A stretch of 64,000 nucleotides of DNA from Candidatus Brocadiaceae bacterium S225. GTDB lineage: Bacteria > Planctomycetota > Brocadiia > Brocadiales > Scalinduaceae. Positions 1-64,000 of the stretch are shown piece after piece. The notes beneath the pieces were generated by a model that did no database searches, was not told the DNA's origin, and saw only the letters and a list, made by a program, of their open reading frames with translations. Location of the stretch: contig SMSL01000003.1 of the NCBI GenBank assembly GCA_007859995.1, positions 124,001 through 188,000 on the forward strand. The letters are read 5' to 3'. Position numbers and translations under genes: made by a program. Every line of letters begins with the position of its first letter. Within the stretch, counting starts at the first letter, position 1.

Positions 1-265
1 GAGGCTGGACGAATTTGCACAGAGGCTTAATTTAAATATAACACATGCGTTAAACACTGAACGTGAAAAATTATCAGGTATTGCGGGCAAGCTGGAAAGC
101 CTGAGCCCTTTGAACGTTTTGAAAAGAGGCTATGCCATTACCACCAGACTGGAAGATAATAAATCCCTTCGAGATACAATAGATTTAAGTAAAGGGGACA
201 AGATTAAAACAAATCTGTCCAATGGTAGCATTATTTCTGAAATTCTTTCTGTTAAAAAGTGCTAA
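1..265 (+). CDS. xseA: Exodeoxyribonuclease VII large subunit, C-terminal part (cut by window edge)
   Basis: The reading frame is open from base 2 and ends with TAA at 263-265, giving about 87 residues. The visible part contains the family's C-terminal signature around LNVLKRGYAI, followed by a short beta-rich tail with a KGDKIKT stretch. Exonuclease VII large subunit carries the nuclease active site for single-stranded DNA degradation, and that part lies upstream of the window. The small-subunit gene starts three bases after the stop, which is the usual xseA-xseB arrangement and strengthens the call. Confidence 0.85.
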   Translation, partial: RLDEFAQRLNLNITHALNTEREKLSGIAGKLESLSPLNVLKRGYAITTRLEDNKSLRDTIDLSKGDKIKTNLSNGSIISEILSVKKC

Positions 266-268
266 TTT

Positions 269-508
269 ATGAAGAAACCAGATTTTGAAACATCATTAAA
301 AGAACTTGAAGGAATAGTAGAACAGCTTGAAACAAATAACCTGACTTTAGATGAAACACTTGCAAAATACGAAAGTGGTATTAAAATATACAAACAATGC
401 TATCAAACTTTAGAGAAGGCAGAAAAAAAGATTAATATTTTATTGAAAAAATCTACCGGAGAAACTGATACGGAAAAATTTGACCTGAAAAAAACCTCTG
501 AAGAATAA
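269..508 (+). CDS. xseB: Exodeoxyribonuclease VII small subunit
   Basis: A 79-residue protein with the typical XseB pattern: FETSLKELEGIVEQLE near the N-terminus, then LTLDETLAKYESGI and a helical YQTLEKAEKKI segment. Several small subunits bind the large subunit to form cytoplasmic exonuclease VII, which degrades single-stranded DNA to oligonucleotides. The length is normal for the family. It follows xseA by three bases and precedes dxs by 56, and the xseB-dxs neighbourhood is common in bacteria. The C-terminal 15 residues are charged and probably disordered. Confidence 0.93.
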   Translation: MKKPDFETSLKELEGIVEQLETNNLTLDETLAKYESGIKIYKQCYQTLEKAEKKINILLKKSTGETDTEKFDLKKTSEE

Positions 509-564
509 TAGCAGGCAGTGTAAATAAACGAAAGAAACTAATTGAAGTTTTAGGAAAGAAAATC

Positions 565-2511
565 TTGTCACAAAAAATATTAGAAAAAATTGACTCTCCA
601 GAGGACTTGCAAAAACTGAACAACGAAGATTTGGCCGTTTTAGCGCAGGAGATTAGGGATATAATAATTGATGTTGTTTCTACAAATCCTGGTCATCTGG
701 CTTCGAATCTGGGGGTAGTTGAGCTTACGATTGCTCTGCACCGTTCATTCGACTTTCTCAGGGACAAGCTGGTCTGGGATGTTGGGCATCAAACGTATGT
801 ACACAAGTTGCTGACGGGAAGGAGAAAGGAATTCCCTACTTTAAGACAATATAAAGGGCTAAGCGGTTTTCCTGATATTAAGGAGAGTAAATATGACCCA
901 TTTATTTGTGGTCATAGCGGACATGCAATCTCTGCCGCTCTTGGCATCTCTTGTGCCGATAAAATAAATGGTATTGATAATAGAAAGGTTATTGCTGTTG
1001 TTGGGGACGCTGCAATCGGCGCGGGAATGTCACTTGAAGCACTCAACCATGCCGGACATTTAAAAAGGAACCTGATCGTAATCCTTAATGATAATAAAAT
1101 GGCAATCTCCGGTACAGTAGGGGCAATAGCAAAGCATTTAAACAAAATCCGAACCTCACCACTTTACACAGATTTCAAAAAAGAAGTCCGCCATGTATTA
1201 CAATCATTACCAATCGTTGGCAAACGGATGGAACATTCATTCGAACACATTATTGAAGCACTAAAACGGGAAATCACTCCGGGACAGATTTTTGTGGATC
1301 TGGGGTTTGACTACTTTGGCCCAATTGATGGTCACTGTATTGAGACGCTAACTGATATTTTCCATAATATTAAAAACGTAGAAGGCCCTATATTACTTCA
1401 TGTAATCACTGAAAAAGGTAAAGGCTTCCACCCCGCTTCAGAAAATCCTGCCCGTTATCACAGCGCTGGTAATTATCAGATGCAGAACGGGAAAATGAAG
1501 GAAAAGCCAAAGGATCCAAAACAGATTAGTTATACAAAAGTATTTGGCGATACTATTATTGAACTCGCTGAGTCCAACAGAGATATAGTGGCAATCACTG
1601 CCGCAATGCCGGACGGAACTGGCCTTGATGCATTTGGCATAAAATTTCCGGACAGATATATTGATGTGGGGATTTGCGAACAACATGCTATTGGACTGGC
1701 AAATGGATTAGTATCAGCGGGTATGAAACCCGTGGCAGCAATATATTCAACTTTCCTGCAACGTGCATATGATCAGGTTTTTCATGATATGTGCTTACAA
1801 AATAATGGTATTATACTCGCGTTGGACAGAGCTGGAGTTGTTGGAAATGACGGCCCAACCCATAATGGCGTCTTTGACATCGCTTACCTGAGACATTTAC
1901 CGGGAATTACTTTAATGGCGCCGAAAGATGGTGCTGAATTCAAGGCAATGTTACATATGGCAGTATCGCGTAGTACACCTGTTGCCATACGCTATCCAAG
2001 GGCAAATATACCGGAAGACAGTCTTAAAAATGATTGCAAACCTATTGAAATTGGAAAAGGTGAAATCTTGAAAGAAGGCACGGATGGGGCAATAATTGCA
2101 TATGGTGCAATGGTATATCCATCCCTGGAATGTGCGCGTATGCTCATGGAAAAGGGGATTGATGTTACTATCGTAAATGCCAGGTTTGTCAAACCGCTTG
2201 ATAATGATCTCATAATAAAGGTTGTGGAGAATCACCAAATAGTTATTACGGTAGAAGACCATGCGGCGGTTGGAGGGTTTGGTTCGGCAATTCTGGAATT
2301 ACTGGTAGATAATGGTATTAATACAAAAAATATACACAAAATGGGAATTCCGGACAGATTCATTGAACAGGGTTCTCGTGATTTAATCTTAAAAACCCTC
2401 AATCTTGATGCGGAGGGTATCTATAAGAACTTTATTTCCGCCTGGAATACGGTAGATCATACTGGTATCAAAAAAAAGGAAGAGTATAAAAAGGCCTCTA
2501 ATTTGATATGA
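565..2511 (+). CDS. dxs: 1-deoxy-D-xylulose-5-phosphate synthase
   Basis: Condenses pyruvate and glyceraldehyde 3-phosphate to DXP with thiamine diphosphate, the first step of the MEP isoprenoid pathway; ispD of the same pathway is at 46.4 kb. The 648-residue length is standard. The thiamine-diphosphate motif runs from G147-D148 to N175-D-N177, the catalytic-region histidine is in NPGHLASNLG (H44), and VGICEQHAIG supplies the conserved glutamate of the pyrimidine domain. The start is a TTG at 565 preceded by AGGAAAGAA at 552-560; no suitable ATG lies nearby. The stop overlaps the nadK start by four bases (ATGA), implying translational coupling. Confidence 0.97.
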   Translation: MSQKILEKIDSPEDLQKLNNEDLAVLAQEIRDIIIDVVSTNPGHLASNLGVVELTIALHRSFDFLRDKLVWDVGHQTYVHKLLTGRRKEFPTLRQYKGLSGFPDIKESKYDPFICGHSGHAISAALGISCADKINGIDNRKVIAVVGDAAIGAGMSLEALNHAGHLKRNLIVILNDNKMAISGTVGAIAKHLNKIRTSPLYTDFKKEVRHVLQSLPIVGKRMEHSFEHIIEALKREITPGQIFVDLGFDYFGPIDGHCIETLTDIFHNIKNVEGPILLHVITEKGKGFHPASENPARYHSAGNYQMQNGKMKEKPKDPKQISYTKVFGDTIIELAESNRDIVAITAAMPDGTGLDAFGIKFPDRYIDVGICEQHAIGLANGLVSAGMKPVAAIYSTFLQRAYDQVFHDMCLQNNGIILALDRAGVVGNDGPTHNGVFDIAYLRHLPGITLMAPKDGAEFKAMLHMAVSRSTPVAIRYPRANIPEDSLKNDCKPIEIGKGEILKEGTDGAIIAYGAMVYPSLECARMLMEKGIDVTIVNARFVKPLDNDLIIKVVENHQIVITVEDHAAVGGFGSAILELLVDNGINTKNIHKMGIPDRFIEQGSRDLILKTLNLDAEGIYKNFISAWNTVDHTGIKKKEEYKKASNLI

Positions 2512-3350
2512 AAAAAATCATACTCCTGGGCGATATAAACAAAAAAAAAATAAGAGAAGCAATAACTCAGCTCGAACCCTTGTTTCGTAATAAATCGCAT
2601 CTTTCAGTAATTGATATTTCTGATGAAGATGAACTAAAAAATGTATCCGCTGATATCGCCTTCGTTTTTGGCGGAGACGGTACAATCCTGTCAGCAAGTA
2701 GAAAACTATATAACAAAGAGATCCCCTTAATCGGCGTACATTTAGGAAAATTTGGATTTCTGGCGGAACTCACCTTACAGGATATTAATAATTCTCTGGA
2801 AAAAATTTGCGATGGTGAATACGTTGTATCGCAAAGAATGTTGTTAACATGCAAGGTAATTCGTTCCAAACAAGTTATTAATGAAACCGTTGGATTAAAC
2901 GACGCCGTAATTTCCAGAACATCTTTATCAAGATTAATTTCAATTAATCTATATGTAGACCAAAAAATAGTTACCACATACAGCTGCGATGGGCTAATCG
3001 TATCGACTCCTGCAGGAACAACAGCTCATTCACTATCTGCCGGTGGTCCTATTGTTACTCCTGATATGGAAGCTTTTGCAATAACTCCGATCTGCCCACA
3101 CACGCTTTCAAACCGTCCACTTGTCGTCTCTGGTAGTTCGAAGATTGAAATGGAACAAATTTCTGAATCTAAAGGAATAGGTTTAACCGTAGATGGACAA
3201 GTATACTTTGACGTTAAGGCTGGAGATAGAGTAGTTATTGAAAAAGCTGAGAAAAAGCTGCAGTTAATTGACACGCAAACAAGGACTTTTTATGATGTCC
3301 TGAGAGAAAAATTGAACTGGAGAGGACAACCGGCTTATGAAGTTAGCTGA
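2508..3350 (+). CDS. nadK: NAD kinase
   Basis: ATP-dependent phosphorylation of NAD to NADP in the cytoplasm. The 280-residue protein has the family-defining GGDGT motif at residues 55-59 within VFGGDGTILSAS, the GLNDAVI motif in the middle (family NE/D motif), and the glycine-rich CDGLIVSTPAGTTAHSLSAGGP segment split around the nucleotide site. The start overlaps dxs by four bases and the end overlaps the next gene by 14, so dxs, nadK and the oxidoreductase alpha gene are probably co-transcribed. A NADPH-supplying kinase beside dxs is plausible since the next MEP enzyme uses NADPH, but that functional link is inference. Confidence 0.95.
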   Translation: MKKIILLGDINKKKIREAITQLEPLFRNKSHLSVIDISDEDELKNVSADIAFVFGGDGTILSASRKLYNKEIPLIGVHLGKFGFLAELTLQDINNSLEKICDGEYVVSQRMLLTCKVIRSKQVINETVGLNDAVISRTSLSRLISINLYVDQKIVTTYSCDGLIVSTPAGTTAHSLSAGGPIVTPDMEAFAITPICPHTLSNRPLVVSGSSKIEMEQISESKGIGLTVDGQVYFDVKAGDRVVIEKAEKKLQLIDTQTRTFYDVLREKLNWRGQPAYEVS

Positions 3351-4431
3351 CGAGAACAAAAAATACCTCTTAACAGGCAATGAAGCATGTGCGGAAGCTG
3401 CAATACAGGCTGGTTGCCGATTTTATTATGGATACCCAATTACGCCGCAAAATGAAATTCTGACGCATATGGCTATCAGGATGCCTCAAGTAGGCGGTAC
3501 ATCTATTCAAGTTGAGAGCGAACTTGCAGCCATAAACATGGTACACGGAAGCGCTGCTGCAGGCGCAAGGGCAATGACATCCTCATCGAGTCCAGGTATC
3601 AGCCTCAAACAAGAAGGTATTTCATATCTGGCCGGAAGCGAACTTCCATGCGTCATAGTGAATGTACAGCGTGGGGGACCTGGTTTGGGAGATATCTCTC
3701 CTTCCCAGGCTGACTATTTTCAAGCGGTTAAGGGTGGTGGGCATGGAGATTACCACACAATAGTACTTGCGCCAAGCTCAGTACAGGAAACAGCTGACTT
3801 GGTTTTCGATGCGTTTGACCTGGCCGATCGATATAGAAATCCGGTAATGATCCTGGGCGATGCTCAATTAGGCCAGATGATGGAATCTGTTGTATTTAAC
3901 AAAAAGTGTAAACCAAATTCATTCAAAAAGGACTGGGCACTCACTGGTGCAAACGGAAAAAAAAGAAACATAATAAAGTCCTTTTACCCGGTACGGGGTG
4001 AACTGGAAGAGTTTAATGCTAAGCTACAAGCGAAGTATAGCTTGATTAAGAGCAAAGAGGTGCGCTACGAAGAAATTAATACTGAAAATGCGGATATTGT
4101 TATAGTTGCTTACGGCACATGCGCAAGGATATGTAAAGAAGTATTAATGGAAAATAAAACACCAAATATAAAAGTAGGGTTATTAAGACCTATTACATTG
4201 TGGCCGTACCCATCCCAGATAATACAAGAGATTTCAGAAAAAGTACGAGCTATACTTACAGTAGAAATGAGTGCCGGCCAAATGGTAGAAGATGTAAGAT
4301 TAAGCGTTTCTGGGAAATGTCCGGTACATTTTTACGGTAGAACAGGTGGAGGTATTCCTTCCCCAAAAGAAATAATCAGGAAGATTACCGAAATAATATC
4401 TGTCAAAGAAGAGAAAACCAGCGTCACTTAG
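3337..4431 (+). CDS. 2-oxoacid:ferredoxin oxidoreductase, alpha subunit (KorA/VorB-like)
   Basis: A 364-residue protein of the pyruvate/2-oxoglutarate/2-oxoisovalerate ferredoxin oxidoreductase alpha family, with domain I motif YGYPITPQNEI, the VESELAAINMVHGSAAAGARAMTSSSSPG region (conserved E and SSSPG), and the QRGGPGLGD substrate-loop motif. These enzymes oxidatively decarboxylate, or reductively carboxylate, 2-oxoacids with CoA and ferredoxin. The sequence looks closest to VorB/KorA; the exact 2-oxoacid cannot be told by eye. The beta and gamma subunits follow, and no separate ferredoxin-type delta subunit is present. It overlaps nadK by 14 bases and is followed by a 117-base gap before the beta subunit. 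Confidence 0.9.
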   Translation: MKLADENKKYLLTGNEACAEAAIQAGCRFYYGYPITPQNEILTHMAIRMPQVGGTSIQVESELAAINMVHGSAAAGARAMTSSSSPGISLKQEGISYLAGSELPCVIVNVQRGGPGLGDISPSQADYFQAVKGGGHGDYHTIVLAPSSVQETADLVFDAFDLADRYRNPVMILGDAQLGQMMESVVFNKKCKPNSFKKDWALTGANGKKRNIIKSFYPVRGELEEFNAKLQAKYSLIKSKEVRYEEINTENADIVIVAYGTCARICKEVLMENKTPNIKVGLLRPITLWPYPSQIIQEISEKVRAILTVEMSAGQMVEDVRLSVSGKCPVHFYGRTGGGIPSPKEIIRKITEIISVKEEKTSVT

Positions 4432-4548
4432 AATTTGGCGAATGACGTCTGTATTGGCATTCGATAGATTGCTCCTGCAGAAAATAAATTAAAATATTGG
4501 ATTAAGCGTGGTGAAGCGAATCCACCTTCATTTTTACAGAATCACGAT

Positions 4549-5295
4549 ATGGAAGCAATATATAAGACACCAGATACGATAATTGACACTCCGACGCATT
4601 ATTGTCCCGGTTGCGGGCATGGTATAATTCAGAGATTAATCGCTGAAATAATTGATGAAAAGGATATCAGGGGAAAGACCATTGGGATAGCACCTGTGGG
4701 CTGCGCTGTCCTGGCTTATAACTATCTGGATATAGATATGTGTGAAGCGGCTCATGGACGTCCACCTGCGGTTGCCACAGGTATCAAACGTGTCCATCCG
4801 GATAAAATTATCTTCTCCTATCAGGGAGACGGTGACCTCGCGGCAATTGGGTTATCAGAAATTATACATACTGCTAACCGAGGTGAAAATATCACAGTGA
4901 TTTTTGTAAATAATGCAGTTTATGGCATGACAAACGGACAGATGGCGCCAACAACACTGTTAAATCAAAAAACATTAACAACACCTCAAGGGCGCAGTGA
5001 ACAGTGTGATGGTGCGCCTCTGCGGATATGTGAGCTCCTCTCCGTGGTAGATGGAAGCCGATTTATCGCAAGGACATCCGTAACCTCTCCAAAAAATATA
5101 ATTAAAACGAAACAATTAATAGCAAAGGGTTTTAACACCCAAATACAGAAAAAGGGGTTTTCCTTGATAGAAGTTCTTTCCCCATGTCCGGTTTATTGGC
5201 GCATGAGTTCCGTTGGATCTATGAAATTTATAGATGACGAAATGACCAAAGTCTTCCCCCTGGGTGTTTTCAAAGATTGGGAAAGTCAGAATTAG
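4549..5295 (+). CDS. 2-oxoacid:ferredoxin oxidoreductase, beta (TPP-binding) subunit
   Basis: The 248-residue beta subunit binds thiamine diphosphate and the proximal iron-sulfur cluster. The CPGCGHG motif near residue 19 gives two cluster cysteines, APVGCAV supplies another, and SYQGDGDLAAIG followed by NNAVYGMTNGQ is the TPP-Mg motif. SPCPVYW near the C-terminus gives the further conserved cysteine. The ATG at 4549 lacks a clear Shine-Dalgarno sequence. It lies between alpha (3337-4431) and gamma (5310-5852) of the same complex, supporting a KorABC/VorBAC-type enzyme in an anaerobic carbon-fixing or amino-acid-oxidising pathway. Confidence 0.93.
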   Translation: MEAIYKTPDTIIDTPTHYCPGCGHGIIQRLIAEIIDEKDIRGKTIGIAPVGCAVLAYNYLDIDMCEAAHGRPPAVATGIKRVHPDKIIFSYQGDGDLAAIGLSEIIHTANRGENITVIFVNNAVYGMTNGQMAPTTLLNQKTLTTPQGRSEQCDGAPLRICELLSVVDGSRFIARTSVTSPKNIIKTKQLIAKGFNTQIQKKGFSLIEVLSPCPVYWRMSSVGSMKFIDDEMTKVFPLGVFKDWESQN

Positions 5296-5309
5296 AAAGG
5301 CTCAATAAA

Positions 5310-5852
5310 ATGTCAGAGAAAGTGATTTTAGCCGGTTTGGGTGGACAGGGAATGATGCTCCTTGGCAGATTGATAGCACAAGCTGTGATGCTTGAAGAAA
5401 AAAACGTAACCTTTTTCCCCTCTTATGGCGCTGAAGTGCGGGGAGGAACAGCTTACTATCATCTAACGGTTTCAGATGAAGAAATTTTTTCTCCCGTTAT
5501 CGAAGAAGCTGACGCGCTCATTATGATGAACTTTCCATCTTACCTGAAGTTTAAAGACCTTCTCAAGCCGGGCAGCATGCTCTTTGTAAACTCATCCATG
5601 ATTGATAAAATAGACAACGAAGCGAATATAGACGTTTTCAGAATTCCCGCCACGAAAATTGCGAATGATATTGGAAACGTAGTCGCATCAAACATGGTTA
5701 TGCTGGGGGCGTACAACCAGGTAAAAAATCTAGTTTCCATTCCGATATTTCTCTCATGCCTTAAAAACGTCTTAAAGGGAAGAAAAGAACCTTTCTTTGA
5801 GGTAAACAAATTAGCTATAGAACGTGGAGCTGATTTCATAAAAAATTTCTAA
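5310..5852 (+). CDS. 2-oxoacid:ferredoxin oxidoreductase, gamma subunit
   Basis: The gamma domain, starting at VILAGLGGQGMMLLGRL, matches the Rossmann-like CoA-binding subunit of 2-oxoacid:ferredoxin oxidoreductases; SYGAEVRGG and NMVMLGAY are further family signatures. I placed the start at ATG 5310 because GAAAGG at 5295-5300 sits at good spacing; an in-frame TTG at 5277 would overlap the beta gene by 19 bases and lacks such a site. The product is about 180 residues, standard for the family. It completes an alpha-beta-gamma set with no dedicated ferredoxin subunit. Confidence 0.9.
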   Translation: MSEKVILAGLGGQGMMLLGRLIAQAVMLEEKNVTFFPSYGAEVRGGTAYYHLTVSDEEIFSPVIEEADALIMMNFPSYLKFKDLLKPGSMLFVNSSMIDKIDNEANIDVFRIPATKIANDIGNVVASNMVMLGAYNQVKNLVSIPIFLSCLKNVLKGRKEPFFEVNKLAIERGADFIKNF

Positions 5853-5922
5853 TTTTGCCAACTGACACAAATTTCACCGAAATCATTATCTCATAATTAC
5901 CTTACAAAGATATTCAGCGCCA

Positions 5923-6074
5923 TCCGGTTAGGTTTTTGCTTATGCTGTTTTTGTCATACCCGAATGCCTTTATCGGGTATCTAAAAGGTCGGTTCAAACT
6001 AGATTCCCGCTAAAAGAATGCGGGAATGACAGGTTTGGGACAATAAATGCAGCTTACGCAAAAACCTAACCGGA
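5923..6074. repeat. MITE-like element with 24-bp terminal inverted repeats
   Basis: The left arm, 5923-5946, reads TCCGGTTAGGTTTTTGC then TTATGCT; the right arm, 6051-6074, is its reverse complement with 22 of 24 matches and an unbroken 17-base core. The 152-base element contains two inner hairpins: CCCGA/TCGGG around 5959-5977 and ATTCCCGC/GCGGGAAT around 6003-6027. No coding frame is evident inside. Terminal repeats plus nested hairpins in a non-coding stretch fit a non-autonomous miniature transposable element. It occupies most of the 365-base gap between the oxidoreductase gamma gene and the PqiA-like gene; nothing else is recognisable there. Confidence 0.7.
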
Positions 6075-6217
6075 CACTGCTGAAAGATATTATAGTATTA
6101 CATCTCTCGATTGCATCATAACATAATTAAATGTTCCAGCAATTGACAGCGATTATATTTTGTACTATCATGAAAAACTCGCTTCCGGAAGAGTTGCCCA
6201 CTGTCAAATAGAAGCAC

Positions 6218-7117
6218 ATGAAGAAAAACTCACTCTATTATTTAGCCATAATTGCACTGTTGTATGTTATCGGCGCCGTCTTTAACGGACAAGCTATTTA
6301 TAACCAAAGCAAGAGGTATACGGGAAATAAGCAGGATTATGTCGACGTATTGAATTTCCAAGACCGCCTGCTGAGTGTTGAAGAGTGGGTCTATACCGGT
6401 TCCGGATGGAAGGAGAGAGATCTTGCTTCGAAGGAGAAATTGAAAAGCTCAGAAATGGATTATGCAGTTGAAAAAAAGTATTCTTACTGGTTTATTGCGG
6501 GTTCCACGGCCTTCATCATAATAGTACTCGTCATTTATTGGGGCGCAGCTAACTTGCACAAGGCATTAGGGTTAGCAGTCATTGCAATTGCCCTGGCCTG
6601 TCTGGTAATCGGAGTAATGATCCCGATGCTGGAGATCAGCGCATACAGCACAAACCTCACTATTCCATTGAGGTTCTCTGTACCATTAATAGGGGAGATT
6701 GACATTCCCGACAAGGTTTTCGAAGGGAGAATGTACTACTATTACCAGAGCAAATCAGTTATTGATCTGATCAACGTTCTTTTCGAAAGCAAAAACTATG
6801 TGGTGGCTATTTCTATCTTCGGTTTCAGCGTACTTATACCATTCATTAAACTGACACTCTCTGTCCTGTTATTACTGAGCCGACCTTTCAGTGATAGCGG
6901 ATTAGTGAAGAAAACCGTAGGCAGGATAGGAAAGTGGTCCATGGCAGATGTATTTGTTGTTGCAACATTTCTCTCCTACTTATCTTTCTCCAATATAAAT
7001 ACCGAAATCGATACAGAAGCAGATACTTTAGTGGGACTCTACTTTTTTTTCGCCTACTGTATCCTGTCAATAGTATCTTCTCAATTTATTGATCTAACGG
7101 TAAAAAAGGATAGATAG
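6218..7117 (+). CDS. PqiA-like inner membrane protein
   Basis: A 299-residue membrane protein. An N-terminal hydrophobic segment (about residues 6-24) is followed by a charged extra-membrane region to about 90, then at least four further transmembrane segments. The GKWSMADVFVVATFLSYL stretch and the preceding LIPFIKLTLSVLLLL segment match the paraquat-inducible protein A family, where GxWSMxDVFVVA is diagnostic. PqiA-type proteins are linked to membrane lipid transport with MCE-domain partners, but no MCE gene is adjacent, so its role is open. The gene stands alone, convergent with the aquaporin gene. Confidence 0.72.
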   Translation: MKKNSLYYLAIIALLYVIGAVFNGQAIYNQSKRYTGNKQDYVDVLNFQDRLLSVEEWVYTGSGWKERDLASKEKLKSSEMDYAVEKKYSYWFIAGSTAFIIIVLVIYWGAANLHKALGLAVIAIALACLVIGVMIPMLEISAYSTNLTIPLRFSVPLIGEIDIPDKVFEGRMYYYYQSKSVIDLINVLFESKNYVVAISIFGFSVLIPFIKLTLSVLLLLSRPFSDSGLVKKTVGRIGKWSMADVFVVATFLSYLSFSNINTEIDTEADTLVGLYFFFAYCILSIVSSQFIDLTVKKDR

Positions 7118-7157
7118 GTGCTGGGGCAGCTGGTCAAAGAAAGAAAGAAGGTGGTCC

Positions 7158-7883
7158 TCACTTTACCGGTGATAACTTCTTCTCCTCACTCTTCCGTATA
7201 AAGACTTTGTCGTAGAGAAATCCGGCTGCAACTGCTCCGGATACGGGCCCCAGCCACCAGACATAATGGGAATCGAAATTACCGGATACTACTGCAGGAC
7301 CAAAAACACGCGCCGGATTAAGCGCGCCCCCACTGAGCGCTGTGCTAACTGACACACCAAACAGATATACCAGACCAATTGCAACTCCGGCAAGAACTTT
7401 TGATGCTCTCTTGTCAACAGCAGTTGCAAATATGGTAAATACAAATAGGAATGTTACCAGGCATTCTATAGATGTGGCCTTCCAGGCTCCCGCTCCTTCT
7501 CCCAAGATACAGGTACCTAAAAAAACGGTACTAATCGCATCCGGAAACAGTATTTTCAAAAAACAGGCGGCCATTACCGCACCTACCATTTGAGACATTA
7601 TGTAATAGGCTGCTGTACCGGCATACATCCTCCCGGTGGCCCAATAAGAGATAGTTACTGCCGGGTTAATATGAGAGCCTGAAATGTAACTTGTCGCGTA
7701 TACAACAGCGACAATCACAAACCCAAACACTGTTATCGCCCACACAGGTACTCCCTTATCGCCGGCCATTTTTACGGAATGTTCAGCACAGACTGCACCG
7801 GCCCCAATGAAGACAATCAAAAGTGTTCCTAATATTTCAGCTATATATTTACTGTATTTGTTCATTTGTGATAACAAATCCAC
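7158..7883 (-). CDS. Aquaporin (MIP family channel)
   Basis: A 241-residue protein with six hydrophobic helices and both Asn-Pro-Ala boxes: GSHINPAVT in the first half and GALNPARVFGPAV in the second. No aspartate follows the second NPAR, which favours a water-type channel over a glycerol facilitator (inference). At the usual selectivity-filter histidine of helix 5 a tyrosine seems to stand (GLVYLF), so permeation of other small solutes such as ammonia cannot be excluded. The GTG at 7883 overlaps the ribBA stop by one base; an ATG at 7865 is an alternative start. It is probably transcribed with ribBA. Confidence 0.88.
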   Translation of the reverse strand: MDLLSQMNKYSKYIAEILGTLLIVFIGAGAVCAEHSVKMAGDKGVPVWAITVFGFVIVAVVYATSYISGSHINPAVTISYWATGRMYAGTAAYYIMSQMVGAVMAACFLKILFPDAISTVFLGTCILGEGAGAWKATSIECLVTFLFVFTIFATAVDKRASKVLAGVAIGLVYLFGVSVSTALSGGALNPARVFGPAVVSGNFDSHYVWWLGPVSGAVAAGFLYDKVFIRKSEEKKLSPVK

Positions 7884-9100
7884 TAAAGGATATGTCCGAG
7901 CTTCTCTTTCTTGGTACGCAAGTACTGCTCATTATCATCCTGTGGAGTAATAACTATTGGAACACGTTCCGTAATTTCCAGGCCATAACCCGCCAAAGCT
8001 GCAAACTTTTTAGGATTATTTGATAAAAGTTTCATTTTTGTTATGCCCAAATCCCTGAGTATCTGAGCGCCTATTCCGTAATCACGCTTATCCGCGCTAA
8101 AACCAAGTTCCTTATTCGCCTCAACAGTATCCAGCCCGGTTTCCTGTAATGCATAAGCATGCAGTTTACTTTCGAGTCCGATTCCCCTACCTTCCTGTCG
8201 CATATACAGCAAAATGCCCTTACCTTCTTTTTGGATCGTCTTTAACGCGCTGTGAAGCTGTTCTCCACAATCACACCTCAAAGAGCCAAAGATATCACCG
8301 GTTAGGCATTCATCATGCACACGTATTAAAACCGGGTCTGTCTGGACCGGCGCTGGCGTATTATCCACACTGCCGATGTCCCCGAGACATAAGGCCAGAT
8401 GGAGGTATTCATCAGTAAACGAACGATAAAGATGTAAAACAAATTTTCCGTATTTTGTAGGAATGTTAACAGACACACGTTTTTCAATTAAACGCTCCTG
8501 CTCGTGGCGATATTTAATGATATCCGCGATGGTGCACATTTTCATCTCGTGTTTTTCTGCAAACTGTAAAAGTTCCGGAAGCTTTGACATTGTTCCATCT
8601 TCATTCATGAGTTCACATATTACGGCAGAAGGATGCATACCTGCCATGCGGGCTAAATCGACAGCGCCCTCAGTATGTCCGGCACGCACAAGAACCCCTC
8701 CCTTCTTAGCCATGAGCGGGAAAACGTGTCCCGGTCGGTCAAGATCGGATGGAACACAGTCATCGCTTATCGCCTTTAATATTGTCGTTGTTCTATCTTT
8801 TGTGGATACACCTGTCGTTATACCTTCTTTCGCATCTATCGTTACCGTAAACGGAGTCTGAAAACCTGATGTGTTATTCGTTACCATATGAGTTAAGCCG
8901 ATCTGCTTAGCATGTTCCTCTGTTATCGTCAAACAAATTATCCCTCTTGCATGCGACAACATAAAATTTATAGTATCAGGGGTAATTTTTTCTGCGATTA
9001 TCGTCAGATCTCCCTCATTTTCACGACTCTCATCATCGACAACGATAACCATCTTACCCTGTTTCAGATCTTCAAGAACCTCTGTAATTGTGTTAAACAT
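7883..9100 (-). CDS. ribBA: Bifunctional 3,4-dihydroxy-2-butanone-4-phosphate synthase / GTP cyclohydrolase II
   Basis: A 405-residue fusion catalysing both entry reactions of riboflavin synthesis. The N-terminal RibB domain (about 1-200) shows the acidic DDESRENEGDL metal/substrate loop and RAGHTEGAVDLARMAG. The C-terminal RibA domain (about 205-405) has the zinc site CLTGDIFGSLRCDCGEQL (three cysteines) and the RQEGRGIGL loop. The order and length are normal for bacterial RibBA. pgsA lies 22 bases upstream and the aquaporin gene abuts downstream, so the three may form one transcript. No FMN riboswitch is visible in the short upstream gap. Confidence 0.96.
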   Translation of the reverse strand: MFNTITEVLEDLKQGKMVIVVDDESRENEGDLTIIAEKITPDTINFMLSHARGIICLTITEEHAKQIGLTHMVTNNTSGFQTPFTVTIDAKEGITTGVSTKDRTTTILKAISDDCVPSDLDRPGHVFPLMAKKGGVLVRAGHTEGAVDLARMAGMHPSAVICELMNEDGTMSKLPELLQFAEKHEMKMCTIADIIKYRHEQERLIEKRVSVNIPTKYGKFVLHLYRSFTDEYLHLALCLGDIGSVDNTPAPVQTDPVLIRVHDECLTGDIFGSLRCDCGEQLHSALKTIQKEGKGILLYMRQEGRGIGLESKLHAYALQETGLDTVEANKELGFSADKRDYGIGAQILRDLGITKMKLLSNNPKKFAALAGYGLEITERVPIVITPQDDNEQYLRTKKEKLGHIL

Positions 9101-9122
9101 AATCCAAGCCTTCCATAATTAT

Positions 9123-9692
9123 TTATAATTGCCTGACGCCCAAATAGGTATAGTTTACCGCTGATAGTAAAGTAACAACAACAACTACACACCACAAAAT
9201 TGCAAGGGTATTCAGAGAGATGAGGTTTCCAAGCAGTACCGCGATAATTGCCGTAATCTGCAAAAATGTTGTCAGCTTACCCAATTTATTAGGCTGCCAT
9301 ATAATTTTGCGTTTTATCGTAACAAAAACCGCTAACATCCCAAGCAAAAAAAGAACTTCTCTGCTTACAATTACTGTCAGTACCCAGACAGGAAATATTG
9401 GCCCGGGCCATAGTTTGTCTGAAGAGAGCAAAAAACATGCAATTAATAAAAGCAGTTTATCCGCAGCAGGATCCAGATATTTACCAAAAGTTGTTACTTC
9501 TCCTCTTTTCCGTGCAAGATATCCATCTAAAACATCACTTAAGCCAATTGCCAGTAACACGCCTAATGCAATGTATCGGTAGAAGTTATGATGTTGAACC
9601 TGAATTAAACAGATTACAAAAGGAAGGATAAAACATATTCTTGCAAAGCTGATCAGATTCGGTAGTGTCAGGTATTTGTTTACCGTGTGCAT
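9123..9692 (-). CDS. pgsA: CDP-diacylglycerol--glycerol-3-phosphate 3-phosphatidyltransferase
   Basis: Makes phosphatidylglycerophosphate, the committed step to phosphatidylglycerol. The CDP-alcohol phosphotransferase signature D-x2-D-G-x2-A-R-x8/9-G-x3-D-x3-D is complete: SDVLDGYLARK then GKYLDPAADK. Multiple transmembrane helices follow. I chose the ATG at 9692, so the protein starts MHTVNKYLTLPNLISFARI, because PgsA normally begins just before the LPN-x-ISFARI helix. An in-frame ATG at 9758 would add 22 basic residues unusual for the family. It is followed by ribBA after 22 bases. Confidence 0.88.
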   Translation of the reverse strand: MHTVNKYLTLPNLISFARICFILPFVICLIQVQHHNFYRYIALGVLLAIGLSDVLDGYLARKRGEVTTFGKYLDPAADKLLLLIACFLLSSDKLWPGPIFPVWVLTVIVSREVLFLLGMLAVFVTIKRKIIWQPNKLGKLTTFLQITAIIAVLLGNLISLNTLAILWCVVVVVTLLSAVNYTYLGVRQL

Positions 9693-9792
9693 AGAGTTTC
9701 TCTTCTTATATTCGTAGACTATGCACTCTTTTCTCAACTTATATCTATTATAAAACAATCAATTTTCTTCCTAAGTACTTTTCTACGTACTA

Positions 9793-9921
9793 GGTTATGA
9801 TAACAGACGCATAATTACTGTCAAGCTAAAAAATACTCCACCTTGACAGTTAAGTTGCTAACGAGTACTATTTAAAAAATCCGCATTTTCAGACCTTTTA
9901 TATAAGGTAATTATCATAACC
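9793..9921. promoter_or_regulatory. carA control region: sigma70-like promoter with nested inverted repeats
   Basis: TTGACA at 9843-9848 and TACTAT at 9866-9871 are separated by 17 bases, a good sigma70-type promoter directed at carA. An exact 9-base inverted repeat, ACTGTCAAG at 9817-9825 and CTTGACAGT at 9842-9850, covers the -35 box. A second exact 11-base pair, GGTTATGATAA at 9793-9803 and TTATCATAACC at 9911-9921, spans the spacer and touches the carA start codon. These may be operator or RNA elements; no regulator is identified. Confidence 0.55.
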
Positions 9922-11082
9922 ATGAAAGCAAAAAAGGCCATTTTAGCCCTCTCTGACGGAAAAATATTTGAAGGTATTTCCTTTGGTGCAGAAGGGGAAA
10001 CATCAGGTGAAATCGTATTTAACACAAGTATCACCGGATACCAGGAAATACTTACAGATCCCTCTTACAAGGGTCAGATCGTAAATATGACTTACCCCCT
10101 GATAGGCAACTATGGTATCTGTGAGGAAGACCATGAGTCCATGCAGCCACATGCGGAAGGGCTTATCATTAAAGAACTTAGCCCATTCCCAAGCAATTGG
10201 CGCTCAAAAATGAGCCTGGACGAATTCCTGAAAAACAACGGAATTATGGGTATTCAAGGTATAGACACAAGAGCCCTGACTAGACATATAAGGGATTACG
10301 GTGAACAGGTAGGAATAATATCTACTGCGGACACAGGCCATCAAAGTCTTATTTCAAAAGCTAATGGATTATCCGGACTTGAGGGGAAAGACCTGGTTAA
10401 AGAGGTTTCGTGTCAAAATGCCTACAGCTGGGAAGAAGCAGAAATATACATTAAGACGGCAAGTGGAAGTACCCATGAACAATCGGAACACAGTAAACAG
10501 TATAAAGTAATAGTCTACGATTGTGGTGTTAAATATAATATTTTGAGAAAGTTGAAAAATCATAATTGTGATGTAATCGTGGTACCGGCCTCTACCAGTG
10601 CTGAGGAGGTGCTATCAATGAAACCCGACGGTATTGTTGTCTCAAACGGTCCCGGTGACCCGGCTGCTGTACCGTATATGGTTGAAAATATAACCGGTAT
10701 AATAGGTAAAAAACCCGTTATGGGCATTTGTCTGGGCATTCAAATTTTAGCCCAGGCATTGGGATACAAAACATTTAAATTGAAATTTGGACACCATGGC
10801 GGCAATCAGCCTGTCATGGATCTAAGGACAAAAAAAGTGGCAATCACATCCCAGAATCATTGCTTTGCTATCGATGGAGAATCATTAGACAATGGGCAGA
10901 GCGCTGAATTTGGTAAGGTAGAAATAACTCACATAAATCTTAATGATAAATCCATCGAAGGATTGAGATGCCTGGATGTACCGGCGTTTGCCGTTCAGTA
11001 TCATCCGGAGGCGTCACCAGGGCCTCATGATTCAAGCTATATCTTTAATGAATTCATCGAAATGATGGTAAATTCTCAATAA
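9922..11082 (+). CDS. carA: Carbamoyl-phosphate synthase small (glutaminase) subunit
   Basis: The 386-residue glutamine amidotransferase subunit supplies ammonia to CarB for arginine and pyrimidine synthesis. The N-terminal CPSase_sm domain is recognisable by [16 protein letters not shown] and [13 protein letters not shown]. The class I amidotransferase domain shows the nucleophile loop [15 protein letters not shown] and the His-Glu pair in [12 protein letters not shown]. All three triad residues are present, so it should be active. carB begins eight bases downstream, the normal carAB operon order. Confidence 0.97.
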
Positions 11083-11090
11083 TAATAAAT

Positions 11091-14000
11091 ATGCCGAAAA
11101 GAACTGATATTAAAAAAATACTTATAATCGGATCAGGTCCAATCGTAATAGGGCAAGCGTGTGAATTTGATTACTCCGGTACTCAGGCATGTAGGGCACT
11201 GAGAGAAGAGGGTTACAAAATCGTTCTCGTAAACAGTAATCCGGCCACGATCATGACTGATCCTGAAGTTGCAGACAGTACGTACATCGAACCGATGACG
11301 ACTGAAATATTAACAAAAATCATTGAAAAAGAGAGGCCCGACGCACTGCTTCCAACATTGGGAGGACAAACGGGGCTGAACCTTTCCGTTTCTCTGGCGG
11401 AAGAGGGTATTCTGGATAAATATAATGTAGAGCTGATAGGTGCTAAACTGGAAGCTATACACAAGGCTGAAAACAGAAAGCAATTTAAAGAAGCGATGGG
11501 CAATATAGGCATCCAGGTACCGGCAAGCGGCAATGCACGATCACTTGAAGACGCAAAGGAGATCGCGAAAGAGATAAAGTTTCCAGTAATCATTCGGCCA
11601 TCTTTTACCATGGGAGGCATAGGCGGCAACGTTGCTTATAACATAGAGGAGTTAGAGGAGTACGTTAACTTCGCTCTGGAAGCAAGCCCAGTTCATGAAG
11701 TACTCATTGAGAGATCTGTCCTGGGATGGAAAGAGTACGAACTGGAGGTGATGAGAGATCGCAAAGACAATGTTGTAATAATCTGTTCCATAGAAAATCT
11801 TGATCCTATGGGTGTTCACACCGGTGACAGCATAACCGTAGCCCCGGCACAGACACTTACCGATAAGGAATATCAGATAATGAGGGATGCGGCAATCAAG
11901 ATAATTCGAGAGATCGGGGTTGAAACAGGAGGGTCTAACGTCCAGTTTGCGATAAATCCGGCTGACGGTGAATTAATTGCAATCGAAATGAACCCTAGGG
12001 TGTCAAGGAGTTCTGCCCTGGCTTCCAAGGCGACTGGCTTTCCGATCGCAAAGATAGCCGCAAAACTGGCGGTAGGCTATACACTTGATGAGCTACCCAA
12101 TGATATTACACGTTATACACCGGCATCTTTTGAGCCTTCTATTGATTATTGTGTCGTTAAAATTCCTAAATTCAACTTCGAGAAATTCCCTGATGCAGAT
12201 CAGGTTCTTACAACACACATGAAATCAGTTGGCGAAGTAATGGCCATAGGACGCACGTTTAAAGAGGCTCTTGGCAAAGCGATAAGATCCCTGGAAATTA
12301 ACCGCTACGGATTATGCGAACATCATAGTAAGACAGTCCTGAACGATTCAGAGAAAAAAGAATTCATAAAGAGACATCTCTTAAGTCCTTCGTGGGATAG
12401 AATCTGGTCTGTTGTAGATGGCTTTCGTATGGGAATGACCATTGATGAGATTCATGAAATTACCAGGATCGACAAATGGTTTCTTTATAATTTAAAACAG
12501 ATACTTGAACTGGAAGAAGAGATTAAAGACCAGCATAAATCAAGAGACTTATCAACCACTTCGACAGACGATACTGCAGAAACCAATAACGAATCTCTTA
12601 TAGATCCAGTCCTTTTAAAGAAGGCAAAACAATATGGCTTCTCTGACATTCGACTGGCAAGCCTGTTAAATGCAAGCGAGCTTGATGTTAGAAGCTTTAG
12701 GTGGGAGAACGGAATCCGCCCTGTATTTAAGGTAGTGGATACCTGCGCAGCAGAATTTCTGGCATACACACCTTACCTGTATTCCACGTACGAGGATGAA
12801 TGTGAAGCCAATCCTACATCAAAGAAGAAAATAATCATCCTGGGAAGTGGTCCTAACCGTATTGGGCAGGGTATTGAATTTGACTATTGTTGTGTGCACG
12901 GCGTACTGGCCTTAAAAGAGATGGGATTTGAAACAATCATGATTAATTGTAATCCGGAGACAGTAAGTACCGATTACGATATATCTGATAGATTATATTT
13001 CGAACCCCTTACTTTTGAGGATGTAATCGAAATAGTTGAGAAGGAAAAGCCGGAAGGTGTTATCGTGCAATTTGGAGGACAGACCCCGTTGAAACTTGCT
13101 GTGCCTTTGTTCAATGCAGGAGTTAAAATTCTTGGTACATCACCGGACAGTATTGACATGGCGGAAGACCGCGAAAGGTTTGCGGCGCTTCTGTCCAAGC
13201 TGGGTCTTCTTCAACCGGAGAACGGAAATGCAAGATCATTTACAGAAGCCAAAAAAATTGCAGTTTCAATAGGCTATCCTGTCTTGATAAGGCCCTCATA
13301 TGTTCTGGGTGGCAGGGCCATGAAGGTAGTCTTTGATGAAGGTGAGCTTGAAGAGTATATGACGCATGCTGTTGAAGTTTCTCCCGGACATCCAGTGTTA
13401 ATAGACAAATTTCTGGAGGGTGCAGTTGAGATAGACGTTGATGCAGTGTGTGACGGTGAAGAGGTCTTTATTGGAGGTGTCATGGAACACATAGAAGAGG
13501 CCGGCGTACATTCAGGAGATAGTGCGTGTTCACTGCCTCCTTATTCCATAGAAGAGGAAATTATTGGAAAGATAAAATCCCAGACGAAAGCCCTGGCCTT
13601 AGAGATGAAAGTCCTTGGTATTATTAATATTCAATTTGCCGTGAAAGATGACGTTGTCTATATCCTGGAAGTAAATCCGCGTGGATCAAGGACAATACCT
13701 TTTGTCAGCAAGGCGATTGGTATTCCTCTTGCAAAAGTAGCATCTCAGGTTATTGCTGGATGCAAACTGAAGGAGTTAAATATAAACAACAATAGAAAGA
13801 ACAATCATGTTGCCGTTAAAGAAGCTGTTTTTCCATTTGTTAGATTTCATGGTACAGATACCATTCTCGGACCGGAAATGAAATCAACAGGCGAAGTTAT
13901 GGGAATTGATACTGACTTCGGGAAGGCGTTTGCCAAGGCACAGATGGCTATAGATGGAGGGATTCCTCTGTCTGGTACAGTTTTCATAAGTGTCAGGGAT

Positions 14001-14369
14001 AAAGACAAAGCCCCTATAGTAGATATCGCCCAAAAACTTCACAATCTTGGTTTTAAAATTTCTGCTACCGGAGGAACTGCGAAGGCTATCGCAGAGAAAG
14101 GTACTCCCGTTACCACTGTCCTTAAAGAATATGAGGGACGGCCTAACGTGATAGATCATTTGAAAAACAATGATATTCAGATGGTAATTAATACAGCCGA
14201 AGGAAAAATTTCACAAAAAAATTCTTATAACATACGTCGGAATGCAATTGTGTCAGGCATTCCTTACTTCACAACTGTTCCGGGAGCTGTCGCCGCAGAG
14301 AGCGCTATCAGAGCAGTTTCAAGTGGAGAACTCGATGTTAAGCCTATTCAAGAATACTATATGGAATAA
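11091..14369 (+). CDS. carB: Carbamoyl-phosphate synthase large subunit
   Basis: A 1092-residue synthetase with the classic internal duplication: two ATP-grasp halves (about 1-400 and 556-940), an oligomerisation segment between them, and a C-terminal MGS-like allosteric domain from about 945. [17 protein letters not shown] opens the first half and [17 protein letters not shown] the second; FTMGGIGGN and [10 protein letters not shown] mark the nucleotide lids. It makes carbamoyl phosphate from bicarbonate, ammonia and 2 ATP. A charged insert of about 20 residues around 480-510 is slightly longer than usual. It forms an operon with carA. Confidence 0.97.
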
Positions 14370-14493
14370 GCTCTTAACTCTCCATATTTAATGCTGAAAG
14401 AGGTTCCACGCCATTTCTTCAAAAAATTGTCCAAGCGCCTCCCACACCTGTAATTACGGCTTGCAAGACTAACAAGCAGGTGTCTGATTTGGG

Positions 14494-14522
14494 TTGACAC
14501 TTTTTCTTAAATCTGGTTTAAT
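14494..14522 (+). promoter_or_regulatory. Sigma70-like promoter for secA
   Basis: TTGACA at 14494-14499 and TTTAAT at 14517-14522 are separated by 17 bases, 36 bases upstream of the secA ATG. The -35 box is consensus and the -10 box matches five of six positions. No other coding or RNA feature is seen in the 188-base gap after carB. Confidence 0.5.
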
Positions 14523-14557
14523 TAAATTTTGCAATTTTTCAGACATAAATCATAATA

Positions 14558-17164
14558 ATGAGTATATTTACAAAGATGTTTGGTACTGCCAGCGACCGGA
14601 TTTTAAAAAGTATGAAGCCGGTAGTAGATCACATAAATTCACTTGAAAGCGGCTTGCAAGCGCTAACAGATGCGGAGATCAGACAAAAGACTGACACTTT
14701 CAGGGAAAGACTCGCTGCCGGAGAGACGCTGGATGACCTCTTGCCGGAGGCTTTTGCCGTTGCAAGAGAGGCTAGCAGAAGAGTTTTATTAATACCCAAT
14801 GCAGACAGCCCGCACAAGACCATGAGGCATTTTGATGTTCAGCTGATTGGAGGCATCGTGTTACACAGAGGAAACATTGCGGAGATGACAACAGGTGAAG
14901 GTAAAACACTTGTCGCGACATTACCGGCTTATCTCAATGCCCTTGGGGGTAAGGGTGTTCACGTCGTTACCGTAAACGACTATCTCGCCAATAGAGATAT
15001 GAATTGGATGTTACCAATGTATGAGTTTCTGGGTCTTTCGGCAGGTGCGATACAAAGCAATCAGAGCTACGATGATAAGAGAGCAGCTTATAAAGCGGAT
15101 ATCACTTATGGTACCAATAACGAGTTTGGCTTTGATTATCTGCGGGATAATATGAGAGTGCACCTTGAAGAACAGGTACAGGGCGCATTGAACTACGCCA
15201 TCGTTGATGAAGTTGACAGTATCCTGATCGATGAGGCGAGGACACCCCTCATAATCTCAGGACCATCTGATGAATCAACGGAAAAGTACTTTACTGCTGA
15301 CAAGATTGCCAGGAAGTTGAAACCAGGCAAGCATTACGAAGTGAAAGAGAAGGAAAAGAGTACAAATTTAACCGATGAAGGAATTAGTATTGTAGAAAAA
15401 GAACTTGGTGTAGACAGTATATATTCTGACATTCACATGGACTGGCCTCACTATATTGAACAGAGTCTACGTGCCCACTCGCTGTTTATAAAAGACACAG
15501 ATTACGTTGTCCAGGGAAAAGATGTTATCATCGTAGACGAATTTACAGGAAGACTGATGGAAGGCAGAATGTGGAGCGACGGACTTCACCAGGCTATACA
15601 GGCGAAAGAACATCTAAAGATAAAAGAAGAGAGTCAGACACTTGCCACAATCACGCTTCAGAATTTTTACCGTCTCTATAATAAACTTTCAGGGATGACG
15701 GGTACGGCTTTTACCGAAGCGGCTGAATTCGCCAAAATATACGGATTGGGAGTAGATGTTATACCAACAAACAAACCTTTGCAACGCCTACACCATCCGG
15801 ACAGAATCTATGGAACGGCAAAAGAAAAAGAAACAGCCATAGTCGAAGAGATAGCTGAAGTACATGAAAAGGGACAACCTATACTGGTCGGAACTATTTC
15901 AATAGAAAAGTCTGAAATGTTCAGCAACGCGCTCAGAAGGCGTGGCATAGAACACGAAGTCCTCAATGCAAAAAATCATGAACGGGAAGCTGCAATAATT
16001 GCAAAGGCTGGACAAAAAGGAAATGTTACTATCGCGACAAATATGGCCGGAAGGGGCACAGACATTGTCCTGGGCGAAGGAGTGAAAGAACTGGGAGGTC
16101 TCCATGTAATAGGAACAGAAAGACATGAGGCACGGCGTATTGACAATCAATTGAGAGGTCGTACAGGACGCCAGGGAGACCCCGGATCATCACGGTTCTA
16201 CGTTTCACTCGAAGATGACTTAATGCGTATCTTCGCACCGGAGAGAGTAGGCGGCATACTGAGAAAATTTGGCATGACTGATGGCATGGCAATAGAACAC
16301 TCCATGGTATCCAAATCAATCGAAAGGGCACAAAAAAAGGTTGAACAGCATAATTTCGAAATACGTAAAAATCTTCTTGAGTATGACGAGGTGATGGACG
16401 AACAAAGAAAAACCATTTACACATGGCGGCAAAGGGTTCTTGCGCAGGAGGCGCTCCGGGAAGATTTACTTAAAATGATTGAAGAGAGCATCGTGGAAAC
16501 GGTAGATTACTATGTTGATAGAAAATTACATAGTGACGAATGGGATATGGATAGTCTGCTTGACTGGTATAAACAGAAATTCGGTATAAAAGTCGACTTA
16601 AAAGTACACAATATAGAAACAAAGGAAGATGTTGAAGACCTGTTACTTGATACTGCCTGTGAAGCTTATGGAGAGAAAGAGAAAGAAATCGGTGCAGAAG
16701 AGCTAAGGAAAATAGAGCAAATCCTCCTACTTGAAAAAGTTGATACTAAATGGAAAGATCATCTCTATGCGATGGACCACTTGAAATCAGGTATAGGGCT
16801 GAGAGGATACGCACAGGTTGATCCAAAGATAGAATACAAACGTGAAGCACTGATAATGTTCGAAAGCATGATGTCATCTATAAGGGAAGAAGTAACGGAT
16901 CTTATATTTAAGTTACGGGTCAGGCCGGAAACAATAGATAGTAAAGACGTATGGAATGCTGACAACTTTGTTTATCAGGACTCTCAAAATACCATGCCTG
17001 AAATTCCAGCCATTAAAAGGAAAAGAGATGGGGCAATGACAACCAATAGTGGTCAGGCCGAACAGAGATCTGCTCCAATTCGTACCGGTGTTAAGGTCGG
17101 CAGGAATCAGCCTTGTCCATGTGGGAGCGGGAAAAAATATAAACAGTGCTGTGGTAAAAGCTGA
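14558..17164 (+). CDS. secA: Protein translocase ATPase SecA
   Basis: The 868-residue motor that pushes unfolded preproteins through SecYEG. Walker A is [11 protein letters not shown] (GEGKT, 113-117) and Walker B is in [19 protein letters not shown]. The preprotein-crosslinking, helicase ([13 protein letters not shown]) and helical scaffold domains follow in the usual order. The C-terminus carries the SEC-C zinc tail [14 protein letters not shown], typical of SecAs that interact with SecB or ribosomes. The length is normal and there is no sign of a second SecA. It is preceded by its own promoter and followed by waaA after 78 bases. Confidence 0.98.
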
Positions 17165-17242
17165 AAAAGCCTGTAACGGAATCAGCTCTAGTATCATAAT
17201 CTTTACACTAATAACTATTTAAATATCAATGAATGCAACAAG

Positions 17243-18541
17243 ATGCCATTAATCTTTGATTCAATTTATGTAACTGCATCTTTATTTGGCTCACCGTATT
17301 TATTATTCAAAATATTAACAAACAAACGTTATCGTTCCGGGTTAGATCAAAGATTTGGGATAATAACGGAAAGATTAAGCAGCAAACCGGGGATCTGGGT
17401 GCATGGAGCATCTGTGGGTGAAATCATTACTGCAAAAAGTATTATTGAGAGGATTGATGAGGAGTTCCCTGAATGGGAAACATTTATATCTGCAACTACA
17501 AATACAGGCTTCTCGGTCGCTGAGAGAAACTTCTTAAACAAAAATATTTTTTATTTTCCTCTCGACTTAAGCTGGGTAACAAAAAAAGTTATTCTAAAAA
17601 AAAAGCCGAGCTTTATCCTTCTGATCGAACTTGAAATATGGCCGAATTTTTTAATATCAGCTTTTAAGAAAAACATCCCTGTCATCATAGTTAACGGAAG
17701 GATATCCAATAGATCTGTTAAGGCGTACCGCGTTATCAGTCGTATTTCGAAGGATTTTCGCAATAGCCTGATCAATGAAATGAATATTTATTGTGCCAGG
17801 ACCGAGCTTGACGCACAGCGTTTTCGAGATTTAGGTATACCCGGCAAACAGATCTTTGTTACCGGCACAATGAAATATGACAATATTCCAACCCATATTG
17901 ATGAAAATATCAGTAAGGAACTGGCAGAATTATTCCATATTAACGATGATGATCTGGTGCTTATTGGTGGAAGCACACATGCGGGTGAGGAAGAAATTTT
18001 AATCAGGGTCTTTGAAAGGTTGAATAAAACCTATCCGAATTTAAAATTAATTTTAGCGCCGAGACATATTGAAAGAACAGGAGACGTTTCCCGGTTGATA
18101 GAAAAAATGGGTTTTGTTCCCGTACTGAAAACTGAAGTAGAGCGCTCTCATTACAAATGGCAAGACACAAAGAAAACAATCATATTAATTGATACTGTCG
18201 GTGATTTAGGAACGATATATTCTCTATCAAATTATGTTTTTGTCGGAAAGAGCCTTGTGCCATCCGGAGGTCAAAATATGATGGAACCGGCAGGGCTGGG
18301 AAGTACGGTAATCTTTGGTCCACATACATTTAACTTTAAAGAGGAAGTAGATCTCCTTCTCAAAAATAACGCAGCCAAAGTGGTTAAAACAGAAGATGAA
18401 CTCTTTGAAACAATTGAATTTTTTATCAAAAATCCTGATGTGGCAAAGGAGATGGGGCTTAAAGCACAAAAAATAGTTAATGAAAAAAGAGGTGCAACAG
18501 GCAGAAATATAGAGATAATAAGAAATATAATAAAGAATTAA
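17243..18541 (+). CDS. waaA: 3-deoxy-D-manno-octulosonic acid (Kdo) transferase
   Basis: A 432-residue GT-B glycosyltransferase that attaches Kdo to lipid A at the inner membrane. The N-terminal domain shows WVHGASVGEI (the catalytic glutamate region), FYFPLDLSW and ELEIWPNFL, all characteristic of WaaA/KdtA. The C-terminal half has GSTHAGEEE, LAPRHIER and the nucleotide-sugar loop GGQNMMEPAGLG. The N-terminal hydrophobic stretch acts as membrane anchor. Its presence argues for a lipid A-containing outer membrane. Neighbours secA and metK are unrelated in function. Confidence 0.95.
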   Translation: MPLIFDSIYVTASLFGSPYLLFKILTNKRYRSGLDQRFGIITERLSSKPGIWVHGASVGEIITAKSIIERIDEEFPEWETFISATTNTGFSVAERNFLNKNIFYFPLDLSWVTKKVILKKKPSFILLIELEIWPNFLISAFKKNIPVIIVNGRISNRSVKAYRVISRISKDFRNSLINEMNIYCARTELDAQRFRDLGIPGKQIFVTGTMKYDNIPTHIDENISKELAELFHINDDDLVLIGGSTHAGEEEILIRVFERLNKTYPNLKLILAPRHIERTGDVSRLIEKMGFVPVLKTEVERSHYKWQDTKKTIILIDTVGDLGTIYSLSNYVFVGKSLVPSGGQNMMEPAGLGSTVIFGPHTFNFKEEVDLLLKNNAAKVVKTEDELFETIEFFIKNPDVAKEMGLKAQKIVNEKRGATGRNIEIIRNIIKN

Positions 18542-18575
18542 CTACTCATTTTATCTTGTAAGAAATAACAGTAGC

Positions 18576-18593
18576 GGAAAGCTTTAGCTTTCC
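18576..18593. terminator. Hairpin after waaA (possible weak terminator)
   Basis: GGAAAGC and GCTTTCC form a perfect 7-base stem with a TTTA loop, 35 bases after the waaA stop. It is followed by AGATTTTAAG rather than a solid T-run, so termination would be weak; it may be a processing or repeat hairpin. The 163-base spacer to metK has no recognisable SAM riboswitch. Confidence 0.35.
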
Positions 18594-18704
18594 AGATTTT
18601 AAGGATAACCAGGAAGGACAAGAAAGCATAAAGTGTAAATGATTTCACTACGTTATCTGAGGCTAATATTTTAACAAAAACTTTGGAAAGGAAAAAAGAA
18701 TCAA

Positions 18705-19874
18705 ATGAAAAAAGGAAACTATTTATTTACTTCTGAATCAGTATCTATGGGGCATCCTGATAAGATAGCTGACCAGATTTCAGATGCCATATTAGATGCA
18801 ATTCTGGCACAGGATCCAATGTCACGTGTTGCATGCGAAACACTGGTAACAACAGGGATGGCAATGGTCGCCGGAGAAATCACAACAACGGCGGTTATAG
18901 ATATACAGCATATCGTCAGACAGACTATTAAGGATATAGGTTACACTGACTCATCAATGGGGTTTGACTATGAAACATGTGCTGTTATGTCAACACTTGG
19001 TAAGCAGTCTCCGGATATTGCACAGGGCGTCTCCGAGGGTGAGGGTCTGCACAGTGAACATGGCGCCGGAGATCAGGGTATGATGTTCGGCTTTGCTTGT
19101 AACGAAACAGCGGAATTAATGCCTCTCCCGATCTGCATGGCTCATCATTTAGTCAAGAAACTTTCAGAGGAAAGGCAGACCGGAGATCTTTTCTATCTCC
19201 GACCTGATGGTAAATCACAGGTAACTGTTGAATATGACGGCAGCAAACCACTAAGGGTGGACGCGGTCGTTATTTCATCCCAACACGCTCCGGACATTTC
19301 TCATGATCAACTGGAAAATGATATAATTGAAAAGGTAGTAAAAAAAGTTATTCCTGTAGACATGCTGGATGACAAAACCAAATACTACATAAATCCAACC
19401 GGCCGTTTCGTAGTAGGAGGGCCACAGGGCGACTGTGGTTTGACTGGAAGGAAGATCATCGTTGATACGTATGGAGGTAGAGCAAGGCATGGTGGCGGAG
19501 CATTTTCCGGAAAAGACCCGTCGAAAGTTGACCGCAGTGCCGCCTATGCTGCACGTTATGTTGCCAAAAATGTAGTGGCTGCCGGTCTTGCAGATATCTG
19601 CGAGGTTCAATTGTCTTATGCGATTGGCGTTGCCAAGCCTATGGCAGTTCTGATTTTAACAGAAAATACAGCCAAAATCCCGGAAGCAAAGATAGAAGAA
19701 CTGGTTAAGAAACATTTTGATCTTACGCCAAAAGGCATTATAGATCACCTTCAGTTGAGGAGACCTATTTACCAGGTTACAGCCAGGCACGGTCATTTCG
19801 GAAGATCTGAAGACTCCTTCTCATGGGAAAAGACAGATAAAGCAGAGATTCTAAGAAAAGATGCCGGGCTCTAA
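18705..19874 (+). CDS. metK: S-adenosylmethionine synthetase
   Basis: The 389-residue enzyme forms S-adenosylmethionine from methionine and [22 protein letters not shown] is the N-terminal substrate motif, [12 protein letters not shown] the ATP-binding GAGDQG motif and [21 protein letters not shown] the phosphate-binding loop. All three family domains are present and the length is standard. GGAAAGGA lies at good distance upstream of the ATG. No methionine-cycle partner gene such as ahcY is adjacent. Confidence 0.97.
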
Positions 19875-19918
19875 CAGAAAATTAATTTTAAGTTCTTTTT
19901 GTATGCATAGTTTTGAGA

Positions 19919-19950
19919 GGAGTGGGGTGGAAATTACGACACCTCACTCC
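19919..19950. terminator. Imperfect hairpin after metK
   Basis: GGAGTGGGGTG at 19919-19929 pairs with CACCTCACTCC at 19940-19950, an 11-base stem with one G-U pair, 45 bases after the metK stop. It lacks a T-run, so if it ends transcription it does so weakly; an RNA-stabilising 3' hairpin is another reading. Confidence 0.3.
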
Positions 19951-20035
19951 ATCTATAAAGATCTCAATAGAGAAAATAGAACAGTGACAACGTCCTCTAT
20001 TTCCCACAAGTTTGCACATTAACAGAATTATACCA

Positions 20036-20584
20036 ATGAAGACATTATTAAAGACTACAAAGTTTCTGCACTCCTTTAGAGCTAAAGTTGTTATTATAAT
20101 AGTACTGGTATTATCGTTTTCTGCATCAGTATATGCTCAGGAGGTACTATGGGAAAGACTGAACGGCAAAGCCAAAACGCTCTTTAAACAGAAGCAGTAT
20201 CCAGATGCATTAAATGTCGCCAAAGAAGCACTAAAGGTTGCAGAAGATACATTTGGACCTGACCATCCAAATGTCGCAATATCATTAAACTATATCGCCG
20301 AGCTTTACGTAATGAAAGGTACATATGCTGAAATTGAGCCGCTGTATAAACGGGCATTGAAAATAAATGAAAAAGCCCTTGGACCTGACAATCCTGATGT
20401 TGCAATATCCTTAAACAATCTGGCAGAACTTTTTTATAACCAGGGCAGATATACAGAAGCGGAGCCTCTTTACAAACGTGCCTTGAAAATATTAGAAGAG
20501 ACATTAGGTCCTGACCACCCTGAGGTTGCTATTACGTTAGAAAATATGAAGGCTCTTTACAAAAAGATTGATAAGAGCAAATAA
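20036..20584 (+). CDS. Exported tetratricopeptide-repeat protein (kinesin-light-chain type repeats)
   Basis: I place the start at ATG 20036, giving about 182 residues that begin with a basic stretch, a hydrophobic helix and an alanine-rich end (SASVYAQ), i.e. a signal peptide. An in-frame TTG at 20012 is less likely. After it come at least two near-identical 42-residue TPR units with the phrase GPDHPxVAISLNxxAELY and spacer PLYKRALKI. The 42-residue periodicity is the kinesin-light-chain/TPR_10-12 type, a protein-protein interaction scaffold. Partner unknown; probably periplasmic. The repeats are close enough at DNA level for slippage to change their number. Confidence 0.75.
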   Translation: MKTLLKTTKFLHSFRAKVVIIIVLVLSFSASVYAQEVLWERLNGKAKTLFKQKQYPDALNVAKEALKVAEDTFGPDHPNVAISLNYIAELYVMKGTYAEIEPLYKRALKINEKALGPDNPDVAISLNNLAELFYNQGRYTEAEPLYKRALKILEETLGPDHPEVAITLENMKALYKKIDKSK

Positions 20585-20662
20585 CGAGGGCATTCCCCGA
20601 TTATTTTGTACAGGATTGTTTTTTTGGAGTGCAAATACAAGTTTTACAAACACCGCTTCTTT

Positions 20663-21841
20663 CTACGGGCTCCTGGCAAGACGGAAGCCTATATCACTGA
20701 ATTTTTTGGTGGTAGGAGGCATGTCGTTTCGGTCAGTTGTTCGTAATACCTTGTCTTTGCTGCGCCAGCCACCGCCACGTAAAACACGGCTTGTGCCTTC
20801 TGAGGGGCCCTGCGGATCTTTACTGGGACTATGCTCATAATATTGTTTGTCATATCGGTCTGAACACCACTCCCAGACATTTCCCATCATATCATATAGG
20901 CCAATTCTGTTCGGAGTTTTTTCTGCAACTGCATGTGTACGACCCTCGGCAGTATACCCATACCAGGTATATTCTCCAATTTTTTCTTCGTCGTTGGTTC
21001 CTACCCACTGCTCTTTCCAGCCGCCACTCCTTGCCGCATATTCCCATTCAGCTTCGGTTGGAAGGCGGTAATTCATGCCTGTCTTCTCATTCAGCTTTTT
21101 TATAAAATCCTGGACATTATTCCAGCTCACTCTTTCAACCGGGCAGTCTCCACATTGAAATTTAGATGGATTACTGCCTGTTACATCCTCCCATTGTTTC
21201 TGGGTTACTTCAGTTTTTCCCAGATAAAAATCGCCTACGCATACAGTGTGAACAGGCTTCTCATCACTTGTCCCCGTACCAAAGATGTCGCCCATGTCAA
21301 AGCATCCTCCCTTAACAAACACCATTCCATCTTCAGTCTCACTTGCGGCTTCTACCTTCCGGCGTTTTGATTCCGATGTCCGACGCATTTCCTCTTTCTG
21401 TTTGTTCTCCGCATCAACGATCAGGGAAATTGCCTCTTCATAATATTTCCCGTCTCGTCCTACTAATGTAAGATAAATAGTAAGACTTGATAACGAGTAC
21501 TCATAGCTTCCCGTTTTATAAAGAGCTTTGCCATAAAGGAAATGAAAATCTCCGGGCAGGCTGACTCCCAGTTTCATCGCTTTTTCAAAACTCTGCACCG
21601 CATCTTCCCATCTTCCATCCTTCATACTCTTTGTTGCAGAGTTAACTAATAGGTCCAGTTGTACTTCCGGTGCCAGTTCCTTGTCTTTTGCAAACACGAC
21701 TGGCAGACTTGCGACCTGTACCGTCATCATTAATATCAATGTAAAAACAGAGCTGATTACAACCTGCCTGATCAATCCAATCTGAATTGCCTGCATTTTC
21801 CGTGAATCATCCTTATAAGTTGCGCAATATGTTTTCGCCAT
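20663..21841 (-). CDS. Formylglycine-generating-enzyme-type (SUMF1) domain protein, probably non-catalytic
   Basis: A 392-residue protein with an N-terminal hydrophobic export segment (about 20-50), a TPR-like helical part (about 60-150) and a C-terminal FGE-sulfatase domain (about 170-392). Diagnostic pieces are FVKGGCFDMGD, EVTQKQWEDVTGSNPS, RLPTEAEWEYAARSG, MMGNVWEWCSDRYD and DIGFRLARSP. Catalytic FGE has a cysteine pair in its penultimate segment; here that segment reads RGGGWRSKDKVLRTTDRNDM without cysteine. It is therefore more likely a ligand-binding homologue of the kind common in planctomycetes. An internal ATG at 21796 is an alternative start. It is convergent with the TPR gene. Confidence 0.78.
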   Translation of the reverse strand: MAKTYCATYKDDSRKMQAIQIGLIRQVVISSVFTLILMMTVQVASLPVVFAKDKELAPEVQLDLLVNSATKSMKDGRWEDAVQSFEKAMKLGVSLPGDFHFLYGKALYKTGSYEYSLSSLTIYLTLVGRDGKYYEEAISLIVDAENKQKEEMRRTSESKRRKVEAASETEDGMVFVKGGCFDMGDIFGTGTSDEKPVHTVCVGDFYLGKTEVTQKQWEDVTGSNPSKFQCGDCPVERVSWNNVQDFIKKLNEKTGMNYRLPTEAEWEYAARSGGWKEQWVGTNDEEKIGEYTWYGYTAEGRTHAVAEKTPNRIGLYDMMGNVWEWCSDRYDKQYYEHSPSKDPQGPSEGTSRVLRGGGWRSKDKVLRTTDRNDMPPTTKKFSDIGFRLARSP

Positions 21842-21872
21842 GCGATGATCTTAGTTTTTACAACCAGATTTG

Positions 21873-22040
21873 TCAAATGAATAGGATTAAAGTCGGGAAA
21901 GACCAATTTTTGACAGGCGCCCACGTCCGCCTTAGGAGCGAATTAACAGGATAAACACTGACCTTGTTCTTCGTTCGCAAATCTAATATAGTAACCCTTT
22001 CTTCGTCTTTAACCTCAGCGTTTATGGTGTTTGTCCGCAT
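21873..22040 (-). CDS. Possible small protein, unrecognised (55 aa)
   Basis: A short frame beginning MRTNTINAEVKDEERVTIL, with AAGGAG seven bases before the ATG, a good ribosome-binding site. The product is basic and ends in a hydrophobic PTLILFI tail. I recognise no family. It lies upstream of the FGE-type gene on the same strand, 31 bases from its start. The coding signal is the ribosome-binding site alone, so it may be spurious or a leader peptide. Confidence 0.25.
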   Translation of the reverse strand: MRTNTINAEVKDEERVTILDLRTKNKVSVYPVNSLLRRTWAPVKNWSFPTLILFI

Positions 22041-22198
22041 CCTATGTCTCCTTATACCTCCTTGATCGAGGAATGGAAATGATAATAGACTTTCTTCTAT
22101 TGTCATTTATTACTAAAAATGATAATAAGGAATTTTATATTATTACTTAAGGCAAACATCTCTAAAATATGGCCTAATTGGTAATATAAACACACTTA

Positions 22199-22227
22199 TT
22201 GACATTGTATGCGATAAACAATAATAT
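22199..22227 (+). promoter_or_regulatory. Sigma70-like promoter upstream of the zinc-hook ATPase unit
   Basis: TTGACA at 22199-22204 and TAATAT at 22222-22227 with a 17-base spacer point toward the small gene at 22529. About 300 bases of untranslated leader would follow, in which no gene is recognisable. The rest of the gap 22041-22528 shows nothing else I can name. Confidence 0.4.
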
Positions 22228-22528
22228 GGCTTTCTGGGTAGGATATAAAGCCTGTAACACGAGGGCACTTTGCTGACAATCCATTGAGGCGTAACTAATG
22301 TATAACGCCGGAACACGCAAACAACAATATGAATACAACCGTTTTTTGCCGTCTTTCATTAATCAAGTATGAAGAGAAAATCATAACATTGCCTTCTTAC
22401 TTGGCGCTGGTGTTTTCCTATCTGTAACAATAAATCCGGGTATGAAATATTAGACAAAAAAAATTAAAGTCCAACTTAATAATTGATTGGCCATATTTGA
22501 AGAAAATACAAAACAGAGGTATTACGCC

Positions 22529-22738
22529 ATGCGTGACGGGATCAAAAGCGGTAAAGAAGTAATTGACGAATTCTTCGCAGAGATTATGAATATAGAAGGG
22601 GTAGATAAAAGGATTGTTGAAAAGCTGGCATCCTTGTACAGTGAAGGGAGACTGACCGATACTAACATCCAGAATATGACGGAGAAAATACTTCAAGAAG
22701 AACTGGATACCACCGAGGAAAAAGATGACAAAGATTAA
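22529..22738 (+). CDS. Small acidic protein coupled to the downstream ATPase
   Basis: A 69-residue protein starting MRDGIKSGKEVIDEFF. The ATG at 22529 has CAGAGGT eight bases upstream; a TTG at 22487 would add 14 residues without such a site. It appears all-helical, with an acidic C-terminus (EELDTTEEKDDKD). I recognise no family. Its last 14 bases overlap the start of the ATPase gene at 22725 in another frame, so the two are almost certainly translated as a unit. A small partner, antitoxin-like regulator or oligomerisation adaptor are possible roles; all are inference. Confidence 0.65.
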   Translation: MRDGIKSGKEVIDEFFAEIMNIEGVDKRIVEKLASLYSEGRLTDTNIQNMTEKILQEELDTTEEKDDKD

Positions 22739-25151
22739 ATCAATCACCATCAGTGGAATCAGGGGTATTAAAAGCACTTTGCTGCTAAATCTGGATAAAA
22801 GATCTATTCTGATATTTGGTGAGAATGGATCGGGAAAGAGCTCTTTGACTGATGCCATTGAGTGGTACTATTCAGATGGTGTTGAGCATTTGATTAGTAA
22901 AGAGACTGGCGCAACCAAAGGAAGAGGGTCATTGCGCAATCTATTCATTCCTGATAATGAAGATGCATTCATTAACATTCAGCATTCCAACGGCAAATTG
23001 AATGCAACAAAAGCTATTGACAGCACATTAAAGGCATCTATCTCAAACTCAACAGATGATTTCAAAGATTATTTGAATGCTACTCAATCTGAAAACTTAA
23101 TTCTACGCTACAGAGATTTGGTGGAGTTCATTATCGCCACCCCGGGCGAGAAGCTTGAGAAACTCCAAAACATTATTGGCTTCTCCGCTGTTACTGATGT
23201 CCGTAGTCTTCTCAGGAAGTCTGCTGAAAGAATCGCTCACGACATAAGATCGGCAAACTATGATAATCAGAAAGAAGCCAAGCAAGATGTTGTCCTCGAA
23301 AACCTCAAGCAAAATGCCTTTACTGATGATCAGCTTTTTGCAGGAGCTAATCAGCTAATAAAACCGTTGCAAATTGGAAAAGAGATCAAATCGCATAAAG
23401 ATATCCGGGATATCCTAAAATCGATTGAAACCAAAGAAGGTACAGCTCTTTTAGAGCAAATCAGTTTCCATTCGAAGGTTGGAGAATATTTAACAGAAAT
23501 TATCGGGAACATTGATAGCATACACTCCAGCTATAGAGATTATCACACAACCTACACAGAACTGCAGAAAGACCCGGAGAATATTCAGAAACTTCAACTC
23601 CTCTCTTTATTGAAAGAAGGTCAGAGTGTTTTGAAAAACGGTGTTGTACAGGATGATCACTGTCCACTCTGTCTTCAAGAAAAGAGCAAAATTGAATTGA
23701 TTAAAGAATTAAATGAGAGGATTTCAGAACTGGAAGAACTGGAAAAAGAGAAGGGCAGGCTGGAAGAACAGGAGCAGAAATTAAAAGAAATTTTGCGAGT
23801 CAACGTCAATACGATTGATGGGCTACTCAAAGAGAAGCTTTTCAAAGAAGAACAGCAAGCCAAGCATCTTGAAAGAATTCAGCAACTTAAAACCTCCTTG
23901 AATGCATTTTTTGATGAACTGAAAAAGGAATTGACAGCGAAAGACACAATTCGGGAGCCTGGTAAAACACAGATTGATAAGAAAGGAATATCGGAACTTG
24001 CCGAGGAAATGCAAGACATAGCAAAGGCACTCACAGAAGGCAAGGGCTTGAATATAAAATTCCAAATTTACACCAGGCTATTTCATGCAGTCACTGCTTA
24101 CAATCAATATAAGAGCATTAAAAAACAACAAGAAATACAGACAAAACAACAGGTCACATTCCAACTTCTTTTTACCGATTTTATTAAACGGCAAGAAGAA
24201 GCTTTAAATGTATTTCTTAAGATGTTTTCCGCAACTATTGATGAATATTACACTGCCATGAACACCGGTGAGAAAATTAAGAATATTAAGCTAGTACCTA
24301 TCAAGGACAAAAACGATGACCTGGTCGGAATAACAATCGAGTACAACTTCTTTGATGTACCCACAACGGCACCAATCGCTTATTTTAGTGAAAGTCATAT
24401 CAACTGCCTTGGCCTGTCTTTCTTTTTAGCTTCTGTGAAAGCATTCAATAAGCAGAACAAGTTTTTTGTCCTTGACGATGTGATTTCCAGTTTCGATAGG
24501 CCACACAGATTAAGGTTTGCAAATTTGCTAACTGATAAGTTCGGTGACTATCAAATTCTGTTATTTACACACGAGCAGGGATTCTTTGAATTAGTGGCCA
24601 GTGATGTCAAGAGCAAAGGCTGGCTAATTCAAGACTTTAAGTGGTCAAAAGAGCGTGGAGTAGGAATTGAAGAAGGCACAACTGACATTAAGGACCGTAT
24701 TCTCAAGAAATTTGAGGACAAAGACACGGATGGACTTGGTAATGATATAAGAATTTATACTGAAAAGGTAATGAAAGAAATCGCCTACAACATAGAGGCC
24801 AAAGTGGCTTTTCGTTATAATAGAATCAATGAAAAGAGAATGGCTTCTGAACTATTGGATGCTGTTCATAGCCGAATTTCAAGTAAGGGAAGTGGATTAA
24901 AGGATCAGGCTAACCTTCAAAGACTGAAGGGAATGCCAATGTTCATTGGTAATATCACGTCTCATGACAATGAGTTTACTGAAAGCATTGAGGACTTAGC
25001 AGCAATATGGGAAGATGTTGAGAATACTGTTCATACCTTTTACTGTGATGAGGATGGGTGCAAGAAGTTTATTTCGATCAAGTATTTTGATAATGTGGAG
25101 AACAAAATCAGGTGCGGGTGTGGCAAGCTAACCTACGATTGGAAGAAGTAA
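22725..25151 (+). CDS. SMC/Rad50-like zinc-hook ATPase (AAA_23 type), putative defence protein
   Basis: An 808-residue ABC-type ATPase. Walker A is FGENGSGKSS (31-40). A coiled-coil arm of glutamate/lysine-rich heptads is interrupted by a CPLC zinc hook at 313-316. The signature-like region FSESHINCLGLSFFLA precedes Walker B with D-loop FFVLDDVISSFD (D584-D585), then a LFTHEQGFFEL switch segment. A helical C-terminal domain with ITSHDNEF ends in a four-cysteine ribbon (C774, C779, C797, C799). This plan resembles Rad50, RloC and phage-defence ATPases. No nuclease partner such as SbcD lies nearby, so it is not ordinary SbcC. It overlaps the 69-residue gene by 14 bases. Confidence 0.82.
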   Translation: MTKIKSITISGIRGIKSTLLLNLDKRSILIFGENGSGKSSLTDAIEWYYSDGVEHLISKETGATKGRGSLRNLFIPDNEDAFINIQHSNGKLNATKAIDSTLKASISNSTDDFKDYLNATQSENLILRYRDLVEFIIATPGEKLEKLQNIIGFSAVTDVRSLLRKSAERIAHDIRSANYDNQKEAKQDVVLENLKQNAFTDDQLFAGANQLIKPLQIGKEIKSHKDIRDILKSIETKEGTALLEQISFHSKVGEYLTEIIGNIDSIHSSYRDYHTTYTELQKDPENIQKLQLLSLLKEGQSVLKNGVVQDDHCPLCLQEKSKIELIKELNERISELEELEKEKGRLEEQEQKLKEILRVNVNTIDGLLKEKLFKEEQQAKHLERIQQLKTSLNAFFDELKKELTAKDTIREPGKTQIDKKGISELAEEMQDIAKALTEGKGLNIKFQIYTRLFHAVTAYNQYKSIKKQQEIQTKQQVTFQLLFTDFIKRQEEALNVFLKMFSATIDEYYTAMNTGEKIKNIKLVPIKDKNDDLVGITIEYNFFDVPTTAPIAYFSESHINCLGLSFFLASVKAFNKQNKFFVLDDVISSFDRPHRLRFANLLTDKFGDYQILLFTHEQGFFELVASDVKSKGWLIQDFKWSKERGVGIEEGTTDIKDRILKKFEDKDTDGLGNDIRIYTEKVMKEIAYNIEAKVAFRYNRINEKRMASELLDAVHSRISSKGSGLKDQANLQRLKGMPMFIGNITSHDNEFTESIEDLAAIWEDVENTVHTFYCDEDGCKKFISIKYFDNVENKIRCGCGKLTYDWKK

Positions 25152-25287
25152 TGACCATCTGGAAAATTTATGGTCACCTGCCCATTTGACAACTATTTTC
25201 CCCTAATCAGGAAATAGCATACCTGATTATTTAGCTTTGTTTAAGTAGTTGTTATTACAACCTATCAGGATTTAAGAGATAAGGTAA

Positions 25288-25698
25288 TGCTGTAAATGCA
25301 CAATATCCTCTATAGCAATTAACTATAAAACCAAAGAGTTAAACGGAAATGATAGTCAGCTAAAAACACTAAAACCATTTAAGTATTTAGATAGGAAAGA
25401 CAAAAACCCTGATGTAAAAGGAATTGACTCTATTAAAACTGTAAAAATTTTTGATGAGGCATATATAAATGAATTTGTTTTTACGCCAGATGAATTAATT
25501 AAGGGTAGCTTTGATATATTGAAAAGTTTGTTTCAAATAGTGGAGAGATTGAAAATTTCATGTGATACTATCAGGGTAAAAATGAAGAAAAAAAGAAATC
25601 TTCCCGCATTATTAACGGAAATGGAAAAATTTCAAAATAGTGTACTTCCATGGATGGAGAATAAAAAAATATATTTATATGGAGCCTCTTCTTCATAA
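25288..25698 (+). pseudogene. Remnant of a second AAA/ABC-type ATPase gene
   Basis: A stop-free frame of about 136 codons, without a usable ATG near its 5' end, runs to TAA at 25696-25698. It reads YLDRKDKNPDVKGIDSIKTV then KIFDEAYINEFVFTPDELIK, then a helical, lysine-rich tail. The FDEAYINEFVFTPDELI phrase resembles the segment after Walker A in RloC/AAA_13-type ATPases (FNEDFV-x-F family phrase). Walker A, arm and Walker B are missing, so this looks like an internal fragment fused to unrelated or decayed sequence. It directly follows the intact zinc-hook ATPase. The rest of the 640-base gap holds nothing recognisable except a hairpin. Confidence 0.5.
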
Positions 25699-25717
25699 AA
25701 TTAGAGGTTCTTATTTA

Positions 25718-25740
25718 CCATGAAAATCTGTGTTTCATGG
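25718..25740 (-). terminator. Hairpin downstream of the polyprenyl glycosylphosphotransferase gene
   Basis: CCATGAAA and TTTCATGG form an 8-base stem around a 7-base loop, 54 bases beyond the stop of the minus-strand gene at 25794. On the minus strand it is followed by TAAATAAG, only a poor T-run. It may weakly end that operon. Confidence 0.3.
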
Positions 25741-25793
25741 AAGCCCTACGGCATGAATCGGTAAATCGTATTGGCCGTTTTGGCAGAAGATTC

Positions 25794-27173
25794 CTAGCGT
25801 CCCCTGGCAAACAGGATTTCCTTAATAGTCAGAAAAATGATTAACAAATCCAAATGCCAGGAAAGGTGTTTGACATAGTACAAATCGTAATGAAGTTTTT
25901 CTTTGCTATCCTTAAAGCTTTCTCCGTATCGGTATTTAACTTGAGCCCATCCGGTCAGACCTGGCCTAACAGAGTGTCGTAGGCTATAGTAAGGTACTTG
26001 TTTTTCCAGTTGCGTGACGAAAACGGGGCGTTCTGGCCTGGGGCCGACGAGATCCATCTCCCCCTTAAATATGTTGATGAACTGAGGTATTTCGTCCAGC
26101 CTTAACCTGCGAAGAATCGTGCCAATTCGTGTAATGCGTGCGTCGGATTTTTGCGCAAACATTGGTCCGTTTAACGCCTCAGCATCTTCGCGCATAGATC
26201 TGAATTTGAGCAGACCGAATACTTTGCCCTTGCGGCCAACTCTTTCCTGTTGATAAAAAACAGGACCCGGAGAATCCAGTTTTATACCTATTGCGACCAA
26301 GAGTATAATTGGCGTAAGGACAGCGAGCAAAACAATCGAAACAGCAATACCTATCATCCGTTTAAATGACTGGTGAATAGAATTCTGGGAAAACCCGTCT
26401 TGAAAAATAAACCAGCTGGGTTGGAGGAATTCACTGATAATGATTTTGCGTTTTATCTTTTCATAAAAAGAGAAACCTTCCTGAACGCGAATGTTTTGGG
26501 TTTTACAATTGAGGAGTTCATGAATGGGTAACATCCCCCGCCTATTCCGTTTTGTTACTACTATGCAGTCAACAGAATAGTCCCGAATAAGTTCCTCAAT
26601 TTTGTCCTTGAGAGGTAGGACTTTAATACCGTAAATATCGTAACCTAACTTTTTTTCATCAGAGGAAGCTATGCACACAATCTCATAGCTCCTAAATTTT
26701 TTTCTCATTGATTCCTCTACTATCTCCCGAGCAAAATCGTTAGCACCTATAATTAAAATCCGTGTACGATTGTCCCTTACTGTGAAATACAAAAAATAAC
26801 GAAAGATATAAAGGAGGATATATGTTAATACGAGCGGTGCTATAAATCCCAGGTCCAAAGAGGTAATACCTTTAGCAAAATATCCAAGTATCGCAATACC
26901 TCCTAATGAAATTAAAAACGAAGTTGCTATTTGCTTTAGAAGATCTGAGGGATAGTAATACTCCGTATAGGAATATAGGCGAGCAACGCCAAGAGACAAA
27001 ACAACAATTAAAGTTATTATGTCAAGAGATACATGATTTAATAATCCATCATTGGCATACCAGCCAGGAACCCAAAAAATGTGTGAAAGTGTAAACCAAA
27101 ATATAAGAGAGCAAATAAAGGCATCAGCAATCATTATAGAAACGTATCCAAAAGTTGTACGAACGGAGAACAT
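25794..27173 (-). CDS. Undecaprenyl-phosphate sugar phosphotransferase (WcaJ/PssY-like)
   Basis: The 459-residue enzyme transfers a sugar-1-phosphate from a nucleotide sugar to undecaprenyl phosphate, priming exopolysaccharide synthesis at the inner membrane. The N-terminal half has four to five transmembrane helices and a Rossmann-like cytoplasmic domain (ILIIGANDFAREIV). The C-terminal catalytic domain has the hallmark series KRMIGIAVS, LDSPGPVFYQQERVG, FGLLKFRSM, RLDEIPQFIN, GPRPERP and RPGLTGWAQV. The sugar cannot be named. It begins seven bases after the GGDEF-protein stop, so cyclic-di-GMP synthesis and polysaccharide priming are co-transcribed, a frequent pairing in biofilm control. 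Confidence 0.92.
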   Translation of the reverse strand: MFSVRTTFGYVSIMIADAFICSLIFWFTLSHIFWVPGWYANDGLLNHVSLDIITLIVVLSLGVARLYSYTEYYYPSDLLKQIATSFLISLGGIAILGYFAKGITSLDLGFIAPLVLTYILLYIFRYFLYFTVRDNRTRILIIGANDFAREIVEESMRKKFRSYEIVCIASSDEKKLGYDIYGIKVLPLKDKIEELIRDYSVDCIVVTKRNRRGMLPIHELLNCKTQNIRVQEGFSFYEKIKRKIIISEFLQPSWFIFQDGFSQNSIHQSFKRMIGIAVSIVLLAVLTPIILLVAIGIKLDSPGPVFYQQERVGRKGKVFGLLKFRSMREDAEALNGPMFAQKSDARITRIGTILRRLRLDEIPQFINIFKGEMDLVGPRPERPVFVTQLEKQVPYYSLRHSVRPGLTGWAQVKYRYGESFKDSKEKLHYDLYYVKHLSWHLDLLIIFLTIKEILFARGR

Positions 27174-27180
27174 CTAGATA

Positions 27181-28680
27181 TTATTCCTCCAAAGTTTCGA
27201 AAAATTTTATACAGTTGCCTCCCATTATTTTTGCAGAAACCAGTGCTGTCTTTGCTCTGTCCACTAGCTCTCCAGGGTCTTTAGCATCTTTTGGATATTC
27301 TGATATACCGCAACTCAGGGTAATGGGGTATGATAATTTAATCCTAATTTCTGTTGGGATTTCGGAGACGGCATCAACAATACGATTTATTACGTTGAGC
27401 GAACATTTTTTCTCTGTGTTTACTAAGGCAATACCAAATTCCTCCCCTCCAATACGACCCACGATGTCGATTGGCCGAATAGAACGTTTAATACGATCAG
27501 CTATGATTCTCAGCAGCTGGTCTCCCACAAAGTAACCGTGGGCTAAATTGAGCTGATCAAATCTGTCTATATCTATCATTATTAGTGAAATTTTAGTGCC
27601 TTTCAATCGACGTGCACGGCTGAATTCTTCATCGAGCCGCTTCCACCAGAGACCATAGTTGTATGTTCCTGTTAGACTATCAACAAATACACGTTCCCTG
27701 AACTTTTGCCCAGAAACTGATACATCCATTGTCTGCGCTGTAGTTGCACAAATTGTTTGGATAAAACTGTTTGTAGTTTTATCAAGCCTTGGTGCTTCAT
27801 CGACAAAGAAAACAATGTAACCTTTAACACTATTCTCTAATTTCAAGGGCATGAAAACTAACAATTCTTCATTAAAGAATGTATTTGGAGAAAGAGAGAA
27901 GTCCTTTATGTTAAATATTGTAATATTACCATTTGGCTGAAACCTTATCTCTTTAAACTGTGGAATTAATTTTTCATAAATTTCGCAATAATTATTTAGT
28001 TCAAAACCATATCCAAGGATGAGATCAAAAAAATTTGATTCGTGATTTTTAAGGAGAAAAAAACCCTTTTTTGGTGTTTTCATTATTTCCGCGATCAACT
28101 GAAAAATATAATCAAAAACCTCCCTTAGCTCCCGGAGAGTATTATATTCCTGAAAAATATTCATCATGTAAAGCTGAGATGATGATTCATGCGAATCAGG
28201 GCGGAGCTTAACCTGAAGAAGGTATTCGGAGAAACGGTTGAGAATTTCTTGTACTAAGTGTTCTTTTTCCGGTTTGATTTCATGATTTGGATGGAGGGAT
28301 TTAATGTTTATCACTCCTGCTCTTCCATTGACAAATTTGATGGGCGCTACATATGCAGTATCAATCTCTGGGTGAACCAAGTCCTCAAGTCCTATTTCCA
28401 GCTGCCGTTTCTCAGCGGTTCCTTTGAGAAAAAGAGATTGTCCCGATGCAGCAACCTTGCCTGCTATGCCTCTACCCAAACGTGCTCTTGCGCTATGTAT
28501 TATTTCCTCTTTTAACCCGCGAGCGGTTTTAATACTGAGCTCATTGCTTTCTTCATCAAGCAGCATAATTGAACCATGTTCAGCCCGCATCACTTCCAGA
28601 ATTACATCCAGCATCAACTCTAATACATGAGGAGGCACTTGTCTGATATCAGCGGCTACTTTTCTGTTGAGTTTATCCAT
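27181..28680 (-). CDS. GAF-domain diguanylate cyclase
   Basis: A 499-residue cytoplasmic protein. An N-terminal GAF domain (about 20-150, with AEHGSIMLLDEES and GRGIAGKVAASGQ) is followed by a second GAF-like region to about 330 and a C-terminal GGDEF domain. The catalytic motif is GGEEF at 411-415, preceded at the correct five-residue distance by an RxxD inhibitory site (R402-P-I-D405). It should therefore make cyclic-di-GMP and be product-inhibited. No transmembrane segment or EAL domain is seen. It lies seven bases upstream of the polyprenyl glycosylphosphotransferase gene. Confidence 0.9.
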   Translation of the reverse strand: MDKLNRKVAADIRQVPPHVLELMLDVILEVMRAEHGSIMLLDEESNELSIKTARGLKEEIIHSARARLGRGIAGKVAASGQSLFLKGTAEKRQLEIGLEDLVHPEIDTAYVAPIKFVNGRAGVINIKSLHPNHEIKPEKEHLVQEILNRFSEYLLQVKLRPDSHESSSQLYMMNIFQEYNTLRELREVFDYIFQLIAEIMKTPKKGFFLLKNHESNFFDLILGYGFELNNYCEIYEKLIPQFKEIRFQPNGNITIFNIKDFSLSPNTFFNEELLVFMPLKLENSVKGYIVFFVDEAPRLDKTTNSFIQTICATTAQTMDVSVSGQKFRERVFVDSLTGTYNYGLWWKRLDEEFSRARRLKGTKISLIMIDIDRFDQLNLAHGYFVGDQLLRIIADRIKRSIRPIDIVGRIGGEEFGIALVNTEKKCSLNVINRIVDAVSEIPTEIRIKLSYPITLSCGISEYPKDAKDPGELVDRAKTALVSAKIMGGNCIKFFETLEE

Positions 28681-28888
28681 AAAAAATTTTGAAACCTAAG
28701 CTTTTACACAATACTACCTTACGTGATATAACGAAAGCCGGATTATATGGCAAGCAGGAAGATATGTCAAGAGTTATGGCGTGTGAACGAAACTTTATGC
28801 CGGCAAACAATTAATACTGAAGTATCAGTAATAATTACAATATTGTCCATTGAGCGGAAGAGGTAGCTTGTTCAGCAGAAAACACGTG

Positions 28889-30217
28889 CTACTTTACCTC
28901 CCTTCGTTTTGCTTTAAAAAACACGAGTCTTTTCTTTATCTCTTTATCAAATCCATAATCTGTCGGTTTATAATACTCTTTTCCTTCAAGTTCTTTTGGC
29001 AAACAAGATTGTCCCGCGTAGCCGCCATGATCATGTGGATACTTGTAACCTTTTCCATAACCAAGGTCTTTCATCAGGGATGTTGGCGCATTTCTTATAT
29101 GAAGAGGCACTCTCAATGCGCCATTCTCTTTGACATCATTTAATGCACTTAGATATGCCTTATAGGATGCATTGCTCTTTGGTGCAGTAGCAAGATAAGT
29201 GACGCCCTGTGCCAGAGGTATCCATCCCTCCGGCATTCCGACAAAATGAAATGCATCTTTTACTGACACTGCTATCTGAATGGCAGTCGGATCAGCATTG
29301 CCGATATCCTCTGAAGCAAAAATAACCATGCGACGTGCGATAAAGAGAGGATCTTCACCTGCCTCCAGCATACGTGCCAGCCAGTAGAGAGCAGCATCCG
29401 GGTCACTGTCACGCATGGATTTGATAAAAGCAGAGATCACATTATAATGTTCCTCCCCTCCTTTATCATAAAGGAGCGCCTTTCGCTGCATGGCTTCCTG
29501 GGCGATATCTAAAGTAATTGTTCTCTTGTTGTCCTGGCTGGGGTTCATTAGTAACATGGCAGCCTCAAGAGTATTTAAGGCTACTCTTGCCTCTCCATGA
29601 GAAAGATCCGCGATGAAGCTAATGGCGTCCTCATCTATCTTTACTTTTAAACTGCCTGGTCCTCGTTCTGTATCTGATAAGGTATTAGTGATTATGGTTT
29701 TGATGTTGTCTGTCGTGAGTTGTTCGAGTACCAGCACTTTGCAGCGAGAGAGAAGGGGCGCATTCACTTCGAAAGAGGGGTTCTCTGTCGTAGCGCCAAT
29801 CAATGTAATAGTACCGTCTTCCACGTGATGAAGAAAGGCATCTTGTTGAGCCTTATTGAATCTGTGAATTTCATCTACGAAAAGGACGGTTCTTTTACCA
29901 TAATATTTAAGCTGTTGTCTGGCGTCTTCGATAACAGCACGAATCTCTTTAACGCCTGATAACACGGCTGAGAAAGAAACAAAGTGAGCATCAAGTGCTC
30001 TCGCAACGATTAAGGCTAAGGTAGTTTTCCCCACACCGGGTGGGCCCCATAAAATCATCGATACGAACTCTTTTCTTTCCATAAATCCGCTAAGAATCTT
30101 ATCGGGCCCAACGAGGTGCTCCTGCCCGACAAATTCAGCTAGATTTTGTGGCCTCATCCTTTCGGCCAGTGGGGATTTTTTTGCAGATTTTGCCCTTGCG
30201 TCAAATAAGTCATCCAT
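28889..30217 (-). CDS. rarA: Replication-associated recombination protein A (AAA+ ATPase)
   Basis: A 442-residue clamp-loader-like ATPase acting at stalled replication forks. MRPQNLAEFVGQEHLVG is the N-terminal signature, ILWGPPGVGKTTLALI the Walker A, LFVDEIHRFNKAQQDAF the Walker B and GATTENPSFEVN the sensor 1 segment. The C-terminal tetramerisation part, with SDPDAALYWLARMLEAGEDP and RRMVIFASEDIGNADP, is complete. Length and order match RarA/MgsA. It stands apart from its neighbours, with gaps of about 200 and 295 bases. Confidence 0.96.
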   Translation of the reverse strand: MDDLFDARAKSAKKSPLAERMRPQNLAEFVGQEHLVGPDKILSGFMERKEFVSMILWGPPGVGKTTLALIVARALDAHFVSFSAVLSGVKEIRAVIEDARQQLKYYGKRTVLFVDEIHRFNKAQQDAFLHHVEDGTITLIGATTENPSFEVNAPLLSRCKVLVLEQLTTDNIKTIITNTLSDTERGPGSLKVKIDEDAISFIADLSHGEARVALNTLEAAMLLMNPSQDNKRTITLDIAQEAMQRKALLYDKGGEEHYNVISAFIKSMRDSDPDAALYWLARMLEAGEDPLFIARRMVIFASEDIGNADPTAIQIAVSVKDAFHFVGMPEGWIPLAQGVTYLATAPKSNASYKAYLSALNDVKENGALRVPLHIRNAPTSLMKDLGYGKGYKYPHDHGGYAGQSCLPKELEGKEYYKPTDYGFDKEIKKRLVFFKAKRREVK

Positions 30218-30512
30218 ATGGTCATCTAGAATAGAAAATAAATATTCTTCCTATAACTTCAGTGTATACCAACATAAAGGGGGGGGTAGATGAAAAGAGA
30301 AGACCAAAAGCGTGTGGATGTATATACGTTTATCGGAAGAATGATTCAACATGTATTTCCCAAAGGATTTTAACGAATCAGGTACTATGGAGTACAGGCG
30401 ACTAAGACATTTGAAAAGGTCAAAGGTATAATACAAAAAGTGTTATTACGCGTTAAAATGGTAGCTGGTTTCTGTACGAAATGAAGCTGGTGTGGTGTCT
30501 CTCGATTCAGCC

Positions 30513-31067
30513 TCAGCTTAAAGACAGATCAAAACCAATATTAATTTCGTTTTTTATCTTCAAAGTGCCCATCATCGCTTTGAAGGGTTTTATTCCGTAG
30601 TCTTTCTGGAGTAAGGTAATCATACCCTTTAAACTTCCACCGCTAGTGTCTATATCAAAATCAATAGATTTGGTAACACCGTGAAGACTTAAATCTCCAT
30701 TTATTTTGTAACCACCCTCTTTTTCCTGAATAGATTTAGAGCGGAAATTGACAGTTGGGTATTTGTCCGGATGTAATACTTTCGCTCCCATATCTTTTTC
30801 AATATCCGCTATATCTTTCTCTTTTAGGGCGTCTGTCCTTTCTCCATCTTTCAGGGCGCAAATTACTTTTAGAGAGTTTGCCTGTATCTCCAGTACCAAG
30901 CTTCCCGATGCAAAACCTGCCTCCGGTACTTCCAGATTAACTTTGAATTTGGTTATATCGATTAGTAAATCATGTGCTAATTTACTAAGCAAACCCTCTT
31001 TGAAGGTATAAACATTCAAATTCCCGGAATTTGTATCAAGGCAATAAGAACCGGCTTTTAAAGACAT
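30513..31067 (-). CDS. YceI-like lipid-binding family protein
   Basis: A 184-residue protein with a YceI-type beta-barrel pattern: FKEGLLSKLAHDLLIDI near the N-terminus, KYPTVNFRSKSI in the middle and GDLSLHGVTKSIDFDI toward the end. Family members bind isoprenoid or amphiphilic ligands. There is no signal peptide (it starts MSLKAGSYCL), so unlike E. coli YceI this copy is likely cytoplasmic. AAGGAGGGGAAAG precedes the ATG, a strong ribosome-binding site. Neighbours give no clue to the ligand. Confidence 0.75.
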   Translation of the reverse strand: MSLKAGSYCLDTNSGNLNVYTFKEGLLSKLAHDLLIDITKFKVNLEVPEAGFASGSLVLEIQANSLKVICALKDGERTDALKEKDIADIEKDMGAKVLHPDKYPTVNFRSKSIQEKEGGYKINGDLSLHGVTKSIDFDIDTSGGSLKGMITLLQKDYGIKPFKAMMGTLKIKNEINIGFDLSLS

Positions 31068-31765
31068 CTTTCCCCTCCTTAAAACAAGACTAGAAAATTA
31101 CTTCTGTTCCTAAAGAACGATTAAAATGTTTTTCTCAGTGCTATAATTACCTTATTTTGTATCACATGTCAACAACGTCTTTTGCCCGATTTTTCATTTA
31201 TGGAAGGCTTCTGTCGGACTATGCCACCTGTAATGTCTCCAGTTGTGCGTTGGCAGTTCTCTAGACTATAGAGTAGGCGCATATAGATATAGTGAGAAAA
31301 TTGAATATTTGGTGAAATGTTATAACATGCGGTAATGCGGCTGAAATAAGCCGCTATTTTGTTAGAATGCTAGAAAAAAGAACTTCGAAGTAAAATAATT
31401 TTATTTTATTTTACGGTTTTGTTCGGTACAATACCCGCCCTTAAGGAGATCTTTAAATAAAAACAACCTCAGGTTTTCGTTTTATATAAGTCTAATGTAT
31501 TTGCGATATTGAGCAGACTTACAGTAGATTGGAAATTTTCTCATGATGCATTAATAGCTGCCTGGCGATTGGGATAAATTACCAGATAAAATATCGGACT
31601 GGCACTTTATTAAAATCCGGGTATTCAATTTGCCTTACACCCACGTATATTAAAAGATGTCTTTGTCTCTATATTAGGAATACGACAAGTTTCACCGGTA
31701 TATACAGCCAATACTTTGCTTTTTCTGTGTATTCCGTTATTTTCATATTGAAAGGCGGTATATTT
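31068..31765 (+). other. Long non-coding spacer with stem-loop ahead of the formate/nitrite transporter genes
   Basis: About 700 bases without a convincing gene. A GC-rich stem, GCGGCT/AGCCGC at 31337-31354 with a six-base loop, is followed by TATTTTG. An AT-rich 9-base stem, GTAAAATAA/TTATTTTAC, lies at about 31390-31415. An AAGGAG at 31442-31447 has no start codon at a useful distance. The region probably carries promoter and leader signals for the transporter pair, but I cannot identify a regulator or a named RNA family. Confidence 0.4.
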
Positions 31766-32701
31766 ATGTCTGATAAGGGTAAGAAGGAAGTAGAAAGCAT
31801 TTCAAGTACGCCTCCGCTGGCCAGCACACCATTCATTGATATCGACGCATATACGCCCAAGATGATGGCAAACAGGGTTGGGCAAGTGGGAGTCGCAAAA
31901 GCCAATATAGGTTTCCTCACAACGCTTGCCCTCAGTATTCTTGCCGGTGTTTTTATTGCGTTAGGCGCACAGCTGATGATGATGGTAACACATACAGCAA
32001 CCTCCAGTTTCGGCTTAAATGCGTTGGTTGGTGGTGTCGCCTTTACTATGGCATTAGTCCTAATCGTAATTACCGGCGCAGAGCTTTTTACGGGTAATTG
32101 TCTTATCGCCATGTCCTTTTTTGCCGGAAAGATTTCGAGTGGTGATCTTACCAGGAATCTGGTTATCGCTTTTATAGGAAATCTTATAGGCGCGTTGAGT
32201 ATAGTTTTCTGGATATACCTCTCCGCGCAGTGGACAGCCCACAACCATCTGCTTGGAGCCAAAATTGTCATTGCTGCCAATGATAAGGTTAATCTTACAT
32301 TTGGTGTTGCTTTTGCTAGAGGGGTTCTCTGTAATGTTCTGGTATGCATGGGTATCTGGTTGTGTTATAGTGCCAGAAATAATCTGGATAAGGTTTTGTC
32401 TTTGCTTTGGCCAATAGCTTGTCTGATCGCTTGCGGGTTTGAGCACTGCGTAGTTAATATGTGGCTCATCCCGATGGGTCTTATCTTGAAAGGCAACCGT
32501 TTCGTAATGGAGGCAGTTGACAGGGTAAATGGAGGACCGTTAGATGTTTCGAATCTTACCTGCGGTAAAGGCTTTTTAGTTGATAACTTGATTCCTGTTG
32601 TCCTTGGAAACTTATTTGGCGGTATTATATTAGTTGCGGGTGTCTACTGGTTTGTTTTTTTACGAACACCAAAGAATAAGAAAGTAGGTCCAAATGGCTG
32701 A
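31766..32701 (+). CDS. Formate/nitrite transporter (FNT) family channel, copy 1
   Basis: A 311-residue protein when started at ATG 31766, which has AAAGGCGG nine bases upstream. A start at 31727 is possible but lacks a site. Six transmembrane helices carry the FNT signatures AELFTGNCLIA and GFEHCVVNMWLIPMGL; the central-pore histidine lies in GFEH. The N-terminal cytoplasmic part has FIDIDAYTPKMMANR, shared with the next gene. FNT pentamers pass formate, nitrite or hydrosulfide; nitrite is plausible if this is an anammox bacterium (inference). Its end overlaps copy 2 by eight bases. Confidence 0.92.
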   Translation: MSDKGKKEVESISSTPPLASTPFIDIDAYTPKMMANRVGQVGVAKANIGFLTTLALSILAGVFIALGAQLMMMVTHTATSSFGLNALVGGVAFTMALVLIVITGAELFTGNCLIAMSFFAGKISSGDLTRNLVIAFIGNLIGALSIVFWIYLSAQWTAHNHLLGAKIVIAANDKVNLTFGVAFARGVLCNVLVCMGIWLCYSARNNLDKVLSLLWPIACLIACGFEHCVVNMWLIPMGLILKGNRFVMEAVDRVNGGPLDVSNLTCGKGFLVDNLIPVVLGNLFGGIILVAGVYWFVFLRTPKNKKVGPNG

Positions 32702-33809
32702 AAACAAGACTGGAAAAACTGTTAAGGCAACAAAACCCGTTAAAACGGCGAAAACTGTCAGGACTTCAAAGACTGTTAAGGCTGCAAAACCTGTCAAAAC
32801 GAAGATAGCTGCCAGGGCAACAAAGGCTGTTAAAACGGCGAAAACCGTTAGAACAACAAAGGCTGTCAGGTCTGTAAAATCGGTTAAAGTAACAAAGCCT
32901 GTTGTAACAGCACCAGAAAGTAGCCAGGCGGTTTACGATATAGACGCCTATTCACCCCCACAAATAGCAAAACGGCTTGATGCGGTAGCAGGTGTAAAGG
33001 CAAAAAATTCTGCTGTAAACACATTTTTTCTGGGTATTAATGCCGGCGCTTTTATAGCTCTGGGTGCTCAATTTGCTACCTTAGTGATAAGTGATTCCGG
33101 ACTACACAGCGGGCTTACGGCGGTAGTTGGGTCAATTGTATTCTGTCTCGGTTTCATAATGTATGTGGTTGGTGGCGGGGAGCTATTTACGGGTAACTGT
33201 TTGATTATTATTGGATATTTGGATAAAAAAGTTACAATCAGAAGAATCTGTGATAACTGGATATTTTCATTGAGTGGAAATTTCGTAGGGAGTCTATTAA
33301 TTGTCTTCTTTATATATAAGGCGCAACAATTTTCGTTCTACGATTATATGGTCGGCGGAAAGGCGCTGCTTCTTGCCAACAAAAAGGTTAATCTAACATT
33401 TACCAATGCCTTTTCAAAGGCGGTACTCTGTAATGCGATGGTTTGTATGGCGGTATGGGTATGTTTCAGTGCAAGAAATGTGGCAGACAAGATCATGACG
33501 CTTATATTCCCCATAGCCGGTTTCGTTGCCAGTGGATTTGAGCATGTAGTCGCAAATATGTATTATATTCCAATGGGTATAGTCTTAAAGAGTAAACCGG
33601 AAGTTGTTGCTGCTGCGGAAAAGATGGCAGGAAAGACATTAGACCTCTCCAATCTTACCTGGAAAGGGTTCCTGGTTATCAATCAATTCCCTGTGTTACT
33701 TGGAAATATTTTTGGAGGGGTTGTTCTGGCAGGCGTAGCGTTCTGGTTTATATACCTGCGTCCAAATCTTAACTTTTCATTCACGATAAAAGAAGATTTT
33801 AAAAGATAG
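32694..33809 (+). CDS. Formate/nitrite transporter (FNT) family channel, copy 2, with lysine-rich N-terminal tail
   Basis: A 371-residue FNT paralogue. The channel core (about 95-365) has GGGELFTGNCLII and GFEHVVANMYYIPMGI, with the pore histidine, and shares DIDAYSPPQIAKR with copy 1. Residues 1-72 form a tail made of K/R-x-x triplets: lysine or arginine at 5, 8, 11, 14, 17, 20, 23, 26, 29, 32 and 35, then, after a short slip (37, 41), at 44 through 68 in steps of three. No acidic residue follows E3 in this tail. It resembles histone H1/HctB-like tails and should lie in the cytoplasm. The start overlaps copy 1 by eight bases; a strong terminator follows. Confidence 0.92.
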   Translation: MAENKTGKTVKATKPVKTAKTVRTSKTVKAAKPVKTKIAARATKAVKTAKTVRTTKAVRSVKSVKVTKPVVTAPESSQAVYDIDAYSPPQIAKRLDAVAGVKAKNSAVNTFFLGINAGAFIALGAQFATLVISDSGLHSGLTAVVGSIVFCLGFIMYVVGGGELFTGNCLIIIGYLDKKVTIRRICDNWIFSLSGNFVGSLLIVFFIYKAQQFSFYDYMVGGKALLLANKKVNLTFTNAFSKAVLCNAMVCMAVWVCFSARNVADKIMTLIFPIAGFVASGFEHVVANMYYIPMGIVLKSKPEVVAAAEKMAGKTLDLSNLTWKGFLVINQFPVLLGNIFGGVVLAGVAFWFIYLRPNLNFSFTIKEDFKR

Positions 33810-33906
33810 AACACGATTTGCTAATGAGTTGAATCTAAAGACATAATTAATTCAAATTCTAAAAAGTTCAACTAGTTCAATTTCTGAAAAAGGCGAAACG
33901 AAAAAA

Positions 33907-33930
33907 CCCACCAATCCTGGTGGGTTTTTT
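33907..33930 (+). terminator. Rho-independent terminator after the FNT pair
   Basis: CCCACCA and TGGTGGG form a perfect 7-base stem with an ATCC loop, followed directly by six T residues at 33925-33930 and preceded by an A-run. It lies about 100 bases after the second transporter stop and would work in both directions. Confidence 0.92.
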
Positions 33931-33963
33931 CATATGCCACCTCTATTGGACGGATTTATTATT

Positions 33964-34097
33964 ACCTGAATTGAGCGATTTTGTGGCCGCAACCTTAAGA
34001 AGGTTGCGTAATTTACGTAATCCCATCAAGTGATGAACAACGCCCACCCAGGCGGGTGGCGACAACGGCATGTAATATTAAATCGCTCAATTTAGGT
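33964..34097. repeat. Structured inverted-repeat element (MITE-like or RNA element)
   Basis: ACCTGAATTGAGCGATTT at 33964-33981 and its reverse complement at 34080-34097 match in 17 of 18 positions. Between them lie two strong hairpins: CGCAACCTT/AAGGTTGCG at about 33989-34009 and CGCCCACC/GGGTGGCG at about 34031-34051. The 134-base unit contains no frame. It sits between the FNT terminator and the carbonic anhydrase gene. A miniature transposable element is the simplest reading; a folded regulatory RNA upstream of the carbonic anhydrase is an alternative. It shares no obvious sequence with the element at 5923-6074. Confidence 0.65.
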
Positions 34098-34192
34098 ATC
34101 AAAAAAATTGTATTTGTTGACAGTTGTATTGTTTTGCGTTAGTCTTTTTGTTTTCATCTTTTTATGGAATTTGAAAAGGGGGAGTTGTGGAG

Positions 34193-34939
34193 ATGTGCGG
34201 AAGGGTATGTGCGAAGTACATTATATTCAGCTTAATGAGTTTACTAATTTTTGGTACTATGATGGCTTCCACTGGTGCGTCTGCAGATTCACATGACCCG
34301 ACTGAAGCGCTTCTCAAATTAATGTCGGGCAATGTACGTTTCAGCTCATGTCAGTCTACTCATCCGAATATTTCCGCAGAACGGAGAAAACAGGTAACCA
34401 GAGACGGGCAGCATCCTTTTGCAACCGTAATTGCCTGCTCTGATTCAAGGGTTCCGGTAGAGATATTATTTGATCAGGGGGTGGGAGATATTTTTGTAAT
34501 AAAGGTTGCAGGAAATGTTTGTAATACTGACGAGATTGGTTCTATTGAGTACGGGATTGACCATTTGGAGACACCTGTAATGGTAGTCTTAGGGCATACC
34601 CACTGTGGTGCGTGTACTGCGGTTGCCACAGGCGCAGATGTTCACGGCTGTATCCCAGACTTAATTGCGCCTATCAGGCCTGCGTTAGAGAAAGAGCAGA
34701 CAGCTCACCCGAATTTACATGGCAAAGCTCTTGTTCCAGCACTGGTTGAGGCAAACGTGTGGCAGGCAATAGAGGATCTTTTCCAAAGAAGTTCTTCAAT
34801 CCGAAGGAGAACGAATGATGGGAGAGTAACAGTTGTTGGCGCTGTGTATAACATAGAGACAGGAACTGTGAAATGGATGGGCACACATCCTGAAGAAGAT
34901 AGTCTTCTTGCTGATATGAAATATAATGTGTGGGAATAA
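34193..34939 (+). CDS. Beta-class carbonic anhydrase, exported
   Basis: A 248-residue zinc enzyme interconverting CO2 and bicarbonate. Zinc ligands are complete: C82 and the D84-R86 dyad in ACSDSRVP, and H135 and C138 in GHTHCGA. The N-terminus (KYIIFSLMSLLIFGTMM then ASADSHD) looks like a cleavable signal peptide, so it should act outside the cytoplasm. I chose ATG 34193 because GGGGGAG ends eight bases before it; a GTG at 34187 is too close. It is intact although the adjoining minus-strand dabB and dabA genes, also concerned with inorganic carbon, are broken. Confidence 0.93.
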   Translation: MCGRVCAKYIIFSLMSLLIFGTMMASTGASADSHDPTEALLKLMSGNVRFSSCQSTHPNISAERRKQVTRDGQHPFATVIACSDSRVPVEILFDQGVGDIFVIKVAGNVCNTDEIGSIEYGIDHLETPVMVVLGHTHCGACTAVATGADVHGCIPDLIAPIRPALEKEQTAHPNLHGKALVPALVEANVWQAIEDLFQRSSSIRRRTNDGRVTVVGAVYNIETGTVKWMGTHPEEDSLLADMKYNVWE

Positions 34940-35021
34940 TGGCTGGCAAGAACATCGCCTTCTGTCCGCGTATATGTCTTAAGATCAAGATTGTAGTAAA
35001 AGAGATGTAGGTGCGACTTCC

Positions 35022-36364
35022 TTATGCTGCTGATGGATCTGTAGCCTTCGCGACAAATAAAACAAAAAGATCAGAAAAAGACAACACGGACATTGGATCT
35101 ATGTCACTCTTAAGCTTGTCTATCAACATTATGTAAATGAGTACCACTGAGCAGAAAAGATTAAAGAAAAACAGGATCACTCTACGTATATTTAAGAAGC
35201 TTAGTATTGTGAAACCTATCGCGAGTGCCGTTAGAAATTCCTCTTTGACGTTGAAATAATAGCCATTGAAGATGTAGATTATAATGCCGAAAACTATCCA
35301 CATAATGGTAACCATAAAGGCAAAGCGTCCCGCAGATTTTATGTCGTAACGCACAAAAATCAAACCGAGAAAGATCTCAATGTAAATTATAGCGAGCTGT
35401 GTCATGGTAGCATACGCAATGGTATTTTTGGCATCGGAAAGCTGCCTGCTCATGTGGGTTGTGGCAAATGCAGAAACCAGACAAATGGCGATTGCAATGA
35501 CTATGGCATTTGCCGGATGCCAAAATGTCCACACTTCAGGCCAATACGTAAAAAATGACCACTCCCTGGGCCAGGCATGAAGAAGAACAAAAATTGGAAC
35601 GTGGGTAGACAACGAACCATAGAATACTGCACTTGACGGTGTGGGCCCCTCCATCGCACGCGGCAGCCATATCCATGGAAAACCCCTGATTTGATGAAAC
35701 ATGCTAGAATTAATAAGACCATTGCCCACTCGTAACCATGTTCCTGGAGTGAAATTAAGTCGCTCATATCTTCAACGTGGAGGAAGAGCAGCAGCATGAT
35801 CAGAGAGAACATGAAGATGTCTCCTACCTTATAGATAAACATTATCCGTATGGCGTTCTTGAGCGGGTTTGTACGATGTTCATAGAAAGCGATAAGAAGT
35901 ACCGAAGAAAGACCTAACAACTCCCAACCCATGAACATATAGTTGGTGCTTGAACTGAGTACGACAAGCCCCAGGGACAATTGAAAGATGAAATAGAGGG
36001 AGAAGAACTTATGATAATACGCGTCGCGGTGCAGGTAAAAGAGGGAAAAATGACCGAGTACCGCAATTATCGTTGTCGTGAATGACAGAAAGATAAACGT
36101 ATGGAGATCCCAATGTACGATGAAGGTCCAGCCTATGAAACAGAAGGCTTCAATCCGCACCGGCAGTGTGTCGAATCCCAGAAAAATCAAGGCAATTGCG
36201 ATATGAGTAAAATCACTGGCATTTCCCCAATGCACCAGTTTGCGGACCAGGTTCTCCTCGCGTTCCTGTTCGCTGAAACAATAATGAACGTTTATAAAAA
36301 GTACTTTGGCAATTGGGAATAGCACGAAGTAGTGTGCAAGATATATAACCACAAAAGTTTCCAA
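35022..36364 (-). pseudogene. dabB: Frameshifted dabB (NuoL-like subunit of the DabAB inorganic carbon accumulation complex)
   Basis: Two overlapping frames together give a NuoL/proton-antiporter-type membrane protein of about 447 residues. The first, from ATG 36364, runs through MGWELLGLSSVLLIAFY to LILACFIKSG. The second continues with FPWIWLPRAMEGPTPSSAVF, the classic conserved lysine-helix and W-LPxAMegPTP motif, and ends at 35022. The break is at the AAAACCCC run (35679-35686), where a one-base indel joins the halves. DabB couples an ion gradient to DabA-driven bicarbonate uptake. The homopolymer site could be a sequencing error, but the adjoining dabA is independently destroyed. Confidence 0.8.
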
Positions 36365-36374
36365 CGAATGTCTC

Positions 36375-37287
36375 CTATTTAATTAGTCCGAACAAAAGAT
36401 GGTCCTGTTCGAGAAAAAATCGTGGATCGTTGCTCTTGTATTCAGGCACATCCACTGTCTCCTCAAACGGTACAAATCGACCTTCCATCCCGCCTTGCCA
36501 TAAAAAGATTTTTTCCAGATCCTGATCGTGAACTGCAAGGGTTATCCAATTGTGTTTCACCAGGCATTGAAAGTGCCCTGGTTGATTGGTGTAACCGAAT
36601 GCTTCACCGAGGATGGTTTCCATTGTCTCAACCTTACACCAAACGAGCAGGATTAATCATGTTGGTTCATGGACATCAACCATCTGCCAGGGCAGTCCCA
36701 ACTGCAGGTCACTCAGATGGCCATTCATCACACCCAACAGTGATGTTACGTTGTGAGGCAGTTTGGTGCCACAGCCCTTTTTCGCGATGAGGCATGGGCC
36801 AATAGGACAGACCGAAGTCGAAATAGGAAGGCAGAAACTTAAAGAGAACCGGGCCCATTAACTCGTCAATGTCGTGATTATGTTCGCTCTGAACCGCCTC
36901 TCTGTAATAGCCGGGGCGTTGATATGCGGTGTCATCTATGAACTGTTTAATCCTTTTGTCCGGTTTCTGGCGGGTATCAGGTTTCTCTGTCATGAGCCCG
37001 AACAGAAGATCCGGATCAATAGTAAGACTGTGATACTTTATATATTCCTCAATCTTCTTTTGAAGAATTGTCGCCGTAATACGGTCCCGTTCAAACGACA
37101 GGAGAAATTCTTCTTCGGACATAAAGGCTTTGGCACCATAAGTACGTCCCGCTTGTTTAACACCTTCAAAAAAAATGTATGTTTCAAAGTGGTGAATGGT
37201 ATTGTGGTGAACGAAGAAAGGGAGCGGACCTTGATCCGGCATCAAATGTTTTGCGTGTTCAATAGCGTGTTCAATTTTGTCTAACAT
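36375..37287 (-). pseudogene. dabA: dabA (DUF2309) remnant: internal deletion, frameshift and nonsense codon
   Basis: DabA is a zinc protein of roughly 800-1100 residues resembling a beta-carbonic anhydrase. Here only the ends survive. The N-part, from ATG 37287 (GGGGAGGG upstream), has LPFFVHHNTIHHFE and YGAKAFMSEEEF up to about residue 180. The C-part has [19 protein letters not shown], then VHEPT, an in-frame TGA at 36657-36659, LILLVW and a normal C-terminus. The halves are joined near 36747-36766, with an extra G around 36733 shifting the frame. The central several hundred codons, which hold the zinc-binding catalytic residues, are gone. It lies 10 bases upstream of dabB. Confidence 0.82.
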
Positions 37288-37352
37288 CGTTCCCTCCCCT
37301 GATAAAATAAAAAACAACAGCGCTCGTTAAAGAGTTTTTATAACTGCCTTTT

Positions 37353-37511
37353 CTATTTTTCACACCATCGCAACTCATCTTCCATTCTCCTTCGCTCTGT
37401 AGTATCACCTATTGCTCATTCAATACGGACAGGAATGCCATCATTGTCTTTTACCATGTCAGAAGTACGTTTAGAGAATCAAAGGTATTTGCCATCATAT
37501 TGAAGGATGTT
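37353..37511 (-). pseudogene. PAS/PAC sensor-domain remnant
   Basis: Reading the minus strand from about 37511 gives LQYDGKYL, a stop, FSKRTSDMVKDNDGIPVRIE, a stop, AIGDTTERRRMEDELR and finally TAG at 37353-37355. This is the typical PAC motif (R-D-xx-G-x-P-x-R-I-x-G-x-x-x-D-I-T-E-R-K), broken by TGA at 37479-37481, where tryptophan is expected, and at 37416-37418, where glycine is expected. It is a decayed piece of a PAS-containing sensor. It lies between the dabA remnant and the transposase fragment. Confidence 0.6.
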
Positions 37512-37536
37512 GTCAGGACTTCGAGGAGGTTTATAC

Positions 37537-37794
37537 ATGAAAGATTGGAAAAGCTTAGCACATACAAAATGGGATTGCAAGTTTCACGTTGTCTTTCTAC
37601 CCATATACAGACATAAAGTATTTTTTGCTAAGAATCGTATACGAGCAGAAAAAATGCTAAGAGAACTCCGTCGGCATAAAGGTATTGAGTTATTGGAGGG
37701 GAATGCTCAGTCCGATCATATACATATTTATGTTTCGATCTCCACTTCCCCCAAATTAATGTCATTAAAAGCGTTTAGCTACGAAATGGTATAA
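37537..37794 (+). mobile_element. tnpA: IS200/IS605-family transposase TnpA fragment (truncated)
   Basis: An 85-residue frame from ATG 37537 with GAGGAGGT just upstream. It starts with the conserved KDWKSLAHTKWDCKFHVVFL segment and continues through KVFFAKNR and GIELLEGNAQSDHIHIYVSI, in which HIH is the HUH metal-binding motif. After residue 70 the similarity ends and a stop follows, so the catalytic-tyrosine helix and C-terminus are lost. The copy cannot be active. No accessory TnpB is nearby. I cannot define its ends. Confidence 0.82.
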
Positions 37795-37945
37795 ATAAGG
37801 CAAATATGACCAAAGAGCCATTTATTTAAGACAGGTTTAATATCTATTAAAGAGGCGTGATGTATGAAGTTAGTAGATTGACAAGAAGGGAATGGGGATC
37901 ACTGAGATTTCTGTTCCTTTTTTTATAGTGCTAAAAAAAATAATC

Positions 37946-38353
37946 TTAATCACTATTTTTTTTCGCACTCCAGTCATTAACCATTATGTCAACGCGCAGG
38001 TATTGTGCCCATCCTGGAGATTCATCAGCGCATTTATCAATACGCCTGATCCTGATCTTCACAAAATCCTTGCCGGTTTCAATAACCTGTATTGCAAACT
38101 GATCAGGCCAGTCGTGGTCGAGATTGGTTTCCTGTCTTGCCTGGCATATAACAGTACCCGGCTTAGGTGTGCTGAAGTTCCATCCGGTACATTTGATTGT
38201 CAAATCACCGCCTTTCTTGTGCTGGACGGTAATGTAACCACAAACCCAGTTATCTCCTGTTCTATTCAGCTCTTTAACTTCTTTTATTAATTCATTAATT
38301 GGTATACTGCTCCCAAGAATTCCCGAACTGCCTGTATCTGATGATGGCCACAT
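37946..38353 (-). CDS. Unrecognised 135-residue protein
   Basis: Starts MWPSSDTGSSGIL and has a glycine/serine-rich first 15 residues. A beta-strand-rich body follows with W-V-C-GYITVQHKKGGDLTI, DWPDQFAIQVIE and FVKIRIRRID, then GWAQYLRVDIMVND. The alternating hydrophobic pattern suggests a compact beta sandwich, perhaps a carbohydrate-binding fold of the H-type lectin kind, but that is a guess. No signal peptide is seen. It sits between the transposase fragment and citrate synthase and reads without stops or shifts, unlike its neighbours. Confidence 0.55.
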   Translation of the reverse strand: MWPSSDTGSSGILGSSIPINELIKEVKELNRTGDNWVCGYITVQHKKGGDLTIKCTGWNFSTPKPGTVICQARQETNLDHDWPDQFAIQVIETGKDFVKIRIRRIDKCADESPGWAQYLRVDIMVNDWSAKKNSD

Positions 38354-38553
38354 TGTCTTTTTCCTCTTTACTGTGTTATACGATTAATAGGGATCGTACC
38401 CGCTTTAAAAATGAAAGTGGTTTGTAACTACTCCCTGTTCATGGAAATGATAAAAATATTTTGCATCATTGTATTATTACAAAGACCCTTATCCGCCCGG
38501 TTATGCCTCTATGATGGGCGTGGATTTAAAACTATTTTTTCCCGTATCCCAAG

Positions 38554-39858
38554 TCATGGAAATGGTTTCCTGGCAGGTCTCTGGTCTACCGGCATATAGC
38601 TCTGTTTAGCGGGACCGGTATAGATTTGTCTGGGTCGCGCAATTTGTAACTTGTTGCTTGCCGTAGCTTCTCTCCAATGCGCTATCCAACCGGGCAACCG
38701 ACCAATGGCAAAAAATACCGGATACATATTTGTCGGCACACCTACAGCACGGAATATAATTCCACTATAAAAATCAACATTGGGATACAGTTTGCGTTCA
38801 ATAAAATAAGGATCTTCCAATGCTCTTTCCTCCAGTTCACGTGCTATGTCCAACAAAGGATCTTTGTGTTTTAATACGTCAAATACTTTCACGGATAATT
38901 CCTTGAGAATTCGAGCGCGTGGATCGTAGTTTTTGTAGACCCGATGCCCGAAACCCATCAGACGGAACCCACCGTCTTTGTTTTTTGCCATCTCAATGCA
39001 TTTTTTTACACCCAGATTGCCTGAATGAATATTTTCCAACATCTCAATCACCGCCTGATTAGCGCCGCCGTGCAGAGGTCCCCAAAGCGCCGCTATCCCG
39101 GCAGAAATAGACGCAAAAAGATTGGCACCTGATGAGGCAACCATACGTACCGTCGATGTACTGCAGTTTTGCTCGTGATCGGCATGTAGTATCAAAATTA
39201 TATCTATGGCCCGTTTTATTTCCGGATGCACTTCATAATGCTCATGCGGTAAAGAAAACATCATATGCAGTAAGTTCTCCGCGTATTTGTACCTGGCCTT
39301 GGGGTAGATAAACGGCTCACCACGGGACATCTTGTAGGAAAAGGCTGCGATAGTACGAATTTTACTTATCAGAATTGCTGCCGCTTTCTCAATTTCCCGA
39401 GGATTATGAGGCAGAACTAATACTGGATGATAACAACTCAACGCATTAACCATCGCCGAAAGCATTGCCATGGGATGAGCATCGATTGGAAATCCTTCAA
39501 AATGATGCTTCAGGCCTTCATGGAGAAGAGCGTTATCAGTTAGCATATTGGTAAATCTCTCTCCCATCTCCCTGGTAGCAAGACTGCCCCATATCAGGAG
39601 ATCAGCGACTTCAATAAAATTGCTGTTCATGGCCAGTTCTTCTATGGGTATACCCCGATAGCGAAGAATACCCTTCTCTCCGTCGACGTAGGTAATATTA
39701 CTTTCGCATGAACCGGTATTACCGTAGCCAGGATCGAGGGTAATATAACCTGTTTCTGAACGTAAACTTGATATGTCTATTCCTTTTTCATTTTCCGTAC
39801 CTACGACCACGGGAAGCGTGAATTCGTTATGCTCGTCTTTTAGTGTTATGTGTTCCAT
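38554..39858 (-). CDS. gltA: Citrate synthase (Si-type, GltA family)
   Basis: A 434-residue enzyme condensing acetyl-CoA and oxaloacetate. GYITLDPGYGNTGSCESNITY is the N-terminal segment of the long bacterial type II form. The catalytic His/Asp region includes LILHADHEQNCSTSTVRMV, LWGPLHGGANQAVIEML and MGFGHRVYKNYDPRA, and VDFYSGIIFRAVGVP follows. Everything is present and of normal length. GGAGAG lies eight bases before the ATG. With the 2-oxoacid:ferredoxin oxidoreductase at 3-6 kb it supplies part of a TCA or reverse TCA route. It is flanked by broken genes but is itself intact. Confidence 0.97.
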   Translation of the reverse strand: MEHITLKDEHNEFTLPVVVGTENEKGIDISSLRSETGYITLDPGYGNTGSCESNITYVDGEKGILRYRGIPIEELAMNSNFIEVADLLIWGSLATREMGERFTNMLTDNALLHEGLKHHFEGFPIDAHPMAMLSAMVNALSCYHPVLVLPHNPREIEKAAAILISKIRTIAAFSYKMSRGEPFIYPKARYKYAENLLHMMFSLPHEHYEVHPEIKRAIDIILILHADHEQNCSTSTVRMVASSGANLFASISAGIAALWGPLHGGANQAVIEMLENIHSGNLGVKKCIEMAKNKDGGFRLMGFGHRVYKNYDPRARILKELSVKVFDVLKHKDPLLDIARELEERALEDPYFIERKLYPNVDFYSGIIFRAVGVPTNMYPVFFAIGRLPGWIAHWREATASNKLQIARPRQIYTGPAKQSYMPVDQRPARKPFP

Positions 39859-40175
39859 ATATTATGCTCTCCTGATTTCACCCGAATCAGTGTGATCTAT
39901 GTTGTACAATTTGTGCCAGGTAAAATATATGTTCTCCGGCGTTCAATTAACTGTTAATAAAAGAAACTCTAGATGATATTAATATTTTGTCTTAGTAGCA
40001 ACTATTTTTTCCATGTTTTTGTAAATTATCAGTTTGAAAAATCAAAATCTTTGGGGTATTATGGCAGAACCTGAGAACTAGACAGTACTTACATTATTTG
40101 CTAACAATGTAGAAATTTAAGTGCACAGAGTTCCCATGACTGGCTGGAAAGTTGGATGTCTACTTACACCACTCC
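39859..40175. other. Spacer upstream of citrate synthase with no recognised gene
   Basis: AT-rich non-coding sequence of about 320 bases between the gltA start and the START-domain remnant. I see no good promoter pair, hairpin or frame that I can defend. It probably contains the gltA promoter on the minus strand. Confidence 0.3.
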
Positions 40176-40421
40176 TTAATATGGTGTCGTTGAAATGTTT
40201 GCTAAGGTTGATGTATAGTTTAAGCGCTTAGTAATTTGAGATTCCAGATTTTTCAAAAATTGGTAAGGGATTTTGTGGTATCCCTAATTGACCAGCCAGG
40301 CGGGTGTACGATCTTCCAGGTCCACATGAGCACGGTACTCAACACGAGTGAGGTTCTGACTGATTCGCTCAAATATCCAACTGTTTTTCAAATGTGGAAT
40401 GTGAACCCTTTAATTATAAAT
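40176..40421 (-). pseudogene. START/SRPBCC-domain remnant (C-terminal end)
   Basis: The minus strand reads KNSWIFERISQNLTRVEY, RAHVDLEDRTPAWLVN, a TAG at 40284-40286, GYHKIPYQFLKNLESQI and a final TAA at 40176-40178. This matches the end of a START-type lipid-binding domain, whose usual phrase is T-x-V-x-Y-x-x-x-x-D-P-G-G-x-I-P-x-W-L-V-N followed by P-x-x-T-L-x-x-L. The N-terminal part is missing, no start exists, and there is a nonsense codon. It abuts the end of the cation diffusion facilitator gene. Confidence 0.55.
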
Positions 40422-41612
40422 TCAATATGAGAACTTTGGTGTTATATAAAAATTGCAGTATAGAACGTTCTGTATCTCTTTTTTAACATGTATCCCCAGA
40501 TCTTTTGAGATTCGCCCGGACTCCTCCACATTTACATCTTCTGCCAGATCAATATCAGCAACAATAATGATCCTTCCCTCAGTTCCCGCAACTACACGAA
40601 AGTCATGGTAGTCGACAATTTGTGGAAAAGCTTTCAAGCCTTGCCTGAACTTTTCTTCTATGGCCTGTATTTCCGGAGTCATCTCCATCATTGGGTCCAT
40701 ATGGCAGACTGCCTCTCCACCAAAAGTCGTTCTCAGTTTGTGTTCACATCGTTCAGTAATTTCATGCATTTCAACTGCACCTAATTTAGCCGGTATCTCA
40801 GCATGCAGAGAAATCAAATACATTGAACCATAGTCATGTACAATAATCTCATGGACGTTTTTCACCCCTTCGACAGATTTCGCCGTCTCCCGAATCTTAT
40901 TTATTATATCCTTGCCGGGTGCTTGCCCGAGGAGTGGCACTATTGCTTCTTTCCCGTGGGTATATCCCAGATATAGCAACCATGAAGATATCAGAATACC
41001 GGTGTATCCATCAAACTCAGGATGATGAAAATAATGGCCGGTTACAAGCCCGACTATGACCATAAACGTCATTACGGATTCAATTTTGTGGTGTGCCGCA
41101 TTAGCCAGAATAGCATGTGAATCAACCCTCTCTCCCAAAAAAGTTACAAACCGTGAAAGCCACTGCTTTACTATAATTGTTGCGAGGAGAATCCATGGCA
41201 GCGCTCGCCAATAGTGAAGCTCATGAGGTTCAATCGCCTGATGGAGCGAATGCTCACCTATCTGTATGCCTGAGATAAAGAGAAATATTGACATGATAAG
41301 CGGAGCAATATGTTCCATTCTTCCGTGACCGAATGGATTCTTCGCCGTAGCGGGACGAGCTGTTACCTTGAAGCTGACTACAAGAATAATTGAGTTTGCC
41401 AAGTGAGAAAGAAGATGAAATGCGTTAGCAATAACGGATACCGATCCCGACAAAATACCGAGTGTCATCTTTACCACAAAAAGGATGAAGGTGCCATAGA
41501 TCCCAAACCAGCCGGCAACCAGACCATATTGAACGCGGACCAACTTGTTATCTGTGTTATCAGAATCTTTTATAAACCATCTGGCTAATTTCCTGTGAAA
41601 TTCAATATCCAT
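40422..41612 (-). CDS. Cation diffusion facilitator family transporter with altered metal-site residues
   Basis: A 396-residue protein with a six-helix CDF membrane domain (about 30-225) and an extended C-terminal cytoplasmic domain. The usual transport site is D-x-x-H/D-x-x-x-D in helix 2 and H-x-x-x-D in helix 5. Here helix 2 reads N63-A-F-H66-L-L-S-H70 and helix 5 H174-H-K-I-E178. The family context NPFGHGRMEHIAPLIMSIFL and NAAHHKIESVMTF confirms the alignment. The C-terminal part holds two ferredoxin-like repeats (VKNVHEIIVHDYG and IVDYHDFRVVAG). The substrate metal is uncertain. It shows no sign of decay. Confidence 0.85.
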   Translation of the reverse strand: MDIEFHRKLARWFIKDSDNTDNKLVRVQYGLVAGWFGIYGTFILFVVKMTLGILSGSVSVIANAFHLLSHLANSIILVVSFKVTARPATAKNPFGHGRMEHIAPLIMSIFLFISGIQIGEHSLHQAIEPHELHYWRALPWILLATIIVKQWLSRFVTFLGERVDSHAILANAAHHKIESVMTFMVIVGLVTGHYFHHPEFDGYTGILISSWLLYLGYTHGKEAIVPLLGQAPGKDIINKIRETAKSVEGVKNVHEIIVHDYGSMYLISLHAEIPAKLGAVEMHEITERCEHKLRTTFGGEAVCHMDPMMEMTPEIQAIEEKFRQGLKAFPQIVDYHDFRVVAGTEGRIIIVADIDLAEDVNVEESGRISKDLGIHVKKEIQNVLYCNFYITPKFSY

Positions 41613-41697
41613 AAGTTGCCTATAGTCTGTACTTCTGTATCGTGCCCTGTATCAATGTAATAAGTACTTTCTGATTTATAGATGCGATGCTATGTCT

Positions 41698-42159
41698 CTA
41701 TTCTGACTCTTCCCTGCAATCGATATCTCCAATACTTTGCAATAATGGAGCATTCGTACCGGAGAGAAATTTTACCTCTTTATCAGGATCTGTGTTAAAA
41801 TGCTGATGCCATGACCATGGCGGAATATGGATAGCATCACCAGCCATCCATTCTACCCTCTCATCCTCAACAAGTGAATGACCCCTGCCTTCCAGGACAA
41901 AGATTATAGTTTCATAAGAGTGACGATGCTTCCTGTCATTACTAATCGGATCAATTGTCGTAAAATCTACGCCTATAGTATAGGAAGGTATATCAGAAAT
42001 AGAAACTGAACATTGTCTCTCCTCTGAATATGCTGAATTTATCTGCTTTTCAAGCTGACGAACAATTACCTTGCCAGGCATCTTGACCTTGACATCATCC
42101 GTTGTCTTTCCGAAATCGGCAGAGGTTGCTCTTGAATCAGACTCTGTGCTTGTATTCAT
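41698..42159 (-). CDS. Cupin-domain protein, tandem copy A
   Basis: A 153-residue single cupin. I start at the ATG at 42159, where GAGGAGG lies nine bases upstream; an in-frame TTG at 42177 overlaps that site. The cupin motifs are HRHSYETIIFVLEGRG and DAIHIPPWSWHQHFNTDPD, giving candidate metal ligands from the histidines and glutamate. It shares long identical runs with the next gene (PPWSWHQHFNTDPD, TNAPLLQ, ERQ, PSYTI). The substrate is unknown; its nearest look-alikes are gentisate-dioxygenase-type or sensory cupins. It lies between CDF and cooS, all on the same strand. Confidence 0.8.
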   Translation of the reverse strand: MNTSTESDSRATSADFGKTTDDVKVKMPGKVIVRQLEKQINSAYSEERQCSVSISDIPSYTIGVDFTTIDPISNDRKHRHSYETIIFVLEGRGHSLVEDERVEWMAGDAIHIPPWSWHQHFNTDPDKEVKFLSGTNAPLLQSIGDIDCREESE

Positions 42160-42219
42160 TAATAATTTCCTCCTCAAGTCTTACCGGAGGTCTTACCGGT
42201 AAAGTAGTATAAATAATAG

Positions 42220-42660
42220 TTAAATGGCTTCTTCTCTTCTTGCAATGCCGCCAACATTTTGAAGCAGGGGAGCATTGGTATATGCAACATACCGCGTCTC
42301 ATTATCAGGATCAGTGTTAAAGTGTTGATGCCATGACCAGGGCGGAGCATAGATAAGATCGCCGGATTCCCATTCTACTTTATTGCCTTCCACAACAGAA
42401 TACCCTTTACCCGTTACAATATAAATCAAACTTTCATAATAGTGACGGTGATTGCCGGAAGTACCACCTACCACTAAGATACCGACGTTCATACTGATCG
42501 TATGAGAAGGGAGCTTGGCTATGTAACACGGGTGTTGTCTCTCTTTGGAAAATTGCTCATCCAGTGACTTTTCCAGTTGTCGGTGTATAGTACATTCCGA
42601 CGGTTGAAAGCTGGTATTCCCAATTGCTTTTTCTGTCTCAGTTAAAGCGTCTGTACTCAT
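42220..42660 (-). CDS. Cupin-domain protein, tandem copy B
   Basis: A 146-residue cupin, started at ATG 42660 with GAAAGGA seven bases upstream; the in-frame ATG at 42684 lacks a site. Motifs are HRHYYESLIYIVTGKG and DLIYAPPWSWHQHFNTDPD. It is a close paralogue of copy A, which lies 60 bases downstream. The common framework, RQLEK-x-ERQ then PSxTI, NxRHxxYE, VEW-GD, WSWHQHFNTDP and TNAPLLQ, shows a recent tandem duplication with divergence at the N-terminus and around the first motif. No signal peptide. Function unknown. Confidence 0.8.
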   Translation of the reverse strand: MSTDALTETEKAIGNTSFQPSECTIHRQLEKSLDEQFSKERQHPCYIAKLPSHTISMNVGILVVGGTSGNHRHYYESLIYIVTGKGYSVVEGNKVEWESGDLIYAPPWSWHQHFNTDPDNETRYVAYTNAPLLQNVGGIARREEAI

Positions 42661-42792
42661 TATTAAATCCTTTCGTAAATGCATCTTCTACACAGCCGGT
42701 ATTATTAGCCGCTGTAAGATAAAATTACTTTACTCTCTTTTTTGTGGTGAGCATGGGTAAGCCCAGGTTTACATCCGGCTTGCATTTCTTAT

Positions 42793-44751
42793 TTAGTCAA
42801 CCGAAAGTGCTCTCCTGTCTTCCATATCATAAAGCTTTCTTTCCTTCTTCTCGTTTATGCCTAACGCATCACGCTTCTTCTCTATATGCGCTTTTATGAG
42901 AGTTCCCATCTCCTTAAGATCCGGGGTAAATGCCCATTTACCTCCGACGATATCTTCCAGACCCTCACAGATAAATTTATCTACATCCGGCGCTCCTGCA
43001 ACCGGCGACTTAGTGCCAAATAACGTATAGACTCCACTCGTGACAAAGTAATGGCCTATCGCCAACGCCTTCTCATGCATCCAGTCAAGACATACCCCTG
43101 CAACCGGCAGCTCACTGATATCATTACCAAGACCACCCTCTTTTACCATCTCTGAACATGCTATCAGTATCCTGCTGTTATCCACACAGGAACCGGCATG
43201 TAATACCGGAGGCATTCCAACAGCCTCACAAACCTCCCTGAGTCCCGGACCAGCAACCTCCATATGCTCAGGAACCATCATACCCTCCCTGGCACACTCT
43301 GCCGCCGCACATCCAGTCTGTACCACAAGGATGTCATTGGCGATCAAGTCATTCACCAGCTCCATATACGGCAGCTGGTCCGGCCACAATATTGAACTCG
43401 TGCAGCCTACCACCCCGACAACTCCTCGTATCCTGCCGTTCATAATGTTGTCATTAAGCGGCCTGTACGATGCCCTGTACTTACCTCCAAGCATATACTT
43501 TATCGTCTCATGCGTAAAGCCTACGACAACATCTGACTTCTTACCTTTAGGGATATATACCTTTTTCTTGTCACGGTTCGGATAGTTCCGGATTGCCAGC
43601 CTTACTATCTCCTTCGCCTTGTCATAGGCGTTTTCATCGTTAATCTCTATATGCATCGCTCCATCTACTTTTGCCTTAGGTGAAGTCGTTATCATCTTTG
43701 TATGAAAAGCTCTGGCTACCTCTTCGTCTCCCTGCATCACACACTGTATATCCACCACGATAGCCTCTATAGCACCTGTCGCAATAGCCATCTCCTGCAT
43801 CTTCATATGTCCCGCAAGCGGTATCCCGTGCCTCAGCAACATCTCATTCGCAGTACAACATATTCCAGCAAGAGCAATACCTTTTGCGCCTACCGCCTCA
43901 GCCTCTTTTATTAACTCCGGATCAGATGCCGCCACAGCAACCATCTCCGACATCTGAGGCTCGTGACCGTGTACAAGGATGTTTATCTCATCTTCCTTGA
44001 TCACACCAAGGTTTGCTGTACCGCGAGTAGGTTTTGGTGTTCCAAACAATATGTCCTGAAGCTCCGTCGCTATCATCGCACCACCCCAGCCATCCGCCAT
44101 CGACGTACGGCAGGCCTGCATGATAAGGTTTTTATAATCCTGGTCAGTACCCATGCCGGTACGATGCATCGATTCAGTAACCTCTCTGTCTATCGCACGG
44201 GGCGTAATTTTCAGCTTGTCCCAAAGCTTCTGCCTGGTCTCCGGGGCCTTAGTCGCAAACTTCTGAGTACCGTATGCCTTACCGAACTCCGCAAGGGCCA
44301 TTTCACCAACCTCCTCGGCTATCTCATTTGTCTCACGGCCTTCAGTGGATACATCAAATAACCTTGCAACTTCATGGAGTTTGTTCACGTCCGTCACACG
44401 ATAGCCCTTAGCCTCGCCTCTGGCTGTTGCTATCAAAAGCTCAGCAACCGATCTGCCATGATCTGAATGCGCGGCAGTTCCGGCAGCAACATAGCGTACA
44501 AAATGCCTCGCAGCTATCGTATTAGCGTCAGCTCCACATACACCTTTCTTCGGACCTCTACCAAACGGATCAACATTACACGGTCCCATCTGGCAGTGTC
44601 TACAGCATAGACCCATCTTGCCGTATCCACACTGCGGCTGCTGCGCGTCGTATCTGTCATAAGAGCTTTCTATACCATGCTCTTCCATCTTTTTAAGCAA
44701 TTCAAGAGATTCCCGGTCAGCACCTTCAAAATTCCTCTTTTCCTTTTTCAT
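42793..44751 (-). CDS. cooS: Anaerobic carbon monoxide dehydrogenase catalytic subunit (Ni-Fe-S)
   Basis: A 652-residue Ni-CODH that interconverts CO and CO2. The N-terminal cysteine cluster CGYGKMGLCCRHCQMGPCN carries the B- and D-cluster ligands. C-cluster ligand segments are present: HGHEPQMSE, AGICCTANE, VVDIQCVMQ, GVVGCTSS, QTGCAAAECA and AGSCVDNSRI. The length is normal for CooS/AcsA. I use ATG 44751, which has AAAGGAG at good distance; a GTG at 44760 is too close. No acsB, acsCD or cooC lies in the window, so whether it belongs to the acetyl-CoA pathway or acts alone is open. It is transcribed away from dgt. Confidence 0.96.
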   Translation of the reverse strand: MKKEKRNFEGADRESLELLKKMEEHGIESSYDRYDAQQPQCGYGKMGLCCRHCQMGPCNVDPFGRGPKKGVCGADANTIAARHFVRYVAAGTAAHSDHGRSVAELLIATARGEAKGYRVTDVNKLHEVARLFDVSTEGRETNEIAEEVGEMALAEFGKAYGTQKFATKAPETRQKLWDKLKITPRAIDREVTESMHRTGMGTDQDYKNLIMQACRTSMADGWGGAMIATELQDILFGTPKPTRGTANLGVIKEDEINILVHGHEPQMSEMVAVAASDPELIKEAEAVGAKGIALAGICCTANEMLLRHGIPLAGHMKMQEMAIATGAIEAIVVDIQCVMQGDEEVARAFHTKMITTSPKAKVDGAMHIEINDENAYDKAKEIVRLAIRNYPNRDKKKVYIPKGKKSDVVVGFTHETIKYMLGGKYRASYRPLNDNIMNGRIRGVVGVVGCTSSILWPDQLPYMELVNDLIANDILVVQTGCAAAECAREGMMVPEHMEVAGPGLREVCEAVGMPPVLHAGSCVDNSRILIACSEMVKEGGLGNDISELPVAGVCLDWMHEKALAIGHYFVTSGVYTLFGTKSPVAGAPDVDKFICEGLEDIVGGKWAFTPDLKEMGTLIKAHIEKKRDALGINEKKERKLYDMEDRRALSVD

Positions 44752-45206
44752 TTTATACACTCCTTTAATTTGGCTATTATCTCTTTAACTTCCGATAATA
44801 ACTGCTCATTATCACAATATGCGGCTTTTCTCTATGTCGGTTCTAAAAATTACTATTACTCTCACAGAAGCAGAAAGAAATTCATATCAAAATTATAATA
44901 GTTACATAGTGTTATTAGACAACAATGATTACATTTTGTCAAATAGAAAAGTACAGGATTTTACCTTTCTTCAGTCATCCATCGGAAGCATCCAACAGTA
45001 TGGATCTGTATGATAATCTCGGAAGCGGCTTCTCACTAATCAAACCTCGGAAAGCTGCCCTTATCAAAGGATACTTCAGGCCCGATTGATCTCCAACGAT
45101 CCCAGAAAGTTTTCATTTAAAATATGATAACAATTGTTTATAATTTTCTGCATCGAGGTTTTAGAATCTGGTAGCCTTTAATTCGCATAATTTTCTATAA
45201 ATATCA
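44752..45206. other. Divergent promoter region between cooS and dgt
   Basis: About 455 bases without a recognisable gene. A TATAAT at 45139-45144 on the plus strand, 63 bases before the dgt ATG, has only a weak -35 match (TTTAAA). I see no defined operator palindrome or RNA element, but cooS and dgt promoters must lie here. Confidence 0.3.
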
Positions 45207-46358
45207 ATGCTGACAAGAGAAGAACAGGAAAAAAGGGAAAGTAGTTATCTGGCTCCTTATGCTATGAAGAGCATGGATACGCGTGGAAGAGCGCATCCTG
45301 AGGATGAACATCTTTATCGAAGTGTTTATCAGAGGGATAGAGACAGGATTATCCATTCCACCGCTTTCAGAAGATTGGAATATAAAACACAGGTATTTGT
45401 AAACCACGAGGGCGATTACTATCGAACACGGCTTACTCATTCAATAGAAGTTGCTCAGATTGCCAGGAGTATATCCAGGGCATTATGTTTGAATGAGGAT
45501 CTTTCAGAGGCAATAGCCCTGGCGCACGATCTGGGGCATACGCCATTTGGTCATTCAGGTGAAGATGCTCTCAGGATATTGATGAAGAACCATGGCGGCT
45601 TTGAGCATAATATTCAGGGCTTACGCGTTGTTGACATACTGGAAAAACGATATTCTCAATTTTCCGGTCTGAATCTTTCGTGGGAGGTCAGAGAATCAAT
45701 CGCAAAGCATAAATTACTTTCAGATGATCCAAATATTATTAAATTTGATTTAAACAAACAACCACTTCTTGAAGCAAAAATTGTAGATATTGCTGACTCT
45801 ATTGCTTATGACAATCACGATATAGATGATAGTTTAAAAGCAGGGTTGATTACGGAAAACGGTCTGCAGGAAGTTGAATTATGGAGATATGCAAGAGAGA
45901 AGGTAAGGGAGCAGTATAATAATCTTACCAAAGAGATGGAAAATATACATACGATAAAATACCTGATCAACATGGAAGTGACGGATTTGATTACGCATAC
46001 ACAATTCATGATTGAAGAGATGAAGATAAAAACAACCGACGATGTACAGAGGTGTAAAGAAAGACTGGTATCCTTTTCGCCTGAAATATCTAAAAAGAAG
46101 CTGGAATTGCAGGAATTTTTACGACAAAACGCATATAGCCACTACAGAGTAGTTCGAATGTCTGATAAGGCAAAACGGTTTGTAGAGGAGTTGTTTAATG
46201 CGTTTATTGAAAATCCTATGCAGCTTCCACCAGAATACCAAAAATGGATCGAAGAGACGGGACTTTATCAGGGTGTTTGTGATTATATAGCCGGAATGAC
46301 TGACAGGTTTGCTCAAGACGAGTATTTAAAACTTTTTTATCCTTATGAAAGGGTATGA
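45207..46358 (+). CDS. dgt: Deoxyguanosinetriphosphate triphosphohydrolase-like protein
   Basis: A 383-residue HD-domain dNTP triphosphohydrolase, splitting dNTPs to deoxynucleoside and triphosphate. The metal site is in YRTRLTHSIEVAQIARS (first His) and IALAHDLGHTPFGHSGEDAL (HD), with a later aspartate in KIVDIADSIAYDNHDIDD. RDRIIHSTAFRRLEYKTQVF is the family N-terminal motif. The length matches the type with about 380 residues, which is common in bacteria beyond E. coli. Its stop overlaps the ispD start by four bases (ATGA), so the two are coupled. Confidence 0.93.
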   Translation: MLTREEQEKRESSYLAPYAMKSMDTRGRAHPEDEHLYRSVYQRDRDRIIHSTAFRRLEYKTQVFVNHEGDYYRTRLTHSIEVAQIARSISRALCLNEDLSEAIALAHDLGHTPFGHSGEDALRILMKNHGGFEHNIQGLRVVDILEKRYSQFSGLNLSWEVRESIAKHKLLSDDPNIIKFDLNKQPLLEAKIVDIADSIAYDNHDIDDSLKAGLITENGLQEVELWRYAREKVREQYNNLTKEMENIHTIKYLINMEVTDLITHTQFMIEEMKIKTTDDVQRCKERLVSFSPEISKKKLELQEFLRQNAYSHYRVVRMSDKAKRFVEELFNAFIENPMQLPPEYQKWIEETGLYQGVCDYIAGMTDRFAQDEYLKLFYPYERV

Positions 46359-47050
46359 TGAAAGCAGATGTTTCTGTAATAATGCCGGCTGCAGGTCTTA
46401 GCCTTCGTATGGGAGCCAATGTAAGAAAGCCATTTATTATGATAGGTGATAAACCTGTTTTTTTTTATACTCTGGAAAAATTCTGTAAGCTAAAAAGAGT
46501 AAAAGAGATTATTTTTGTAGTGAATGAGAGGGATCGATCAACTGTTATTGAAAAATGGGCAGATGAGCTTAAGGCATACAAGGTAGCTAAGATTGTTACG
46601 GGAGGTGAACGCAGGCAGGATAGTATCTATAACGGCCTTTCTCATTTAGATCCAGATACTAAAATAATTCTGATACATGACGCCGTAAGACCTTTGGTAA
46701 AAAATGATGAAATTGAGGCTGTTATTAAATGCGCGGAGGAGAAAGGTGCTGCAATTGTTGCGAGCCCCATGAAATTGACGGTGAAAAAGGTTAACTCAAA
46801 TCTTGAAATAATTAAAACAGTTCCCAGACATGATCTGTGGATGGCACAAACGCCTCAAGGTTTCAAAAGAGACTTGCTGGTTAATGCTTATGATAAGGTT
46901 AAGGATCTAAATGAGGAATTTACTGATGATGCAGAGGTCGTTGAAAAAGCCGGACATACAGTGGGGATAGTTTCTGGGAGCTATGATAATATTAAAATCA
47001 CAACACGTGAGGATTTAAGGCTGGCGGAACTACTATTGGTAAAATGTTAA
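46355..47050 (+). CDS. ispD: 2-C-methyl-D-erythritol 4-phosphate cytidylyltransferase
   Basis: A 231-residue enzyme of the MEP isoprenoid pathway that transfers CMP from CTP to methylerythritol phosphate. VIMPAAGLSLRMGANVRKPF is the nucleotide-binding loop, VTGGERRQDSIYNGL and LIHDAVRPLV are the catalytic segments, and AQTPQGFKRDLL is the IspD signature. The start may be the first or second of two adjacent methionine codons. It overlaps dgt by four bases and ends 40 bases from the convergent lipoprotein gene. ispF, often fused or adjacent, is absent here. Confidence 0.94.
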   Translation: MMKADVSVIMPAAGLSLRMGANVRKPFIMIGDKPVFFYTLEKFCKLKRVKEIIFVVNERDRSTVIEKWADELKAYKVAKIVTGGERRQDSIYNGLSHLDPDTKIILIHDAVRPLVKNDEIEAVIKCAEEKGAAIVASPMKLTVKKVNSNLEIIKTVPRHDLWMAQTPQGFKRDLLVNAYDKVKDLNEEFTDDAEVVEKAGHTVGIVSGSYDNIKITTREDLRLAELLLVKC

Positions 47051-47090
47051 AGCAATTCTTTGGGGAGAATTCCGTTGTTTATTTTTCGGA

Positions 47091-48197
47091 TTAAAACTCT
47101 TTCAATAATTTATTTTTCTTGTAGTTATAATCTTCATCTGTTATGAAGCCTTCATCCCTCAATTCCAGATACTCAGCCAGAATCTCTTTAATGTTTCTTC
47201 CCTCTGCGTCATCATCATGCTCCCTCAGAAGGTCACTTTTCTTATGATCGTAATCTATGCCACTGATGAATCCATCTTCTTTCAGTTTGCGAAGATCATT
47301 AAATTTATCTTTCATGCTCTTTGTTTGTTTACTGCCTAGAATTAATGCTTTTCTGTGCTTATAATCCTCTTCGGTAATAAGTCCGGTAGCTTCTAATTCT
47401 TTAAGCTCCAGAAGCTGGTCTGTGATACTCATTCTTGGTAGTATAATTTTAGAGGAACTACCTGGAACGATTTCACCGGTAGCTGTGGCATGTTTATCAG
47501 TGAGTGTTTCTTCCTTTCCGTAATCTTCTTCTTTGACAAAAGTATCTTTCTTTAAATCTATTACTAACCAATTTTCATGCCCTCTTTTAAATGTTTGATC
47601 GGGGCGTTGGCTTAACTTCCAAAACGGGTTTTTTGTTATACTGAATGGATCAACAAATACTTCCTCTTCTGTCTCTCCAAATGCACCTTGTGTATTTTTG
47701 TCCAGCACAGCTGCATACTGTATTCTTGAGAACACAACATTTAATTTATCATTAGAGATGAATAATCCGAATACGGTGTCTTCTCCCCCAGACTTAAAAA
47801 TGCCTTTTCCTTTATTGAAATGCGAACTAACTAATATGTATTGTGATGGGGATGCCTTTGTAAAAGCATCCGCTATATGTGGTGCCAGATTCAATAATTC
47901 GCCCTCCTTAAAAACATTCAGTTCTTTGCCCCAGCCACTAATACTCTTTTCTTTAAAATAAATAGATTCAAGTGCGCTTGACAATATGTTTTTATTTAAA
48001 TATTGAGGATGATCAAGAAATGTCTTTGAATCACCCGTTGTGCTATTTATAGCTTCAAGCCTTATATACGTCTTGCCTTGATTATATATATTGTCTCTTG
48101 GGCTTCTAGCGTTATCATTCTTGATCAGGAAATTAAAGTCCGTACAGCCGATTGCCCCGAACAAGACAACAAGCATTAAAATATATTTAAAATTCAT
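47091..48197 (-). CDS. Lipoprotein with three C-terminal SHOCT repeats
   Basis: A 368-residue protein with a lipoprotein signal (LMLVVLFGAIGC, lipidated cysteine 18). A beta-rich domain (about 40-230) is followed by three successive SHOCT-type helices, each of the form L-x-x-L-x-x-x-G-[FL]-I-x-x-x-D-Y-x-x-K: LKELEATGLITEEDYKHRK, LRKLKEDGFISGIDYDHKK and YLELRDEGFITDEDYNYKK. SHOCT modules are short oligomerisation or binding units usually found singly at C-termini. The beta domain is homologous to the upstream gene's (shared DPF, PGHxNWLxxDL-like phrase). Function unknown; envelope-located. Confidence 0.8.
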   Translation of the reverse strand: MNFKYILMLVVLFGAIGCTDFNFLIKNDNARSPRDNIYNQGKTYIRLEAINSTTGDSKTFLDHPQYLNKNILSSALESIYFKEKSISGWGKELNVFKEGELLNLAPHIADAFTKASPSQYILVSSHFNKGKGIFKSGGEDTVFGLFISNDKLNVVFSRIQYAAVLDKNTQGAFGETEEEVFVDPFSITKNPFWKLSQRPDQTFKRGHENWLVIDLKKDTFVKEEDYGKEETLTDKHATATGEIVPGSSSKIILPRMSITDQLLELKELEATGLITEEDYKHRKALILGSKQTKSMKDKFNDLRKLKEDGFISGIDYDHKKSDLLREHDDDAEGRNIKEILAEYLELRDEGFITDEDYNYKKNKLLKEF

Positions 48198-49077
48198 TCA
48201 AAAGTTCCTTCTTTTTCAATTCATAATCTTCATCTGAAATTAAGCCTTCATCGCTGAGAACTTTTAACTCCTTTAGTTTGTCTCGTACGTCTTGATATTT
48301 TTGTTTTTCTTCAACGAAATTATCGCTGGTTCTTACTTTCCTTTCAATAGTTCTCGCTCGACTACTTGCTTTAAGGGGATTATCTTCAACATTATTACTG
48401 CTGTTATCACTGCCAGCCACTCCAAACAAATTACTACTCAAATCGAAAATAAGCCAGTTCTGATGTCCCGGTGCAAACCGTTGCCCTTCCATGGGGATAA
48501 GATTCCAGCGACCGCTTCGCTTCACCTCAAACGGATCTTTAAATTTAGCCTTATTACTCTTTCTAAATGATCTTCCATCATTAATGCTTTTTTTGTTTTG
48601 AATATCGCTAAAGACAATGTTGAGTTCGCTGTTTGATATAAACATACTGAAATAACTTTGGGCATCAGACAAAAGGATCTTATCAACAGTAGAGAAAACT
48701 AAAATATCTTGAGTATCATTGGCCATTGAGAATGCACTAAGTATTGGAGGTACAATAATCTGCAATTCTGCTTTCTGGTATAACTGTTTTTTACCTCTGG
48801 CACCCAGGAGTAATGATTTCTGTGTGTAGAAAATGGATGAAAGAATATTTGTGAGCCCTCCTGCCGTAAAGTAATATGGGTGATTATAGTTTTTCTTTAT
48901 TACGTTTCCATTTTCATCAAGTTCTTCCCGTATCTCAACAGATGTATTATTATCATTGACTGTTGCCCCAACTATGTTACTTTTTCTAGGAATCTTTTTA
49001 TTATATGAGAAACAGCCAGTTACTAGAGAGAGCAATAACAGTAAAGATATAAATTTAAGTAAATAATATTGTTTCAT
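48187..49077 (-). CDS. Lipoprotein with one C-terminal SHOCT repeat
   Basis: A 296-residue paralogue of the adjacent lipoprotein. The signal is LLLLLSLVTGC with lipidated cysteine about 22. The shared central domain shows YLxxxILSSxLESIY-like and FxMFISNxELNIVFSxIQ phrases and RFAPGHQNWLIFDL. The end carries a single SHOCT unit, LKVLSDEGLISDEDYELKKK. The stop overlaps the start of the next gene by 11 bases, so the pair is co-translated. The related beta domains with different SHOCT copy number (one and three) suggest duplication followed by repeat expansion. No function is assignable. Confidence 0.8.
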   Translation of the reverse strand: MKQYYLLKFISLLLLLSLVTGCFSYNKKIPRKSNIVGATVNDNNTSVEIREELDENGNVIKKNYNHPYYFTAGGLTNILSSIFYTQKSLLLGARGKKQLYQKAELQIIVPPILSAFSMANDTQDILVFSTVDKILLSDAQSYFSMFISNSELNIVFSDIQNKKSINDGRSFRKSNKAKFKDPFEVKRSGRWNLIPMEGQRFAPGHQNWLIFDLSSNLFGVAGSDNSSNNVEDNPLKASSRARTIERKVRTSDNFVEEKQKYQDVRDKLKELKVLSDEGLISDEDYELKKKELLNEF

Positions 49078-49091
49078 AACTCCATCCCTTC

Positions 49092-50447
49092 TTAACAGAT
49101 TTTGTCGGTTGCTTCTGCCAGCGAAGATACCTCGATCATATTAAGAGATTTTATTTGTGAAATGTCTTTGGTATTGTCTTTTGGAATAATTGCGTTTTCA
49201 AACCCAAGCCTGGCGGCTTCTTTTATTCTACTATCAAACTGGCTGACTCCTCTGACCTCACCACCTAGGCCTAACTCGCCTATTATAATAGTATTGCCTG
49301 GTATTGCGATATCCTTGAAACTGGATACAATTGCAATTGCAATCGCAAGATCTGCTGCCGGTTCTTCAATTTTCACACCGCCGACAACATTTACAAAGAC
49401 ATCGTATCCTCCTAAAAGAAGACCCGTTCTTTTTTCCAGCACGGCCAGTATCATAGTAACACGATTGTGGTCAACACCACTCACTTTACGCCCTGGCATT
49501 CCAAAGCTTGATCTGGTTACTAGCGCCTGCACTTCTACAAGAATCGCCCTTGTTCCTTCCATGCATGAAATGATCACAGAGCCTGAGCTTAAGTTATGTG
49601 TCCTGGAGAGAAATATCTCTGAAGGGTCTTTAACCTCTCGAAGACCATTTTGACACATCTCGAAAATCCCTATCTCATTTGTAGGTCCAAAGCGATTCTT
49701 TACAGCTCTTAGTATTCTGAACGACATGAATTTTTCACCTTCAAAGTACAGTACAGTATCAACTAAATGCTCCAATACCTTGGGTCCGGCAATCATGCCT
49801 TCTTTGGTAACATGTCCAACTAAGAAAACAGAAGATCCCGTTTTTTTTGATATTTGAATTAGTTCATTAGCACATTGCCTGACTTGTGAAACTGTTCCCG
49901 GTGATGATTCAAGTTCTGGCTTGAACACAGCTTGTACTGAGTCCACTATGACGAGCTTGGGCTTGATTTTCTTGATGTGTTCAAGAATAACATTTAAATT
50001 GTTTTCCGCAACCAAAAAAATATTATTCGATGTAACACTAAGTCTGTCTGCGCACAATTTTATCTGTGCGGTTGATTCTTCTCCTGTTACGTACAAAGAG
50101 AGACAGTCCTGTTCGCTGAATTTTTGGCATACTTGTAATAAGAGTGTTGATTTTCCTATTCCCGGTGTGCCTCCAATCAAAACTGCTGAACCAGCCACAA
50201 TACCGCCACCGAGAATTCGATCAAATTCTTCGATGTGGGTATGCGTTCTAAGTTTACTAACCGGCTTTATATCTGATATACAGATGGGACTTTCTATATC
50301 ATATTCTGGGAGGATGCGTGTAAATGTAGATTCGCACTTTTCTTCTGTCAATGAATCCCACTCATCGCAACCAGAGCAACGACCTACCCATTTATTCGAT
50401 TTCCATCCACATTTCTGGCAGACAAAAACAGTACTAAATTTTGCCAT
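49092..50447 (-). CDS. radA: DNA repair protein RadA (Sms)
   Basis: A 451-residue RecA-like branch-migration ATPase. The N-terminal zinc finger has C10, C13, C24 and C27. Walker A is GGTPGIGKSTLLLQV, Walker B lies in LVIVDSVQAVF, and the RadA-specific KNRFG motif is in AVKNRFGPTNEIGIFEM. The C-terminal Lon-protease-like domain (VNVVGGVKIEEPAADLAIAIAI) is complete. Length is normal. It is separated from clpC by a clear terminator and precedes the SHOCT lipoprotein genes by 14 bases, so read-through into those is possible. Confidence 0.97.
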   Translation of the reverse strand: MAKFSTVFVCQKCGWKSNKWVGRCSGCDEWDSLTEEKCESTFTRILPEYDIESPICISDIKPVSKLRTHTHIEEFDRILGGGIVAGSAVLIGGTPGIGKSTLLLQVCQKFSEQDCLSLYVTGEESTAQIKLCADRLSVTSNNIFLVAENNLNVILEHIKKIKPKLVIVDSVQAVFKPELESSPGTVSQVRQCANELIQISKKTGSSVFLVGHVTKEGMIAGPKVLEHLVDTVLYFEGEKFMSFRILRAVKNRFGPTNEIGIFEMCQNGLREVKDPSEIFLSRTHNLSSGSVIISCMEGTRAILVEVQALVTRSSFGMPGRKVSGVDHNRVTMILAVLEKRTGLLLGGYDVFVNVVGGVKIEEPAADLAIAIAIVSSFKDIAIPGNTIIIGELGLGGEVRGVSQFDSRIKEAARLGFENAIIPKDNTKDISQIKSLNMIEVSSLAEATDKIC

Positions 50448-50513
50448 AGTATAACGTATCGTGTCTTAATATTTAGTATCGCTATTTTAGGACGTTATAT
50501 TCCTGAAAACTAT

Positions 50514-50542
50514 AAAAAAAGGGGCTTGATAGCCCCTTTTTT
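50514..50542 (-). terminator. Rho-independent terminator between clpC and radA
   Basis: GGGGCT and AGCCCC form a stem with a TGAT loop at 50521-50536, flanked by A-rich sequence on one side and T-rich on the other (six T at 50537-50542). It lies just beyond the clpC stop on the minus strand and is symmetrical enough to act in both directions. Confidence 0.9.
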
Positions 50543-50571
50543 ATATACTCGATTTGTAAAATCACTATTAA

Positions 50572-53043
50572 TTATTTGCTGCTCGAACCGCTAGTGACTA
50601 ACTCTTCCTTAACCATTACTTCCTCAAAAAGCAATTCTCCATCTCGCAATTTTACCTCAATAGCATTACCATCTTTAAACCTCCCTCTTAAGATAGCTTC
50701 AGAGAGAGGATCCTCTATCAGGTTTTCTATAGATCGATGTAATGGCCTTGCTCCATAATTTGGTTTATAACTTTTTTCAATGAGGAAATCAGCGACATCC
50801 TGAGGTACGGTAAGAGTTATGTTATAGTTTTTCAGCCTTGAACGTATGCTTTCCAGTTCAATTTCAACAATCGTTCTCAAATCGTCTTTTGTAAGATCTC
50901 TAAACACCGCGATATCGTTAACCCTGTTGACAAACTCTGGGCGGAAATGCTTTTCGACTGCTTCTAAAAGTTGCTCTCGAATAGATTCATATGATTGTTC
51001 ACCGGAAGCTTTTTTGAATCCAAGCGAAGATGCGTTTTTAATTATGTCACTACCGATATTTGACGTCATTATTATGATTGCATTTCTGAAATCAACATGA
51101 CGCCCAAAACTGTCTGTTAATTTGCCTTCTTCCATAACCTGTAACAACATGTTGAACACATCGGAATGGGCTTTTTCTATTTCGTCCAGAAGTACTACTG
51201 CATAAGGACGTCTTCTAATTTTCTCAGTTAACTGTCCTCCTTCCTCAAATCCAACATAGCCAGGAGGCGCGCCTATTAATCGTGATACATTATGCTTCTC
51301 CATGTATTCGGACATATCTATTTGAATCAGCGAGTCTTCTCCACCAAACAGTGATTTGGCCAATGCTTTTGAAAGAAGGGTCTTACCTACACCTGAAGGC
51401 CCTATAAAGATAAAGCTGGCACTTGGCCTGTTTGGGTTTTGCAAGCCAGCCCTTGACCTTCTTACCGCCTTTGCTACTGCCTTTATAGCATCGTCCTGTC
51501 CGATTATCGTTTTTTGGAGTTCAGCTTCTAGATTAAGCAATTTCTTTGCTTCTTCAGCTTCCATACGTTTGAGAGGTATGCCTGTCATGGTTGCAACCAC
51601 TTCGGTAACAACGGCTTCATCTACCGTTCCATCAACTTCAGTGTAATTTTCACGCCATTCTTTTTCTACGTCGCTTTTCTTCTTTTTCAATTTGTCTGCT
51701 TTGTCTCGAAGTTTCGCTGCTCTCTCAAAATCTTGTAACGCTACGGATTCATCTTTTGCTTTTTCGAGGTCTCCTATCTCTTTATCTATATGCCTTAAAT
51801 CAGGAGGATGTGTAGTCGCTTTTAATCTTACACGGGCACCTGCCTCATCGATAACATCTATTGCTTTATCAGGTAAGAATCTTCCTGTAATATACCTTGT
51901 CGCATATTCTGTTGCTAATTTTATTGCCCCATCAGTTATTTTGACCTTATGGTGTGCTTCATACCTATCCCTTAAACCTTTTAAAATTTCAACAGTTTCT
52001 TCTTTTGAAGGTGGATCGACAATTATTGTCTGAAATCTTCTTTCGAGCGCGCTGTCTTTCTCAATATATTTTCTGTATTCATCGAGAGTGGTTGCACCTA
52101 TACATTGTATTTCTCCTCTGGAAAGAGCGGGTTTCAGGACATTAGAAGCATCAATTGCCCCTTCTGCGCCTCCTGCCCCTACTAACGTATGAAGTTCGTC
52201 TATAAAGAGGATTATGTTTTTTGCTCTACGTACTTCTCCCATCACGGCTTTAATTCTTTCCTCAAATTGACCGCGGTATTTTGTTCCCGCCACCATCATT
52301 GCCAAATCTAAGGCGACTATTCTTTTATCGCGCAACAGTTCCGGAACGGCACCGCTTACCACAGATTGGGCCAGACCCTCAACTATTGCAGTTTTTCCTA
52401 CTCCGGCCTCTCCAATCAAAACAGGGTTGTTTTTTGTTCGACGACTTAATACCTGAATCAAACGTTCGATACTCGACTGCCTGCCAATAACAGGGTCTAA
52501 TGTTTGTTCCTTTGCTTGCTGTGTTAGATCGCGACCGAAGGAATCAAGTGCAGGTGTCTTTGACTTGCCTTTTTTCTCCTCTTTTTCTTTAGCACCTTGT
52601 GTCGTTTCCGCTCCAAGAAGTTCGATCACTTCTTCCCTGACACCCTCTAATTTTATGCCCAAATTGAGTAAAACCTGGGCGGCGACGCCTTCCCGTTCCC
52701 TGAGGAGCCCAAGTAGTTGATGCTCTGTTCCTATATAGTTATGGCCCATGGACTTTGCTTCTTCCATAGCATATTCCAGCACTTTTTTTACCCTTGGAGT
52801 AAAAGGTAATTGTCCAACTGAAACAAGGTCGGGACCTGCTTGAACTATCTTTTCGACTTCCATGCGAATCTTTTTCAGATCAATGTCTAAATTTTGCAAA
52901 ACATTTGCCGCCACCCCACTGCCTTCTTTTACCAAACCAAGCAATATATGTTCTGTCCCTATATATTCATGATTAAACCTTTTTGCTTCCTCTCTGGCAA
53001 GTGCCATTACTTTTCTTGCCCTATCGGTAAATTTGTCAAACAT
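50572..53043 (-). CDS. clpC: ATP-dependent Clp protease ATPase subunit ClpC
   Basis: An 823-residue Hsp100 unfoldase. Two N-terminal Clp repeats ([13 protein letters not shown] and [13 protein letters not shown]) bind adaptors. AAA1 has [16 protein letters not shown] and [21 protein letters not shown]-type loops. A central UVR-containing middle domain ([21 protein letters not shown]) distinguishes ClpC from ClpA. AAA2 has [18 protein letters not shown], and the C-terminus is of the ClpC type. It delivers substrates to ClpP. With mcsA and mcsB directly upstream it forms the arginine-phosphorylation degradation module. A terminator follows at once. Confidence 0.97.
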
Positions 53044-53060
53044 TTTTGGCCACCTTTTTT

Positions 53061-54113
53061 CTATAAACCGTCAAGCCTCTTCCTTACGTAAGAGGCCCTG
53101 ATAACATTTCTTTGTGTGGAATCCAGTTCACAGCCTTGCAGCTTTTGTAAATGTGCTGGAAGTGTCAGGACAAAGAGTTCGTTAAGGGTTTGCATTTCAA
53201 TATCGTCAATCAAACCGATATTTACTCCCATACGAACCTGTGAAAGTAATTGTAAAATTTCTTCAGACGTAATCATTCGAGCGGCCTTAAGCATACCATA
53301 TGACCGCCAAATTCTATCTTCTAATTGATCCTTACTTTCCATAACCAAAGCCTTTCTGGCCATTCTTTCATAACTTGTAATACGTGGTATCACACTTTCA
53401 ATTATGGATAATATTTCCTTTTCTGATTTTCCTAATGCAAACTGGTTTGAAATTTGGTACAAATCGCCGGACACTTTAGTGCCCTCTCCGTATAAACCTC
53501 TGACTACTAATCCAAGCTTACCTACTGCGTTAAAAACCTTTTCAATATGTTTAGTCATGCCGAGCGCCGGGAGATGTAGCATTACAGAAACACGCATACC
53601 TGTACCAACATTTGTCGGACAGGCAGTCAGGAATCCAAATCTTGAAGAAAATGCAAAGTTTAAGCTTTCTCCCAGTATATTGTCAATTTCATCAATTGTA
53701 TCCCATGTACTTTTTATCTCGAAACCTGAACGGATCACCTGGATTCTGAGATGATCTTCTTCGTTAATCATCAAACTGACTGTTTCTGATTTTCCAAATG
53801 CAACGCCTCTTTCTCCTTCTCCTTCGGCATGTTCCTTGCTGATCAGGTGTCTTTCTACAAGAAATAATTTATCAATTGCAGTTGCCTGGTTTAAATTTAC
53901 ATAAGAGATATCCTGTGCTATTTTACGTTCAATTATAGTCTTTCTCAGTAAAGATTCTATCTCTCTCCTTTGCTTTAAATTTGCACGGGACAGAAAAGGA
54001 TATCCTGCAATATTTCTTGCCAGGCGGATTCTGCTGCTAATAACGATGTCAGACTCCTTGCCTGTACCCCTTAGCCACTCGCCAGTATTGTCAGAAAGAT
54101 CTTTAATCTCCAT
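53061..54113 (-). CDS. mcsB: Protein arginine kinase McsB
   Basis: A phosphagen-kinase-fold enzyme that phosphorylates arginines on proteins, tagging them for ClpC. It has SSRIRLARNIAGYPF, the INEEDHLRIQVI substrate loop and GTGMRVSVMLHLPAL, the last two being characteristic of McsB. Residue count is about 350, normal. I use ATG 54113 (product starts MEIKDLSDNTGEW); the alternatives 54122 and 54137 only lengthen the overlap with mcsA. The C-terminal RMARKALVMESKDQLEDRIWRS-type helix is intact. The order mcsA-mcsB-clpC is as in Firmicutes, but no ctsR precedes it. Confidence 0.93.
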   Translation of the reverse strand: MEIKDLSDNTGEWLRGTGKESDIVISSRIRLARNIAGYPFLSRANLKQRREIESLLRKTIIERKIAQDISYVNLNQATAIDKLFLVERHLISKEHAEGEGERGVAFGKSETVSLMINEEDHLRIQVIRSGFEIKSTWDTIDEIDNILGESLNFAFSSRFGFLTACPTNVGTGMRVSVMLHLPALGMTKHIEKVFNAVGKLGLVVRGLYGEGTKVSGDLYQISNQFALGKSEKEILSIIESVIPRITSYERMARKALVMESKDQLEDRIWRSYGMLKAARMITSEEILQLLSQVRMGVNIGLIDDIEMQTLNELFVLTLPAHLQKLQGCELDSTQRNVIRASYVRKRLDGL

Positions 54114-54603
54114 CTTCAACATTCCCCGAAAGTTCATAAATTTTATCTCTTAATTCTGCCGCTTTCTCGTAATTTTCTCTTTCTACCGCTTCGTTCAATT
54201 CCTTTCGTAATTGGATCATCTCATTTTTCTGAACAATTTCAGCGCCTGCGTTTGCCGGTACTTTGCCCACGTGTTGAGAACTACCATGCATCCTTTCAAT
54301 AAGAGGTAATAAGCCCTTCTTAAATACATTATAATCCATGGGACAGCCAAGACGGCCTTGAGATCTGAATTCCAGATAAGAAATACCACATACAGGGCAA
54401 GTTGTTTTTGACATTTCCCTTATTTCGGGGGATACCTGGTTAATAAGGCTTGTTAAAATATCAGATGGGGACGGTGCTTTTGGGAAGTGATTCGTAACAT
54501 TTTGGGCGCAATCCTCACAGAAATGCCTTTCTTTCTTTTCGTTTTCTATAATTTCAGTGAGGTGCACCGTCGCCAGTTTTTTATTGCATGACTCGCATTT
54601 CAT
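54103..54603 (-). CDS. mcsA: McsA, zinc-binding activator of McsB
   Basis: A 166-residue protein with paired CxxC zinc motifs: C3-x2-C6 and C29-x2-C32 in the N-terminus, then CPVCG and a further cysteine (GRLGCPMD). The C-terminal UVR motif is ELNEAVERENYEKAAELRDK. McsA binds and stimulates McsB. It overlaps mcsB by about 11 bases and starts the operon. Length is close to the Firmicutes homologue. I found no class-III-heat-shock repressor gene or clear CtsR-type operator just upstream. Confidence 0.92.
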   Translation of the reverse strand: MKCESCNKKLATVHLTEIIENEKKERHFCEDCAQNVTNHFPKAPSPSDILTSLINQVSPEIREMSKTTCPVCGISYLEFRSQGRLGCPMDYNVFKKGLLPLIERMHGSSQHVGKVPANAGAEIVQKNEMIQLRKELNEAVERENYEKAAELRDKIYELSGNVEDGD

Positions 54604-54631
54604 TATAAATAGCTTCCTCTCCTAATCGTTC

Positions 54632-55936
54632 TTATTTTTTCGTCCATTTAAGCAGCTCTATAACTTCACCGAGAGACGTTTTTCCATGAGAAATTTCCTC
54701 ACGTATTCTGTTCTCTTTTTCCAGCCAATCCATCGCGTAGTTAGCCATTTCTTTCGCATCGTGCTTAGGCATAACTATCAGGCCATCACTGTCGCCTATG
54801 ATCCAATCGCCGTTATTAATCGTTATACCTGAAATATTTATAGGAATACCGATCTCGCCAAAACCTTTAGGCTCTCCTGCATTCGGCATGATCAGTTTTG
54901 CAAATGCAGGAAATTGTAATTTTCTTATTTCTCCGCTATCACGAATTGCTCCGTTTACGACGACCCCTGCAAGCTTCTTTTGTATCGCGCTATGAGTTGC
55001 AAGTTCTCCCCATACGGCAGGGCCTACACCTCCGGAATCAATAACTATTACGTCTCCTTGTTTCGCGATATCTATCGCCTCGACCGGTTTTGCCCAGTCA
55101 CCAGGATAAGTTCGAACGGTTACTGCTCGTCCGATCATCTTCGTTGCTAAATCAATGCTGTTTATTCCGACGATCCCTTTCAGGCGGTGGCTGCCATCTG
55201 AAATATTTGCAGTTGAAACTTTTTCTAATATTTCACGGACATCGTCGCTTGAAGTTCTTTTAAAGAATTCCTCTGCGATCTTTTCTCGACTTAATATCGC
55301 TTTCTTTAAATTTTCAGTAGCAGCCTTTATGTCTGTCGCCTTACAAATTGCGCCGCCGACTACTATAATTTTTGCACCTGCATTTACTGCGTCAACAACT
55401 GTTTCGGAATTAATTCCTCCGGCTACGGCAACGGGGATATTGACTTTTGAGCAAATTTCTTTAAGTCTTTCGAAAGGGCTGCTTCCCTGCATCTGTTCGT
55501 CAATTGCTGTGTGAACGCCTATAAAATCAGCACCCCATTTCTCAACTTCTACTGATCGAGAGACACAATCAGTGACCCCGAGGAGGTCAACCTCAACTTT
55601 TATTCCATAATTTTTTCCTGCGCTTATGCACTCCTTTATTGTCGCGTCTGTGGCGCTTCCCATTACAACAGCAATGTCGGCTCCTGCTTTAGCAGCCGTT
55701 TCCATTTCCACGCGACCGGCATCCATCGTTTTCATGTCAGCGACTATCGTTGTCGTGGGAAATTCCTTCCGAAGCGCCCTTACCGAATCTAACCCTTCAC
55801 TTTTAATTAAAGGTGTGCCTGCCTCAATCCAGTCAACTCCTGAGTCAACTGCTTCCCTGGCAACATTGATGGCACGTCTTAAGTTTATAAAATCTAAAGC
55901 TACTTGAAGGATAGGAGTGTCTAAATTAATATTCAC
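54632..55936 (-). CDS. Hexulose-6-phosphate synthase - RraA-like fusion protein
   Basis: A 434-residue fusion. The first part (1-about 210) is an orotidine-decarboxylase-superfamily barrel of the 3-hexulose-6-phosphate synthase type, with the D-x-K-x-x-D motif in VADMKTMDAGRVE and VAVAGGINSETV. The second (about 225-434) is RraA-like: ISDGSHRLKGIVG, DVIVIDSGGVGPAVWGEL, GVVVNGAIRDSGEIRKL and PKGFGEIGIPINISG with DSDGLIVMP. HPS joins formaldehyde and ribulose 5-phosphate, reversibly, and can supply pentoses. RraA-like domains include aldolases. Such fusions are known in archaea and some bacteria. The true second activity is undetermined. Confidence 0.88.
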   Translation of the reverse strand: MNINLDTPILQVALDFINLRRAINVAREAVDSGVDWIEAGTPLIKSEGLDSVRALRKEFPTTTIVADMKTMDAGRVEMETAAKAGADIAVVMGSATDATIKECISAGKNYGIKVEVDLLGVTDCVSRSVEVEKWGADFIGVHTAIDEQMQGSSPFERLKEICSKVNIPVAVAGGINSETVVDAVNAGAKIIVVGGAICKATDIKAATENLKKAILSREKIAEEFFKRTSSDDVREILEKVSTANISDGSHRLKGIVGINSIDLATKMIGRAVTVRTYPGDWAKPVEAIDIAKQGDVIVIDSGGVGPAVWGELATHSAIQKKLAGVVVNGAIRDSGEIRKLQFPAFAKLIMPNAGEPKGFGEIGIPINISGITINNGDWIIGDSDGLIVMPKHDAKEMANYAMDWLEKENRIREEISHGKTSLGEVIELLKWTKK

Positions 55937-55958
55937 TTATGATTTGTAAAAGAACGGA

Positions 55959-56324
55959 TTATACATAATATGCAGCAGCACATTTTTCAGATTCCCATGT
56001 CTTAACTTTGGCAACAAATATTTCTGGAGGCAACTGTGCGCTTAAGCTGTTATATATTGCCTTTGAAACATTTTCTGTTGTGGGATTCTCCTGTTTAAAC
56101 TCACCCAGCTCATTTAAATAAGAGTGATCAAAATGGGAAAGTATTTCTCCAAGTTTCTTTTTAACAATCTTGAAGTCCACAACCATTCCCAGCTCGTTAA
56201 GTTTTTCTGCCTTAAGTGTAACTTCTACTCTCCAATTATGCCCGTGCAATTTTTCGCAATCTCCATCATAGCCACGTAAATTGTGAGCACCGGCAAATGT
56301 TTTTTCGACAACTAACTCATACAT
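55959..56324 (-). CDS. queD: 6-carboxy-5,6,7,8-tetrahydropterin synthase
   Basis: A 121-residue T-fold enzyme in the queuosine/7-deazaguanine pathway. Zinc ligands are H14 (AGAHNL) and H27/H29 (KLHGHNW), the catalytic cysteine is C23 in GDCEKLHGHNW, and NPTTENVSKAIY with VKTWESEKCAAAY gives the substrate-binding glutamate. Length is typical of QueD. No queC, queE or queF sits next to it. It is 22 bases upstream of the HPS-RraA gene on the same strand. Confidence 0.92.
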   Translation of the reverse strand: MYELVVEKTFAGAHNLRGYDGDCEKLHGHNWRVEVTLKAEKLNELGMVVDFKIVKKKLGEILSHFDHSYLNELGEFKQENPTTENVSKAIYNSLSAQLPPEIFVAKVKTWESEKCAAAYYV

Positions 56325-56468
56325 ATTAAGGGAACCATTACACTTCTTATCGGTAGAAAATGATATTTATTTAATACATTAATTTTACTTTGCTTAAAAT
56401 GAAAGTCAAGCGTTTATTTGAATGTCTGGAAATCGCTAAAGGTGCAATTTAGAAAGAGGTCTGTTTCA

Positions 56469-56948
56469 TTAATAAAACCTCAATGATGTGGCTAATAATA
56501 GTATTACAAAAACTAATATCAGGGCAAAGACCTGTAATATTTTCTTATATACAGGTGGCTTGACTAAACAGGAACAATCTTCCTCCGTTTTATCTTCTTT
56601 GATGAGAAAAGCATTTACACCGTAAATGATAAAGAGGCATACAGCGAGTAGAATCTTAATCCTAATTACTGTCTTATATCCTGAACTTAAGTTTGTTTCG
56701 GTAACCGACATAATACTGCCGATAGAATTAATAATTCCGGTAATAATAAGTACACTTATTAATATCCCGACATAAATACGAAATCTTTCATGGATATCAT
56801 TTGAAAATGTCCCTATCCCGTGAATAGATGAGCTTCTTCCCAAAACCGGTCGTAATATTGCTACGAGAAAGATCATCCCGCCAGCCAGGAGGGCTGCCGC
56901 AGAAAGATGAAGCCAGTGGTTAATCAAAATTAATGTATCAGGTATCAT
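56469..56948 (-). CDS. CopD-like integral membrane protein
   Basis: A 159-residue protein with four predicted transmembrane helices. The first begins LILINHWLHLSAAALLAGG, whose histidine in the WLHL context is typical of CopD/copper-resistance-D domains and related haem- or metal-associated membrane proteins. A short cysteine pair (CSCL) lies in a charged loop before the last helix. No copper gene is near. Treat the family assignment as tentative and the function as unknown. Confidence 0.6.
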   Translation of the reverse strand: MIPDTLILINHWLHLSAAALLAGGMIFLVAILRPVLGRSSSIHGIGTFSNDIHERFRIYVGILISVLIITGIINSIGSIMSVTETNLSSGYKTVIRIKILLAVCLFIIYGVNAFLIKEDKTEEDCSCLVKPPVYKKILQVFALILVFVILLLATSLRFY

Positions 56949-57338
56949 GTTAAATCTCCGTTAATTTTTGTGGTAAGAATTCTGATAAAATGCATTCTAC
57001 AGTAGTTTGTCAGACTGTTTAATTAACATTATTATTTTAGGTTAGTTGAATCTGAATCGAAAATCAAAAGGTTTTTGTGTTTATTATAAATTGTGAGGGA
57101 TACAGAAAAAATAACTTTTGTATTTTCTTACGAACCATAAACTGACGGTTAAAGCTTTTGTTGAGACATATTGCCTTTGATTTTCATTAAAATGCATGCT
57201 AAACTCTAGATCATGCGGCCTTTCTCATACATTGAGCGAGCATAAGGCGTAAGTGTGACTTGGCCTGCTTTTTTCTGGATTCTAGACAAAAATTGAATAT
57301 AGCTTGAATTTTATTAAATAATTATTTATTTTGAAAAC
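56949..57338. other. Intergenic spacer upstream of serA
   Basis: About 390 bases of AT-rich sequence between divergent genes. I see no frame, hairpin or consensus promoter worth naming. No serine- or glycine-type riboswitch was recognisable. Confidence 0.3.
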
Positions 57339-58919
57339 ATGAAAGTACTAATATCAGACAACCTACCGGACATATGTAAAACAATTTTGGAAAGTGCGGA
57401 TATTCAGGTAACAACGAAGACAGATTTTACGCCTGAAGAGTTACAAAAAGAGATAGGTGTATACAATGGCTTAATCATCCGAAGCAGCACCCAGTGTACG
57501 CCGGAAATTATTGAAAAGGCTGATAAGCTTCAAGCAATTTGCCGGGCAGGTGTTGGGGTTGACAATGTCAATGTCCCTGCCGCTACGAAAAAAGGTGTTA
57601 TTGTAATGAATACTCCGGGGGGAAACACAACTTCAACTGCGGAGCATACGATTGCACTTCTTTTAGCTCTATCAAGGAATATACCACAGGCCTGCAATTC
57701 TGTTCGTGAAGGGAAATGGGAACGCAAGAAATTTACTGGTACTCAAGTTTCCGGAAAAGTACTGGGTGTAATTGGATTAGGTAAGATCGGGAAAGAGGTT
57801 GCAAAACGTGCTATAGCGCTGGAGATGAGGGTGCTGGGATACGATCCGTTTGTTTCGAATGAAAAAATTCCAAAGCTGAATATCCAACTTGTTAAGAGCC
57901 CTGACGAAATATACAGACAGGCGGATTATATAACCTTGCATATTCCCTTACTTAATGATACGAAACACATGATTTCCAGTAGTGAACTTGAGTTGATGAA
58001 AGATGGGGTAAGAATAATAAACTGTGCAAGGGGTGGTATAATTTCAGAGGATTCACTTTATGACGCCATTGTGAGCGGTAAGGTCGCCGGTGCCGCAATC
58101 GATGTTTTTGAGAAAGAACCGCCTGAAAACAATAAACTTCTGGAACTCGACAATGTACTTCCGACACCGCATCTTGGAGCCTTGACAAAAGAAGCCCAAC
58201 TTGCAGTCGCCGAGGATGCAGCAAAACAGATGGTTGATGTGCTAAAGAACAATATCATACGTAATGCGGTTAACATGCCCGTGCAGGGTTCTGAAGAGTT
58301 ACAGCAGCTTAAACCGTATATAGCTCTGACAGAGAAGATGGGTGCACTCTTATGCCAGTTGGTAAGTGGTAGGATTCAATCTATAGACATACAATATAGC
58401 GGTGGTGTTTCTAAGGATAATATCCGTCCTTTAACAGATTGCCTGTTGGTGGGCCTGCTAAAGGATGTTTTAGATGAGAACGTGAATATTGTAAATGTTC
58501 GTATACTGGCTGATGAAAGAGGGATAAAGATTAATGAAATAATCAGCAGTGCGACAGGGGATTATACTAATCTTATTTTCGCCAGGATTAATACGGATGA
58601 TGGTGAAAGTTCTGTTTCAGGTACCGTATTTAAAAATAATGAACCTAAAATAGAGACAATAAACGATTATAGCGTAGACATGGACCCAATTGGCCATGTA
58701 CTAATCTTATTTGGACAGGATAAACCAGGGCTGATTGGAGAAATAGGCAAGGTGTTGGGCGATCAGAATGTAAATATAGGGCATATGACGTTTGGTAGAA
58801 AAGAGACAGGCGGCGTAGCAATGATTGTTCTCAATGTTGATGCAGTAGTTTCTCAGGAAACTCTCTTATCAATAGAAAAGATGGAATGCATTAATTCCGC
58901 ATATATGTTGAAGTTTTAA
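57339..58919 (+). CDS. serA: D-3-phosphoglycerate dehydrogenase
   Basis: A 526-residue NAD-dependent enzyme starting serine synthesis. The nucleotide fold is LGVIGLGKIGKEVAKRA; the RAGVGVDNV, NTPGGNTTSTAEHTIALLLAL, NCARGGIISE and PTPHLGALTKEAQ segments give the conserved Arg, Glu and His catalytic set. After the catalytic domain there is an allosteric-substrate-binding region (about 320-450) and a C-terminal ACT domain (VLILFGQDKPGLIGEIGKVLG). This is the long (type I) form with the ACT domain expected to mediate serine feedback. It stands as a single gene. Confidence 0.97.
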   Translation: MKVLISDNLPDICKTILESADIQVTTKTDFTPEELQKEIGVYNGLIIRSSTQCTPEIIEKADKLQAICRAGVGVDNVNVPAATKKGVIVMNTPGGNTTSTAEHTIALLLALSRNIPQACNSVREGKWERKKFTGTQVSGKVLGVIGLGKIGKEVAKRAIALEMRVLGYDPFVSNEKIPKLNIQLVKSPDEIYRQADYITLHIPLLNDTKHMISSSELELMKDGVRIINCARGGIISEDSLYDAIVSGKVAGAAIDVFEKEPPENNKLLELDNVLPTPHLGALTKEAQLAVAEDAAKQMVDVLKNNIIRNAVNMPVQGSEELQQLKPYIALTEKMGALLCQLVSGRIQSIDIQYSGGVSKDNIRPLTDCLLVGLLKDVLDENVNIVNVRILADERGIKINEIISSATGDYTNLIFARINTDDGESSVSGTVFKNNEPKIETINDYSVDMDPIGHVLILFGQDKPGLIGEIGKVLGDQNVNIGHMTFGRKETGGVAMIVLNVDAVVSQETLLSIEKMECINSAYMLKF

Positions 58920-59036
58920 GAAATAGTTTCCGGGCACTTAACGCTTTTTATCTGAGTTTGAAGTTCAGCAAAACCTCAAAACAATTCCGCAGCTAATGAA
59001 ATAGTACTATACAATTTCCGTTTTGAATCTGTCAAA

Positions 59037-59192
59037 ATGTTATGGAATCATCGGGTTATAGATGACACTGGAAAGGTGGGACACGTGGCAGGAGCTTGCA
59101 TGATTACAGCAGGAACCGGACGTCTTAGTGAAAAAATAGAAGCAGACTATTCTGAGGAAATTCTTAATATACGAATAATTAAAAAGGTATAA
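59037..59192 (+). CDS. Possible 51-residue protein upstream of dnaJ
   Basis: A short frame [19 protein letters not shown] continuing to NIRIIKKV, with its stop two bases before the dnaJ ATG. The dnaJ ribosome-binding site (AAAGG) falls inside its last codons, so translation of one could affect the other. I recognise no family. No clear Shine-Dalgarno precedes its ATG. It could be a genuine small protein, a decayed gene end or chance. Confidence 0.3.
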
Positions 59193-59194
59193 AT

Positions 59195-60256
59195 ATGGCA
59201 AATGGTAAGGTCAAAGAACGTGACTACTATGAGGTATTAGGGGTAAGCAGAAACGCAACAAATGACGAGCTGAAAAAAGCATACAGGAAGCTTGCCCTTA
59301 AATATCATCCGGATAAAAATCCGGGAGACAAAACAGCTGAGCAAAGATTTAAAGAAGCGGCAAACGCCTATGGTGTGCTTAGTGACCAAAAAAAAAGGGA
59401 AATGTATGACTCGCGAGGGAGCGCCGGACTTGATGATATGGGTTTTCACGGTTTTGAAAGCAGCGCTGATATATTCAGTAATTTCGGAGATATATTCGGA
59501 GATATATTTGGCAAACGATCTTACCGGGACAGAACCGGGCCTCAGAAGGGCTCAGACCTCAGACATGATATAACAATTTCTTTTACTGATGCTGCGCTAG
59601 GAAGCGAGAGGCAGCTCCGATTTACAAAGAGTGAGGCTTGTGACGCTTGCAACGGAACGGGCGCCAAAAATGGAGCGCCGCCGGTATGCCCTCAATGTAA
59701 TGGTACTGGGCACATAAGCGGGCAGCAAACATCTGTTAGGAGTTTCTATGCTTGCCCTAACTGCAGTGGCTCCGGCAGGAAGATTGATAATCCATGCAAT
59801 ACTTGTAATGGTGAAGGGCGAGTGACTAAAACAAGATCTCTGTCAGTTAAAATACCAGCAGGGATTAATAATGGCTCTACACTGAAGCTTTCCGGTCAGG
59901 GAGAAGCAGGTGTCAGGGGGGGGAGAGCTGGAGATTTGTATATACATGTTAAAACTGCTTCGCATCCCTATTTTGAAAGAGATGGTTTGAATATTCGATA
60001 CGATGCACATATACCCTTCACTAAAGCGGCATTAGGTGGAGAAATAGAGATCCCAACCTTAAACGGAAAAGCGACATTAAAGATCCCTAAATGCACTCAA
60101 TCACACCAAACGCTAAGAATGGCAGGACTGGGAATCAAGACGAAAGATGGGAGAAAGGGGAACCAGTTAGTAAGAACAATAATAGATATGCCAAAAAAAT
60201 TGTCTGAACGGCAGGAAGAGCTTCTGAAAGAGTTAGACAAACTTGAGAAAGATTAA
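59195..60256 (+). CDS. dnaJ: Chaperone DnaJ
   Basis: A 353-residue type I J-protein, co-chaperone of DnaK. The J domain has HPD at 38-40 ([10 protein letters not shown]). A short G/F region follows ([21 protein letters not shown]). Four zinc repeats of CxxCxGxG are complete: [24 protein letters not shown] and CNTCNGEG. The C-terminal client-binding domain includes the [19 protein letters not shown] motif. It is a little shorter than E. coli DnaJ because of the brief G/F linker. dnaK and grpE are not in the window. Confidence 0.96.
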
Positions 60257-60298
60257 ATTTCATTGCCAGATTTGTTGAACGTATTGTAGTTGCCCGAT

Positions 60299-60966
60299 TT
60301 ATCGGGCCAATCCCGGAATTTTGTGACGATGGACGTAAGCTCGATGAATCGAGCGGCTACAGGAATGTATACTGGCGTTGGCATGGATTAAGGCAATCCA
60401 CCTGTTCGACTTCTTCCTGATTCGTTCACGTTCTCGAAAACCATCGCCTAAATGACGATAACCGTGTAATTCTACCGGTACAGGATAGTTCATCCATGCC
60501 CATTCAGTCGCTATCCCGTGATGGCAACCTGCTTTATAAGAATGACTATGCCACCCCTTTAAAGACTCGGTATATAGTTTTGATTCGTAACCGGATATCA
60601 TTACCATGCATGGCAGGGATTTTATCACTTCTAAAAGTTTGATGTGTTGTTCCCGGGTGTATTCATATTTGTATATCCGGGCATATTTCTTTCTTGTCTC
60701 TCGAAGATACGGATGGTCGCAATATACCAATTCTTTACCTGTGAACTCATAGCTTCTTAGAAAATTAACTGCATCGTCATGGATCAGTTCAAAATCTATT
60801 GCTTTCTTATCACTCCACATCTGTATTACTTCAGAGTCTATACCAATATTTACTTATGACGCATCACTGCTCCACCACCTGAATGAGCTTCTATGTATAT
60901 CTCATGGGGAGGCATTAGATTAATCAGCCTATGATATACTCCACCTTTTCCGCCTGGGTAATTCAT
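60299..60966 (-). pseudogene. Broken DNA adenine methylase (D12/Dam class)
   Basis: From ATG 60966 the minus strand reads MNYPGGKGGVYHRLINLMPP, then EAHSGGGAVMRHK and a stop. In a second frame it continues NIGIDSEVIQMW and, after residue DFELIHDDAVNFL, ELVYCDHPYLRETRK. These are the two halves of a D12-class adenine methyltransferase: GGK and EAHSGGGAV (SAM-binding F-G motif region), then the catalytic D-P-P-Y motif, here altered to D-H-P-Y. A small deletion with frameshift after MRHK joins them, and the C-terminus is also diverged. No restriction gene accompanies it. Confidence 0.75.
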
Positions 60967-61177
60967 ACAAGTGGTATCACCGAAAAAGAGGTAAATGTCA
61001 AGGTTATTTTGCGTATTTTAAAAAAGGTCAATCAGATCGGGTTAAGTTTGAGGAAAGGGGTATCTTATGAAGATAAAAAAAATGATGGGTTCGGCGAATA
61101 TCTACTCAAGAAAGGCATTGTGTACTTATTATTTAACTGTTTATGACGTTGCAACCTTAGTCAAGTGCATACCCGAG

Positions 61178-62260
61178 TTAACTACCTACCGGTAAGGTGA
61201 GAGATGGACCTATGTATTGCCTCTGACCGGACTGCAAACTGAATAGTTGCTTAAGAAGTAAAAAAGTAGATTTTGAACGCAGGTCATTATCGGCGATGTA
61301 AAACCAGGCTCCCCGATAATACACAGAAACAAATGCATTACCTGGCTTCTGTTTACTGGACATTACCTTGAACAACATGCCACCGGGAGTTTCACTCCAA
61401 TTGAATTCCTCCCCATCTTGCGTTTTCGTAACGGTAATCAATCCGGCTTTTTTGTGTTCTTCCGGAATATCTATATTTTGGGAAAGATAAAAGAGGACGC
61501 TTATAATTGAACGAGCCCGCATATTTAGCTGGTTTTCTTTAATATCCAGAAAATTAGTACTGATAGAGAACTGATTGGATTGCTGTGTAACATTAAGTAG
61601 TGATCTGACTTCAGTGATTGCATTTTCATAATTGGTGTTTTTCTTAAAAAGCAGTATCAAATTCTTTGTATTTACGTCTAAACCAGGACCCATCTCAACT
61701 AATCCTTCAAGTTGCAACTGGCGTAATAATTTCAGCAGAATCCTGAATTCTTTATATTTCGGTTCGTTTTCAGGTGTTGGCCCTGAGGCCCTGGACGCAT
61801 TGTTGAGATCGTTGATACGCTCAATGCAGACACCAAAAACCCGTTCAATACTCCAACCGGACTGTGTCATTAGCAGGATGGCATCAAGCGATATCGGAGA
61901 GAGAACACTTTTCAGGAAATCTTCCCCACGAAGCGGCGTGTAAGTGATTGTCGGTTTTGTGGATCCTTTAAAACCCAAACCGGGCTCTAATGTGTTATAG
62001 GCATTACTAAATGGAATTATTGCGTCAATTCCCACGTTCGTCTCAATAGACAAAGACGTCGTTACACTTGCAACTTCAAGGAAATATGGAGTGTCACGAT
62101 ATTTCAATCGAACCAGGTTCAATAACATCTGCTCATCTATCGTGCTAACAATCGCCTGGTTGTAAGCAGGATGTGCGTTCTTTATGGAGCGAGGTCCAAA
62201 AGCAGACAGACAGCCACTAAAAAGAAAACATAACAATAATAATAAGATGTTCCTGTACAC
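61178..62260 (-). CDS. Uncharacterised lipoprotein (NLVRLKYRDTP family)
   Basis: A 360-residue protein with a lipobox signal (LLLLCFLFSGC, cysteine about 17). It begins its mature part with a conserved AYNQAI-x-EQMLLNLVRLKYRDTPYFLEV phrase (split), which I recall only as a family of hypothetical proteins, followed by a mixed alpha/beta body. A later FVSVYYRGAWFYIADNDLRSKSTF segment is strongly conserved in style and reads like a domain end. It is likely anchored to the outer or inner membrane on the periplasmic side. It may be linked with the DUF502 gene 64 bases upstream, but function is unknown. Confidence 0.7.
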   Translation of the reverse strand: MYRNILLLLLCFLFSGCLSAFGPRSIKNAHPAYNQAIVSTIDEQMLLNLVRLKYRDTPYFLEVASVTTSLSIETNVGIDAIIPFSNAYNTLEPGLGFKGSTKPTITYTPLRGEDFLKSVLSPISLDAILLMTQSGWSIERVFGVCIERINDLNNASRASGPTPENEPKYKEFRILLKLLRQLQLEGLVEMGPGLDVNTKNLILLFKKNTNYENAITEVRSLLNVTQQSNQFSISTNFLDIKENQLNMRARSIISVLFYLSQNIDIPEEHKKAGLITVTKTQDGEEFNWSETPGGMLFKVMSSKQKPGNAFVSVYYRGAWFYIADNDLRSKSTFLLLKQLFSLQSGQRQYIGPSLTLPVGS

Positions 62261-62324
62261 GGTTTTCCTCGATTTTCACTTAAGTTGTTGTAAAAATACG
62301 TGAGTTTTTCATGATCTGAATCTA

Positions 62325-62936
62325 TTAAGCCTCTTGAATTGTAGAAGGAGCGACAATTCCTCCCGAAACAATCATTTTCATGCCATCTTCTACAGAAAGG
62401 TTCGTATGCTGTATTTCATCAGATCGGACAATAAGGAAGAAACCTGATGTAGGGTTCGGACTGGTTGGCACAAACACCTTATAACAGTTTTGACCCTGTG
62501 TATCCTCTATTTTACCGGTAATGAAACCGATTACTCTAACCCCCGGTTGAGGGAATTCTACCAGCACTACGGATTTGAATGCCTCTCGATTAGGGTCAAT
62601 AAATGCGTTTACCACCTGTTTTGATACGCCGTAGATGGTTTTTAATAAGGGGACCCACATTATTATTTTTTCCCCGAATGCTATTAAACGACGTCCTATT
62701 ATATGAGTGGCAAAAATCCCTAATCCGTATAAAAATAGTATAAATATGGCAAGGGATATTCCCCATGAGAGAAACGGATGAGCATGATCCCAATATTGAG
62801 CGGTAATCTTCACTATGTTACCTGCGGAGATTCTCATTAAAAATCGGAGAAAGAACAGGGTAATTCCTACTGGTAAAATGAATAGAATTCCGGCAATGAG
62901 ATATTTCCGCAGATGGTGTTTCATTTGTCGTTTCAT
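62325..62936 (-). CDS. DUF502 family membrane protein
   Basis: A 203-residue inner-membrane protein with an N-terminal basic start (KHHLRKYLIAGILFILPVGITLFFL), a second helix (GISLAIFILFLYGLGIFATHIIG), and a conserved cytoplasmic segment beginning WVPLLKTIYGVSKQVVNAF. These LPVGIT and P-L-x-IY motifs define DUF502. The C-terminal half is soluble, with GVRVIGFITG and PTSPNPTSGFFLIV conserved blocks. An internal ATG at 62924 is an alternative start. The biochemical role of the family is not established. Confidence 0.85.
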   Translation of the reverse strand: MKRQMKHHLRKYLIAGILFILPVGITLFFLRFLMRISAGNIVKITAQYWDHAHPFLSWGISLAIFILFLYGLGIFATHIIGRRLIAFGEKIIMWVPLLKTIYGVSKQVVNAFIDPNREAFKSVVLVEFPQPGVRVIGFITGKIEDTQGQNCYKVFVPTSPNPTSGFFLIVRSDEIQHTNLSVEDGMKMIVSGGIVAPSTIQEA

Positions 62937-62999
62937 ATTAACATATTAACTAAAGTAAGAAAGGAATTTTAAAATTTTTTCATAATCGAGAAATAGCAA

Positions 63000-64000
63000 T
63001 CACAACCACTTCTTCTTTCTAAAATAAATTAACATGAATATCCCGGTAACTGATATTACAAGTAAAACTAATGGATAACTCCATTTCCATTTAAGTTCAG
63101 GCATATATTCAAAATTCATCCCATAGAGACCGGCTACAAAGGTCAATGGTATGAATATTGTGGCAATAATCGTCAGTACCCTCATAACTTCGTTAGTCTT
63201 GTTGCTGATACTTGACAGGTAAAGATCGAGCATACCGGTAAGCATGTCCCGAAACGTCTCAATCGTATCAATCACCTGGATTGTATGATCATAAACATCC
63301 CTTAGGAATACCCTGGTTGGTTCATTAATTAACGTTAATTCTCCTCTTTCCAGGTTACTTACTAACTCTCTTAAAGGCCATACAGCCTTACGAAACAGTA
63401 ACATCTCCCTTTTCAGGTCATGAATATCGTGCAAGGTCTCTTTTCCCGGTTCATTCAAAAGCTCTTCTTCAATATTTGCAATCTGTTCTCCTGTTTTTTC
63501 CAGAATGGTGAAATAGTTATCAACTATAGCATCTATTAAGGCATAGATTAGATAATCCGTCCTGGATTTTCTAATGCGAACCCTTCCGTTTTTAATCCTT
63601 TCTCTGACGGGATTAAACACATCACCTTCCAATTCCTGGAATGATATAACAAAGTTTAAACCAAATACCAGACTAATCTGCTCTATTTTTATTATATGCT
63701 TTTCTTCGTCAAAATAAGGTATTTTCAGGACAAGAAAAACGTAATCTTCAAAATCGTCCAATTTAGGACGCTGCTCAGTATTCAGGATGTCTTCCAGTAT
63801 AAGCGGGTGCAGATTAAAATGCTTTCCAATTTTCTCAATAATTTCAATCTGATGAATGCCATCAATATTTATCCATGTAACAGTAGATGTATCTTTAAAT
63901 GGGAAACACTCTTCAACTGATTTCACCTCCTTTTCCTGGAAATTCGTCTGATCATAATCAAGGATGCTAATCCTTGTTTTTTCTGTGCTCTCTTTACCTA
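63000..64000 (-). CDS. corA: CorA-type magnesium/divalent-cation channel (5' end beyond the window)
   Basis: The C-terminal pore segment shows GMN in VAGLYGMNFEYMPELKW, the CorA signature, preceded by helix TIIATIFIPLTF and ending with YFRKKKWL. The cytoplasmic N-domain reads LEDILNTEQRPK and IDGIHQIEIIEK. The frame does not start at GTG 63926: codons 63927-63998 continue in phase as GKESTEKTRISIL then DYDQTNFQEKE, typical CorA N-terminal sequence, with no stop to the window edge. The true start lies outside. Expected function: Mg2+/Co2+ uptake as a pentamer. Confidence 0.92.
   Translation of the reverse strand, partial: GKESTEKTRISILDYDQTNFQEKEVKSVEECFPFKDTSTVTWINIDGIHQIEIIEKIGKHFNLHPLILEDILNTEQRPKLDDFEDYVFLVLKIPYFDEEKHIIKIEQISLVFGLNFVISFQELEGDVFNPVRERIKNGRVRIRKSRTDYLIYALIDAIVDNYFTILEKTGEQIANIEEELLNEPGKETLHDIHDLKREMLLFRKAVWPLRELVSNLERGELTLINEPTRVFLRDVYDHTIQVIDTIETFRDMLTGMLDLYLSSISNKTNEVMRVLTIIATIFIPLTFVAGLYGMNFEYMPELKWKWSYPLVLLVISVTGIFMLIYFRKKKWL

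Follow-up and report, generated by a model that had tools for sequence, protein, structure and literature searches.

Channels of the formate/nitrite (FNT) family have their termini in the cytoplasm (PMC5572259), and the N-terminal helix of E. coli FocA faces the cytoplasm and binds PflB, while its removal disrupts translocation (PMC11841067). Strongly basic repeat tails, in turn, are described on surface-sitting proteins of Pseudomonas: PhaF, which positions granules and sees to their segregation, binds DNA through its lysine-rich domain (PMC3574117), while the KPAA tail of AlgP is required for the spacing of polyphosphate granules (PMC9239181). Among anammox bacteria, Kuenenia carries several FocA genes that differ in expression, with formate transport suggested for some of them (PMC7438415), and S. 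profunda has an adjacent FocA-like pair, scal00974/scal00975, in an article whose main text does not contain the word lysine (PMC3655542). A literature search found no description of an FNT channel bearing a lysine tail. Here, we examined a window of 64,000 nucleotides from the draft genome (2.96 Mb, 79% complete) of Candidatus Brocadiaceae bacterium S225, classified in the Scalinduaceae. Scalindua dominates marine anammox. The window encodes a protein, FNT2, in which a known channel family carries a known kind of tail—a combination that is new.

FNT2 is the downstream member of an adjacent gene pair (Table 1), an arrangement that it shares with the FNTs of other anammox bacteria; wherever anammox genomes were inspected for it, the pair is conserved. 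The end of FNT1 and the start of FNT2 overlap by 8 nt (ATGGCTGA). A displaced FNT1 stop producing such an overlap with the FNT2 start (window 32670-32701) was seen in genomes G000 and G008; in relatives such as G004, G010 and G012, the FNT1 stop lies about 14 nt ahead of FNT2.

Table 1. Features of the FNT pair and its surroundings, in positions of the 64,000-nt window
Feature	Position	Strand	Details
FNT1 (FocA-type)	31766..32701	+	311 aa; tail-less pair member; PF01226 216.7 bits
Likely ribosome-binding site GTAGGT of FNT2	32684..32689	+	sequence comparison
FNT2 (FocA-type channel with tail)	32694..33809	+	371 aa; N-terminal helix from about residue 83
FNT2 tail with period-3 basic residues	32694..32912	+	residues 1-73; 21/22 in-phase sites basic (5 to 68), plus K37
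18-bp sub-repeat within the tail DNA	32706-32794	+	63% match; Tandem Repeats Finder
Degenerate 54-bp tandem repeat under the tail	32714..32833	+	2.2 copies, 78% match; Tandem Repeats Finder
Terminator-like hairpin CCCACCA-ATCC-TGGTGGG, then TTTTTT	33901..33932	+	3' of FNT2; by eye
Beta-class carbonic anhydrase, signal-like N-terminus	34187..34939	+	context; not claimed as part of the system

An earlier note on this DNA, made from the letters alone, had taken FNT2 for a real FNT channel, and this assignment was borne out: the protein matches PF01226 with 225.6 bits (cut-off 34.6) along profile positions 2-240 of 240, and the basic tail lies within the same reading frame. Since its score against the FocA equivalog TIGR04060 (225.1 bits) falls below the cut-off of 290.1, FNT2 is FocA-like, not FocA. 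From residue 83 on, the sequence aligns with solved FocA structures (3kly, E 7.8e-57; 3kcu, E 8.5e-52); the solved LCIA channel 9v2a also matches (E 3e-34), but FocA does so better. In an alignment of 24 anammox FNTs, T166, K231, N247 and H284 of FNT2 are invariant; T166 and H284 align with T91 and H209 in the pore of FocA, and we take K231 and N247 to be the equivalents of K156 and N172 in E. coli FocA. The likeness to FocA-type FNTs (PF01226) spans the whole core, with the pore Thr, Lys, Asn and His kept, whereas neither the matched solved FNTs nor the Brocadiaceae orthologues have a counterpart to FNT2 residues 1 to about 80. FNT1 had been called a close paralogue, which overstates an identity of about 44-45% to FNT2 over the core.

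An AlphaFold2 model built from a shallow input alignment (24 rows) showed a helical core, its ten-residue blocks mostly at pLDDT 51-94, and left residues 1-80 without secondary structure at pLDDT 28-41, the tail leading directly into a helix matching the one at the N-terminus of FocA. The suggestion that the tail hangs in the cytoplasm is supported by homology with FocA.

Basic residues of the tail occupy positions 5, 8, 11, 14, 17, 20, 23, 26, 29, 32, 35, 37, 41, 44, 47, 50, 53, 56, 59, 62, 65 and 68 (n=22), giving a net charge of +20 (G000). The sole acidic residue before residue 75 is E3, and up to that point it is true, as had been claimed, that none follows it. A basic residue at nearly every third position had likewise been proposed, with phase slips at 37 and 41. 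The 22 basic residues stand, and the rhythm is far from accidental: no composition-preserving shuffle among 20,000 reached the in-phase count of 21, and 0/20,000 reached 19 i/i+3 basic pairs. The strictness of the rule is broken once, by I38, the single third position between K5 and K68 without K or R, beside the extra basic residue K37; yet the supposed slips vanish on inspection, R41 and K44 being in the phase of K5-K35, which is unbroken. The repeat unit is K-[T/P/A/S]-[V/A/T] with period 3, and the consensus across all Scalinduaceae tails is K/R, then T/P/A/S, then V/A/T. Period-3 placement exceeds chance at p <=4e-4 in 9/11 of these tails and at 0.005 and 0.009 in the remaining two; runs of i/i+3 pairs are weak in two of the shortest, those of G005 (p 0.10) and G013 (p 0.09).

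For relatives, 59 genomes were searched and the reading frames then inspected. FNT2 was found in 11 Scalinduaceae genomes and is tailed in 11/11, with 36-115 aa (36 aa in G005) ahead of a D-x-D-A-Y-S-P motif. This rules out the reservation, raised earlier, that the tail might be slippage noise absent from relatives, and slippage confined to one genome was likewise rejected. FNT1 never carries such a tail among the anammox genomes examined, and Brocadiaceae FNT2 orthologues are tail-less and have a brief N-terminus, MAENKVPKTIQVIDIDAYSPP for example. Several Scalinduaceae genomes, some of them rated 95% complete, lack any FNT pair, which is therefore not essential to the family. In a maximum-likelihood tree of the cores, the 11 tailed proteins form one clade (support 100/100), so that a single gain on the Scalinduaceae stem suffices. 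Two Brocadiaceae loci deviate in other ways: in L135 (G034 C3:94300-96600), an FNT1 without its C-terminal end runs into FNT2 within one open frame of 605 aa, and at L108 (7770-8834, +) an FNT1 is extended at its N-terminus by a different, acidic/asparagine-rich stretch of about 50 aa.

As to the source of the tail, some Brocadiaceae N-termini, such as MAENKVPKTIQV, already read K5-x-x-K8, which means that it may have grown in place. Tandem Repeats Finder returned periods of 9, 18, 27, 36, 45, 54 and 90 bp in the tails, with one exception of 26 bp, and this is how growth by whole residue triplets would look. The tail is apparently an expansion of the ancestral K-x-x-K start in 9n-bp steps, and its source was probably the short native N-terminus, not a histone-like domain taken up from elsewhere. 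Repeat changes of 9n bp alter the length of the tail and replace its filler residues; the K/R-x-x rhythm and a near-constant net charge per residue stay. A tandem-repeat origin is likely and leaves room for selection on charge at a later stage. Long 9-bp repeat arrays (AAACGGCTT/AAACAGCTT and kin), apparently intergenic, were also seen at four Scalinduaceae loci (L137, L138, L139, L140); in two Scalinduaceae genomes, the frames flanking 9-bp arrays resemble CRISPR-Cas proteins by eye.

Homology of the tail to histone H1 or chlamydial HctB, of whose tails its rhythm had been said to be reminiscent, was not supported: no histone-like family (H1, Hc1, HctB) matched it in Pfam at E up to 10, and a histone or other known domain was rejected on the same search. 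What the tail shares with the H1 tail and with Hc1/HctB is a lysine-rich, low-complexity and disordered character; it differs in sitting on a membrane channel and in lacking the globular H1 domain. PhaF and AlgP offer another comparison, as they too carry a disordered, strongly basic repeat tail on a surface-sitting protein, and their trait of disorder combined with high positive charge recurs in FNT2. However, the surface is a granule there and a membrane here, and AlgP has KPAA at its C-terminus (period 4) whereas FNT2 has K-x-x at its N-terminus (period 3), with no tandem KPAA in the tail. The likeness is one of kind, without shown homology, and polyanion binding by FNT2 is a prediction by analogy.

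Within the same genome, the only other tail of the FNT2 type is a short one, the TTKTSKTTKTSKTTKTTKAPK C-terminus of bL19 (L055 1469-1993, -), which likewise has a K-T-x rhythm and sits on a cytoplasmic RNA-binding protein, but is short and ends in mixed acidic and basic residues; relatives do not preserve its strict rhythm, their bL19 tails being K/A-rich and variable, or short. Other ARR-period-9 matches in relatives for the most part reflected repeats of 9 bp in the DNA or lay in other reading frames. We also surveyed FNTs in about 1,190 genomes from four phyla—294 Planctomycetota, 301 genomes in the phylum of the Anaerolineae locus L035, 299 in that of L036 (Clostridia) and 296 in that of L042 (Chitinophagaceae). 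By local alignment, which would miss a tail of unlike sequence, no FNT with a period-3 lysine N-terminus appeared among the matches in about 170 genomes outside the anammox order. Those matches that reached into the tail region mostly contained stop codons, and direct reading of 11 Planctomycetota loci, among them the four whose matches extended deepest into that region, revealed no such tail.

Drawing from these comparisons, we tentatively propose, by analogy with PhaF and AlgP and at somewhat less than even confidence, that Scalinduaceae FNT2 is a FocA-type pentameric anion channel whose disordered polycation tail binds polyanions. In this scheme, the N-terminus would have expanded into an intrinsically disordered polycation, and the five tails of a pentamer would place about +50 to +155 charges on the cytoplasmic (riboplasm) face. 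Acting by bulk charge and not through a specific motif, they could hold the channel against polyanions of the riboplasm, be it nucleoid DNA, ribosomal RNA, polyphosphate or acidic lipid, in a manner comparable to the lysine-repeat tails of PhaF and AlgP. Because charge is conserved and no motif is, a multivalent, non-specific polyanion handle would be the best explanation of the tail. If it does bind nucleic acid or polyphosphate, it would tie a substrate channel physically to nucleoid or granules within a bacterium that is compartmentalised, which bears on where anammox transporters are located and on how the anammoxosome is positioned and inherited. Ready-made controls exist in the tail-less FNT1 beside the tailed FNT2 and in the tail-less Brocadiaceae orthologues.

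The most serious competitor, though we consider it doubtful, is that tandem-repeat expansion produced the tail incidentally, without a function of its own: slippage would have lengthened a native MAENK-x-x-K start, a basic, disordered cytoplasmic N-terminus would be harmless, in keeping with the positive-inside rule, and only acidic or hydrophobic changes would be weeded out. The repeat periods of 9 to 90 bp and the highly variable length speak for this account, as do the K5-x-x-K8 already present in Brocadiaceae and the short K-T-x stretch on bL19 of the same genome, itself variable in relatives. Against it stand the retention of the tail in every FNT2 orthologue and never on FNT1, together with an almost constant charge density: net charge per residue ranges from 0.23 to 0.32 across the 11 tails, while length varies threefold. 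The codons tell against it as well. Of 206 in-phase residues, 177 are K or R and 14 are E; the first base of the in-phase codons is A in 185/206, whereas the third is A in 114 and G in 86, a mixture indicating that it is free to change. Synonymous third bases of the lysine codons are mixed while the basic residue is retained. The tails align too poorly with one another for pairwise counts of synonymous and nonsynonymous changes to weigh in either direction. Constant charge, the codon-base pattern and the retention in 11/11 FNT2 proteins but never on FNT1 point to selection for charge. The target may be charge rather than rhythm, and it is possible that the K-x-x rhythm was passively inherited from the 9n-bp tandem repeats.

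We regard it as rather unlikely that the tail instead tunes transport, an idea that draws on its junction with a helix matching the gating N-terminus of FocA and on the PflB binding and translocation role of that helix in E. coli (PMC11841067). Two routes can be envisaged: the charge of the tail could concentrate anions (formate, nitrite or bicarbonate) where the pore opens to the cytoplasm, or it could hold the helix by way of a soluble partner, as PflB does for FocA. However, up to 115 residues far exceed the need of a funnel or a partner-docking motif, no docking motif is conserved, long-range charge is screened by cell salt, and the Brocadiaceae orthologues manage without a tail. A more specific version of tethering, which we consider improbable, casts FNT2 as a membrane-bound tether and the tail as a Scalinduaceae invention: the tails would hold the anammoxosome (or plasma) membrane to the nucleoid or ribosomes and so place the organelle or channel as PhaF places granules.

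A misannotated start that leaves the tail untranslated, or a tail that is an assembly artefact, is very hard to maintain despite the draft state of the genome, as independent genomes all keep an open frame through the tail, most orthologues share the M-A-E start (10/11) and a ribosome-binding site, and no in-frame ATG, GTG or TTG occurs between FNT2 codons 2 and 120. The FNT2 ATG lies a few bases 3' of GTAGGT, a motif that precedes it in 9/11 Scalinduaceae orthologues and is replaced by TTAGGT in G005 and absent in G013. A late translation start near residue 75 is for the same lack of start codons unlikely. The one in-frame CTG, codon 113, falls within the first membrane helix; a tail-less channel could consequently arise only via processing or a rare start codon.

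Returning to the channel, for which we favour polyanion binding, its cargo may be formate, nitrite or bicarbonate. A beta-carbonic anhydrase adjoins the FNT pair in G000, G008, G011 and G015, and DabA/DabB-type genes lie near it in G000, G012 and G015; these neighbours suggest a link of the pair to inorganic carbon or formate, not nitrite. In the window, the terminator-like hairpin between FNT2 and the carbonic anhydrase was recognised by eye and is missing from the list of a consensus terminator scan. Further downstream, the DabB-like gene (35022-37330, -) looks broken, its frame changing near 35650, and so does the DabA-like gene (37507-37794), which matches just profile positions 1-141 of 747 and beyond which lies an IS200-like transposase. 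The broken DabB and DabA frames reflect either decay or draft error, and G012 and G015 seem to keep a single DabB frame across the point matching position 35650 or thereabouts.
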